A stretch of 44,493 nt of DNA, from contig JAESQS010000138.1 in NCBI GenBank assembly GCA_016765035.1, positions 1 to 44,493 on the forward strand, read 5' to 3'. The notes beneath the pieces are model-generated. The model made no database searches. It saw only the letters and a program-made list of their open reading frames with translations, and had not been told where the DNA came from. This DNA is from Kordiimonadaceae bacterium (GTDB lineage Bacteria > Pseudomonadota > Alphaproteobacteria > Sphingomonadales > Kordiimonadaceae). This document shows positions 1 through 44,493 of the stretch, piece after piece (the first letter of the stretch is position 1; every line of letters begins with the position of its first letter). The position numbers and the translations under genes were made by a program.

Positions 1-699
1 TTAACGCTTACCTCTTTGGAAATTATCCTTGGCATTGATAATGTGGTTTTTGTGGCGTTGCTGGTGGGGCACCTGCCCGATAAAGAACGCGAAAAAGCAC
101 GGGTCATTGGTCTTGCTCTGGCGCTTGTTATGCGCATCGTGTTGCTGCTTGGTGTGGCTTGGATCATCTCGCTAGATGGGCACGACCTATTCGCTATTGC
201 GGGGCATGGCTTTAGCGGCAAGGAATTGCTGCTGTTACTGGGTGGGGGTTTTTTACTGTATAAAGGCACTAACAGTATCCATGATGAAGTTACCGGTGAT
301 TATATGGATGACTGCAAACAATACTCAGGCGGTATGATGGCCGTGATTGCACAAGTAGTGTTCATTGACATTATCTTCTCTTTCGACTCGGTTATGACAG
401 CCGTTGGTTTGACGCAGGATGTGTATGTTATTATTGCGGCAATGATAGTTGCCATGGCTGTCATGTTGTTTTCCTCAAGCTATATAGCCACTTTCATCGA
501 ACGTTTCCCTACGCTGAAAATACTGGCACTTTCTTTCATTATGCTCATAGGTATTTTCCTTGTGGCTGAAGGGTTTGGCGTGCATGTGCCGAAAGGGTAT
601 ATTTATTTTGCGATGGCTTTTTCGTTGGGTGTCGAGGTTTTAAATCTGATGTCCCGCCGGAGAAAGCAGTTAAAAGCCGCAAAGCAGCAAGCCAAATAA
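1..699 (+). CDS. TerC-family integral membrane protein (5' end missing)
   Basis: The reading frame is open from the first base, so the true start lies outside the window; about 232 residues are visible. The protein is strongly hydrophobic with about six or seven membrane segments. It has the two acidic signatures of the TerC family: LGIDN near the visible N-terminus and FSFDS in the middle. A basic tail (SRRRKQ) ends it on the probable cytoplasmic side. TerC-like proteins are linked to metal ion export, for example manganese, and to tellurite resistance; the substrate here is not readable from sequence. A strong intrinsic terminator follows, so transcription probably ends here. Family assignment is firm; function is by family only. 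Confidence 0.88.
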   Translation, partial: LTLTSLEIILGIDNVVFVALLVGHLPDKEREKARVIGLALALVMRIVLLLGVAWIISLDGHDLFAIAGHGFSGKELLLLLGGGFLLYKGTNSIHDEVTGDYMDDCKQYSGGMMAVIAQVVFIDIIFSFDSVMTAVGLTQDVYVIIAAMIVAMAVMLFSSSYIATFIERFPTLKILALSFIMLIGIFLVAEGFGVHVPKGYIYFAMAFSLGVEVLNLMSRRRKQLKAAKQQAK

Positions 700-742
700 A
701 CCACGGCTTTCTGTGAAATTTAGGGCAGAATCGTACAATTAG

Positions 743-776
743 GGCAGGGAACAGGTGAGTGTTCCCTGCCTTTTTA
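743..776 (+). terminator. Rho-independent terminator after the TerC-family gene
   Basis: A perfect 11-bp stem (743-753 paired with 760-770, GGCAGGGAACA against TGTTCCCTGCC) encloses a 6-nt loop and is followed directly by a T run. It lies 44 bp after the stop codon of the TerC-family gene. Confidence 0.85.
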
Positions 777-894
777 TTCTTTGGCGGCGTTTTTGCGAAA
801 TTAGATTTTCCTGAAAGTATAGCTGGGAACCTATCTGTGCTTGGGCTTGCTCTTTTCCTCTTATAAATCCCTCAAATATAGGCGGACCTTCAAG

Positions 895-962
895 GGTTTT
901 GGAGCAGAGAGTAAGCGCGGCGTGTGACGGTGATGCATAGTAAGCCGGATACGCTCTAATGT
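895..962. repeat. Half-copy of the palindromic intergenic element
   Basis: The stretch around 917-962 closely matches the right arm of the full element at 24073-24202. Shared words include CGGTGATGC followed by TAGTAA and then CTAAT. Its complement also shares GCTTACTCTCT with the copy at 7717-7816. The opposite arm is poorly preserved. It fills part of the 365-bp gap between the TerC-family gene and the receiver-like gene; apart from the terminator I see nothing else certain in that gap. Confidence 0.6.
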
Positions 963-1064
963 GGCAGTCTGCACGCCAATAAGGACAGTATAGTGTTTCA
1001 GCTTTTGTTAAACCTCCCCCGGTATACTTGCAGGTCTGGATTTCAGTTATGCTAAGGGGTCATT

Positions 1065-1598
1065 GTGCAAAGCACAGACTTACAATCGCTTTCCATAATA
1101 CTTGCCATGTCTAATCTCCAAGTGGCAGAAGGGCTGAAGTCTGCGCTGGTGCAGTCTCAGGTGGCGCGGGTCTTTGCTGCAACTGATAACCAGCAGGCGG
1201 TTACCCAACTTGGCCGGCAATTTTATAATATGATTTTGATTGAAGAAGGCTTCCCCAACTTGGGTGGGGCTGACTTCTGCCGTTTTTTGCGGATGACTGA
1301 TGGACCACTCGCTGTCGCACCTATCATTTACGGTATTATACGTGCAGAAAAAGCACGTATATTCGCGGCCAGAGATGCCGGGGCCTCTAAAATTGTCTTG
1401 ATGCCACTTTCCCCCACCATTTTGCTTGCGACAGTACAGGCAACGATTAAGGAAAGGCGGCCTTTTGTGCAAACCTTTGGATATAGGGGGCCCGACAGGC
1501 GAACTACGGGCAACCACCCCTTCTTTGGGCCGGAAAAGCGTGTTGAACAGCAAGGCTGGGTATCCCTTGAGGCGCAGAACCGGCACCTCGGTTTGTAA
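1065..1598 (+). CDS. Degenerate response-regulator receiver (CheY-like) protein
   Basis: The 177-residue protein has the pattern of a receiver domain over about residues 8-128 followed by a short polar tail. The phosphoacceptor position, four residues before the conserved proline (Pro64), is Glu60 rather than Asp. The conserved Lys before the second proline is Met113, and the acidic pair at the end of the first strand is missing. It therefore looks unable to be phosphorylated normally. The tail carries GPDRR and GPEKR motifs, which I recall from alphaproteobacterial stand-alone receivers. GTG at 1065 is chosen because AAGGGG lies five bases upstream. No partner kinase is adjacent. Fold assignment is fairly sure; role unknown. 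Confidence 0.72.
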   Translation: MQSTDLQSLSIILAMSNLQVAEGLKSALVQSQVARVFAATDNQQAVTQLGRQFYNMILIEEGFPNLGGADFCRFLRMTDGPLAVAPIIYGIIRAEKARIFAARDAGASKIVLMPLSPTILLATVQATIKERRPFVQTFGYRGPDRRTTGNHPFFGPEKRVEQQGWVSLEAQNRHLGL

Positions 1599-1757
1599 AG
1601 CCTGCGGGCTCATATTAGTTTCTTCAAATAAACAGGCGCTTTATAAAGGCTGGATTCCGGGCTCGACAGTGGCCTCTGGCACTGATAAAAGTGCCGCCAT
1701 GACAAAGCTGCATTCGAACAATTGGCAATTTACTGCCAGCATTATACGAATTACTGG

Positions 1758-1787
1758 CCCGGCGCTGCAGTAGCGACCGGGGTTTTT
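1758..1787 (+). terminator. Probable intrinsic terminator upstream of ileS
   Basis: CCCGG-CGCT pairs with AGCG-A-CCGGG (1758-1766 with 1772-1781, one bulged A), with a 5-nt loop and then GTTTTTA. It lies 160 bp after the receiver gene and 74 bp before ileS. It could end the upstream transcript or act as a leader attenuator; I see no T-box features. Confidence 0.55.
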
Positions 1788-1860
1788 AGTTTGTCAATTT
1801 TATCCAGAATATAGCCGCTGCAAATTTGTGTTGCAGCCGATGAAGAACGAGACTTAAAAA

Positions 1861-4665
1861 ATGTCTGCTGACGAAAATAAGCGCGATTACCGCGACACTG
1901 TCTTTCTACCAAAAACCGATTTCCCTATGCGGGCAGGCTTGCCAAAGCGGGAACCTGAGTTCCTAGCGAAATGGGCAAAAGAGGATATTTACCAAACTCT
2001 ACGTACTGAGAGCGTAGGCAAGGAAAAATTTGTCCTGCATGATGGCCCTCCTTATGCAAATGGCAATATCCATATTGGCCATGCCATGAATAAAATCCTG
2101 AAAGACGTGATTGTTAAATCACAGCAAATGCAGGGTAAAGATGCGCCTTATGTGCCGGGGTGGGACTGTCACGGTTTGCCGATTGAATGGAAAATAGAAG
2201 AAAAATACCGCAAAAAGAAGAAAAATAAAGACGATGTAGACCCCGTGGAATTCCGCAAGGAATGCCGTGAGTTTGCGGCTCAGTGGATCGGCGTGCAGAA
2301 AGATGAATTCCGTCGTCTTGGTATTTTTGGTGATTGGGATAACCCTTATCTGACTATGGACTTTGCTGCCGAAGCAACAATTGTTGAAGAGTTGTTGAAA
2401 TTTTCGACAGACGGCTCCCTCTATCGTGGGTCTAAGCCTGTGATGTGGTCTCCGGTTGAAAAAACGGCGCTTGCCGAAGCCGAAGTAGAATATCATGACC
2501 ACACCAGTGTGCAGATAGATGTGGCCTTTGAGGTAGTAAGCACCACGGCGGATGTTTTGGACAAAGCGCGGGTTGTTATCTGGACCACAACACCGTGGAC
2601 CATACCGGCAAACAGAGCTGTTTGTTATGGCCCTGACGTAGATTATATGGTGTTGGAAGTCACTGACGTTAGCGAGAGTGCATTGGCATTGGTTGGCGAG
2701 CGTTTTGCTGTTGCCGAAGCTTTGGTCAGTTCCTTCACTGAACGGGCTGGGGTGGAAACTTATAAAACTGTGGCTACCTTCAAGGGCTCTGTTCTGGAAG
2801 GTACTATTTTGGCGCACCCATGGCGCGGCCATGCTGATGCAGATGCTTTTTATGATTTTGATGTGCCTATGCTGCCGGGCGGCCATGTCACGACCGAAAC
2901 TGGTACGGGCTTTGTGCATACAGCCCCCGGGCACGGTGATGACGATTATCAAGTGGCCCATGTTGAGTTTGGCATAAAGGTGCCAGCAACAGTGAATGAA
3001 GGCGGTTGTTATTATGACACTGTTGGGCTTGTCGCTGGCCAGCATGTTTACAAGGTTGCTGACACGGTTACTGATTTATTGTCAGGCGTAAACGCGCTGA
3101 AAGGCAAAGGCAAACTAACGCACAGCTATCCGCACAGTTGGCGGTCAAAAGCACCGCTTATTTTCCGTAACACCCCGCAGTGGTTTATCTCAATGGAGAA
3201 AACCGGCTTGCGGGAGAAGGCCATGAAAGCCATTGAGGAAACCAACTGGTACCCGGCTGTTTCTAAAAACCGCATTAGCGCCATGGTTGGGGATCGTCCT
3301 GATTGGATTATCTCGCGTCAGCGTGCGTGGGGTGTGCCAATTACCGTATTTGTGAATAAAGAAACTGATGAAGTGCTACAGGATGCTGCTGTGAACCAGC
3401 GTATTATTGCGGCTGTCCAAGCGGGCGGCGCAGACGCATGGGTGGCTGTGCCTGCACAGGAATTGCTGGGTAGTGCGTATAACGTAGAGGATTACGAACA
3501 AATCCATGACATTCTGGATGTATGGTTTGACAGTGGCTGTACACACGCTTTTGTATGTGAAAAGCGCGATGATTTGCAGTCCCCTGCGGACCTTTATCTT
3601 GAAGGGTCTGATCAGCATCGAGGTTGGTTCCAGTCTAGCTTGCTTGAAAGCTGCGGCACGCGGGGGCGGGCACCTTATAAGGCCGTTCTAACACATGGTT
3701 TCACGATGGATGGTGCGGGCAAAAAAATGTCCAAATCACTTGGCAATACTGTAGCGCCGCAAACAATCATCCAGCAGTATGGCGCTGATATTTTGCGCCT
3801 GTGGACTGTGGCTGTGGACTATATGGAAGATGTGCGCATCGGCGATGAAATCATCAAAGGTCAAGCCGATGCTTACCGCAAAATTAGAAATACACTGCGG
3901 TATCTGTTGGGCAACCTAGAGGGCTTCTCTCCAGAAGAACGATTGCCAGAGGCCGAGATGCCTGAGTTGGAACAATGGATATTGCACAGGCTTTCTGAGC
4001 TTGATGAAATGATGAGAAGCAAATCAAATACCTATGATTTTAATCCTGTATTTCGGGATCTGTATCAGTTCTGCATCATGGATTTATCTGTGTTTTATTT
4101 TGATATTCGTAAAGACGCGCTTTATTGCGACGACCCTTCTGATCCGCGCCGCCGGGCTGCGCGCACTGTTTTGGATGCGGTGTTTAACCGTTTGGTCTTA
4201 TGGTTCGCGCCAATTCTTGCCTTCACTGCTGAGGAAGTTTGGCTTTCTCGCAACGGACAGGATGCTGAAAGTGTGCACCGCCAAGTGTGGCCAGAAACAC
4301 CAGATACATGGCGTAATGAGGCGCTGGCAGAAAAATGGGCAAAAATTCGTGACGTGCGCGGCACGGTTAATGCAGCCATTGAACTGTTGCGGCGTGACAA
4401 AACTATTGGTTCCAGTTTGCAGGCGAATGCTGCTGTCACAGTTGCTGATCAAGCCGTATTAGACGCCTTTAAAGGACAGGATGCTGCAGAAATTTTCATA
4501 ACATCGGGCGCAAGCCTGACGTTGGGCAGTGCTCAGAAAGCGGTAATTACAGTTGCTGCTGGTGATAAATGCGAACGCTGCTGGGTGGTTTCCCCTGAAG
4601 TGGTAACCCATGGGGATTTGTGTAATCGCTGTGAAAGCGCTGTTGCAAACCATGATGCAGCCTAG
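1861..4665 (+). CDS. ileS: Isoleucyl-tRNA synthetase
   Basis: This class Ia aminoacyl-tRNA synthetase charges tRNA-Ile with isoleucine in the cytoplasm. At 934 residues it is about the length of the E. coli enzyme. HIGH is exact at residues 71-74 and KMSKS at 622-626. The editing domain lies between them, with the TTTPWT motif near residue 242. The C-terminus keeps the zinc-finger cysteines in CERCW and, further on, CNRC. The ATG at 1861 follows a GAAGAACGAGA region. lspA begins three bases after the stop, so the two are co-transcribed, as in many proteobacteria; ribF, often upstream, is absent here. Nothing suggests damage. Confidence 0.98.
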
Positions 4666-4668
4666 TCC

Positions 4669-5214
4669 ATGACATATGGGCCCTATTTCCGTTTGGGTTT
4701 ACTGATCAGCAGCTTTTTACTGGTTGCTGATCAGGTGACTAAATGGTGGATAGTTTACAGGCTTGACCTGCCAGCGCTGAGTACTATTGACCTGTTGCCA
4801 TTCCTGAGTTTTACTATGGTGTGGAATAAGGGCATTTCTATGGGCCTGCCAGTGGGCGAGGCGCTTGGCAAATGGGGCATTGTGGCACTAACAGCGGGTA
4901 TCAGCTTGTGGCTTTTAAACTGGATACGAACGGCAGAGCGCAAGCTGGAAGCTGTGGCGCTTTCAATTGTGCTGGGCGGAGCCGTTGGTAACATCATTGA
5001 CCGCTTTATTCACGGCGCTGTGGTAGACTTTATTCACCTACATGCAGGGGGCTATGACTTTTATGTTTTCAACCTTGCGGACAGTGCGGTAACAGTGGGT
5101 GTGATACTCTTGTTGATTGATGGCTTGCGGGATGACGCGAAAGGCCCTAAAAAAGCCCCAAAGGGTGTAGAGGTTGACGGGCAACCAAATGGTGCCCCTA
5201 AAGGAGAAGAGTGA
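4669..5214 (+). CDS. lspA: Lipoprotein signal peptidase (signal peptidase II)
   Basis: This inner-membrane aspartyl protease removes the signal peptide from diacylglyceryl-modified prolipoproteins. The 181 residues contain four hydrophobic segments and the family blocks DQVTKWW, NKGISMG, GNIIDR and FNLADS. The likely catalytic pair is Asp120 (in the VVDF block) and Asp138 (in FNLADS), spaced as in E. coli. NKGISMG replaces the enterobacterial NxGAAF block and resembles the NxGISFG form I recall from alphaproteobacteria. The C-terminal 25 residues are polar and rich in Lys, Gly and Pro. It starts three bases after ileS, and its TGA directly abuts the ATG of the next gene. That gene encodes a lipoprotein, a plausible client. 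Confidence 0.97.
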   Translation: MTYGPYFRLGLLISSFLLVADQVTKWWIVYRLDLPALSTIDLLPFLSFTMVWNKGISMGLPVGEALGKWGIVALTAGISLWLLNWIRTAERKLEAVALSIVLGGAVGNIIDRFIHGAVVDFIHLHAGGYDFYVFNLADSAVTVGVILLLIDGLRDDAKGPKKAPKGVEVDGQPNGAPKGEE

Positions 5215-5649
5215 ATGACGCTCAAGTCTGTATCAATTTTGCTTGTGGCAAGTGTTTGTCTTGTAGCCTGCGGTGGAAATGGAAAGCTTGTCCCGGATGA
5301 GTTTGAAGCTGTGAACCGCGCGCCGCTTGTAGTGCCATCTGAGGCAGAACTTACCCCGCCGCGCCCCGGTGAGCCACGGGCGCAGGAAATTAATCCTGGC
5401 AGGCAGGCTTTTGAAGCCTTGTTCCCGGGCAAAGAATTGAAAGAGCAAGAGCCCTTGAGCAAAAGCGAAATAGAGCTTGTGCGCCGTATGGCAAGTGCAG
5501 GCCCTGATATTCGCTCGGTTAGCAACGACGTGAATAATGACCTTGTGGTGAAAAAATCCTTGATGCTGACGGAGCTTCTTGAAGCGGGTGATCGTCAGTT
5601 TCGCCCCGATAATGTCTCAATCACACGGGTTTCTAGCAGTAGTAACTAG
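5215..5649 (+). CDS. DUF3035-family lipoprotein
   Basis: The 144-residue protein begins with a short signal peptide ending in the lipobox LVAC, with Cys19 as lipidation site. Next comes the PDEFEAVNRAPLVVP block and a proline-rich segment typical of DUF3035, a family found after lspA in alphaproteobacteria and of unknown function. The ATG directly abuts the lspA stop and is served by AAGGAGAAGA within the lspA end, so translation is coupled. It is the last gene of the ileS operon and is followed by a terminator. Localisation to a membrane is inferred from the lipobox; inner versus outer membrane cannot be decided. Confidence 0.85.
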   Translation: MTLKSVSILLVASVCLVACGGNGKLVPDEFEAVNRAPLVVPSEAELTPPRPGEPRAQEINPGRQAFEALFPGKELKEQEPLSKSEIELVRRMASAGPDIRSVSNDVNNDLVVKKSLMLTELLEAGDRQFRPDNVSITRVSSSSN

Positions 5650-5676
5650 AGGCCCTCTCAAAAATAAACAGTGATC

Positions 5677-5713
5677 AAGTCGCTTGGCCCATGGGTTTAA
5701 AGCGGCTTTTTTA
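5677..5713 (+). terminator. Intrinsic terminator of the ileS-lspA-DUF3035 operon
   Basis: AAGTCGCTT (5677-5685) pairs over nine positions, one of them G-T, with AAGCGGCTT (5700-5708). The loop has 14 nt and itself contains a smaller hairpin. A run of six T follows. It lies 27 bp after the lipoprotein stop codon. Confidence 0.7.
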
Positions 5714-5787
5714 TTTCTTGGTTCAGAGCCTTTATTCTCGCTACCAAGCTTGCTAGGGTTAGGCTCAGTTCACTCTAGGGGAAACAA

Positions 5788-7707
5788 ATGACCACACAGG
5801 CTAGGCAGAGTTTACCCAAACAGGCGGGCATCATTCGGATGCTGTCAGACAGAACCATCAACCGAATCGCTGCGGGTGAAGTTGTCGAACGCCCGGCAAG
5901 CGCCGTAAAAGAGCTCGTCGAAAACTCTATAGATGCAGGTGCGAGCCAAATTGATGTGGTGATGCGCGAAGGCGGACGGGCACTTATTCAGGTTACCGAT
6001 GACGGCTGTGGCATGGATGCTGATGAGCTTACGTTGGCCGTTGAACGCCATGCGACATCAAAATTGAGTGACGAAGATCTTGTTAATATCGCTTCTTTGG
6101 GGTTTAGGGGCGAAGCGCTGGCGTCTATTGGCTCAGTGGCACGTTTGTCAGTTGTATCCCGTGCGAAGGGCGCAGAGGATGCATGGGAAGTGCGCGTAGA
6201 AGGCGGCACCAAATATGATGTAGAACCAGCGGCTCATACCGCAGGCACTCGCATTGAAGTGCGCGATTTATTTTACGCCACACCTGCCCGGCTGAAATTT
6301 ATGAAAACAGCCCGCACGGAATATGGTCAGGCGGGGGACGTGATGAAGCGCCTTGCCATGGCGCATCCTGATATCGCCTTCACGCTTTCAGATGGCGACC
6401 GCACCACTTTTCGGGCCTCGCCGGTTGGAAACCTAGCAGGCGATGCGCGGCTTGAACGGCTTGGGGCTATTTTGGGGCGCGAGTTTCGCGACAATGCCAT
6501 TGAAATTGATGCCGAACGGGAAGGGCTTAAGCTTACTGGCTTTGCTGGCTTGCCGACCTATAGCCGTGGCAACGCACAGCAGCAATATTTGTTTGTGAAT
6601 GGCCGCCCGGTGAAGGACCGCTTGTTGGTTGGGGCTGTTAGGGGGGCGTATCAGGATTACCTCGCACGAGACCGTCACCCAGTGCTGGCGCTATTTCTTG
6701 AAGTGCCTGCTGATTTTGTAGATGTGAATGTGCATCCTGCCAAAGCCGAAGTGCGCTTTAAAGAGGCAGGACTTGTGCGCGGCCTTATTGTTTCGGCGCT
6801 GCGGCATGGGCTAAGCATGGCGGGCCACCGGGCTTCAACAACAGTTGCAGGGGCGGCCCTTGGTGCCATGCGGCCTGAAGGGGCCGGTGCAGCCCTGCCG
6901 TGGGGCCGCACTCATGAGCGCCCAACATTGCCTGCGGGCTTTGCAGAGACTGTTAACCAGATTTATGGACCAGCAGGGCAGCGCCCCCAAGGCTTTGGGG
7001 AACATGCGCAAATGGGTTTTGACCCCGGTGGCGATATTAGTGCCCCAAGTGCACGCGCAGAGGAAGTGCCGCAGGGGCCGTATGGCCAGCAGTCCCCATA
7101 TGGCGCTCCTCCCGTGAAAGAGGAGCATTTCCCCCTTGGCACTGCGCGCGGACAGTTACATGCCACGTATATCATCAGCCAAACCAGTGACGGCATTATC
7201 ATTGTCGACCAGCACGCAGCCCATGAACGCCTTGTTTATGAACGCATGAAAAAGCAGATAGCAGAAACCGGCGTGGCCCGGCAGGCGCTGTTGCTGCCAG
7301 AAGTGGTGGAGCTGGAAGATGCACCGTGTGAACGCCTCTTGAAACGCATAGAAGAGCTGGGCGAGCTTGGTTTGATAATTGAGCCTTTTGGTGACGGGGC
7401 AGTGGTGGTACGGGAAGTACCTGCCATGCTTGGTAAGCTGGATGTGAAAGGCCTTGTACGAGATTTGGCGGATGAATTGACAGAGCTGGATGAAGCGCTT
7501 TCCCTTAAAGAACGCCTTGAGCATGTCTCTGGTACGATGGCTTGCCACGGTAGTGTGCGCGCGGGTCGGCGTTTGACAGCAGACGAAATGAACGCGCTGT
7601 TACGGGAAATGGAAGCTACGCCCCATTCTGGCCAATGTAACCATGGTCGCCCTACCTATGTAGAGCTTAAACTTGCGGATATTGAAAAACTGTTTGGCCG
7701 CCGGTGA
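5788..7707 (+). CDS. mutL: DNA mismatch repair protein MutL with endonuclease motif
   Basis: MutL links MutS mismatch recognition to strand removal. The 639 residues show the N-terminal GHKL ATPase: [10 protein letters not shown] with Glu45 and Asn46, DDGCG at 71-75 and GFRGEAL at 105-111. The transducer domain follows, then a variable Pro/Gly/Gln-rich linker at about 350-450 and the C-terminal dimerisation domain. That domain carries the metal-binding endonuclease motif DQHAAHE (474-480) and CNHGRP (617-622), so this MutL should nick DNA itself, unlike the E. coli protein. No mutH is seen. ATG 5788 has AGGGGA five bases upstream; a later Met18 would also keep the ATPase domain. It is transcribed alone and converges on the patatin gene. 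Confidence 0.97.
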
Positions 7708-7716
7708 TGCATATTT

Positions 7717-7816
7717 GCGCGTATCCGATTTTAGAGCATTTCCACCCACTCCCCGCTTACTCTCTGGCCCAACCACCCCACAGTATATCTTAGAGTGTGG
7801 TTGGATATGCTTTAGG
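7717..7816. repeat. Palindromic intergenic element, partly degraded copy
   Basis: The core CCAACCACCCC (7769-7779) and GTGTGGTTGG (7795-7804) form an inverted repeat around CACAGTATATC. The left flank ends in CCCCGCTTACTCTCT. The right flank is short and ends in ATATGCTTTAGGG, like the outer ends of other copies. It fills the gap between the convergent mutL and patatin genes, where its hairpin may stop transcripts from both sides, although no T run follows. Confidence 0.75.
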
Positions 7817-7831
7817 GAGTTGAGCGTAAAT

Positions 7832-10192
7832 TTATGATGCACCATAACTGTTGCGTAGGTGGGCATATAAATCTTTACTTTTTTTCATGTGGGGCTCTTC
7901 GCCATCCAGAATTTTCAAGACAAGCTTGCTTTTGAATTTTTCGCAGTCAAAGTCATCAGGAACATTTTCAGGGCTAGCGGCATTCAGGATAAAATCTGTT
8001 AGTCGGTGGGCAGCATGGATGCGCCCTAGCAGATAATCATTCTCTCGGGCTTTACGGCTGAAAAATGCCCCAAACTTGAATAGTCTTCGACCTTTTAGTT
8101 CTGTCTCCCGAGGTGTCATCTGCCCGGCATCTAGAGGGCTAATCCTGTCAACACGGACTTCGTCCATTTCTAAAAGGTCTGTCTGGCCTGTCATTGGTAA
8201 TGTTAAAATGTCGTAAAATGCATAGCCTATATATGCTCTAAATAGCGTGAGCTTTAGCTCTTCGTGGTTCAGACCAGAAAGTGTAAGGGCAAAATAATCA
8301 TCTGTTATAAAATCATAGTCTTCCAGCTGCATTTTTTCGCCAATAGTCTCTAGTAAAGAGCCAATTATTTCGTTTGGCAGTACGCTTTTGTCAGGCCATG
8401 TTTGATGAATGGCTTCTGTATATAGATCTGGTTTCCAGCAGGTGCGGTAAATCTCAAGGTTATTATAGATTTGCTGTTTGGTTAGCTTATAGAATATGTC
8501 GGGCACAGTGTTGCCGGGGCGCTGCATAAAGTTGTTCAATTTTTTCACAGAGAAACGCAGCCTTTTAACTCTGAAATCTACATCAAAAGTCCGTAGAAAT
8601 TTAATGTAGGTCTGCTGTTCTTTCGGAGTTTGACTACTGACTGCACTCAGGATGTTTTTGTCTGTTGCCCACTGGTTTATCATGCTTAATGTCTGGCCGA
8701 ATTTCAGGCGGTGCCCATCCTGCAAGGCTATATCTAAGAGTAGCTGTGCGAGTTTATCCAAGATTTTCTGGGTTTTGTCTTGCAAGTAGATGCCGTAAGT
8801 GAAGCCCGCCTTTTCCTGAGCCATTCTGTGCGCTCGTTCCCGCCAACTGGCCAGCATGGCGGTTTCAATGGTTTGAGAGTCATCCAGCGTGAGGATGGAA
8901 TCGATCATGCGCTGCACATCTATTGCAGCAGTTTCAAAAATACTCTCCATCCGCCGGGCATGTTTGTTCGCTTCAGCAATGGCGCGCAAGTCGTCATGGA
9001 TGGGCTCATTTCGCGGTATCTCAGCCAAAGCAGATAGGATGTTGCGGAAAAATCCCGGAATTTCCTTTGGCGCATTTTTAAACATGTCTGTGGGGTCATC
9101 GGGGCATGGGTCGACATAGATTACGCGCCGGTCAATTTCCCGGTGAGCCGAGCGGCTGTAAATGGCTTCCAGCGCTTTACCAAAAGGTTTGTTGTTGGTG
9201 ACGCCGCCATCAATGAAAGACATGGTCTCAAGCTTGTCAGCCGCGGCTAACTGGTACGGAAAATTCTTTTGAAAGAAAGCCTTTTTTGCCGGCCATGCCA
9301 GCCCAATTTTTTTAAGGTATGTTTCCAAATCTCGAAACCGGATAGGCGGGAAGGCACCGGGGAAAGAGGATGTCGCCCGTGCTGCAAAGGAAAGGCCGGG
9401 GATGTTATCGTCATCAAAATCACTCTGTAAGCCTTGGCCTTCTGCGTCATTATAAGAGAAGTTGAGCGAAACTTTATGCTGTCGTTCCAGAATTTTTTCT
9501 GGGTCATGCAGGCGTAGCCATCGTGGTTGGCCGTAAAAATTGGTTAAGCTGACAAACAGGTCCAGTCTGTGGCTGGGAGGCATCAGGCTTTTGCCCGGTT
9601 CAGGCTTGCCCATACCGTGGCAGGCATTCACCATCCAACTCAACATGCGCTCGCCCGAGAAGGGTGGCTGAAACCATTTGGATCGTAAAAAACGTGTTAG
9701 TTTGCGCTTGCTTTCTGCGTCGATATTTTCGCCGCTATAGATGCGTTTTCGGAAAAACCAGATGAAAGGATACAGATAAAATTTGCTGAAACGGTCAGCA
9801 ATTGTGTCTTTCTCCATCAATTCTTCTACATCGCCCAAATTCATCCACATGTCGCGCAGCGCCCCAAAGTCAAGGTCGTGCGCCAGTGCCCGAGCGAGGT
9901 AAATACCGTTTAGGCCGCCAGCGGATGTGCCTGAAATAACATCAACAACAACTCGAATATCAATATTTTGTTCCAGTTCTTGCAGAAGGTCAAAATAGAG
10001 AGATTCAGTATCCGTGTCATAGGGACGGCGGGGGGCGGCTTTTTCAAATGTTTCGCGGTTTCCTTCTCGACTTTGAAAAGCACGGGACGCACGTACAAGC
10101 TTTAGTATTTCGTGGGTGATGCCGTTCATATAAACCGCGAGGGATGCCCCACCATAACAAACCAGCGCTAGCCTAACTTCAAGTTCGCGCAT
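7832..10192 (-). CDS. Patatin-like phospholipase, large DUF3376-type
   Basis: The 786-residue protein is a serine acyl hydrolase with a catalytic dyad. The N-terminal glycine-rich oxyanion loop is GGASLAVYMNG (14-24), the nucleophile motif is GTSAGG with Ser90, and the partner is Asp328 in DGGVTNNKP. The long C-terminal half has the character of the DUF3376 region of the patatin-related family known from proteobacteria and actinobacteria. I see no signal peptide or membrane segment, so it is probably cytoplasmic or membrane-associated. The substrate is likely a phospholipid or other acyl ester, but this is not readable. It is transcribed alone. A full CtrA-type box lies about 25 bp upstream of the ATG. 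Confidence 0.85.
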   Translation of the reverse strand: MRELEVRLALVCYGGASLAVYMNGITHEILKLVRASRAFQSREGNRETFEKAAPRRPYDTDTESLYFDLLQELEQNIDIRVVVDVISGTSAGGLNGIYLARALAHDLDFGALRDMWMNLGDVEELMEKDTIADRFSKFYLYPFIWFFRKRIYSGENIDAESKRKLTRFLRSKWFQPPFSGERMLSWMVNACHGMGKPEPGKSLMPPSHRLDLFVSLTNFYGQPRWLRLHDPEKILERQHKVSLNFSYNDAEGQGLQSDFDDDNIPGLSFAARATSSFPGAFPPIRFRDLETYLKKIGLAWPAKKAFFQKNFPYQLAAADKLETMSFIDGGVTNNKPFGKALEAIYSRSAHREIDRRVIYVDPCPDDPTDMFKNAPKEIPGFFRNILSALAEIPRNEPIHDDLRAIAEANKHARRMESIFETAAIDVQRMIDSILTLDDSQTIETAMLASWRERAHRMAQEKAGFTYGIYLQDKTQKILDKLAQLLLDIALQDGHRLKFGQTLSMINQWATDKNILSAVSSQTPKEQQTYIKFLRTFDVDFRVKRLRFSVKKLNNFMQRPGNTVPDIFYKLTKQQIYNNLEIYRTCWKPDLYTEAIHQTWPDKSVLPNEIIGSLLETIGEKMQLEDYDFITDDYFALTLSGLNHEELKLTLFRAYIGYAFYDILTLPMTGQTDLLEMDEVRVDRISPLDAGQMTPRETELKGRRLFKFGAFFSRKARENDYLLGRIHAAHRLTDFILNAASPENVPDDFDCEKFKSKLVLKILDGEEPHMKKSKDLYAHLRNSYGAS

Positions 10193-10726
10193 TCTGGTTG
10201 ATCCTGCTTGTTAATGTTAAACGGTTCTTAAGCACTTAGGAGTGTTGCAGTTTTTTACCGGGTAACCAACTGCATTCTGGAACCTTTCCCTTAAATATAT
10301 ATGAAATCTTTCTCACATAATATCCGAGAAAAGAGGAATGATTTTTCACCATGCCTGCTTATGGAGGATAAAATGTTGCTTTGAGGATGCTGTAAAGTGG
10401 ATACGCGCTAGAATATCATACGGGCATGTATGTTTATTATAAGGGTGAGGGTACAAAGCTGGCTTTGTACCCTCGGTGGGCGGGAAACCCGGAATGTTAG
10501 TCAAGTCTGGTGCTGCTTGAAGCTGCACCTAATGTAGGGCTATGCCAATTAACAGCGCCTACAAGAATGATACGAACCATGGAGTACATATCCTTCGTAC
10601 AATTAAACACATCTGTTTTAGCTAGGCCCATAACCGCCAACGCTTTTGCGAAGGCCCCATCATAGATGCGGCATATAGGGTGATATTTAAAGAAGTAGGC
10701 GCAACGGGGGCGGTAAGAATGATAAA
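10193..10726. other. 534-bp intergenic region with several hairpins
   Basis: No convincing gene is present. It holds a near-perfect hairpin with a 13-bp stem (10447-10459 with 10462-10474, GAGGGTACAAAGC). A short palindrome CGGGAAACCCG follows at 10481-10491, then a third imperfect palindrome at 10509-10529 and TACGAA/TTCGTA flanking about 10570-10600. No T run follows the large hairpin on either strand. The region could encode a structured RNA, hold the rsmD 3' end, or contain a decayed gene. The only open frame (60 codons, minus, 10346-10528) runs through the hairpins and looks non-coding. Confidence 0.5.
10217..10231 (-). promoter_or_regulatory. Possible CtrA binding site upstream of the patatin gene
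   Basis: On the minus strand the sequence reads TTAA, seven bases, then TTAAC, matching the alphaproteobacterial cell-cycle regulator CtrA consensus TTAA-N7-TTAA. It sits 25 bp before the patatin ATG. A match of this length can occur by chance once in a window of this size, so it is only a candidate. Confidence 0.35.
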
Positions 10727-11287
10727 TTAAGTATTTGATTTATATGATAAAAATACGATTCTTTGCCGTCCCTGTGTCCGTTCGTCAACTTGCACAATTA
10801 CCGAGGGAAGTACCAAGGGGTCATCTGTTGCCAACTCGCAAATGATAGTGCCATCTGCGGCGAGCCACTCCTTGTCCACTATGTTTTGCAGCGTCGGCTC
10901 CACAAGGCCTTCTCTGTAGGGTGGGTCCATAAAAATAAACGCATAAGGCGATGTGGCAAGAGGCAAGGCAGGGGCGCTTATGCGCAAAATGTTTGTGGCA
11001 GCATTTGCACTGAGCGTATCAATATTTTCCCTGAGAACAGCAAGGGAAGTGGGGGATTTTTCCACAAAAGTCACATGGCTTGCGCCGCGAGACAGGGCTT
11101 CTAGCCCCAACGCGCCGGTGCCAGCAAATATATCGGCCACGCGGGCGTCTTGCATATCCGCATATCGGTGGTGATTTACCATGGAAAACACGCGCTCGCG
11201 CATACGGTCGGTTGTGGGGCGTACTGATAGCCCCTCAGGAACTGCTAATCGCCGGCCTTTATGAATGCCAGCGATTATGCGGCTCAT
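10727..11287 (-). CDS. rsmD: 16S rRNA (guanine966-N2)-methyltransferase
   Basis: RsmD methylates G966 of 16S rRNA in the assembling 30S subunit using S-adenosylmethionine. The 186 residues begin with the family signature MSRIIAG and GRRL, then RPTTDRMRE (23-31). The SAM-binding loop is DIFAGTGALG (52-61), and the catalytic motif DPPY is at 121-124. The length is normal. Its ATG overlaps the TGA of the upstream pseudouridine synthase gene (ATGA), so both rRNA-modification enzymes are made from one transcript by coupled translation. Confidence 0.95.
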   Translation of the reverse strand: MSRIIAGIHKGRRLAVPEGLSVRPTTDRMRERVFSMVNHHRYADMQDARVADIFAGTGALGLEALSRGASHVTFVEKSPTSLAVLRENIDTLSANAATNILRISAPALPLATSPYAFIFMDPPYREGLVEPTLQNIVDKEWLAADGTIICELATDDPLVLPSVIVQVDERTQGRQRIVFLSYKSNT

Positions 11288-12603
11288 CTACTGCGCCCTT
11301 TTGGACCGCGCCCTTTTGGGTCGGACCGGTTTGAACCGGACGCTTTGCCTGATGCCGGACCACTGCGGGGCTTGCCAGTTTGCTTAGTGTCGGCCCGCTT
11401 CATTTGTGGCTTATTAGCATTAGCCTCAGCCCTGCCTTCTGGTTTCCCCTCAGGCTTACCCTCTGGATTACCTTTAGCGCGCCCTTGAGGTCTTCTGTCG
11501 GTTTTACTGCTGCTTGCACCGCGGCGCTCATCGCCTTTTTTGCCGCTGCGGCTTTGTGATTTCCGGTCTTGCCATTCGCTGGTATCATTGCCTGTTTTAT
11601 TTTCAGCCCAATTGCGCGAGCGTTCGTTCCGCTTACCGCCAGTTTGGCCGCGTTTATCGTCGCGGGGGTCCTTTTTGCTACGATCGCCAGGCCTGCTGGT
11701 GGCAGGTGCGCCTTCATCGCCTTTTTGGAAGACTTCAAACTTGCGTTTACGCGAGGCACCCAATTTTACTTTGGTTGGTTTTTTTGCCTTGGCCCATTTG
11801 CTGGGGTCGCGCTGTACTTCTGGCGTGCCCACACCTTGCGGCGCGTCTTTAAAGTAGCCAGCCAGCACTTCATATAGTTGTTTTTCACCAACAGAAACGA
11901 CATTGCCTGCATCAAGCGTGCCTAGGGAGAAAGGCCCGTAATGGGTACGGATAAGCCGGTTTACTGATAATTCCATATGCTCCATTACGCGGCGAACCTC
12001 ACGGTTTTTGCCTTCGCGAATAGCAACTGAAATCCAAGCGTTAGCCCCTGTTTGGCGCTCTAGGCTTGCTTCAATGGAGCCATAATGTACGCCATCGATA
12101 GTGACGCCGTCTTTTAGTTTTTCCAACGATTTTTCGTTTACGCGGCCATGCACGCGCACGCGGTATTTGCGCACAATACTGTTGACGGGCAGTTCAAGCC
12201 AGCGGGCAAGCTCTCCGTCATTTGTCAGCAGCAGCAGCCCTTCCGTATTCATATCAAGGCGACCAACTGAAATAACCCGCCCCATATGGTCTGGTACATT
12301 ATCGAAAACAGTTGGTCTTCCCTCCGGGTCCCGGTGGGTTGTCAGGGTGCCGCGTTTTTTGTGAAGACGCCAAAGCTTGGTTTGGGTAACTTCGGTGATG
12401 GGCTCTCCGTCTACAGTGATGCCTTGCAGGCTTGTCACAAGCGTTGCCGGGGTATCAAGCAGTTTACCGTGAATGCGAATACGTCCGCCTTCAATCATGC
12501 GCTCAACTTCACGGCGGGAGGCGATGCCTGCACGGGCGAGAACCTTGGCGATACGCTCGCCTTTGGTCTCGGTATTCTCTGGGGTATTTTCTATTTCAGT
12601 CAT
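11284..12603 (-). CDS. RluB/RsuA-family pseudouridine synthase with long basic tail
   Basis: The enzyme converts uridine to pseudouridine in rRNA; RluB-type enzymes act on 23S rRNA U2605. An S4 RNA-binding domain (about residues 15-65) precedes the catalytic domain, with GRLDMNTEGL holding the catalytic Asp117. From about residue 275 to the end (439) the protein is a low-complexity tail rich in Lys, Arg, Gly, Ser, Pro and Asp, probably disordered and RNA-binding, as seen in many alphaproteobacterial homologues. I prefer the ATG at 12603; the frame is open to a TTG at 12639 and another ATG lies at 12615, but none has a clear ribosome-binding site. It overlaps rsmD by ATGA and is divergent from tadA. 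Confidence 0.9.
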   Translation of the reverse strand: MTEIENTPENTETKGERIAKVLARAGIASRREVERMIEGGRIRIHGKLLDTPATLVTSLQGITVDGEPITEVTQTKLWRLHKKRGTLTTHRDPEGRPTVFDNVPDHMGRVISVGRLDMNTEGLLLLTNDGELARWLELPVNSIVRKYRVRVHGRVNEKSLEKLKDGVTIDGVHYGSIEASLERQTGANAWISVAIREGKNREVRRVMEHMELSVNRLIRTHYGPFSLGTLDAGNVVSVGEKQLYEVLAGYFKDAPQGVGTPEVQRDPSKWAKAKKPTKVKLGASRKRKFEVFQKGDEGAPATSRPGDRSKKDPRDDKRGQTGGKRNERSRNWAENKTGNDTSEWQDRKSQSRSGKKGDERRGASSSKTDRRPQGRAKGNPEGKPEGKPEGRAEANANKPQMKRADTKQTGKPRSGPASGKASGSNRSDPKGRGPKGRSR

Positions 12604-12696
12604 GGCGCGCACCATAGGCCCGAAGGCGGTGTCGCGCAACTATTACACTCGCTGTTTTTCTTGACGCTTCTAAGTGACTGGTTTATCCCAGAATTC

Positions 12697-13149
12697 ATGA
12701 TTGAAAAGTTCCCCCATATGCATCAGGCGCTGGATGAAGCACGGTTGGCCGCTGAGAAAGGCGAAGTGCCTATTGGCGCTGTTATCACGGGGCCTGATGG
12801 GCAGGTGCTGGCAGCGGCCGGGAACAGAGTAGTTGGCCCAAAGGACCCAACAGGCCATGCGGAACTGATCGCTATCAGGCAAGCGGCCAAAAAATTAGGG
12901 TCGGAGAGGCTGGTTGATTGCAACCTTTATGTAACGCTTGAGCCATGTGCTATGTGCGCGCAAGCCATTGCTTTTGCCCGTATTGCACGGGTGTATTATG
13001 GGGCAGATGACCCAAAGGGTGGCGGCATTACAGTAGGCGCTCGCATATATAGCCAACCAACCACACACCACAAGCCAGAAGTTTATGGCGGCATTCTGGA
13101 AAATGAAGCGGCGCAAATGCTTAGAGACTTTTTTAAATCACGCCGTTAA
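12697..13149 (+). CDS. tadA: tRNA-specific adenosine deaminase
   Basis: TadA deaminates A34 to inosine in the anticodon of tRNA-Arg(ACG). The 150-residue form starting at 12697 carries the zinc and catalytic motifs HAE (54-56) and PCAMC (83-87), with the proton-shuttling Glu56. The frame is open much further upstream, across the divergent pseudouridine synthase gene, but that part is antisense to a real gene. ATG 12697 fits the usual length; ATG 12718 is also possible, and neither has a strong ribosome-binding site. The MscS-like gene starts nine bases after the stop, so they may be co-transcribed. Confidence 0.93.
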   Translation: MIEKFPHMHQALDEARLAAEKGEVPIGAVITGPDGQVLAAAGNRVVGPKDPTGHAELIAIRQAAKKLGSERLVDCNLYVTLEPCAMCAQAIAFARIARVYYGADDPKGGGITVGARIYSQPTTHHKPEVYGGILENEAAQMLRDFFKSRR

Positions 13150-13158
13150 AGTCTCTCT

Positions 13159-14454
13159 ATGAACGAAGATATAACAGCACAGATACTCACTTATGCTACC
13201 GAAGCATGGGCATGGTTTCAAACACAGTTTCTCGAGCCTGAACGGTTGGTCGAACTGGTGGTCATCGGGATTGCAATATTTCTTGCCAAGCTGACCAGCA
13301 ATTTCATTCATCGTGGCATTATGAAAGCCTTTGGCGCCCATGCCGCTGTACAGAAAGCTGACCGTCGCTTTTTGCATCCGATATTGTCAGCGGCAATTGC
13401 CATCATGCTTATTTGGACAGGCATATTCCTTCTTCAGCCGTTTATGGCTACCTACTTGTTATCGGTTGCCTCAAGCCTATTAACGGCGTGGTTGTTCATT
13501 CGCCTTGCTGTTGGCTTATTGCCAAACCGTGAGTTTGCGCGCTTCATTGCCAGCGCAGCATGGGGGTTGGCTGCGTTGAATATTATGGGGCTATTGGACC
13601 CCATTATAACAGTGCTTGATTCAGCCAAACTGCCCCTCGGTGAAATTGAACTTAGTTTACTGTCGCTAATCACAGGCATTCTATCGTTTGGATTTTTGAT
13701 ATGGGGCGCGTTTGCCCTGTCAGGCCTTCTGGAACGCCAGTTAAAAGGTATGGATGCTATACCGCCAACAGTGCGGGCACTGCTGACCAAAGTGGCAAAA
13801 ATTGTTCTTGTTTCTCTTGCGTTTCTGATCTCTCTGAATGCCACCGGCATTGACCTTACGGCCCTAGCTGTCTTTGGGGGCGCGCTGGGTGTTGGTATTG
13901 GTTTTGGTTTGCAGAAAGTGGTCGGGAATTTTATTTCCGGCATCATTTTGTTGATCGACAGGTCGATCAAACCCGGTGATGTGATTGAAACCAGTGGCAC
14001 ATACGGCACGATTAACCGACTGGGTGCGCGGTATACCAGTGTGATTACCCGTGACGGTACTGAGTATCTTATTCCGAATGAAGATATGATCACGCAGCCC
14101 GTGGTTAACTGGTCTCATAGCCACAGCATGGTGCGGCGGCGCATTCCCGTGCAGGTGGCGTATGAAAGTGATATTCATAAAGCGATGGACCTTATGGTTG
14201 CTGCGGCCGCTGAAGAAAAACGCGTGCTGGCAGACCCTGCACCCCGCACCTTGATGCGGGCTTTTGGGGAAAATGGTGTGGATTTGGAACTGCGCATGTG
14301 GATTAATGACCCGCAGCACGGGGTTTCTAACATTGCAAGTAATGTGATGCTTAGGATTTGGGATAAATTCCATAAAGAGGGCATTGAATTCCCGTATCCA
14401 CAGCGTGTGGTGCATGTGAAAAATTCTACTGGGAACGTAAATCCTATTCTGTAG
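13159..14454 (+). CDS. MscS-family mechanosensitive ion channel
   Basis: The 431-residue membrane protein opens under membrane tension to release solutes on hypo-osmotic shock. It has an N-terminal segment and about five hydrophobic stretches. The pore-lining helix is rich in Gly and Ala (GGALGVGIGFG, near residues 238-248), and the family signature GNFISG follows. Then comes the beta domain (IKPGDVIE, PNEDMITQPVVNWS) and the C-terminal alpha/beta domain. It is longer than E. coli MscS because of additional membrane helices at the front. It lies nine bases after tadA. The 51-bp tandem repeat begins 19 bp after its stop. Confidence 0.92.
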   Translation: MNEDITAQILTYATEAWAWFQTQFLEPERLVELVVIGIAIFLAKLTSNFIHRGIMKAFGAHAAVQKADRRFLHPILSAAIAIMLIWTGIFLLQPFMATYLLSVASSLLTAWLFIRLAVGLLPNREFARFIASAAWGLAALNIMGLLDPIITVLDSAKLPLGEIELSLLSLITGILSFGFLIWGAFALSGLLERQLKGMDAIPPTVRALLTKVAKIVLVSLAFLISLNATGIDLTALAVFGGALGVGIGFGLQKVVGNFISGIILLIDRSIKPGDVIETSGTYGTINRLGARYTSVITRDGTEYLIPNEDMITQPVVNWSHSHSMVRRRIPVQVAYESDIHKAMDLMVAAAAEEKRVLADPAPRTLMRAFGENGVDLELRMWINDPQHGVSNIASNVMLRIWDKFHKEGIEFPYPQRVVHVKNSTGNVNPIL

Positions 14455-14472
14455 CTAACAAGTGATTTTGAC

Positions 14473-14575
14473 AAATAATAAAGGGGTGTGGTGCCCGATC
14501 GATCAGGGAGATAATTTTAACAAAAATAATAAAGGGGTGTGGTGCCCGATCGATCAGGGAGATAATTTTAACAAA
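14473..14575 (+). repeat. Exact 51-bp tandem duplication (two units) upstream of a small membrane protein gene
   Basis: Positions 14473-14523 and 14524-14574 are identical, base for base. Each unit contains an inverted repeat CCCGATCGATCAGGG (14494-14508 in the first unit) and an ATAATTTTAAC stretch that could serve as a -10 element. The second unit ends 15 bp before the next start codon, where a GAGGGG ribosome-binding site follows. It may be a duplicated operator/promoter, a recent slippage event, or an assembly artefact. Confidence 0.9.
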
Positions 14576-14589
14576 GAGGGGAATTTATT

Positions 14590-15012
14590 ATGTCTTTAGT
14601 AAGATTTATTGCACTGACGCTAGCAGCCTTCATTGCATATGCTGTTTTGTATATCATTGGCGTGGAAATATTTGCAGACCAATATAGTTCCATAACGGAG
14701 CATATGGTGCCGGAAGACCAAATCGCGATGGCATCATTATCATACCATTTGGTGCAAACGATCATTTTTGTCTGGTTGTTTGATAAGGCAGTTGGCTCAA
14801 GTAACCTGAAAGATGGCGCTGTTTTTGGCGCTATGATTGGCCTGTACTTAATGGCTTCGGATTCAATATGGTTTATAAGCATCAAAGGTTTCCCACAAGA
14901 TGCACAGATGGTTCAGGCCCTTATGAATGTTGTAATTGGTGCTTTGGTGGGTGTGTTGCTGGCTAAATTATACGGGGTTAGGCGCGGCGAAGATAGCGCT
15001 GACGAAGCCTAA
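14590..15012 (+). CDS. Small four-helix membrane protein of unknown function
   Basis: The 140-residue protein has four hydrophobic segments: about 5-27, 50-66, 76-97 and 108-128. Between the first two is a short loop with conserved-looking acidic residues (VPEDQ). The tail RRGEDSADEA is polar. The plan recalls small membrane families such as DUF1761, but I do not recognise it with certainty. A GAGGGG ribosome-binding site lies eight bases before the ATG, just after the duplicated 51-bp leader. A good terminator follows, so it is probably a single-gene transcript. Confidence 0.8.
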   Translation: MSLVRFIALTLAAFIAYAVLYIIGVEIFADQYSSITEHMVPEDQIAMASLSYHLVQTIIFVWLFDKAVGSSNLKDGAVFGAMIGLYLMASDSIWFISIKGFPQDAQMVQALMNVVIGALVGVLLAKLYGVRRGEDSADEA

Positions 15013-15029
15013 CTATTTGATATTTTTTC

Positions 15030-15063
15030 AGCGGTGGCCAAGGTGTTGGCCGTCGCTTTTTTA
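15030..15063 (+). terminator. Intrinsic terminator after the small membrane protein gene
   Basis: AGCGGTGGCCAA (15030-15041) pairs with TTGGCCGTCGCT (15046-15057) with two imperfect pairs and a GGTG loop, followed by a run of T. It starts 17 bp after the stop codon. Confidence 0.85.
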
Positions 15064-15149
15064 TGGTGTGTAACGACTGGTACTCCGCCCCCTGTGCAGG
15101 GCCGTTACTTCTTGAATGACGCGCCGTTTTCAGGAGAAAAGGGCCCGTG

Positions 15150-15169
15150 AAAAACCACAAGCGGTTTTA
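15150..15169 (-). terminator. Weak hairpin after the pentapeptide-repeat gene
   Basis: On the minus strand AAAACC pairs with GGTTTT around a 6-nt loop and is followed by a further T. It lies about 30 bp after the pentapeptide gene stop. The stem is short, so it is a weak candidate. Confidence 0.3.
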
Positions 15170-15199
15170 CTGGGAGACACCTGTTGAAAAGGGGCTTGT

Positions 15200-15961
15200 T
15201 TAGGGAAATACTTGAATGTTGAGGCCCGCCAGAAGCACCTGTTGCTGGTCACTGCTTATTTTCATGGCGCGAAAGTTGGATAGGGTGCTGAGCTGTAGGC
15301 CACCTACATTGGCAGCGCGCAAATCGGTGCCTTCAAAATTGGCTTTGTCGGTTTCTGCCCCGGATATGTTTGTGCCTGTCATATCAGTATTTTTAAAGTC
15401 ACAGCCTCTCAGTTGGCTTTCACGCAAGCTACAGTCGGTGATTTTGCATCCTTCAAACGACAACCCTTGAAAATCGGCATAGTCAAAATTGGATTTATGA
15501 AGGGTAATATCTGTATTTGAGAGGCGCGAGCTTCCACCCACGCTGTTGCTAAAGGTCGCATTTTCAAAGTTGGTGCCTTGGGCGGTGCAGTCTTCAAATA
15601 ACGCGCCAAACAAGATTGTTGAGCGAAAACTGGATGTAGACAGGTTGCAGCGTTTGAAACGTGCGCCCTGCATATGCGCATAGGTGAAATTAGCACCTGT
15701 GCCACTATCGCCATCAAAAAATACGCAGTCTAAAAATTCGGCTGATTGCAAGTTGCCGCGTGTGAAGCTGCAGTTTTTAAAGGTGCAATTTTCAAAGCAT
15801 GCGCCTTCGAAATTTGTTTCTGCAAAGTTGGCTTGTGTAAAGCGGCAGTTTCTGAAAAGAGCATTTTCCAGACACAAGCCATCCCAATAGACACGGCCAA
15901 AACTTACGTCAGTGATGGGTGTTTCGTTTTCAGCGCACTCTATAACCGTAGTGTCGTCCAT
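15200..15961 (-). CDS. Pentapeptide-repeat protein
   Basis: The 253-residue protein consists almost wholly of pentapeptide repeats of the A(D/N)LXX / CXFXX type, from about residue 28 to 240. Examples are NALFRNCRFTQANF, ENCTFKNCSF and TNFENATFSN. Such repeats fold into a right-handed square beta-helix. It has unusually many Cys and Phe at the inward-pointing positions. There is no signal peptide or membrane segment. Some family members mimic DNA and protect gyrase; others are scaffolds; nothing here decides. The ATG is 49 bp downstream of the aminotransferase gene and in the same direction, so co-transcription is likely. Confidence 0.88.
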   Translation of the reverse strand: MDDTTVIECAENETPITDVSFGRVYWDGLCLENALFRNCRFTQANFAETNFEGACFENCTFKNCSFTRGNLQSAEFLDCVFFDGDSGTGANFTYAHMQGARFKRCNLSTSSFRSTILFGALFEDCTAQGTNFENATFSNSVGGSSRLSNTDITLHKSNFDYADFQGLSFEGCKITDCSLRESQLRGCDFKNTDMTGTNISGAETDKANFEGTDLRAANVGGLQLSTLSNFRAMKISSDQQQVLLAGLNIQVFP

Positions 15962-16010
15962 TGAGGCCTATTCTTTCGCTTGTGTTTGTTGGTTCGTTGC
16001 AAGGGCCTTT

Positions 16011-16865
16011 TTATTGGGCGTCCATGAAAATACGATATTGTTCTACTAATCGTTTTACTGTTGGGCCGGGTTTGCCATTTCCAATGGGGGCATCATCAAA
16101 TGCGATAATGGGTTGTGCACAACAGCTACTGCTTGTCAGGAACATCTCAGTAGCGCCTTTTGCCTCTTTGACCGTAAAGGCGCGTTCTTCAATGGGCATT
16201 TGCATGTCTCTGGCTAGGCGTATAATGGCAGAGCGGGTAATGCCCGGCAGGATATTGTCATCTGTCGAGCGGGTTACAAGCGTGCCCTCCGGGGTCACAA
16301 TCCACACATTGGTGCTGCTGCCTTCTGTGACTAAGCCATCGCTGTCCACAAGGATTGCTTCAAAGCTGCCCTTTTCGCGAGCGGCTTGTTTAGCCAGTAT
16401 GTTTGGCAGCAAAGAAATGGATTTTATATCACAGCGGCTCCAACGCGTGTCAGGCTGGCTAGATGCTTTTACGCCGCTTTTTACACGCGCATTAATGGCT
16501 GCAAAATCCAGCCTGCGGCATGTGATGATAAGGCTAGGCTTGATATTTTCAGGGAAAGCATGGTCGCGTTTAGCCGCCCCGCGCGACACTTGCATGTAAA
16601 TCATGGCGCTGTTGGTGCGGTTTCGGCGTACCACTTCTTTGATAACCTGTGTTAAAGCCGCGTCTCCCATTGGGGCGGAGATGCGCAGTTCACTAAGAGA
16701 GCGCCGCAAACGTGCCAAGTGCGGCACAAGGTCAATGATTTTGCCGTCATACACAGTGATGCCTTCATAAGCACCATCAGAAAATTGGTTGCCTCTGTCT
16801 TCAATATGCACAGTGGCATAGGCAATAGGTAGGTAAGCACCATTCACATACGCGATGCGGGACAC
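16011..16865 (-). CDS. D-amino-acid aminotransferase (class IV PLP enzyme)
   Basis: The enzyme transfers amino groups between D-amino acids and 2-oxo acids, using pyridoxal phosphate in the cytoplasm. The fold-type IV pattern is clear: AYVNG at the start, HIEDRG and FSDGAYEG, the PLP-binding Lys148 in DIKSISLLPN, and the cofactor-contacting Glu181 in VTEGSSTN. I prefer the GTG at 16865 (284 residues, MSRIAYVNG), because a GGAG lies seven bases upstream and family members start this way. An ATG at 16877 is also open but sits only one to two bases after that GGAG. Branched-chain or 4-amino-4-deoxychorismate activity is less likely given the D-AAT-like motifs. It follows the transporter gene by 28 bp. 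Confidence 0.87.
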   Translation of the reverse strand: MSRIAYVNGAYLPIAYATVHIEDRGNQFSDGAYEGITVYDGKIIDLVPHLARLRRSLSELRISAPMGDAALTQVIKEVVRRNRTNSAMIYMQVSRGAAKRDHAFPENIKPSLIITCRRLDFAAINARVKSGVKASSQPDTRWSRCDIKSISLLPNILAKQAAREKGSFEAILVDSDGLVTEGSSTNVWIVTPEGTLVTRSTDDNILPGITRSAIIRLARDMQMPIEERAFTVKEAKGATEMFLTSSSCCAQPIIAFDDAPIGNGKPGPTVKRLVEQYRIFMDAQ

Positions 16866-16893
16866 GGCATTCTCCAAAATTACCAGTCTGGCC

Positions 16894-18109
16894 CTAAGGG
16901 GTGGTTTGAGGGCCGACGGTGGAATTTACGGGTTTGATATAGATCATCAATAGCAGCGCTGGAACGACAATCAAGAAAGTTGTTATTGTAAGGGCCAAAA
17001 GCCCCAAAGAAATAAGCGGTGCCAAAGCGGCCGTTGCAAGGGCGATGATGGCTGTAATCGATAATATCATAAGCGCAGAGGCGCGGTCGTCATCATCGAC
17101 AGCGGCTTTTAAGGCACTGACAAAACAAGGCCCCGCGCGCAAGCCAACACCGGTGTTTAATACCCAGAACATGGCAACCAAATGCTGCGGCTTATTAGGG
17201 CCCCATAGGGCATAGGCTATTAGGATGAGCGTCGCACCAACACAAACAAGCGTGCCAAGCATAATGATAGTCTCAGCGCCCCATTTTTTAACCAAACTGC
17301 CGGTGGTGTTGGCAGCCACAAAGAAGGTTGCAACACCAACCATTTGCATCAAGATAAAGTCTTCAATAGTGCCGCCCATGGTTTCGATGATCACAGCCGG
17401 GGCTGTGAAGACAAAAGCAATTAAGCCGCCAACAGTTAAGGCATGGCCCATGGCATAGCGAATGTAAGTTGTGTTTTTAAGCAGCGCGAGATAGCTGCCT
17501 TGGCCTGTTTGTTTTTTGGTGCCAACGCTTGGAATAAGTTTGGGCCGCAAGATAACAATCACGCATACTATGCTCACAAGAATGGCGGTTATTGTGAAGG
17601 TGGATTCCCAGCCATAAGCTGAATAGAGCCATAGGCCCATAATGGGGGCCAATCCCGGCACGAGTGCTTCAATACTGCCCATGGCGCTGATGGCGCGCAT
17701 GGCCCCAAGTTCGGAAAACAAGCCGCGGATAAGGCCCGGCGCGAGTACAGCGGCCCCGGATGCAGCCGCCCCTTGCAGGAAGCGCAGGCTGATAAGCCAC
17801 CAAATTGTGGGCGAAAAATATACAGGCGAAAGAGAAAACAGCGTAGGCAAACAAGGACCATATAAACAGGCGCCGGCGGCCATAATGGGCTGCGAGGCTG
17901 CCAAACAAGAGCATACCCAACGTTGACCCAAACACAAAAGCGGCCAGAACCAGTTGGGCCGTGGCGATTGTCGTGCCGAATATGAGGGGCATTTCGGGCA
18001 CAGAAGGCAGCACAAGGTCAATGCCAGCAAGGCCAAGTGCCGTGCCGGAGATGATGGTCGCGCAGGCGAAAAGTGCTTCGCTGCGCGGCATTAGTGTTGT
18101 GTTGCTCAT
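16894..18109 (-). pseudogene. Bcr/CflA-like MFS transporter interrupted by a one-base frameshift
   Basis: Two overlapping frames together give one drug-efflux-type MFS protein of about 400 residues. The first, from ATG 18109, has IDLVLPSVPEM, then AQLVLAAFVFGSTLGMLLFG and the GRRR loop, and reads to AHNLV. The second continues with WLISLRFLQGAAASGAAVLAP and runs through helices 4-12 to the stop at 16894. Removing one G in TTGGTGG (complement of 17798-17804) restores N-L-W-L-I-S without a gap. This is a real inactivating insertion, a programmed +1 shift, or a sequencing error. It starts the operon with the aminotransferase and pentapeptide genes. The substrate is unknown. Confidence 0.82.
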
Positions 18110-18188
18110 GGTTTGTCCGGTTCCAGACCGTCGTCGAAGGGTTTATTGTTTTTAATAATTGAATTTAGGCATTCGTTTTTATTATAGC

Positions 18189-18201
18189 AACCAAGTTGGT
18201 T
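18189..18201. promoter_or_regulatory. Palindrome upstream of the transporter gene
   Basis: AACCAAGTTGGTT is a perfect 13-nt palindrome around a central base, 80-92 bp upstream of the transporter ATG and downstream of the hydrolase gene. It may be an operator; no regulator gene is next to it. Confidence 0.3.
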
Positions 18202-18238
18202 TAAGCTGTGTTTTGGATCACTCTTTGGTTGTGTTATA

Positions 18239-19129
18239 CTACAAAGTCTTCTCTACCATGCAGGTGTGAAATATTTTAACACTTTCTACGACTGCTTCAG
18301 GGGCTTCGACTTGTGGGTAGTGGCCAATGGTGGGCAACCGGATCAGTTTGGCTGTCGGGACCAGCTTTTCAAAACCGTCCGCCGCGTGGGCACCAGATAT
18401 TGGGTCCTCTTGCCCGCATATTAGCATCAGAGGCAGTTTAGCATCGGCCAGTGCGCCCACCCAGCGACGCGCGTTTTTTTTGCGGTCTTCGATATAGCCA
18501 ATGCGGCGGGCAAGGGCTGCTCTGCCGTTTACACCTTTCACGGCGGGCCAGAATTCTTCCAGTCTCTCCTTGTTAGAGCGGGTATGCGGCCCAAAGACTG
18601 CGGCAAAGCTTTTGAGGAATTTACTGCGCTTTACAAACCGGGCAAGTAGCGGCCCCAGAGGGCTTGCCAGTAAGGTTTGCAGGGGCACAGGCCTGTGCAA
18701 ACTAGGGATAAGCCCCCCATTCAGAAAAATACAGCTTTTGATTTTGAAGGATAAGCTGCTTTCGTTATGGCGCGCGAGTAATTCCTGCGCGACAGTATCG
18801 CCAACATCGTGTGCTAAAATATGCACTTCTCTAATTTCACGGTGCTGCATCAATGCTTCAAGCATATCTGCTTGGTCTTGAATGCTGCATTTTTTCTGGC
18901 GCGCATTCAAGGATTGCCCGTAATCCAAAAGGTCTGGGATAACCATATGGAACCGATCGACTAAATAACGGGAAATCCAGCACCAGTCCCACCCGCTGGT
19001 AGGGAAGCCGTGGAGCATCAACAAGACTTGCCCTTTACCGCCGCGCTGGTAAAAAACATTATGGTCCCGCCATTCAAAATATTTCCCGCATTGACGCCAT
19101 TTGTCAAAGGAGATGGGTGCTTTGTCCAT
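18239..19129 (-). CDS. Alpha/beta hydrolase with aspartate nucleophile (MEST-like)
   Basis: The 296-residue protein has the alpha/beta-hydrolase plan: HGFPTSGWDW (40-49) for the oxyanion region, a nucleophile elbow with Asp108 in HDVGDTVAQELL, Asp242 in GQEDPISG and the catalytic His270 in GHYPQVEAP. An Asp rather than Ser nucleophile is typical of epoxide hydrolases and haloalkane dehalogenases. The HDxGDxVAQELL block is also that of the MEST/PEG1 group. There is no signal peptide, so it is cytoplasmic. The reaction is not known. The ATG at 19129 has no obvious ribosome-binding site. It is divergent from the M14 peptidase gene. Confidence 0.85.
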   Translation of the reverse strand: MDKAPISFDKWRQCGKYFEWRDHNVFYQRGGKGQVLLMLHGFPTSGWDWCWISRYLVDRFHMVIPDLLDYGQSLNARQKKCSIQDQADMLEALMQHREIREVHILAHDVGDTVAQELLARHNESSLSFKIKSCIFLNGGLIPSLHRPVPLQTLLASPLGPLLARFVKRSKFLKSFAAVFGPHTRSNKERLEEFWPAVKGVNGRAALARRIGYIEDRKKNARRWVGALADAKLPLMLICGQEDPISGAHAADGFEKLVPTAKLIRLPTIGHYPQVEAPEAVVESVKIFHTCMVEKTL

Positions 19130-19451
19130 AAAGGCTTTGCCTGTCTCACATCTGTAGTCTTTAGCCCGTCTTTACCGTAAACACCTGTAGGGTTAAATAC
19201 GGAGTCGCGAGCTCTTAATCATTAACTAGGGCGGCAAGCCCCTAATGGCAACTATGGCATGAAAATATAGGGTGTTGAAATGCAGATGGAAGCGCATGTC
19301 TCCTGCTGCATTAGCTCCCTTGTGCTCATCACCTCTTGATGAGGCAGGAATATCTTTTCTTTTCATTCCACAGCAAATGAGACAAGTTGTATTTGATGAA
19401 ATGGGGGTTGAGAGGCTCCGGTTACTTAAGGCAGCTTGAGGGATAACAAGG
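19130..19451. other. 322-bp divergent intergenic region
   Basis: This region lies between the divergent hydrolase and M14 peptidase genes and presumably holds both promoters. I see no gene, no convincing terminator and no copy of the palindromic element. A weak inverted repeat AGGGCGG/GCCCCT lies near 19228-19243. Confidence 0.4.
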
Positions 19452-22058
19452 ATGCGGCTTTTTTCAATAGCAATTGGTTTTTGGCTGGTGTGGACGGCCA
19501 CAGTGTCAGTGGTAGCTGAACCGCTCGATTATTTTTTGGTTAAAGGCACGCAGTATGACCAAACTATTTTAAAACCTTCCGAAGTTTTTGGCCATGATAT
19601 TGGTGACCAGCCGTTGCGGCATGATCTTTTAGTTACCTACATGCGGCAACTGGCTGCCATAAGCCCCCGCATGACGGTTGATACTATTGGTTATAGCCAT
19701 GAAAATCGCCCCATATTGTTTGCGGTTATTACATCCCCTAAAAATCATGCCCGCCTTGATGATATTAAAGCCGCCCATGTGTTGCGGAGCGACCCACAGT
19801 ATACGGGTAAAATTGATGACAAATTGCCAGTGGTAACATGGCTGAATTATGGCGTGCACGGTGCTGAGGCCAGTGGCATGGATGCCGTGGTGCCAACGCT
19901 GTATCATTTGGCTGCGGCGCAAGATGCAGCCACTAAAAGCCAGTTGGAAAACAGCGTTATTTTGATAACAGCGGTGTTCAATCCAGACGGCCACGCCCGA
20001 CGGGCCAATTGGGTAACAGGGTATGGAGGCAGCCTGCGTGCTGAAGATGCCAACCATGAAATACATCATCAGGCATGGCCGGGCGGCAGGACCAACCATT
20101 ATTGGTTTGACCTGAACCGGCAGTGGCTGTTGCAGACCCAGCCTGAAAGCAAGGCGTGGTTGAAAAAATGGCACGAATGGAAACCACAGGTAACCGCTGA
20201 TTTCCATGAAATGGGGTCTAATACCAGCTATTATTTCCATCCGGGTGTGCCAACACGCAAGCATCCGCTTATTCCAGCTAAAGGCCGTGAACTGCTGGTG
20301 GAAATGGCAGGTTTTCACAGCAAATGGCTTGATAGTGAAGGGAAGCTGTATTTTAGCGAAGAAGGTTTTGACAATTATTATGTGGGCAAAGGATCCACCT
20401 ATCCACAAATCAATGGCTCATTGGGTATTTTGTTTGAAGCCGGGGGGCAAATGGGTGTGGCCCGTAAAGGCCCGCTTGGGGTTAAAACCTATGCTGAAAA
20501 TATTCAAACCCATTTTGGCACCAGTTTATCAACCATTGAAGGCGCGACTGCACTGCGCGGAAAGCTACAGGCGTATCAGCGGTCATTCTACCGGGATTCT
20601 ATCAAGCAGGCTAAGTCAGATAGTGTGAAAGCCTATGTGTTCAGAGCGCCAGATGACCCCGCCCGTATGGATATGTTTCTTGACTTATTAAGCCGTCATA
20701 AAGTGAAAGCTTTCCGAGTGGATGGTGCGCTTAAGGTTGGCAAAAAAACTTATGGCACAGAGAGCTATATTGTGCCGATGTTACAAACGCAGTACCGCAT
20801 GGCAAAAGCCATTTTTGGCCGCATTACGGACTTTCCGGATAAAGTATTTTATGATGTGTCAGGCTGGACATTACCGCTGGCATACGGGCTTGATTATGCG
20901 CCTGTGAAAGCAAAAGTTCACAGTAAATTGGGCAAGCAGGTGTCCGCTACCGGGTTTCAGCCCTTAACGCCGGATGCCTCTGATTATGGCTATATGTTCC
21001 GTTGGTCAGATTATTATGCGCCTCGGGCATTGGCAGCTTTGTTGCAGCGCGGTGTGATGGCCCGTGTGGCACTAGAGGAAACCACCATTCAAACAACCCG
21101 TGGGCCTGTAAAAATGGATCGTGGGGCCATCATTGTACAAAAACACCTGCAAACAGTGGACAGCGCCTATATCGATGCCTTTGTAAAATCCTTGGCTGCT
21201 GAAAATGGCCTGACAGTGCACGCCCTTACATCAGGCCACACCCTTAATACAGGTGCTGAGATTGGGGGCCGTTTTAGTGTCGTTGATTTAGCAGCGCCCA
21301 AGCCTTTGTTGGTGACGGGCGAGGGCATGAGCCCTTATGACGTAGGCGAAATATGGCATTTGCTTGATTATAAAATGCGGATGCCAGTAACGCTGGTGCG
21401 CAAAGACCGGCTAAGAAAAGTGAATTTGTCAAATTACACCCACCTGATTTTAGGCGGTGGGCGCAACGTTGCTCTCAGTGAAAAAATGCAGGCTACAGTG
21501 AAGGCTTGGGTGAAGGCTGGCGGTACTCTTGTGGCTGAAAGGCAGGGGGCAAAATGGGTTTTTGACACACTGTATGGCAGTGACAAAAAGAAAACTAAAG
21601 CGCCCACTTTCGGGGAAAGTAAGCGACTGTCCTATGCAGGTAAAGGACAGAGGGACGCAGAGCATATCATTGGCGGGGCGTTGTTTGAAAGCACAGTTGA
21701 TACTAGTCACCCGATGGCCTTTGGTCTTGTGCACAACAAGGTGGCCACTAACCGAAACATAGTTTTTAAACTGCCTAAACCAAATGACCCCTACGCGCAG
21801 GTTGCCCTCTATACTGATACGCCTGTTTTATCGGGCTATGCATCACCTGAACGTGCAGCAGATATTAAAGGCTCGGCGATGATGACAGCAGAACGTAAAG
21901 GCAAAGGGTCTGTCATTCTGTTTGCCGATAACCCCAATTTTCGTGGCACCTATTTGGGTTCAGAAAAGCTGTTTATCAACAGCTTATTTTTCTCAAAAGC
22001 GTTTAGGCCAGCGCGTAAAGCAGGGGATGAGGCAGAGAGTGCCGCTGTGGAAGAATAG
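19452..22058 (+). CDS. Secreted M14-family zinc carboxypeptidase
   Basis: The 868-residue protein has a signal peptide over residues 1-22 with a plausible cleavage after VVA, so it is exported. The M14 fold shows zinc ligands His136 and Glu139 in NYGVHGAE, the substrate-binding NPDGHARRAN block and the third zinc ligand His252 in DFHEMGSN. The catalytic Glu is probably in the FEAGGQ block. The long C-terminal half (about 400-860) lacks a recognised catalytic motif and may be a glutamine-amidotransferase-like accessory domain (ILGGGRN). It probably trims peptides in the periplasm. ATG 19452 has GAGGGA eight bases upstream. A terminator hairpin follows the stop. Confidence 0.88.
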   Translation: MRLFSIAIGFWLVWTATVSVVAEPLDYFLVKGTQYDQTILKPSEVFGHDIGDQPLRHDLLVTYMRQLAAISPRMTVDTIGYSHENRPILFAVITSPKNHARLDDIKAAHVLRSDPQYTGKIDDKLPVVTWLNYGVHGAEASGMDAVVPTLYHLAAAQDAATKSQLENSVILITAVFNPDGHARRANWVTGYGGSLRAEDANHEIHHQAWPGGRTNHYWFDLNRQWLLQTQPESKAWLKKWHEWKPQVTADFHEMGSNTSYYFHPGVPTRKHPLIPAKGRELLVEMAGFHSKWLDSEGKLYFSEEGFDNYYVGKGSTYPQINGSLGILFEAGGQMGVARKGPLGVKTYAENIQTHFGTSLSTIEGATALRGKLQAYQRSFYRDSIKQAKSDSVKAYVFRAPDDPARMDMFLDLLSRHKVKAFRVDGALKVGKKTYGTESYIVPMLQTQYRMAKAIFGRITDFPDKVFYDVSGWTLPLAYGLDYAPVKAKVHSKLGKQVSATGFQPLTPDASDYGYMFRWSDYYAPRALAALLQRGVMARVALEETTIQTTRGPVKMDRGAIIVQKHLQTVDSAYIDAFVKSLAAENGLTVHALTSGHTLNTGAEIGGRFSVVDLAAPKPLLVTGEGMSPYDVGEIWHLLDYKMRMPVTLVRKDRLRKVNLSNYTHLILGGGRNVALSEKMQATVKAWVKAGGTLVAERQGAKWVFDTLYGSDKKKTKAPTFGESKRLSYAGKGQRDAEHIIGGALFESTVDTSHPMAFGLVHNKVATNRNIVFKLPKPNDPYAQVALYTDTPVLSGYASPERAADIKGSAMMTAERKGKGSVILFADNPNFRGTYLGSEKLFINSLFFSKAFRPARKAGDEAESAAVEE

Positions 22059-22088
22059 GCCTGCGCCAGCCACATAGGCCTAGTTTTT
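22056..22088 (+). terminator. Intrinsic terminator after the M14 peptidase gene
   Basis: TAGGCCT (22056-22062, beginning in the stop codon) pairs with AGGCCTA (22076-22082) around a 13-nt loop, then GTTTTT. It lies between two convergent genes. Confidence 0.6.
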
Positions 22089-22511
22089 CTACGTTCGAAT
22101 GAGCTCGATCTGGTACCCATCTGGGTCTTTGATAAAGGCAATAATATCAGTTTCCTGCTTCCCCTTTGGGGGGAAAGCCATTGGGCCGGGGGCACGTGTG
22201 ATTTGTATGCCTTGGTCTTCTATCATTTTACAAGTTGCGTAAATGTCCGTGACCGCTAGGGCTAGGTGCCCGAATGCGGTGCCGTGTGTTTGCTCGGATG
22301 GGTCCCAATTATGGGTAAGCTCAATGGCAGTATGGGCATTTTCATCACCATAGCCAATGAAGGCCAAGGTGAAACGGTTTTCACTATAGTCTTCTCGGCG
22401 CAAGAGGTTCATACCCAAAATTTCCGTATAAAAGGCCAGTGATTTTTCAAGGTCAGTTACGCGGATCATTGTGTGCAAAATCCGGTGCGGCTTTAGGTTT
22501 AGCTTGCTCAT
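22089..22511 (-). CDS. gloA: Lactoylglutathione lyase (glyoxalase I)
   Basis: The enzyme isomerises the methylglyoxal-glutathione hemithioacetal to S-lactoylglutathione. The 140 residues hold the four metal ligands of the E. coli-like class: His13 (LHTMIRV), Glu64 (AIELTHNW), His82 (FGHLAL) and Glu136 (YQIELIR). Characteristic blocks FYTEILGMNLLRR and DPDGY are present. It has no long insertions, which fits a nickel-type bacterial enzyme. Its partner gloB, which hydrolyses the product, is in the same window at 36351-37115 but is not linked in an operon. Confidence 0.96.
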   Translation of the reverse strand: MSKLNLKPHRILHTMIRVTDLEKSLAFYTEILGMNLLRREDYSENRFTLAFIGYGDENAHTAIELTHNWDPSEQTHGTAFGHLALAVTDIYATCKMIEDQGIQITRAPGPMAFPPKGKQETDIIAFIKDPDGYQIELIRT

Positions 22512-22617
22512 GCTGTTCTCGTTTACGGTTTCTGGATAGCGAGGAAGGGGATGGTGCCAAACACAAGGCTTGGCACCAATTGGAGTGGCCGGTGATACAT
22601 ATAAACTGCATAGGCTT

Positions 22618-23244
22618 CTAGCTGAAGAAGGGTGAGCCCATATCGCGGCTTGCTTCTTCGGTTACGGCTGCGTCAAAAATACGTGTTGTATAGGCAGCAT
22701 TCATGGTCCGTGTCTCTGTTGGGAAATAGTCGAGAGCGAATTTTTTGGCGTTTTTAAGAGTATCGAATGCATAGATGCCACCAGCAGAGTTGCTATGCAG
22801 GCCACTGAGCCATGTTTTGGAAAGGATGCCTGCCTGTTCTTTTAGGGCAGGGTTGATATCCTGCCATGGCAGATCCTCAAACGGAACGCTGATTTGCACT
22901 TCCGTATAAACATAAGCGCCGGGCTTAATGTCCAGTTTTTCACCAAAGTGAACAGACTTCATATCGCGGCTGGCTTCTTCAACAATTTCAGCGCTAAATA
23001 TGCGTGTGGTTTGTGCCACGCCAAATTTTTCTGCTTCGCCGGGGAAATATGCGGTCACAAAACTCTGTGCGTTTTCAATGGTGTCGAACGTGTATAGACC
23101 ACCAAGTGAGTTAGTCTCAATACCAGACAGCCACGTTTTATTTAAGATACCGGGTTGTTGCTTCAAGCTAGTATTTACTTGTTTCCACGGTGCGTCATTG
23201 AAGGGTTTATTGATCTGCAGTTCTGTGTAAACGAAGGCTTTCAT
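22618..23244 (-). CDS. YdhR-like protein with two tandem domains
   Basis: The 208 residues are two copies of one domain of about 92 residues (roughly 5-95 and 112-203). Both contain YTE(L/V)QI, PWxxxN, GIL(N/S)KTWLSG, a GG-Y-FDT stretch, YFP and EEASRDM. The domain resembles the YdhR mono-oxygenase-like family, small ferredoxin-like-fold dimers; here the two halves may form a dimer in one chain. No catalytic residues are certain. The gene is divergent from a TetR regulator and separated from it by three matching palindromic operators, so it is very probably controlled by it. Confidence 0.75.
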   Translation of the reverse strand: MKAFVYTELQINKPFNDAPWKQVNTSLKQQPGILNKTWLSGIETNSLGGLYTFDTIENAQSFVTAYFPGEAEKFGVAQTTRIFSAEIVEEASRDMKSVHFGEKLDIKPGAYVYTEVQISVPFEDLPWQDINPALKEQAGILSKTWLSGLHSNSAGGIYAFDTLKNAKKFALDYFPTETRTMNAAYTTRIFDAAVTEEASRDMGSPFFS

Positions 23245-23304
23245 TTTCTTTCTTTCTATTTCTGCTGCCGCATAGGCATTGACTTTTTCGGCGTAAACAA
23301 CAAT

Positions 23305-23376
23305 ATAACGATCGTTATTAATTGTTATTTATGTAACGGTCGCTATATTGTCAACCAATTAAATAACGATCGTTAC
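23305..23376. promoter_or_regulatory. Three TetR-type operator palindromes
   Basis: ATAACGATCGTTAT (23305-23318) is a perfect palindrome. GTAACGGTCGCTAT (23333-23346) and ATAACGATCGTTAC (23363-23376) are related near-palindromes. The centres are 28 and 30 bp apart, near three helical turns, which would place the bound proteins on about the same face. They lie between the divergent tandem YdhR-like gene and the TetR gene and can cover both promoters. Confidence 0.8.
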
Positions 23377-23395
23377 ATTTATCTAGGACCCGCCA

Positions 23396-24004
23396 ATGAC
23401 TAAAACAGAGAAAAAACCAGCAGGATGGAAGCGGGAAGAAACTCGCAAACGTATGCTGGAGGCGGTTGGCCGCAGTTTCCGGCAGCATGGGTTCGCGGGT
23501 GTTGGAGTGGATGCTATTGCAAAAGAAGCAGGTGTGACCTCTGGTGCATTTTATTCGCACTTAGGATCAAAAGATGCTGCATTTGAACTGGCAGTCGAAG
23601 CTGGGCTTAATGAAGTAATAGACGCAGTGCCAATTTTCCAAACTGAAAATGGGGATGGATGGGTGCAAGCTTTTGCTGACTATTATTTGGGCGCTGCTCA
23701 CCGTGATGACTTAGAAACCGGATGCGCCATGACCACATTGACACCAGAGATTGCCCGACAAAGCAGCTCGTTGAACGTCCTGTATGAACGCAAGATGCAA
23801 ACCATTGCGGATCTTATCGCCAAAGGGTTGGTGGGCGATGATACGAGTACGATGAACCGGGCATGGGCGATGCTATCAATTTTCACAGGGGGATTGAACC
23901 GGTCGAGAGCCATTGCCAGTAATAGCGTGTCAGAGCATGTGGCGAGTACTGTTAAGGAAACAGTTGTTCTCATAGCAGGTGACATCGCTGATTTAAGAAG
24001 CTGA
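23396..24004 (+). CDS. TetR-family transcriptional regulator
   Basis: The 202-residue protein has the N-terminal TetR helix-turn-helix at about residues 12-60, with the classic VDAIAKEAGVTSGAFYSHLGSK stretch split over the recognition helix and the FYxHFxxK-like end. The C-terminal half is the ligand and dimerisation domain, with no motif that tells the ligand. Three operator palindromes lie 20-90 bp upstream, so it should repress itself and the divergent tandem YdhR-like gene until an inducer binds. It starts at ATG 23396 after AGGACC. Domain call is firm, target call is inferred from layout. Confidence 0.92.
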   Translation: MTKTEKKPAGWKREETRKRMLEAVGRSFRQHGFAGVGVDAIAKEAGVTSGAFYSHLGSKDAAFELAVEAGLNEVIDAVPIFQTENGDGWVQAFADYYLGAAHRDDLETGCAMTTLTPEIARQSSSLNVLYERKMQTIADLIAKGLVGDDTSTMNRAWAMLSIFTGGLNRSRAIASNSVSEHVASTVKETVVLIAGDIADLRS

Positions 24005-24072
24005 TACAACTTTAATGGTTTAGGGTGCTTTTATTAAGCTCCCTGGATTAGGGTGGGATCATCAATTGCGAC

Positions 24073-24202
24073 TAGAGCATATCTGGTTTAATTAGAGTCA
24101 CTTCCGCCCACGCCCCCTACCCAACCACCCCACAGTGTATCCTAGCGGGTGGTTGGGTAGGGGGCGTGGGCCGGTGATGCCTAGTAAACCAAATATGCCC
24201 TA
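24073..24202. repeat. Full-length palindromic intergenic element
   Basis: Two arms of about 55 bp (24073-24130 and 24147-24202) are inverted copies of each other around a 16-nt centre, CACAGTGTATCCTAGC. The inner 30 bp of the arms (CGCCCACGCC through CCAACCACCC) are nearly perfect. The outer ends read GAGCATAT on the left and ATATGCCC on the right. It has no coding capacity and resembles a REP or MITE-like element. It fills most of the gap between the TetR and lipoprotein genes and ends beside the AAGGGG ribosome-binding site of the next gene. Confidence 0.9.
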
Positions 24203-24215
24203 ATAAGGGGATAGC

Positions 24216-24830
24216 GTGCAAATGGACTTTCATCTTTGGCCTACTATAAAAATGCCGCTTTTGTTGGCGTTGATGTTGCCTGTTGTTGTCGCGTGCAGTG
24301 AAAATGCAGATACGCCTGCACCTGAAGTAAAACCAGTTACCAAAATAGCGGAAATATATTTTCGGTATGGCACTGAAGCGGCTGCCCGCAGCAGCGGTGC
24401 GTGGAATGAAGCCAGCTATAGGGCATTGATGAATAGCGAAACCGTCAGTAAAGGCGCACGCTGTGTGCAGGATAGGGTTGTTTCGCAGGGGCGTGGTCTA
24501 TACCGGGAAACGCGCTTACAATCTTTATTGCTCAAGCATTTGTTTCCTGCGGATTTAAGCACATATAGTGCCTTTGTAGATGATGCTGTGGTCCATAATA
24601 CAGCGCTTGTTAGGCTTAAAAAACTGGGCTTTGCAAGTTATGAAGCGGCCATCAAAAGCAACAATATGATCGTGCGCTCCCTCTTAACGGAATATACCCA
24701 TTACGCACGGTTTCGTAATATGCACGATGTTTCAAAGGGAGTTCAGGCTTCCAATGTGGTGATAAACAGCTGCGCACCAGATGCTATCACCAACATGTTA
24801 GGGGGAGTGGGCGGAAATGACCCTACTTAA
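24216..24830 (+). CDS. Lipoprotein of unknown function
   Basis: The 204-residue protein starts with a signal peptide and a lipobox VVVAC with Cys27, so it should be lipid-anchored. The rest is mostly helical and polar with two further Cys residues (about 74 and 188). I recognise no domain. GTG 24216 is chosen because AAGGGG ends five bases before it; the ATG six bases later has poorer spacing. The gene is bracketed by the palindromic element: a full copy ends just upstream, and the last codons and stop lie in a half-copy. It may have been moved or trimmed together with the element. Confidence 0.7.
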   Translation: MQMDFHLWPTIKMPLLLALMLPVVVACSENADTPAPEVKPVTKIAEIYFRYGTEAAARSSGAWNEASYRALMNSETVSKGARCVQDRVVSQGRGLYRETRLQSLLLKHLFPADLSTYSAFVDDAVVHNTALVRLKKLGFASYEAAIKSNNMIVRSLLTEYTHYARFRNMHDVSKGVQASNVVINSCAPDAITNMLGGVGGNDPT

Positions 24831-24848
24831 ACCAAATATGTTTTAGGG
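24799..24848. repeat. Half-copy of the palindromic element over the lipoprotein 3' end
   Basis: GGGGGAGTGGGCGG, an ATGA, then TTAAACCAAATATG and TTTTAGGG follow the right arm of the full copy at 24147-24202 in the same order and orientation. The stop codon TAA of the lipoprotein gene is part of the match. Confidence 0.7.
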
Positions 24849-24856
24849 TACTGGCG

Positions 24857-25786
24857 TTAAAGGACGGCGGCTTCGTCCGATTTATAAGTGCCAGTTTCTT
24901 CGCGCAACCAGTCAATGAAGTCCTGTACTTGTTCGTTCTTCAATTTTTCCTCTGGGCAGACAATATAGTGGGCAAAATCCACAGGCACAGCTTGGCCAAA
25001 AGGCGTCACTAGGCGGCCTGCCTTTATATCATCGGCAGCAATAACAGAACGTGCGAGCGCAACACCGCGCCCTGCAACGGCGGCTTCAATGGCCAACGCA
25101 TTGTTATTGAAATGCAATGCTGCAACGCCGTCTGGCTGTTGCACACCGGCAGCTTTTAGCCACATGGACCAATTTGGCGCGCTGTCATCTTCAATGAAAC
25201 TGTCATCATGAATAAGGATATGCTGCAAAACTTCGCACGCCGTTTTGCATGTTTTGCCCTCCTTCATCAGAGTTGGGGAGCAAACAGGAATAATGGTTTC
25301 CCGCAGTAACTCTTCGCTATAGTGGTTGGCATAATTTCCGTTGCCGTAGCGAATGGCAATGTCTGTGTCTTCAATTTTAAAGTCTGTCACATTCAGCGTG
25401 GCTTCAATTTTGACCACAGCATTTGGCCTGCGCGCATAAAACCCGGCAATGCGCGGCACAAGCCATTTACTTGCAAACGAGGGGGACACACTCAGTTTCA
25501 ACACATTGGAGGATTTAGCATCTGTCAATATATCGACAGATTCTTCCATATGCTCAAATGCCTGCTTTAGCGGGGCGAGAGAAAGCTGGGCTGTTTCTGT
25601 CAGCACAAGTGACCGATTGGTGCGACGGAAAAGCTCAACTCCCAGAAAATCTTCGAGCGATCTAATTTGCTGGCTAATGGCAGCAGGCGTGACGGAAAGG
25701 TCATCTGCCGCCAGTTTGAAGCTCATGTGGCGGGCGGCCGCATCAAATGCTCTCAGTGCATTGAGGGGTAAAAGAGATCGTTTCAT
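24857..25786 (-). CDS. LysR-family transcriptional regulator (GcvA-like)
   Basis: The 309-residue protein has an N-terminal winged helix-turn-helix (about residues 5-62: LNALRAFDAAARHMSF, VTPAAISQQI) and a C-terminal effector-binding domain. The N-terminal layout is that of the GcvA branch. I prefer ATG 25786, since GGGAG lies five bases upstream; the frame is open to an ATG at 25801 without a ribosome-binding site. It lies downstream of the cys operon by 235 bp and is the only LysR gene near, but a CysB role is not supported by any sequence feature. The target is unknown. Confidence 0.92.
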   Translation of the reverse strand: MKRSLLPLNALRAFDAAARHMSFKLAADDLSVTPAAISQQIRSLEDFLGVELFRRTNRSLVLTETAQLSLAPLKQAFEHMEESVDILTDAKSSNVLKLSVSPSFASKWLVPRIAGFYARRPNAVVKIEATLNVTDFKIEDTDIAIRYGNGNYANHYSEELLRETIIPVCSPTLMKEGKTCKTACEVLQHILIHDDSFIEDDSAPNWSMWLKAAGVQQPDGVAALHFNNNALAIEAAVAGRGVALARSVIAADDIKAGRLVTPFGQAVPVDFAHYIVCPEEKLKNEQVQDFIDWLREETGTYKSDEAAVL

Positions 25787-26021
25787 TTGTGCTCCCGCCA
25801 TGATGTTAATTGCTTTAACATTAGAAAAACTTATTAATATTCTCCTAACATGGGTATCGTTTAGGAGGGTATTTATCTAATGTCAAATTGCGATTTATTG
25901 AATATGGGGAACACATAGCGAATTTAAAGGCTTTTTATCCCGTAGACAGAATAGACCTATTTTCAGTTAAGTTTAGATAAGCAATAAATAGCGCGCTGAA
26001 AATAAAGGCAGCGGCAAATAC

Positions 26022-26774
26022 TTATTTGCTAGACAGTATGCGGGTGTTTTCAGTCAGGCTTAGGTGAATGCCGCATTCAGCCTTTGCTTGGCCCCGCCAG
26101 CGGCCTGCGCGGTCACTTTCGCCTTCTTGCACGCGGTCTGTGCAGGGCATGCAGCCGATGGAGGCAAAACCCTCTGCCACTAGCGGATGCCGGGGCAAAT
26201 TGTTTTCTTCCAGATAGGCGGTAACGTCTTCTTTAGTCCAGAAGGCCAGCGGGTTTATTTTTACGCGACCATCAGCGGCCTCAAAGTGTGGCAGCAAGGA
26301 CCGAACGCCGCCTTGAAACCGCTTGCGACCCGAAGCCCAAGCTTCGAAGCCATCTAGCACTTTGTCTAGGGGCCGTACTTTTCTAAAATAGCAGCATTTG
26401 TTGGTGTCTTTGGTCCAAAGGGCACCTTTGGGGTCTTCTGCCTGCAATTCATTTGCATCCGGCAGAATAGTCCGCACATCAGTTAAGCCGAAATCTTCAC
26501 TTAACCGGTCTCTGAACCGTTTTGTTTCACCAAATAACTTGCCAGTATCAAGGAATAAAACAGGGATGTCTTTCGAAACCCGTGAAGCAATATGTAACAG
26601 CACAGCAGATTCTGAACCAAAGGAAGAAACAAGAGCGAACTGGTCCCCGAAATATTTCAGGGCCCCTTCTATCACTTGCTCAGGACTAGCGTCTGCATAC
26701 CGACTGTCGAGATAATCAACAGTCTGTAGCGGGTCAAATAGCCCTTTTTCCTCTGGCGCAGTTTGTGCGGTCAT
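26022..26774 (-). CDS. cysH: Adenylylsulfate (APS) reductase, thioredoxin-type with iron-sulfur cluster
   Basis: The enzyme reduces activated sulfate to sulfite in assimilatory sulfur metabolism. The 250 residues show the nucleotide-binding SFGSESAVLLH, then the [4Fe-4S] ligands Cys127-Cys128 (KCCYF) and Cys208/Cys211 (CMPC), and the catalytic Cys234 in ECGIH. The four cluster cysteines mark it as the APS-using type, so no APS kinase step is needed, unlike E. coli PAPS reductase. Its ATG overlaps the DUF934 stop (ATGA). It ends the operon whose upstream gene encodes the sulfite reductase that uses its product. Confidence 0.95.
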   Translation of the reverse strand: MTAQTAPEEKGLFDPLQTVDYLDSRYADASPEQVIEGALKYFGDQFALVSSFGSESAVLLHIASRVSKDIPVLFLDTGKLFGETKRFRDRLSEDFGLTDVRTILPDANELQAEDPKGALWTKDTNKCCYFRKVRPLDKVLDGFEAWASGRKRFQGGVRSLLPHFEAADGRVKINPLAFWTKEDVTAYLEENNLPRHPLVAEGFASIGCMPCTDRVQEGESDRAGRWRGQAKAECGIHLSLTENTRILSSK

Positions 26775-27301
26775 GAGGCTTTCCTTGCCCCTTGTATTGT
26801 ACCTTCAGAGGCCCTTGCCGTATGGCGTGTGTGGGCTACTGATTTTGTGCCGCGATAGTCGGTTTGGTAAAATAGTTGGAACCGTTCTAGGGCTGTTTCA
26901 AACGCAGCAACACGTTCTTCAGCAACATCAGCCGTATCAAAGCCTGCGCGCATTAAAAATGTAGCTTGGTCAGGGATCACATGGCCTGTGGCACGAATTT
27001 CACCGTTAAAGCCCAGGTCTTTGCGAAGCCGTACAGCAATGGAGAAGCCGCGACCATCTGTGAAGGCTGGAAAATCAATAACAACAAAGGCCAGTTTGTT
27101 CACAAGCGGTGCAAGGTCGTTGTAATCAGTATCCGTGCCAAGAATGACACCAACACTGCCAGCATCGGCGAAAAACGCTTCGCTTTCCTCTGTGAAACGC
27201 GCGAGCGGCACAGCCACGCTTGCGCCTGCGGTGGTGGTTTCATCAGCTGCTAAAGCAGTCCATTCACCAGCTACAGTGCCATTTAAACTAAGCAACGTCA
27301 T
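26771..27301 (-). CDS. DUF934 protein of the sulfate-assimilation operon
   Basis: This 176-residue protein carries the DUF934 core IDFPAFTDGRGFS, the RATGHV(I)PDQ stretch and a following RAGFD. The family is almost always found beside sulfite reductase and CysH in proteobacteria, but its biochemical role is unknown. ATG 27301 is chosen over the longer open frame because AAGGAGG lies seven bases upstream and the extension is antisense-like. It overlaps the end of cysI by 14 bp and the start of cysH by four, so the three are translationally coupled. Confidence 0.9.
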   Translation of the reverse strand: MTLLSLNGTVAGEWTALAADETTTAGASVAVPLARFTEESEAFFADAGSVGVILGTDTDYNDLAPLVNKLAFVVIDFPAFTDGRGFSIAVRLRKDLGFNGEIRATGHVIPDQATFLMRAGFDTADVAEERVAAFETALERFQLFYQTDYRGTKSVAHTRHTARASEGTIQGARKAS

Positions 27302-28942
27302 AGACTGCCTCCTTGAATACTTGTGCGCCAACACGGCGGTAGGTGGCGAGGAATTCTTCGCCTTCTTCGCGTTCACCCAAATAGACAGCAACTACTTTTT
27401 CAAGAGCATCTACAATGGCATGTTCGTCAAAGCCCGGTCCAAGGATAGCAGCTTTGGACGCGTCTTCTGCGCCGGAACCACCAAGCAAAAGCTGGTAACT
27501 TTCTTCGCCTTTACGGTCCACACCCAAAATGCCGATATGGCCAGCATGGTGGTGCCCACATGAGTTAATGCAGCCAGACATTTTAACTTTTAGAGGGCCA
27601 ATGTCTTGCAGGCGCTTCATATCGTCAAAGCGCTTGGTGATCGCCTGCGCAATGGGGATAGAGCGGCATTAGCAAGCGCACAATAATCCAGACCCGGGCA
27701 CACAATCATATCGGTCAGCAAGCCAACGTTGGCAGTGCCAAGTCCGGCTTCGTCAAGGTCTGTCCAGATGGCGGGCAGGTCTTTTTTGGCGACATGTGGC
27801 AAAATCAAATTCTGCTCGTGGCTGATACGCAATTCGCTATGGCTATATTCATCAGCCAGCGCGGCAACCAAATCCATTTGCTCAGCCGTTGCATCCCCGG
27901 CGATACCGCCATGTGGCTTCAGGCTGATGGTTACATTCACATGGCCCGGCACCTTGTGCGGGTTGGTGTTATTGGTAATCCATGAGGCAAAAATGAAGTT
28001 TTTCGCAGCAAGCGTATTCACGCCTTCGTCTTCGTCGGCCAACACAGGAAGCGGTGGCGGCGAGAAGAATGCAGTAATGCGGGCAATTTCTTCTGCGGGC
28101 ACATCAATAGGGATATGTTTAATCTTCGCCCATTCTTCCTCAACCTGACGCGTAAACTCTTCTGTGCCAGTTGCCTCAACCAGAATTTTAATCCGGGCTT
28201 TATATTTATTGTCGCGGCGGCCGTGCTCGTTATAAACGCGCAAAATGGCTTCCATATAGCTAAGGAAGTCAGCTTCTGGCAGAAACTCACGAACGGTTTT
28301 TCCGATAACTGGCGTACGGCCCATGCCGCCACCAACAAGAACTTCAAAACCAATGGCACCAGCGTCATTGGTTTTTAAAATCAAGCCAATGTCGTGCCAT
28401 TTTACAGCGGCCCGGTCAGTGCCTGCGGCTGTGATAGCAAACTTAAACTTACGCGGCAAAAAGCTAAATTCCGGGTGGAAGCTAGACCACTGGCGCAGCA
28501 ATTCAGCATACGGGCGTGGATCTGCAACTTCATCAGCTGTCGCACCGGCAAACTGGTCTGTAGTTACATTGCGAATACAGTTGCCTGATGTTTGGATGGC
28601 GTGCATTTCTACTTCTGCAAGCTCTTCCAATATGTCTGGTGTTTCGCTTAGTTTTGGCCAGTTATACTGGATATTCTGCCGTGTGGTGAAGTGGCCATAG
28701 CCTTTGTCATACCGACGGGCGATATGGGCAAGACGGCGCATCTGGTCAGCAGACACCGTGCCATATGGCACTGCAACACGCAGCATATAGGCGTGCAATT
28801 GCAGGTATAGGCCGTTCATCAAACGCAGCGGGCGAAATTCTTCTTCCGTCAGTTCGCCTTTTACCCGGCGCTCTACTTGGTCACGGAATTCGTCAACGCG
28901 GGATTTTACCAGCGCATGGTCGTAATCATCATAGGCGTACAT
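27288..28942 (-). pseudogene. cysI: Nitrite/sulfite reductase hemoprotein, split by a one-base frameshift
   Basis: Siroheme and [4Fe-4S] sulfite reductases convert sulfite to sulfide. From ATG 28942 (GGGAGG seven bases upstream) the first frame encodes about 430 residues, including TSGNCIRNV and the first cluster pair in CPGLDYC. It then slips to a stop at 27617. The second pair, SGCINSCGHHHAGHIG, is in the next frame, which runs to 27288. Adding one C after GCC at about 27665 gives A-R-S-I-P-I-A-Q and joins them into about 550 residues, the normal size. The break falls between the two pairs of cluster ligands, so the short product would be inactive. It could also be a sequencing error, since the cell would otherwise lose sulfite reduction. 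Confidence 0.88.
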
Positions 28943-29262
28943 TAAAGTGCCTCCCAATCAGTAGAAACTTGGTATCCCAGATCAGCGCGTACGCTTGGGC
29001 CTTTTGCTTGCATCACATGCTTCATGTGCGCCGGGTAGGGGGCACCGTCGGTGACAACTGCGCCAATAAGCTCACAGCCAGCGACGGTATTATCCGCAAC
29101 GCTTTCGTTTGCTTTGGCAAGGAGGGCATCAGCAGCTTCATTTTCTGCATAGGCACCGTCGTTAGGTGCCGCACTCCAGCCATTGCCGGTGAAAAACACC
29201 ACACGTCCATCACCAAGGTTATTGGCGAGGATCATTTGAGGCCCTTTAATTTTTTTAGCCAT
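28942..29262 (-). CDS. DUF2849 protein of the sulfate-assimilation operon
   Basis: A 106-residue soluble protein, matching DUF2849, a small alphaproteobacterial family always found next to cysG or cysI as far as I recall. Motifs such as ANNLGDGRVVF and PYPAHMKHVM are present; there are no catalytic residues that I can name. AAAGGAG lies eight bases before the ATG. Its TAA overlaps the cysI ATG (TAATG), pointing to coupling with the reductase. A role in sulfite reductase assembly or siroheme delivery is a guess. Confidence 0.85.
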   Translation of the reverse strand: MAKKIKGPQMILANNLGDGRVVFFTGNGWSAAPNDGAYAENEAADALLAKANESVADNTVAGCELIGAVVTDGAPYPAHMKHVMQAKGPSVRADLGYQVSTDWEAL

Positions 29263-29276
29263 GCCTGACTACTCCT

Positions 29277-30695
29277 TTACGCGATCGCTGACTGGGTCAG
29301 CGCATCAAACTCTGTTGGTGCAAGGTCGATGGCGTTTCTGACAACGTCACCGATCAATAAGAGTGCCGGGCTTTTTACAGCATTTTCTGTAACAAGCTGC
29401 GGCAATGTTTCTAAGGTGCCGTAAAAACAGCGTTCGTTGGCGCGGGTACCATTTTCAACAACAGCAACAAGGGTTGAACCCTTGACGCCATGTTCCATTA
29501 GGCCCGCAGAAATTTTTGGGGCGCTTTTAACCCCCATATAAACTGCCAGTGTTTGCTCTTTGCCTGCCAGTCGCGCCCAATCCTTAAAAGTGCCGTCTTG
29601 CAGGTGGCCTGTCACAAGTGTCAGGCTGTTGCTATGCTCGCGGTCTGTCATAGGGATTTGCGCACTGGCTGCAATGCCTTGGAAGGCGCTAATGCCGGGG
29701 ATAACTTCAGTATGGATATCGTGGGCGCGCAGTTGGTTCAGTTCTTCGCCAGCACGTGCAAGTAAAAGCGGATCACCGCCCTTAAGGCGTACAACACGTT
29801 TGCCTGCCAGGGCTTCTTCCACGATCAGCGCATTGATGCCATCTTGGCCTACACCGTGGTTGCCTTCGCGTTTGCCAACATAGATAAGCTGTGCGTCCCT
29901 GCGGCCAAGAGCCAATACATCGCGGCTCACAAGCCGGTCATAGATAATTACATCAGCTTGCTGCAAGGCCCGGTGGGCTTTAATTGTCAGCAAGTCTGGG
30001 TCGCCGGGGCCAGCCCCTACTATTTGTACTTGGCCAGATGTTGCGCCTACGCGGTGGTTTTTCGCGGCCTCTATAATAAGCTGTTCAACCTCTGCTTCTG
30101 CAAAATCAGCATATTTACCCGCGTTGTCATAAAGACGGTCCCAAAACAGGCGGCGGCGTGTGCTTTCAGGAATAATGCTTCTAACCCGGTTGCGCACGGT
30201 ACCAGCGGCTGCTGCGAGCGTGCCGAGCGATGGCGGGGTTATTTGCTCAAGGCTGTTTCTTAACCGGCGCACAAACACAGGCGCATTACCGCCGGATGAA
30301 AAGGCTACTTGAAGTGGCCCCCGTGTGAATTGTGCTGGGGTGATGAAATTGCTCTTTGAAGGCGTATCAACCACATTTACGGGTAGCTTGCGGGCATTGG
30401 CAAGGCGCAAGGCGCGTTCTTCGGTTAAGTCATCGTCTGTGGAGATATAGACTAATGTTTTGTCAGCCAAGTCGTCTTCGCAGAAGGGGCGATCATGCGC
30501 CCGAATTTCGTTTTGACCAATTACAACGTCGCTAAGGCCTGCTTCATCGAGTGATTTGCTGGCATTTGCGCTGACAACAGTGATACGCGCGCCTGTGTCG
30601 AGGAATAGGGCAGCTTTGGCCATGGCACCAGCGTTTGCACCCACAATAAGGATGTGGTGTTTCTCGGCTGTTAAAAAAACAGGTATGTTTGCCAT
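29277..30695 (-). CDS. cysG: Siroheme synthase (precorrin-2 dehydrogenase / uroporphyrinogen-III methyltransferase)
   Basis: CysG makes siroheme, the cofactor of the CysI reductase encoded two genes downstream. The 472 residues contain an N-terminal NAD-binding dehydrogenase/ferrochelatase part (HILIVGANAGAMAKA, then STDD near residue 93) and a C-terminal SAM-dependent methyltransferase starting near residue 225 (VGAGPGDPDLLT, YDRLVS, RLKGGDP). Both halves look complete, giving the usual two-domain length. The ATG at 30695 follows GGAGAC. It is the first gene of the cysG-DUF2849-cysI-DUF934-cysH operon. Confidence 0.95.
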   Translation of the reverse strand: MANIPVFLTAEKHHILIVGANAGAMAKAALFLDTGARITVVSANASKSLDEAGLSDVVIGQNEIRAHDRPFCEDDLADKTLVYISTDDDLTEERALRLANARKLPVNVVDTPSKSNFITPAQFTRGPLQVAFSSGGNAPVFVRRLRNSLEQITPPSLGTLAAAAGTVRNRVRSIIPESTRRRLFWDRLYDNAGKYADFAEAEVEQLIIEAAKNHRVGATSGQVQIVGAGPGDPDLLTIKAHRALQQADVIIYDRLVSRDVLALGRRDAQLIYVGKREGNHGVGQDGINALIVEEALAGKRVVRLKGGDPLLLARAGEELNQLRAHDIHTEVIPGISAFQGIAASAQIPMTDREHSNSLTLVTGHLQDGTFKDWARLAGKEQTLAVYMGVKSAPKISAGLMEHGVKGSTLVAVVENGTRANERCFYGTLETLPQLVTENAVKSPALLLIGDVVRNAIDLAPTEFDALTQSAIA

Positions 30696-31207
30696 GGCTA
30701 AAAGTCTCCAAACTCATTATTCGAGGGTGGTTCTATTTTCTTCGGTAGCTTTAAAGTGCAGCGGTAAAGAAAGTCAAACTAACCAACACTACTAAAAATA
30801 GGGATGATAGGCTTCTGCAACAAACGAGAAGATTTTACCTTTCACAGTAGATAAATTTTCCATAAAATGGTCTTTTAAGAAAATAATACAGTATAAATTT
30901 CTAAATATATTTATTATTATGGTATAATTTTACATGAAATTATATTTTAACAGAAAAATGAATATGCAGTTTCGGGGCTAGGTGAAATATCAGAAATTTA
31001 GGTGCTTTTGGATAGAAAATCTAATCATCAGCTTTGTTTTGAGGGTTTGTAGAATATTCACGTATAGTTGCGTGCCTTGTGTGGCGTACCTTTCTGCAGT
31101 CGAGGAAACTTACTGCCTTTCAGGATGAGAAACTATATGGCTTGTTGTGCTATTGCCATGTTCTTGGCACGCGGGTACATAGGAATTTGGGGTGGGAGCA
31201 CACAGAA
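30696..31207. other. 512-bp divergent intergenic region, A+T-rich in the middle
   Basis: This gap lies between the divergent cysG and ung genes. About 30870-30960 is strongly A+T-rich with TATTTATTATTATGG-like runs, unlike its surroundings. The frame of ung is open back to 31079, but that extension does not look like part of the protein. Apart from a possible cysG promoter I see no gene, repeat or terminator here. Confidence 0.5.
30750..30777 (-). promoter_or_regulatory. Possible promoter of the cysG operon
   Basis: On the minus strand TTGACT and TTTAAA are 16 bases apart, about 55-80 bp upstream of the cysG ATG. The -10 match is only fair. Confidence 0.3.
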
Positions 31208-31912
31208 ATGGACGATCTGATTGAATTGGAGGCTAGTTGGGGTTTAGCCTTGGCCCCAGAATTTACCAAGGACTATATGCAGCAGCTCAAAGCATTTTTG
31301 CACGGGGAACTTGCAGTAGGTAAAACCATATTCCCAAAAAATAGCGAGTATTTTGCAGCACTGAATCGGACGCCAGTGGATGAGGTGAAGGTGGTTATAT
31401 TGGGGCAGGATCCCTACCACGGTCCCGGTCAGGCACATGGCTTATGCTTTTCAGTGCAGCCCGGCGTGCCTGCGCCTCCGTCGCTTGTGAATATTTATAA
31501 AGAAATGGAAGATGACCTTGGCATTGTACGCGCCCATCATGGGTGTTTACATGCATGGGCAGACCAAGGCGTGCTGTTGTTGAACGCTGTATTGACGGTA
31601 GAGGCGCATAATGCGGCTTCGCATCAGGGGCGCGGGTGGGAAGCTTTCACTGATGCCATCATTGCTGAGCTTAATGAAAAGCATGAAAATCTGGTGTTTA
31701 TATTGTGGGGTGGTTATGCGCAAAAGAAGGGCGCGAAAATTGATGGTACGAAGCATTTGGTGTTGAAATCACCGCACCCCTCGCCCTTATCATCTTACCG
31801 TGGCTTTTTTGGTAGCAAACCCTTTTCCCAAACAAATGCCTATCTGGAAGCAAAGGGCAAAGCGCCCATTGTGTGGCAACTGCCTTCAGCCGGCGGTGGC
31901 CTATTGTTATAA
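31208..31912 (+). CDS. ung: Uracil-DNA glycosylase, family 1
   Basis: Ung removes uracil from DNA in base-excision repair. With the ATG at 31208 the protein has 234 residues, close to E. coli Ung. Motifs are [18 protein letters not shown] with the water-activating Asp68, [10 protein letters not shown], and the [13 protein letters not shown] loop with His190. The longer open frame to 31079 adds a Cys-rich stretch unlike the family, while 31208 has GGGAG upstream. Nothing unusual in the active site. It converges with the M20 peptidase gene across a copy of the palindromic element. Confidence 0.95.
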
Positions 31913-31930
31913 TAAGGCGCTGATAGCCTG

Positions 31931-31992
31931 CCCACACCCTGCTTACTTTATATGACCAACCACCCCACAGTGTAATCTATCGGGTGGTTGGG
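31931..31992. repeat. Palindromic intergenic element, short copy
   Basis: CCAACCACCCC (31956-31966) and GGGTGGTTGG (31982-31991) are inverted around CACAGTGTAATCTATC, nearly the centre of the full copy. The left flank CACCCTGCTTACT matches the copy at 7717-7816. It lies between the convergent ung and M20 peptidase genes, so it may act as a two-way transcript end, though neither side has a T run. Confidence 0.8.
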
Positions 31993-32001
31993 TAAAATTA
32001 T

Positions 32002-33399
32002 CTAGCTGGCGATGGCTTTTAGCAGCACATACCAATGCTCAAAATTATCATACAGTGCCACTACTGGCAGGCGTTCGTTTAGGCCATGGGCAAAACGGTC
32101 ACTGCTTTTGATATAAATGCCGTTCACGCCATAACTAGGAATGCCAGCCGCCCTAAAATGCATTCCATCTGTTCCGCCAGAGGACATGCTCGGAATAATT
32201 TTCAGGTTGGGGTATTTTGCATCTACGGCCTGTTGGACCGCAGCGAGTATATCGGCGCGCAGTGGTGATGCATCAGATTCGACGGGGTCGGAAATCATTT
32301 CAAACTCGACAGCCTCATTACCCACTATTTTTTTCAAAGTATTTTCGGTGTTTTGTACACCTTCTCCCGGGAAAACCCGGCAGTTAACTGTGGCAGTGGC
32401 AGATTGTGGCAATGCATTTTCAGCATGTCCGGCACTCAGCATGGTGGCGACACACGTTGTACCAATGGTGCCAACATAGTCGCTGCTAGTCCGTAAGGTT
32501 TTTATTGCGTCTTGGTCCTTGGGGTTTTTGGCGAAGGCGGTCATGGCTTTGCCCATTGCGCCTGGTGTGGTGGGGCCAGTGCCTTCAAAGAAAGCCTTGG
32601 TTAGCTCGTTTTGCCGAACAGGAAAACGGTATGCCTGAATTTTACGAAGGGCATCAGCAAGGTCGTAAATAGCATTGTCATCACGGGGGCGGCTGCTGTG
32701 GCCACCGGGATTGCGCACTGTAAGTGTATATGTAACGTAAGTTTTTTCTGCTGCTTGCATACCGTAAGCTGGCGGTGTGCTGCCGTCTTCTGGTAAAAGG
32801 CCGCCACCGGCATCTGAATTGAGCATGAACTCACTGTCTGTAAGGGCGCGGAATTCAGACACCAGCGCTTTGGTAGAGGCCATGCTGGTTTCTTCATCCC
32901 CCGAGAAGGCAATGATAAGGTCCCGGTTTGGCACCCAGCCTTCGGCTTTTAGGCGTAGAAAGACAGTGGTAACAGCCGTTAAGCCTGCTTTATTATCAAG
33001 CGTGCCGCGGCCAATGTAAAACCCGTCTTTTTCAATCAGTTTGTAGGGGTCTTCTGTCCAGTCTTTGCGCAAGGCATCGACTACATCCATATGGGCTGAA
33101 ATGCTAATGGGTTTTTTGCCAGAAGAGCCATCTCCACGGTAGCGCACAACAAGCGCCCCTGTTTTGCCGATGGGGAGTGTATGCACATCTTCTGCTGCAA
33201 ATCCGCCACTGATGAATTTTTTAGAGAGATAGTCCATCAGCAAAGGCACTTGCTCATGGCCTTTTGCCGTACGCATCTCAACTGCTGTGCGGTATATTTC
33301 AAAGCCGACTTGGCCAAATGGCATGTTTATGTCAGCAGCTAATGTAGGTGCGGTGGCCGCGCTTAACAGCGCCGCGCCAGTGATGAGTTGTTTAAGCAT
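32002..33399 (-). CDS. Exported M20/M25/M40-family metallopeptidase
   Basis: The 465-residue protein has a signal peptide (about residues 1-22, cut near TLAA) and the di-zinc peptidase plan: AHMDVV with His103 and Asp105, RGTLDNKAG with bridging Asp135, SGDEE with catalytic Glu169 and metal-binding Glu170, LNSDAGGG, and the late SSGGTDGMHF block. A dimerisation domain is inserted at about 215-330 (RNPGGHSSRP). It probably cleaves short peptides or acyl-amino acids in the periplasm; carboxypeptidase versus aminoacylase specificity is not decided. The ATG follows a GGGGGATAGA site, very like that of the prolyl oligopeptidase gene. Confidence 0.9.
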   Translation of the reverse strand: MLKQLITGAALLSAATAPTLAADINMPFGQVGFEIYRTAVEMRTAKGHEQVPLLMDYLSKKFISGGFAAEDVHTLPIGKTGALVVRYRGDGSSGKKPISISAHMDVVDALRKDWTEDPYKLIEKDGFYIGRGTLDNKAGLTAVTTVFLRLKAEGWVPNRDLIIAFSGDEETSMASTKALVSEFRALTDSEFMLNSDAGGGLLPEDGSTPPAYGMQAAEKTYVTYTLTVRNPGGHSSRPRDDNAIYDLADALRKIQAYRFPVRQNELTKAFFEGTGPTTPGAMGKAMTAFAKNPKDQDAIKTLRTSSDYVGTIGTTCVATMLSAGHAENALPQSATATVNCRVFPGEGVQNTENTLKKIVGNEAVEFEMISDPVESDASPLRADILAAVQQAVDAKYPNLKIIPSMSSGGTDGMHFRAAGIPSYGVNGIYIKSSDRFAHGLNERLPVVALYDNFEHWYVLLKAIAS

Positions 33400-33502
33400 T
33401 CTATCCCCCGTGACAGAGTTTGGTGAAAGTGAGATGGATATTATTCAAGCCAACTTTGTCAAAGCCCGACCTGTTGTGTAATTCTATTTTTGCGTGCAGG
33501 AT

Positions 33503-34012
33503 TTATGTCGCTCCGTCAAGCCATTTATACATGACGTGAACACCCACATACCCCAATTCAGCGTGGTTAAAGGCGCGGGGGATGGTACCAACGATGGTAA
33601 AACCCATTTTTTGCCAAAGAGACACTGCACCTTTGTTGCTTTCCACCACGGCATTATATTGCATGGCCTTGAAGCCGAGGGCCTGTGCCTGTTCCTGCGA
33701 ATGCTCACACATCATAGTGGCGATGCCGCGTCCTTGGGCCTTTGGGCTAACCATATAACCGCCGTTGGCTATATGGTCACCGGGGCCTTCTCTGTTTTTC
33801 GCGAGTTTGTACGTGCCCACGATCACTCCGTCTTCCCCATCACCATCTACTGCGACAAATGTCTTGGCTGACCTACGCATCCACATAGAAAGCGCGTCTG
33901 TATAGCTTATGTCACGGTCAATAGAATAGGTTGTGCCAGCAGAAACAATCTCTCGAAAGAACGGCCATATGTGCTGAAAATCTTCAGTCTTCGCTTCACG
34001 GATTACTATCAT
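33503..34012 (-). CDS. GNAT-family N-acetyltransferase
   Basis: The 169-residue protein follows the GNAT fold: IREAKTEDF at the start, then YKLAKNREG, and the acetyl-CoA pyrophosphate loop SPKAQGRGIA (about 89-98) on motif A, then NAVVESNKGAVSLWQKMGF, the usual motif B. The acceptor is unknown and may be a small molecule or protein. The ATG follows GAGGG. It lies 103 bp upstream of the M20 peptidase gene, same direction, but without a link that suggests function. Confidence 0.9.
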   Translation of the reverse strand: MIVIREAKTEDFQHIWPFFREIVSAGTTYSIDRDISYTDALSMWMRRSAKTFVAVDGDGEDGVIVGTYKLAKNREGPGDHIANGGYMVSPKAQGRGIATMMCEHSQEQAQALGFKAMQYNAVVESNKGAVSLWQKMGFTIVGTIPRAFNHAELGYVGVHVMYKWLDGAT

Positions 34013-34038
34013 ACGCCCTCTGTATTCAGATTAGGTAG

Positions 34039-34135
34039 CATTCGGTTTAATATGCGCCACAGCCCTCTACCCACCCTCAGACTTGTACTCTAGGGGAGGG
34101 AGTGTGGGCCAGTTGAGGCATGGAAGTTTTCCAGT
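34039..34135. repeat. Diverged copy of the palindromic intergenic element
   Basis: GCCACAGCCCTCTACCCACCCT and AGGGGAGGGAGTGTGGGC form an imperfect inverted repeat around a 14-nt centre (CAGACTTGTACTCT). The size, position between genes and pyrimidine-rich left arm fit the family, but base identity is weaker than for the other copies. Confidence 0.5.
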
Positions 34136-36235
34136 TTAGGGGTCTGACAGTTTTTTCAGGCTGTAAACCATTTGCAGTGCATCTGTATAGGCACGCTGTT
34201 TTAGGTTTGCAGCAGCGGAATGACCGCCTTCTGTGTTTTCATAATAGAGGACAGGCTTGCCCATATCAGCCATTTTTGCGGCCATTTTACGGGCGTGCCC
34301 AGGGTGAACTCTGTCGTCTTTTGTGGATGTATAGAAAAACACTTCTGGATAATCCGTATCATCCTTGATGTTTTGGTATGGTGAATAGGCGCGGATATAG
34401 GCGCGTTCTTCGGCTATATCCGGGTTGCCATATTCGCCCATCCATGAGGCCCCTGCAAGTAGGGTGTGATAGCGCATCATATCTAACAACGGTACAGCGC
34501 AAATAACCGCACCAAATAAGTCAGGGCGCTGTGTGGTCATAACGCCCACGAGCAACCCCCCGTTTGAACCGCCACGTATGCCCAAGTGTTTGGTACTTGT
34601 GAGGCCTGTTTCAATCAGGTGTTCAGCAACTGAGATAAAGTCATCATAAGCGCGCTGCCTGTTTTCCTTGAGGGCTGACTGGTGCCAATCTGGCCCAAAT
34701 TCACCCCCACCACGGATGTTGGCAATAGCATAAGCGCCGCCACTTTCCAGCCACAGCTTGCTAAACCCCTGCATGTAGCTGGGGGCAAGTGAAATTTCAA
34801 AGCCGCCATACCCATACAGCATGGTCGGGGTTTTACCGTTCATTTCAGTATTTTTTTGGCGGATTAGGAAATAGGGCACCATCGTGCCATCTTTGCTTTT
34901 ACTGAATTTTTGCTCGGTCACAAGCCCTGCGGCATCAAAGCGGGCAGGTAGTGATTGCAGCAGAATGGGCTCTTTGCCCCGGCTAACGCTGTAAAGCATG
35001 TCTGGTTGCAGAAAGCTTTCATAATTGAAGAAAGCATTATCGCTCCATTCGTCAGCGCTGACAGTGGAAATATTACCGTTTTGCGGCATAGTAATTTCCG
35101 AAATAATCCAGTCTTTACGCGGGAGAGTAGCTGCAAACAGCTTGCTTTTTACATCGTCAAGCACGCTGATAAAAATACGGCTCATGCCGATTGAAACAGT
35201 ATCGATCGCAAGGCGGCCTGTAGGCGCAAAAATACTGTTGATACTGCGCTCTGGCGTGCCGCCAATAGCATCTTCAACTTGCAAAGAGACAAGGGAACCT
35301 GACACATAGGTTTTGCCGCCTACATTCCAGTCCGCGCGTAATTGCATCACAATATGGCCAGCGAATATGCCTTGGAAATTGACCGCTAGCGGAATTTGAA
35401 GCGGACGCATTTCAGCGTCTTGCCCTTCGCCTTCCATTATGAAGACGATTTCGGTGAAAAAATCAGGGTAGCGGATAAAGCCAACATGATTGCCATCGGG
35501 CCTGTGGCTGGCAAACGGGAAGTTACCCATCTGTTTTACGTCACCCTCAGAAAGCAAGCGGGCATGTTCAATCGGTTCGCCACGTTTCCATAGCTTTACC
35601 TGATTAGGGTAACCGCTGTCTGTCAGGGTGTCTTCGCCAAAATCGGTGGCAATAAGTACAGTGTTTGTATCTACCCATACAAGGGTTTGTTTGGCTTCTT
35701 TTGTTTCAAAGCCGCCGCCAACAAAGCGTTTCATTATGGTGTCGAATTCGCGCACAACAACAGCGTCACCGCCGCCTCTGGATAAGGAGACCAAGCAGCT
35801 ACCAAAATCAGGTGGCAAGCATTCTCGGCCTTTATAGACCCAGTTTTCACCTTCATCGGCGGCAAGCTTGTCGATATCCAGTATATTTACCCAGCGGGGC
35901 GTGTCGCTTGAATAAGATTTAAGGCTGGCACGGCGCCATAGGCCCCGCACATGCGTTGCATCCTGCCAAAAGTTATGGACAGCGCCACCAAGCAGTTTCC
36001 CATATGGGATTTTGTCGCTGGCATTATAGTCTTTCAGGGCGCCTTCCTGCAGGGCCGAAAATCGAGCATCCGTTTCTAGGAGGCCAAGCGAATGTTTGTT
36101 ACGCTCTTCAACCCATTCGAGGGCTTTTTTGCCTTCCACTTCTTCGAGCCAGAGGAATTTATCTGTGTCTGACGCGTTGCTTGGCGCAACACTTGCGGTG
36201 ACTGCCATTAATACTCCTGCAATACCCTGTTTCAT
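34136..36235 (-). CDS. Prolyl oligopeptidase family (S9A) peptidase, exported
   Basis: The 699-residue protein has a signal peptide (residues 1 to about 22, ending ASVAPSNAS), an N-terminal beta-propeller (about 50-400), and a C-terminal alpha/beta-hydrolase catalytic domain. The catalytic triad is Ser557 in GGSNGG, an Asp at 640/641 in KDDRVHPGH, and His672 in EGGHSA. The GYGGFEISLAPSY and GGGEFGPDWH blocks are typical. It cuts after proline in short peptides, here probably in the periplasm. A GGGGGATAC site precedes the ATG. Confidence 0.93.
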   Translation of the reverse strand: MKQGIAGVLMAVTASVAPSNASDTDKFLWLEEVEGKKALEWVEERNKHSLGLLETDARFSALQEGALKDYNASDKIPYGKLLGGAVHNFWQDATHVRGLWRRASLKSYSSDTPRWVNILDIDKLAADEGENWVYKGRECLPPDFGSCLVSLSRGGGDAVVVREFDTIMKRFVGGGFETKEAKQTLVWVDTNTVLIATDFGEDTLTDSGYPNQVKLWKRGEPIEHARLLSEGDVKQMGNFPFASHRPDGNHVGFIRYPDFFTEIVFIMEGEGQDAEMRPLQIPLAVNFQGIFAGHIVMQLRADWNVGGKTYVSGSLVSLQVEDAIGGTPERSINSIFAPTGRLAIDTVSIGMSRIFISVLDDVKSKLFAATLPRKDWIISEITMPQNGNISTVSADEWSDNAFFNYESFLQPDMLYSVSRGKEPILLQSLPARFDAAGLVTEQKFSKSKDGTMVPYFLIRQKNTEMNGKTPTMLYGYGGFEISLAPSYMQGFSKLWLESGGAYAIANIRGGGEFGPDWHQSALKENRQRAYDDFISVAEHLIETGLTSTKHLGIRGGSNGGLLVGVMTTQRPDLFGAVICAVPLLDMMRYHTLLAGASWMGEYGNPDIAEERAYIRAYSPYQNIKDDTDYPEVFFYTSTKDDRVHPGHARKMAAKMADMGKPVLYYENTEGGHSAAANLKQRAYTDALQMVYSLKKLSDP

Positions 36236-36350
36236 TTTGTATCCCCCACTTGTTAGTAGTTGTATACCAATTTTCCAGTGTAAGAGGGCCTGCCCTTCCA
36301 GAATATTAGGGAGCCGTCTCTATACGGAACCTATCAATTTCAAAGGTCTT

Positions 36351-37115
36351 TTAAAAGGTATCTTTTAGTTTACGGATTTGACTGAAAATAGCGGGTAAGG
36401 GCCCGCCAATCATACCAAGTGTGTTTTGAATTTCTTCACTCATAGGCCGGAGGAACGGATTGGTTTGTTTTTCCTGGCCTAATGTAGACGGGACGGTGGG
36501 TTTATTGTTCAGGCGCAACTGTTTCACAGCTTTCATCCGCTCTATCAGCGCTATATTATTGGGCTCTAAAGTTAGGGCAAAGGCCCCATTTGCGGCTGTA
36601 TATTCATGGGCGCAGTGGTTTAGCGTGTCATCGGGCAATGCCATTAAGGTGGAAAGGGACTGCCACATTTGGGCGTGCGTGCCTTCAAATGTCCGGCCAC
36701 ATCCCATCGAGAATAGAGTGTCTCCGCTGAAAAGTGCCTTGGCGGTGGGGAAGTGATAGGCAATATGGCCGCTTGTATGGCCCGGTACAAAATAGACATC
36801 AGCGGCGACATTGCCGAGATGAACTTGGTCCCCATCCCCTACGGCAATGTCGATGCCGGGAATTCTTTCTCTGTCTATGGCAGCGCCGACAACAGTGGCA
36901 CCGTAACGCGCTTTTAGAGCAAGGTTCGCCCCAGTATGGTCTAAGTGATGGTGGGTATTGAAAATATGGGTGAGGCGCCAGCCACGGGCACCCAGTTCTG
37001 CAACGACTTCGTCTTCAACAGCAGGGTCTACGATGGCAGTGTCCCCTGAAACGGGATCATGGATCAGATAGAGGTAATTATCCTCTAGTACCGGAATTTG
37101 AACAATTTCTAACAT
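36351..37115 (-). CDS. gloB: Hydroxyacylglutathione hydrolase (glyoxalase II)
   Basis: This metallo-beta-lactamase-fold enzyme hydrolyses S-lactoylglutathione to lactate and glutathione, completing the pathway begun by gloA in this window. The 254 residues have the metal motif THHHLDH (54-60), VPGHTSGHIAYH and FSGDTLFSMGCGR, then the C-terminal glutathione-binding part with NNKPTVPSTLGQE. Length and layout are standard. The AGGG before the ATG is the ribosome-binding site. It lies in the same direction as, and upstream of, the prolyl oligopeptidase gene but 115 bp apart. Confidence 0.95.
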   Translation of the reverse strand: MLEIVQIPVLEDNYLYLIHDPVSGDTAIVDPAVEDEVVAELGARGWRLTHIFNTHHHLDHTGANLALKARYGATVVGAAIDRERIPGIDIAVGDGDQVHLGNVAADVYFVPGHTSGHIAYHFPTAKALFSGDTLFSMGCGRTFEGTHAQMWQSLSTLMALPDDTLNHCAHEYTAANGAFALTLEPNNIALIERMKAVKQLRLNNKPTVPSTLGQEKQTNPFLRPMSEEIQNTLGMIGGPLPAIFSQIRKLKDTF

Positions 37116-37395
37116 AAGGCCCTATAGGGTGTATTTCCATCTTCATGGAGTATTTACATTTGTCAGCAGAGTATCACACAGCTTCTTGTTTAGGCTAGGG
37201 CTGTAAAAAATCAGGCAGTGCTCTGCTGGGGTTTTACGGCGTAAATTGGTGGGAATATTATGGAAACCAGTCAGAGGCTTTATAGTAGTTTCTAGCATTA
37301 CTTTATATATTGTGCAGATGCAGAATAGGCGCGGAACAGGGACTGCGTACTATTATACTAATATCATTATGAATGAGAAGTAAGGGGACACTACC

Positions 37396-39120
37396 ATGCG
37401 GATTTTACCTATCCTAGCGACGGCAACAGCTTTGTTTTTAGGGGGCTGTGCGGAAGATAAAAAACCGACCGACCATTATGATACGATCATACGAGGCGGC
37501 ACAGTTTATGATGGTCTTGGTGGGGCTCCTTATGTGGCTGATGTTGCCATTGATGGCGACCGTATTGCCAAAATTGGGGATCTGTCGCTGGCAGCGGCGG
37601 ATACCGTCGTGGATGCAACAGGCAAAGCGGTAAGCCCTGGCTTTATCAATATGCTTTCATGGGCAGTGAGCAGCTTGTTGCATGATGGGCGCGGCCTTTC
37701 CGATGTAAAGCAAGGTGTAACGCTTGAAGTATTTGGAGAAGGTGATTCATGGGGTCCCCTCTCGGATTATACGAGGTCCGTTATTGCTGAAATAACATAT
37801 CGGGATAAAACATATGAGCCACAGTGGCAAACCCTTGGACAGTATTTGGAGCATTTGGAAAGTAATGGCATCTCGCCAAATGTTGCATCTTTCATTGGGG
37901 CTTCAACCGTAAGGAAGAACCAAATTGGCTCGGCTAACCGGGCCCCTACGGCAACAGAACTGGAAGCGATGAAGGCTGAAGTGCGGGTTGCCATGGAAGA
38001 AGGCGCTCTAGGGCTAGGTAGTTCGCTTATTTACGCCCCTGCGTTTTATTCTAAAACCGATGAGCTGGTGTCTTTGGCTCAAGTGGTTGGCGAATATAAT
38101 GGCATGTATATTTCCCATTTACGCAGCGAAGGAAACACATTTCTGGAAGCCTTGGAGGAACTGATTACAATTGCACGAGAAGGCGGTGTTGCTGCGGAAG
38201 TGTACCATTTGAAAGCCAGTGGGAAGAAAAACTGGCACAAAATGGACTTAGCCATCGAGCGGATAGAAAAGGCACGGGCTGAAGGTTTGGCTATTACAGC
38301 AGATATGTACAGCTATCAGGCCGGGTCTACGGGATTAGATGCTGCAATGCCGCCGTGGGTGCAAGAAGGTGGCTATGATGCATGGGCAGAGCGCTTGAAG
38401 GACCCTGTCATTCGCGCAAAAGTTAAAAAAGAAATGCAAACAGCGACCAATGAATGGGAAAACCTGTTGTTGGCAGCAGGGCCTGAGGGCATGCTTTTAT
38501 CTGGTTTTAAAAACCCGGATTTGAGGCACCTTGTTGGCAAGCGGTTGTCGGACATTGCTACAGAGCGCGGGCAAGACCCTGAGGATGTAGCGATAGACCT
38601 TGTTATTGAAGATGGCAGCAGAGTGGGGACCATTTATTTTTTAATGTCCGAAGAAAATATACATAAAAAAGCCAAGCTACCGTGGGTGTCGTTTGGGTCG
38701 GATTCTAAGGCCTTAGACCCAGCGCTAGATAGGCCGTTTGGTAACCCTCATCCCCGTGCTTATGGCAATTTTTCTCGGGTGATTGGCCCCTTCGTTAGGG
38801 ATGAAAAACTGATGCCGATGCAGGAAGCCATTAGAAAACTTTCACATTTACCGGCAACAAACTTGAAACTACGGGAACGCGGCAGCCTGCAAACAGGGTA
38901 TTATGCGGACGTTGTTGTGTTTGACCCAGCAACTGTACAAGACCACGCAACATTCGCCGAACCACATGCGCTGGCGTCGGGCGTAAACCATGTATGGGTA
39001 AATGGCAGGCAAGTGCTGAAAGACGGTGAACATACTGGTGCTACGCCGGGGCGTGTTGTGCGGGGACCGGGTTGGGTAGGATGGGCAAAAGACGCGCCAG
39101 TATTAGCTGCCGCTGAATAA
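37396..39120 (+). CDS. N-acyl-D-amino-acid deacylase-like lipoprotein lacking the HxH metal motif
   Basis: The 574-residue protein has a lipobox FLGGC with Cys18, so it is lipid-anchored. It then follows the amidohydrolase-superfamily plan of D-aminoacylases (IIRGGTVYDGLG, DATGKAVSPGFIN). The usual HxH after PGFID is replaced by NMLSW at residues 85-90. Other family positions are kept: SHLRSEG, VYHLKASG, SFGSDS and HPRAYGNF. It may be a different subfamily with one metal, or a non-catalytic relative. ATG 37396 has AAGGGGAC upstream. Its last codons overlap the convergent gene by 18 bp. Confidence 0.85.
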   Translation: MRILPILATATALFLGGCAEDKKPTDHYDTIIRGGTVYDGLGGAPYVADVAIDGDRIAKIGDLSLAAADTVVDATGKAVSPGFINMLSWAVSSLLHDGRGLSDVKQGVTLEVFGEGDSWGPLSDYTRSVIAEITYRDKTYEPQWQTLGQYLEHLESNGISPNVASFIGASTVRKNQIGSANRAPTATELEAMKAEVRVAMEEGALGLGSSLIYAPAFYSKTDELVSLAQVVGEYNGMYISHLRSEGNTFLEALEELITIAREGGVAAEVYHLKASGKKNWHKMDLAIERIEKARAEGLAITADMYSYQAGSTGLDAAMPPWVQEGGYDAWAERLKDPVIRAKVKKEMQTATNEWENLLLAAGPEGMLLSGFKNPDLRHLVGKRLSDIATERGQDPEDVAIDLVIEDGSRVGTIYFLMSEENIHKKAKLPWVSFGSDSKALDPALDRPFGNPHPRAYGNFSRVIGPFVRDEKLMPMQEAIRKLSHLPATNLKLRERGSLQTGYYADVVVFDPATVQDHATFAEPHALASGVNHVWVNGRQVLKDGEHTGATPGRVVRGPGWVGWAKDAPVLAAAE

Positions 39121-39894
39121 CCAAGCACCTACTTTAAGGGATACTTCTGTATTCGGGCCTATTTCTCCTTTGGGGGCGATAGGCCATATCCATTCTTTGG
39201 CTGGCTCTCCGGGCAAGAGGTGCGGCGCGGCGCTTACTATCGTTACTGTGTCAGCTCCTGAGCCTATGTCTGAACCTATGTCTGTGGTTTCTTGGCGCTC
39301 ATAATCCGAGATGAGAACAATGGGGCACTTTGCCTGCCGCAGCATCTTCATATGGGCAAGCTGAAGGACGGCTGTTAATTTTATTTCAATATCCCCATCA
39401 GGGGGGCTGCCTGCAAAAGATAGAGGAAGCTGTGACAGCATGTTGCAGCTAATAATCATGCCCCAATCCCCAGCGGGTATAGGCGCTATTGCTGGCGGCG
39501 TAACAGGGTTGCCTGTGGAATTGCCCCAAAATTTTTCCAGAAAGCCTGTTGCGTCAAAACATTGAAATCTAATGTTTTTAAAAGGCCGGCATTTCATGCG
39601 ACTTGCCAATGGATAAACTGCATCTATAAGCGTTGCGCCTGCGGGGTGTGCATTGAGCGCTGCCAGCGGTACATCAAGACATAAGCCCGCACCTAAAAGC
39701 AGAATAGGTTTTTCAGGGTCGGCTAAAGCTAGCTGTGCTTTGATGAAATCCTGCGTGTTTGTAAGGTGGTGTGCCCACGCACCTTTATGCCGTTTGCGCC
39801 GCCCCGCAATACCCGCAACTTCAGCCGCCAAACCCGCCTGCCGCCCATAGGGGCAACAGCGACTTGATATTGATGTTAAAAACTCATGTAGCAT
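39103..39894 (-). CDS. Protein of unknown function with a methyltransferase-like nucleotide-binding motif
   Basis: The 263 residues have no signal peptide. Residues 62-92 (PILLLGAGLCLDVPLAALN and on to TLIDAVYP) look like the first strand, glycine loop and acidic end of a Rossmann-type SAM-binding fold. IISCNMLSQLPL recalls the later strand of such enzymes. No substrate motif is clear. It is next to, and divergent from, a methyltransferase gene, and overlaps the end of the amidohydrolase-like gene. Existence as a gene is likely from its length and its own start; function unknown. Confidence 0.65.
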   Translation of the reverse strand: MLHEFLTSISSRCCPYGRQAGLAAEVAGIAGRRKRHKGAWAHHLTNTQDFIKAQLALADPEKPILLLGAGLCLDVPLAALNAHPAGATLIDAVYPLASRMKCRPFKNIRFQCFDATGFLEKFWGNSTGNPVTPPAIAPIPAGDWGMIISCNMLSQLPLSFAGSPPDGDIEIKLTAVLQLAHMKMLRQAKCPIVLISDYERQETTDIGSDIGSGADTVTIVSAAPHLLPGEPAKEWIWPIAPKGEIGPNTEVSLKVGAWLFSGS

Positions 39895-39993
39895 TCAGTC
39901 TAAGCTTTCTTTATGGCATTCAGGATATAATTAAGTATATTCGCCTAACAGTCATTTATTTTATCCATAAGAGTAGAAATTCCGAGGCGTTAG

Positions 39994-40611
39994 ATGAAAA
40001 AAGTTTTACATGTTGGGTGCGGTCAGGCGACGTTAAAAAACCTGCCATTGGGGTTTCAGGATGGGAGTTGGGAGGAAATTCGTTTGGACATCAGTCCAGA
40101 GGCAAACCCTGATATTGTAGGCACGATGCAAGATATGCCAGAAGTTGAATCCGGCTCAATGGATGCACTATATTCTTCACATAATGTCGAGCATGTATAT
40201 TTTCATGAAGTTGTTGGGGTATTGCAGGAATTTAAACGTGTTTTAAAGCCTGAGGGTTTTTGTGTTGTCACTTGTCCTGATATTCAATTGGTTGCACAAA
40301 AAATTGTGGCTCACGGAATTGACTACCCACTCTATAATTCTCCTGCAGGGCCTATCACGGCCAATGATATCTTATATGGTCACAGCGATTCCATTAAACA
40401 TGGCGACCATTTTATGGCACATAAAACTGGTTTTGACCTTAAGGGGTTGGCCCAGCGATTTGAAAAAGCAGGGTATCCTCTTTTCAAAGGTAAGCGCAAT
40501 GACTCTCAAATTTCTCTGTGGTTTATTGGCTTTAAAGCCGGGATGGATGATGATTTAGCCAATCAGATGTTTCAGACATATACACGGCTATCAGGTAGAC
40601 CTGTTCTTTAG
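39994..40611 (+). CDS. Class I SAM-dependent methyltransferase (type 11)
   Basis: The 205-residue protein has the SAM-binding start VLHVGCGQATL (4-14), an acidic loop end at LDISPEANPDI, then MDALYSSHNVEHV with the typical S-S-H-x-x-E-H block, and a strand FKRVLKPEGFCVVTCPD. The remaining C-terminus gives no hint of the acceptor. The ATG follows CGAGG. Small-molecule or surface-polysaccharide targets are possible, but no linked gene suggests one. Confidence 0.88.
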   Translation: MKKVLHVGCGQATLKNLPLGFQDGSWEEIRLDISPEANPDIVGTMQDMPEVESGSMDALYSSHNVEHVYFHEVVGVLQEFKRVLKPEGFCVVTCPDIQLVAQKIVAHGIDYPLYNSPAGPITANDILYGHSDSIKHGDHFMAHKTGFDLKGLAQRFEKAGYPLFKGKRNDSQISLWFIGFKAGMDDDLANQMFQTYTRLSGRPVL

Positions 40612-40641
40612 CTAAGCCTACATAAAGGCAAATGGGCTTAG
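40612..40641. terminator. Bidirectional hairpin between convergent genes
   Basis: CTAAGCC (40612-40618) pairs with GGCTTAG (40635-40641) around a 16-nt loop; AATATTTT follows on the plus strand. The stop codon of the FAD oxidase gene lies inside the right arm. Confidence 0.45.
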
Positions 40642-41999
40642 AATATTTTGCCGGGGTTCATAATGCCTTTTGGGTCAAGGGCATTTTTGATTGTCTGCAT
40701 CAGGGGAATGGCGCTGGCTTTTTCCTGCTGTAGGAATTCCCTTTTCCCAAGGCCAATACCATGCTCGCCTGTGCAAGTGCCGCCCAACTTTAAGGCGCGT
40801 TCAACCATTGCTACATTGAGCGCTGTGGCCTTGTTGGCTTCAGCGGGGTTTTCTTCGTCTACAAGAATGATCGTATGGAAATTACCATCCCCCACATGGC
40901 CAAGAATTGTAGCTAGAAGGCCAGATTGTTCAATGTCTTTTCGGGTTTCCATCATGCAAGTTGCTAGCTCAGAAATTGGTACGCAAATATCTGTAGTGAT
41001 GGTTGACTTTGTTGGGGCTAGTGCCTTTGTGGCATATAAAATATTGTGTCGGGCGTGCCACAGCGCATTGATGGCTTCCTGCGTATTGGCAAATTCAATG
41101 TCTGAGCCACCCATATCAAGAGCAATTTCTTCAAAGCTACGAATTTGATCCGCAACGGAAAGGCTAGACCCTGAAAATTCCAAAAATAAGGTGGGTGCTT
41201 CGGGGTAAGTTGTTTTTGAGTGTGCATTAACTGCCTGAATAGATAGCTCGTCCATTAATTCGATGCGGGAGATCGGCAACCCCATTTGTATTGTCGTGAT
41301 AGCAGTGTCCACGGCGGCTTTTAGACTAGGGAACCGGCACACACCGGCCGAAAGCATCTCAGGGATGCCGTGCACCCGCAGGCTTATTTCCGTGGTAATG
41401 CCTAAGGTGCCTTCGCTGCCTGCAAAAAGGTGGGTCAGGTCATATCCTGCGGCGGATTTTCTGGCGCGGGTGCCTGTTTCAATAATGTCGCCATTGGCGG
41501 TTACAACTTTCAGGGATAGCAATTGTTCGCGCATGGTGCCGTACCGAACGGCATTGGTGCCTGAGGCCCGTGTCGCAACCATGCCGCCAAGGGTGCAATT
41601 CGCGCCAGGGTCAATGGGGAAAAACAGGCCTTGGTCGCGCAGGTGGCGGTTGAGGTCTTCTCGTGTAATGCCAGCTTCAACACGCACATCCATGTCCGCG
41701 CAGTTTACTTGAAGGACCCGGTTCATATGGCTCATATCAACAGTTAGGCCGCCGCGTGTGGGAATAATCTGGCCTTCTAGGGATGTGCCTGCCCCATAAG
41801 CGATGATGGGCATGGTGTTGGCAGCACATATTTTTACAGCTAATGCAACATCGTCTGTGGTGTGTGCAAACAAGACGGCATCGGGGCTTTTTCCAGTGTG
41901 TGAGCTTTCGTCGTGCCCATGGGTTTTACGCAAGGCAGCAGATAGGGAAAGCTTGTCACCAAAAGCATCGGCTAGCTGTTTTATGGCCGTTTTATACAT
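40638..41999 (-). CDS. FAD-linked oxidase, glycolate/D-lactate dehydrogenase family
   Basis: The 453 residues follow the GlcD/Dld plan: an N-terminal PCMH-type FAD domain with YGAGTSLEGQ, DPGANCTLGGMVAT and SAAGYDLTHLFAGSEGTLGI, and a C-terminal substrate and cap domain ending with GEHGIGLGK. It should oxidise a 2-hydroxy acid such as D-lactate or glycolate with FAD. D-lactate would fit the glyoxalase route also encoded in this window, but this is inference. I prefer ATG 41999, which has GAGGA upstream; the frame is open to a GTG at 42026. No subunit genes such as glcE or glcF are adjacent. Confidence 0.92.
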   Translation of the reverse strand: MYKTAIKQLADAFGDKLSLSAALRKTHGHDESSHTGKSPDAVLFAHTTDDVALAVKICAANTMPIIAYGAGTSLEGQIIPTRGGLTVDMSHMNRVLQVNCADMDVRVEAGITREDLNRHLRDQGLFFPIDPGANCTLGGMVATRASGTNAVRYGTMREQLLSLKVVTANGDIIETGTRARKSAAGYDLTHLFAGSEGTLGITTEISLRVHGIPEMLSAGVCRFPSLKAAVDTAITTIQMGLPISRIELMDELSIQAVNAHSKTTYPEAPTLFLEFSGSSLSVADQIRSFEEIALDMGGSDIEFANTQEAINALWHARHNILYATKALAPTKSTITTDICVPISELATCMMETRKDIEQSGLLATILGHVGDGNFHTIILVDEENPAEANKATALNVAMVERALKLGGTCTGEHGIGLGKREFLQQEKASAIPLMQTIKNALDPKGIMNPGKIF

Positions 42000-42183
42000 A
42001 AAGTCCTCAGTTAGGGCGTGGGGCACATGGATAGATAACCTACAAGGCTGACAGGTAAAAAGCGAGATTGGAGGTGCAGAAAAACAGTATTATACAGCAA
42101 TTAACTGCAATTATTAACGCCCCATCAACTCTTGTCCGCTATGAAGGAATTGGGTTCAATAGTAGATACAGGTAGTTGATGGA

Positions 42184-44493
42184 ATGTTAGAAAAAATCTA
42201 CCTGAATATTATGTGGCAGCATGATTACCGGCTGTTGCTTTTTGCGCTAGTCATCTGCTTAATTTCATCTTCCGCCGCCGTTTCATTGCAATATAGGGCT
42301 CGTAATTCGCAAGAACACGAGCGGGATAGCTGGATTTTTCTTTCTGCGGGCGCCATAGGGCTGGGAGGATGGGTAACCCAGTTTATTTCCGTGCTCGCTT
42401 ACGATATAGGCACACCTGTTTCTTATAGTTTTATATATATCGTGGCGGCTTTGGCCCTCGCTATTTTGGCTGCCGTTTTCAGCTATAGAATCGCGACCTA
42501 TAACCGCACGAAGCGTGTGCGCAGTGTAGCGGGGTTGGTGATGGGCACGGGCTTTACCGGGTGCCATTTTTTCCTTCTTCAGGCCATCAATATACAGGGC
42601 AGTGTTTCAGTTTCTTTGGATTATGCCGTGCTTTCTACAGTGGTGGGCGTAGGGCTTGCTGTGGCGTCCCTTGTTGCCATGAATAAAACGCAGGATGTTG
42701 TACGCTACTGTACTGCCGCAGGGTTATTAACAGCGTCTGCGTGTAGTGTGCATTTTTTAGCGGCGGCTGGCTTGACCGTAAAAATTGATCCCTTGGCTGT
42801 TATACCCGAAAATGTTTTTTCAGAAGCGTATCTGGTTGTTGGCATGTCCTTCCTAACTTTATTCTATTTGGGCTTTAGCCTTTCGAGGGTGTTTGCCCGC
42901 GAAAAAGGTGATGGCCCCTTGTTAGAAACTGTACGCCTAAGAAGCCTCGCAGATGCTGCTCTTGAGGGGATCATCGTGATGGATGCAGGCGGGCATATCG
43001 TAAATGCCAACCATAGTTTTTTGAAGTTAACGGGGAAAAAAATACAGAAATTGCGGGGCACTCATATCAAAAAGTACTTCCCCTGTTTTGCCGATGAGCA
43101 CAATATTAGCAGTTTGGCAGAAAAGGCATCGCACTTTGAAGACGCCACGCTGCTTATTGGTGATCAAACGGAAATTCCGGCGGAATTATTTTTTCGGCAA
43201 GCGCAAGTGGATGGTGAAACGTTACAGGTTCTTGTCGTCCGGGATTTACGCGAACAAAAGGCGGCCGAGCAGCAGATTAAATATTTGTCAAATTATGACC
43301 AATTAACGGGCTTGGCAAATAGGCAGGTGATGATGGGCCATCTTAGCAATGCTGTGGCTGTTGCACGGCGTGAGCAGAATAAGGTTGCTGTTTTATATGT
43401 AGATATCGATGACTTTAAAGGGATCAACGCTCTTTCAGGTCAACAAAGCGGCGATGAAATCCTTAGTATAATGGCGACACGGCTAAAAAGTTGTGTTGCT
43501 GAAAAAGATATTGTTGCGCGCATCGGCGCTGATCAATTTTGTATTATTCAAGAGCAGCTGGAAAAGGTGGAAGAAGCAGGTGTGCTGGTGGATAAAGTGT
43601 GTGATGCGATTGATACACCCTTTGTTTTGGGAGATAAAAAAGTGTCCGCAACCATCAGTGTCGGTATCGCAGCAACCCCAACAGATACAGAAGACCCCCG
43701 TGATTTATTGGGCTATGCCGAAGTGGCAATGAAGCACGCAAAGTCTACAGCAGGGAATAGTTACCGTTTTTATGAAGAGGCACTGGATCGCACTTTACTC
43801 TTGCGGCGACAGCTAAAAAATGACCTTGTGGGTGCCTTGCGCCGGAACGAGATAAGTGTTGTGTATCAGCCGCAATTTGGTGCCCTCAAGAATGAAGTCG
43901 TAGGGTTTGAAGCCTTGGTGCGCTGGCAGCACCCTCAACGTGGCGCCATTAGCCCCGCAGAATCTATCCCCCTTGCTGAAGAAAGTGGTTTTATTCTTGA
44001 GCTTGGCAAGTGGATACTGGAAGAGGCCTGCCGTGAAGCTGCCACATGGAAAAAGCACATAAATATAGCGGTTAATATGTCGCCGGTGCAGTTTCGGCAG
44101 GGCGGCTTGCCAGAGATTGTGGCAGATGCCCTCCGAAACAACAGTCTAGCGCCAGAGCGTTTAGAGATAGAAATTACCGAAGGTGTGTTGATTGACGATG
44201 TTGACCATGCGCTCAGAGTTTTGACAAAACTGAAGGAAAGCGGCACCAAGCTGGCCATGGATGACTTTGGTACAGGCTATTCGTCGCTAAGCTATTTGCA
44301 GCGGTTTCCGTTTGATAAGTTGAAAATTGATCAGTCTTTCATTGCCAGCTTGCATGAAAGTGAGCAGTCCTTGGGAATTGTCCGGGGGATGATTGGTTTG
44401 GCTCACGGTCTTAATGTACCGATCATCGCCGAAGGTGTTGAAACCGAAGTGCAATTTTCCATGTTGAAGGTGGAAGGCTGTGATGAAATTCAA
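42184..44493 (+). CDS. MHYT-like/PAS/GGDEF/EAL cyclic-di-GMP signalling protein (3' end missing)
   Basis: The frame is open from ATG 42184 to the end of the window, 770 residues with no stop. Residues 15-240 hold about six to seven membrane helices with MHYT-like repeats (GGWVTQFISVLAY, MGTGFTGCHFF, ASACSVHFLA). A PAS-like domain follows (about 258-370), then GGDEF (about 375-535) and EAL (about 545 to the end). The GGDEF signature is GADQF (448-452), so cyclase activity is doubtful. The EAL domain keeps EAL (576-578), EITE, DDFGTG with Asp693-Asp694, KIDQSF and EGVE, so it should hydrolyse c-di-GMP. No clear ribosome-binding site precedes 42184; ATG 42211 is possible. Confidence 0.88.
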   Translation, partial: MLEKIYLNIMWQHDYRLLLFALVICLISSSAAVSLQYRARNSQEHERDSWIFLSAGAIGLGGWVTQFISVLAYDIGTPVSYSFIYIVAALALAILAAVFSYRIATYNRTKRVRSVAGLVMGTGFTGCHFFLLQAINIQGSVSVSLDYAVLSTVVGVGLAVASLVAMNKTQDVVRYCTAAGLLTASACSVHFLAAAGLTVKIDPLAVIPENVFSEAYLVVGMSFLTLFYLGFSLSRVFAREKGDGPLLETVRLRSLADAALEGIIVMDAGGHIVNANHSFLKLTGKKIQKLRGTHIKKYFPCFADEHNISSLAEKASHFEDATLLIGDQTEIPAELFFRQAQVDGETLQVLVVRDLREQKAAEQQIKYLSNYDQLTGLANRQVMMGHLSNAVAVARREQNKVAVLYVDIDDFKGINALSGQQSGDEILSIMATRLKSCVAEKDIVARIGADQFCIIQEQLEKVEEAGVLVDKVCDAIDTPFVLGDKKVSATISVGIAATPTDTEDPRDLLGYAEVAMKHAKSTAGNSYRFYEEALDRTLLLRRQLKNDLVGALRRNEISVVYQPQFGALKNEVVGFEALVRWQHPQRGAISPAESIPLAEESGFILELGKWILEEACREAATWKKHINIAVNMSPVQFRQGGLPEIVADALRNNSLAPERLEIEITEGVLIDDVDHALRVLTKLKESGTKLAMDDFGTGYSSLSYLQRFPFDKLKIDQSFIASLHESEQSLGIVRGMIGLAHGLNVPIIAEGVETEVQFSMLKVEGCDEIQ

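Follow-up and report, generated by a model that had tools for sequence, protein, structure and literature searches.

A probable autoregulated TetR switch over a tandem ydhR-like gene and gloA in a Kordiimonadaceae bacterium

Which regulator do the three palindromes between a tetR gene and a tandem ydhR-like gene serve, which genes do they control, and what would that regulator respond to? We analysed a 44,493-nucleotide stretch of DNA from a Kordiimonadaceae bacterium (the window), in which the region between these two divergent genes carries three ATAACGATCGTTAT-like palindromes with centres 28 and 30 bp apart. Both the palindromes and their spacing are exactly those of the original prediction, and the flanking genes are also as described there, with tetR at 23396–24004 on the forward strand and the tandem ydhR gene, which encodes two PF08803 stretches, at 22618–23244 on the reverse strand.

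The two outer sites are strong. Operator C (23305–23318, ATAACGATCGTTAT), proximal to ydhR, is a perfect match and conserved in relatives, and operator A (23363–23376, ATAACGATCGTTAC), proximal to tetR, has one mismatch. Operator B (23333–23346, GTAACGGTCGCTAT) in the middle is weak, with three mismatches and three of its seven base pairs broken; its position is conserved. None of the three is assigned to a strand. Allowing up to three mismatches, these are the only matches in the whole window, for which 0.96 would be expected by chance, and all three fall within 72 bp. When the 151-bp intergenic region was dinucleotide-shuffled 20,000 times, three such sites never arose, and on the strength of shuffles of intergenic regions we rejected chance palindromes. 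With at most one mismatch, the 3.36-Mb assembly to which the window belongs (76% complete) contains the two strong sites only, and a reversed control pattern has no match at this threshold in the same assembly.

Tandem YdhR proteins are rare in the order, as judged from 301 of its genomes. Five Emcibacteraceae genomes encode one divergently from an orthologous TetR (56–62% identity). A search of named genomes with a five-member alignment yielded 23 tandem-ydhR loci, and further loci came from a class-wide sample; the same genome contigs gave no relatives when the single window protein served as query. By their records, the 23 loci come from alphaproteobacteria, gammaproteobacteria and a small number of other bins, some of which may be misbinned. 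Plasmid matches to the tandem YdhR are distant (38–46%). Many of the tandem-ydhR loci have an adjacent TetR gene. In the class sample of 385 genomes, and leaving the window's genome aside, a close TetR occurs only in four of the five genomes with a full-length tandem ydhR, and it adjoins ydhR in all four (Fisher p = 6e-9, a descriptive value only, as the genomes are related). At one locus (L046:4001-5420), two tandem-YdhR genes follow each other, giving four YdhR-like domains in a row, with neither TetR nor operators in the sequence examined.

The sites follow the regulator. Counting sites with up to two mismatches in the 400 bp upstream of ydhR, we find two or more close together at 14 of the 16 tandem-ydhR loci with a TetR and at one of the 12 without (Fisher p = 5e-5, descriptive because the loci are related by descent); the sample includes the near-identical L041 and L042, and the counts themselves are likewise descriptive. 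At least two sites were found in 0 of 4800 shuffled upstream regions. Across 17 genomes scanned with at most one mismatch, nearly all matches fall at this locus, and the consensus of 51 sites is symmetric and reads about AATATAACGATCGTTATATT. In the window's own genus, three genomes encode an orthologous TetR (54–59% identity) that faces a different divergent gene, and the sites are retained; a more distant TetR (37–43% identity) keeps a perfect site, with gloA nearby. Since the sites are kept where the divergent gene differs, they belong to the TetR and not to ydhR. Judged by these sequence comparisons, the three palindromes are almost certainly operators of the adjacent TetR that serve the divergent gene; the operator assignment in the original prediction is borne out by the co-occurrence and by conserved promoter positions (see below). 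L053 is the exception, with sites present and no TetR in the approximately 1.7 kb upstream of them to the contig end, as might be seen if the palindromes were targets of another, unlinked regulator and stood beside TetR by chance. As this upstream sequence is so short, a TetR may lie elsewhere, and the fact that sites and TetR go together from locus to locus, even where the divergent gene has been exchanged, makes an unlinked regulator very improbable.

The promoter layout accounts for where the operators lie. A perfect (6/6) ydhR −35 box, TTGACA, is found at 23349–23354 on the reverse strand, and most operator-bearing relatives also have it between A and B. The probable ydhR −10 box, TAAATA (23326–23331, reverse strand), follows after a 17-bp spacer and is a weak match missed by a strict scan, and ydhR −10 boxes across the loci are weak matches as well. 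On the forward strand, the probable tetR −35 box TTGACT (23279–23284) and −10 box TATAAC (23304–23309) are spaced by 19 bp here and by 17 bp in the Emcibacteraceae relatives. A strict sigma-70 scan near both promoters gave nothing above chance, and the boxes thus rest on their conservation. Operator A directly precedes the ydhR −35 box and falls within the tetR leader, operator B fills the spacer of the ydhR promoter, and operator C overlaps both the tetR −10 box and the expected start point of ydhR. The number and positions of the sites are therefore explained without helical phasing.

Phasing had been part of the original prediction, and this part is not supported. With 10.5 bp per helical turn, the window's spacings of 28, 30 and 58 bp amount to 2.67, 2.86 and 5.52 turns. 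Among relatives the A–B distance is 28–32 bp and the B–C distance mostly 23–30 bp, with 35 bp in one locus. Because spacings vary from 23 to 35 bp and turns are non-integral, no fixed helical phase is conserved, and we rejected helical phasing of the sites on these grounds. Three sites about 24–31 bp apart do recur in about ten tandem-ydhR loci, which would suit a phased, cooperative array of TetR dimers that contact one another. Nevertheless, several loci retain A and C alone, 53–57 bp apart, with B degenerate (B is degenerate or lost in L055, L065 and L066), and this, together with the irregular spacing and the fact that promoter coverage already explains the positions, makes an array of this kind improbable.

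The DNA itself shows the sites, that they are conserved together with the TetR, where they stand relative to conserved promoter boxes, and a gene neighbourhood that is conserved too. The regulator has a TetR_N helix-turn-helix domain, and the palindromes overlap both divergent promoters and are conserved with it. We consider it very likely that TetR binds these sites and represses, and the locus as a whole is probably a divergent, autoregulated TetR repressor switch over tetR and ydhR-gloA. Bound TetR dimers would block the ydhR-gloA promoter, with A abutting the −35 box, B in the spacer and C at the start point, and they would also block the promoter of tetR itself, with C over the −10 box and A and B in the leader. 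Until an inducer frees TetR from the operators and derepresses the operon, ydhR-gloA would consequently stay repressed and the repressor would control its own expression. Classical divergent TetR autorepressors, such as tetR/tetA of Tn10, have more than one operator, and the window resembles Tn10 in its divergent genes and in operators that overlap both promoters; it differs in having three operators of unrelated sequence and target genes that do not encode efflux. The switch is real, broadly conserved in alpha- and gammaproteobacteria and mechanistically ordinary. It is apparently unstudied, as literature text searches found no prior study of a tandem YdhR/TetR operator system.

The original prediction did not mention the gene that follows ydhR on its strand. 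It encodes a GloA-like glyoxalase I of 140 aa (22089–22511, reverse strand) with 146.6 bits against TIGR00068 (cut-off 120) and 48% identity to E. coli GloA. The two genes probably form one operon with gloA as the second gene; the 106-bp gap between them (22512–22617) contains a stable 11-bp hairpin without a T-run (z = −2.1), so that co-transcription is only putative. The statement that the sites control ydhR is correct in so far as they serve the divergent gene and too narrow otherwise, as gloA is probably part of the same target operon, whose first gene is a different one in same-genus relatives. Linkage of gloA is seen at several loci, with or without ydhR, and in many other relatives no gloA was found near ydhR.

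In most of the Emcibacteraceae loci, ydhR is followed by a gene for a small exported protein and then by gloA. In the three genomes of the window's genus, TetR faces an exported protein of approximately 160 aa; gloA follows in two of the three, and one genome has a tautomerase-like gene between the exported-protein gene and gloA. At the locus of the distant TetR (37–43% identity), the open reading frame between TetR and gloA is tautomerase-like by eye and has no Pfam match. Judging by gene order, the first gene of the putative ydhR-gloA operon is exchangeable for one encoding a secreted, predicted barrel or a tautomerase-like protein. The secreted protein (approximately 150–165 aa; L032:3734-4207, L033:3316-3816, L034:3285-3785 and L036:1980-2435) is a recurrent partner of TetR and gloA and is absent from the window, where the hairpin between ydhR and gloA stands in the place in which relatives encode it. 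It matched no Pfam family and is predicted to form an eight-stranded beta barrel with weak likeness to dirigent proteins and allene oxide cyclase (no E-value below 0.001).

The tandem YdhR-like protein (208 aa) matches PF08803 with E = 7.8e-16 and 58.3 bits (gathering threshold 27.1) and consists of two dimeric-alpha/beta-barrel (ABM-like) domains without a signal peptide. Its AlphaFold model has a pLDDT of 93.8, and a single domain superimposes on E. coli YdhR (1wd6) with 25% identity and an rmsd of 1.8–2.0 Å. E. coli YdhR (PDB 1wd6, 2hiq and 2asy; PF08803) thus shares domain family and fold with the window protein but is a single domain, whereas the window protein comprises two fused copies and several relatives add a Tat-type signal peptide (L049, L053, L057, L058, L064, L066, L067 and L068). 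Since only some relatives have this peptide, tandem YdhR appears to be exported by some bacteria and to stay in the cytosol of others. Pfam labels PF08803 only as 'putative mono-oxygenase', and the whole model resembles two-domain ABM-like proteins, including anthrone-oxidase-like and PenE monooxygenase structures. An independent precedent for pairing an ABM-fold protein with a glyoxalase comes from extracts of a report on Pseudomonas aeruginosa arqI-gloA2, in which the two are co-transcribed and induced by glyoxal (PMC12274486). According to the same extracts, ArqI is an ABM domain protein most like LsrG and not a tandem YdhR, and they describe no TetR operator array of the kind present in the window (PMC12274486).

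The regulator is a TetR-family protein of 202 aa (PF00440, E = 1.2e-10, 41.5 bits against a cut-off of 24). Its sole cysteine, Cys110, occurs without exception in the 18 subfamily proteins aligned and lines up with Cys106 of NemR, although a Cys/GC motif occurs in other TetR proteins too and is also visible in 2fd5. E. coli NemR is a TetR-family sensor of electrophiles and bleach that controls nemA and gloA; it senses glyoxals and quinones via Cys21 and Cys116, and reactive chlorine via Cys106 with Lys175 (PMC5297802). In both systems a gene for a TetR-family repressor is linked to one for glyoxalase I, but the window genes are divergent where nemR is co-directional, there are several operator copies, and a YdhR-like protein takes the place of the flavin reductase NemA. 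In the window TetR, equivalents of Cys21 and Cys116 are absent, and the position of Lys175 is Arg171 in all relatives. Several other NCBIfam TetR models rank ahead of NemR, which is also only the eleventh PDB profile match, with a similarity of only approximately 37 bits. Since Cys21, Cys116 and Lys175 are not conserved and the profile rank is distant, the window TetR is not a NemR orthologue. A thiol switch through Cys110 is plausible from the alignment despite this.

Because gloA is linked to this TetR, whose invariant cysteine aligns with NemR Cys106, and by analogy with NemR, the inducer may be a reactive carbonyl, a quinone or an oxidant sensed through Cys110, a choice that we make tentatively. 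GloA and the YdhR-like protein would then detoxify the inducer. The original prediction had suggested an oxidisable compound; given the linked glyoxalase and Cys110, we infer that a reactive electrophile or an oxidant is the better match. It is also conceivable, if somewhat doubtful, that a small aromatic or polyketide-like ligand binds in the TetR pocket, with the YdhR-like protein as its monooxygenase or binding protein, Cys110 structural and gloA incidental. Several points would suit such a ligand: binding of small ligands is the rule among TetR repressors, the anthrone-oxidase-like and PenE structures match the tandem ABM-like fold, and several relatives have ydhR without a nearby gloA. 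The strict conservation of Cys110 and the repeated linkage of gloA even where ydhR is missing argue against it. Returning to an electrophile or oxidant as inducer, the conserved arrangement is probably a switch against reactive chemicals. A more speculative extension, which we regard as rather unlikely, is that this TetR represents an unrecognised family of cysteine-based electrophile or oxidant sensors. Such a family would have its own operator and would control an interchangeable detoxification cassette, where GloA is accompanied by a tandem YdhR, by a secreted dirigent-like barrel protein or by a tautomerase-like protein; the tandem YdhR, exported through the Tat pathway in some cases, would handle a reactive carbonyl or quinone.

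Structures of the YdhR family are about two decades old and a function is still missing. A conserved promoter that is inducible and has its own repressor gives a workable route to the inducer of YdhR, and from there to the class of its substrates. Because the operator is tight, the regulon can be predicted across alpha- and gammaproteobacteria. The glyoxalase in common and the invariant cysteine lead to a definite hypothesis, namely a switch for reactive carbonyls or oxidants that parallels NemR and ArqI-GloA2.

Just after tetR, at 24106–24171, the window carries a perfect 25-bp inverted repeat with a 16-nt loop. It belongs to a repeat family with 74 matches in the genome at up to three mismatches, several of them at contig ends, and is a REP/MITE-like element.
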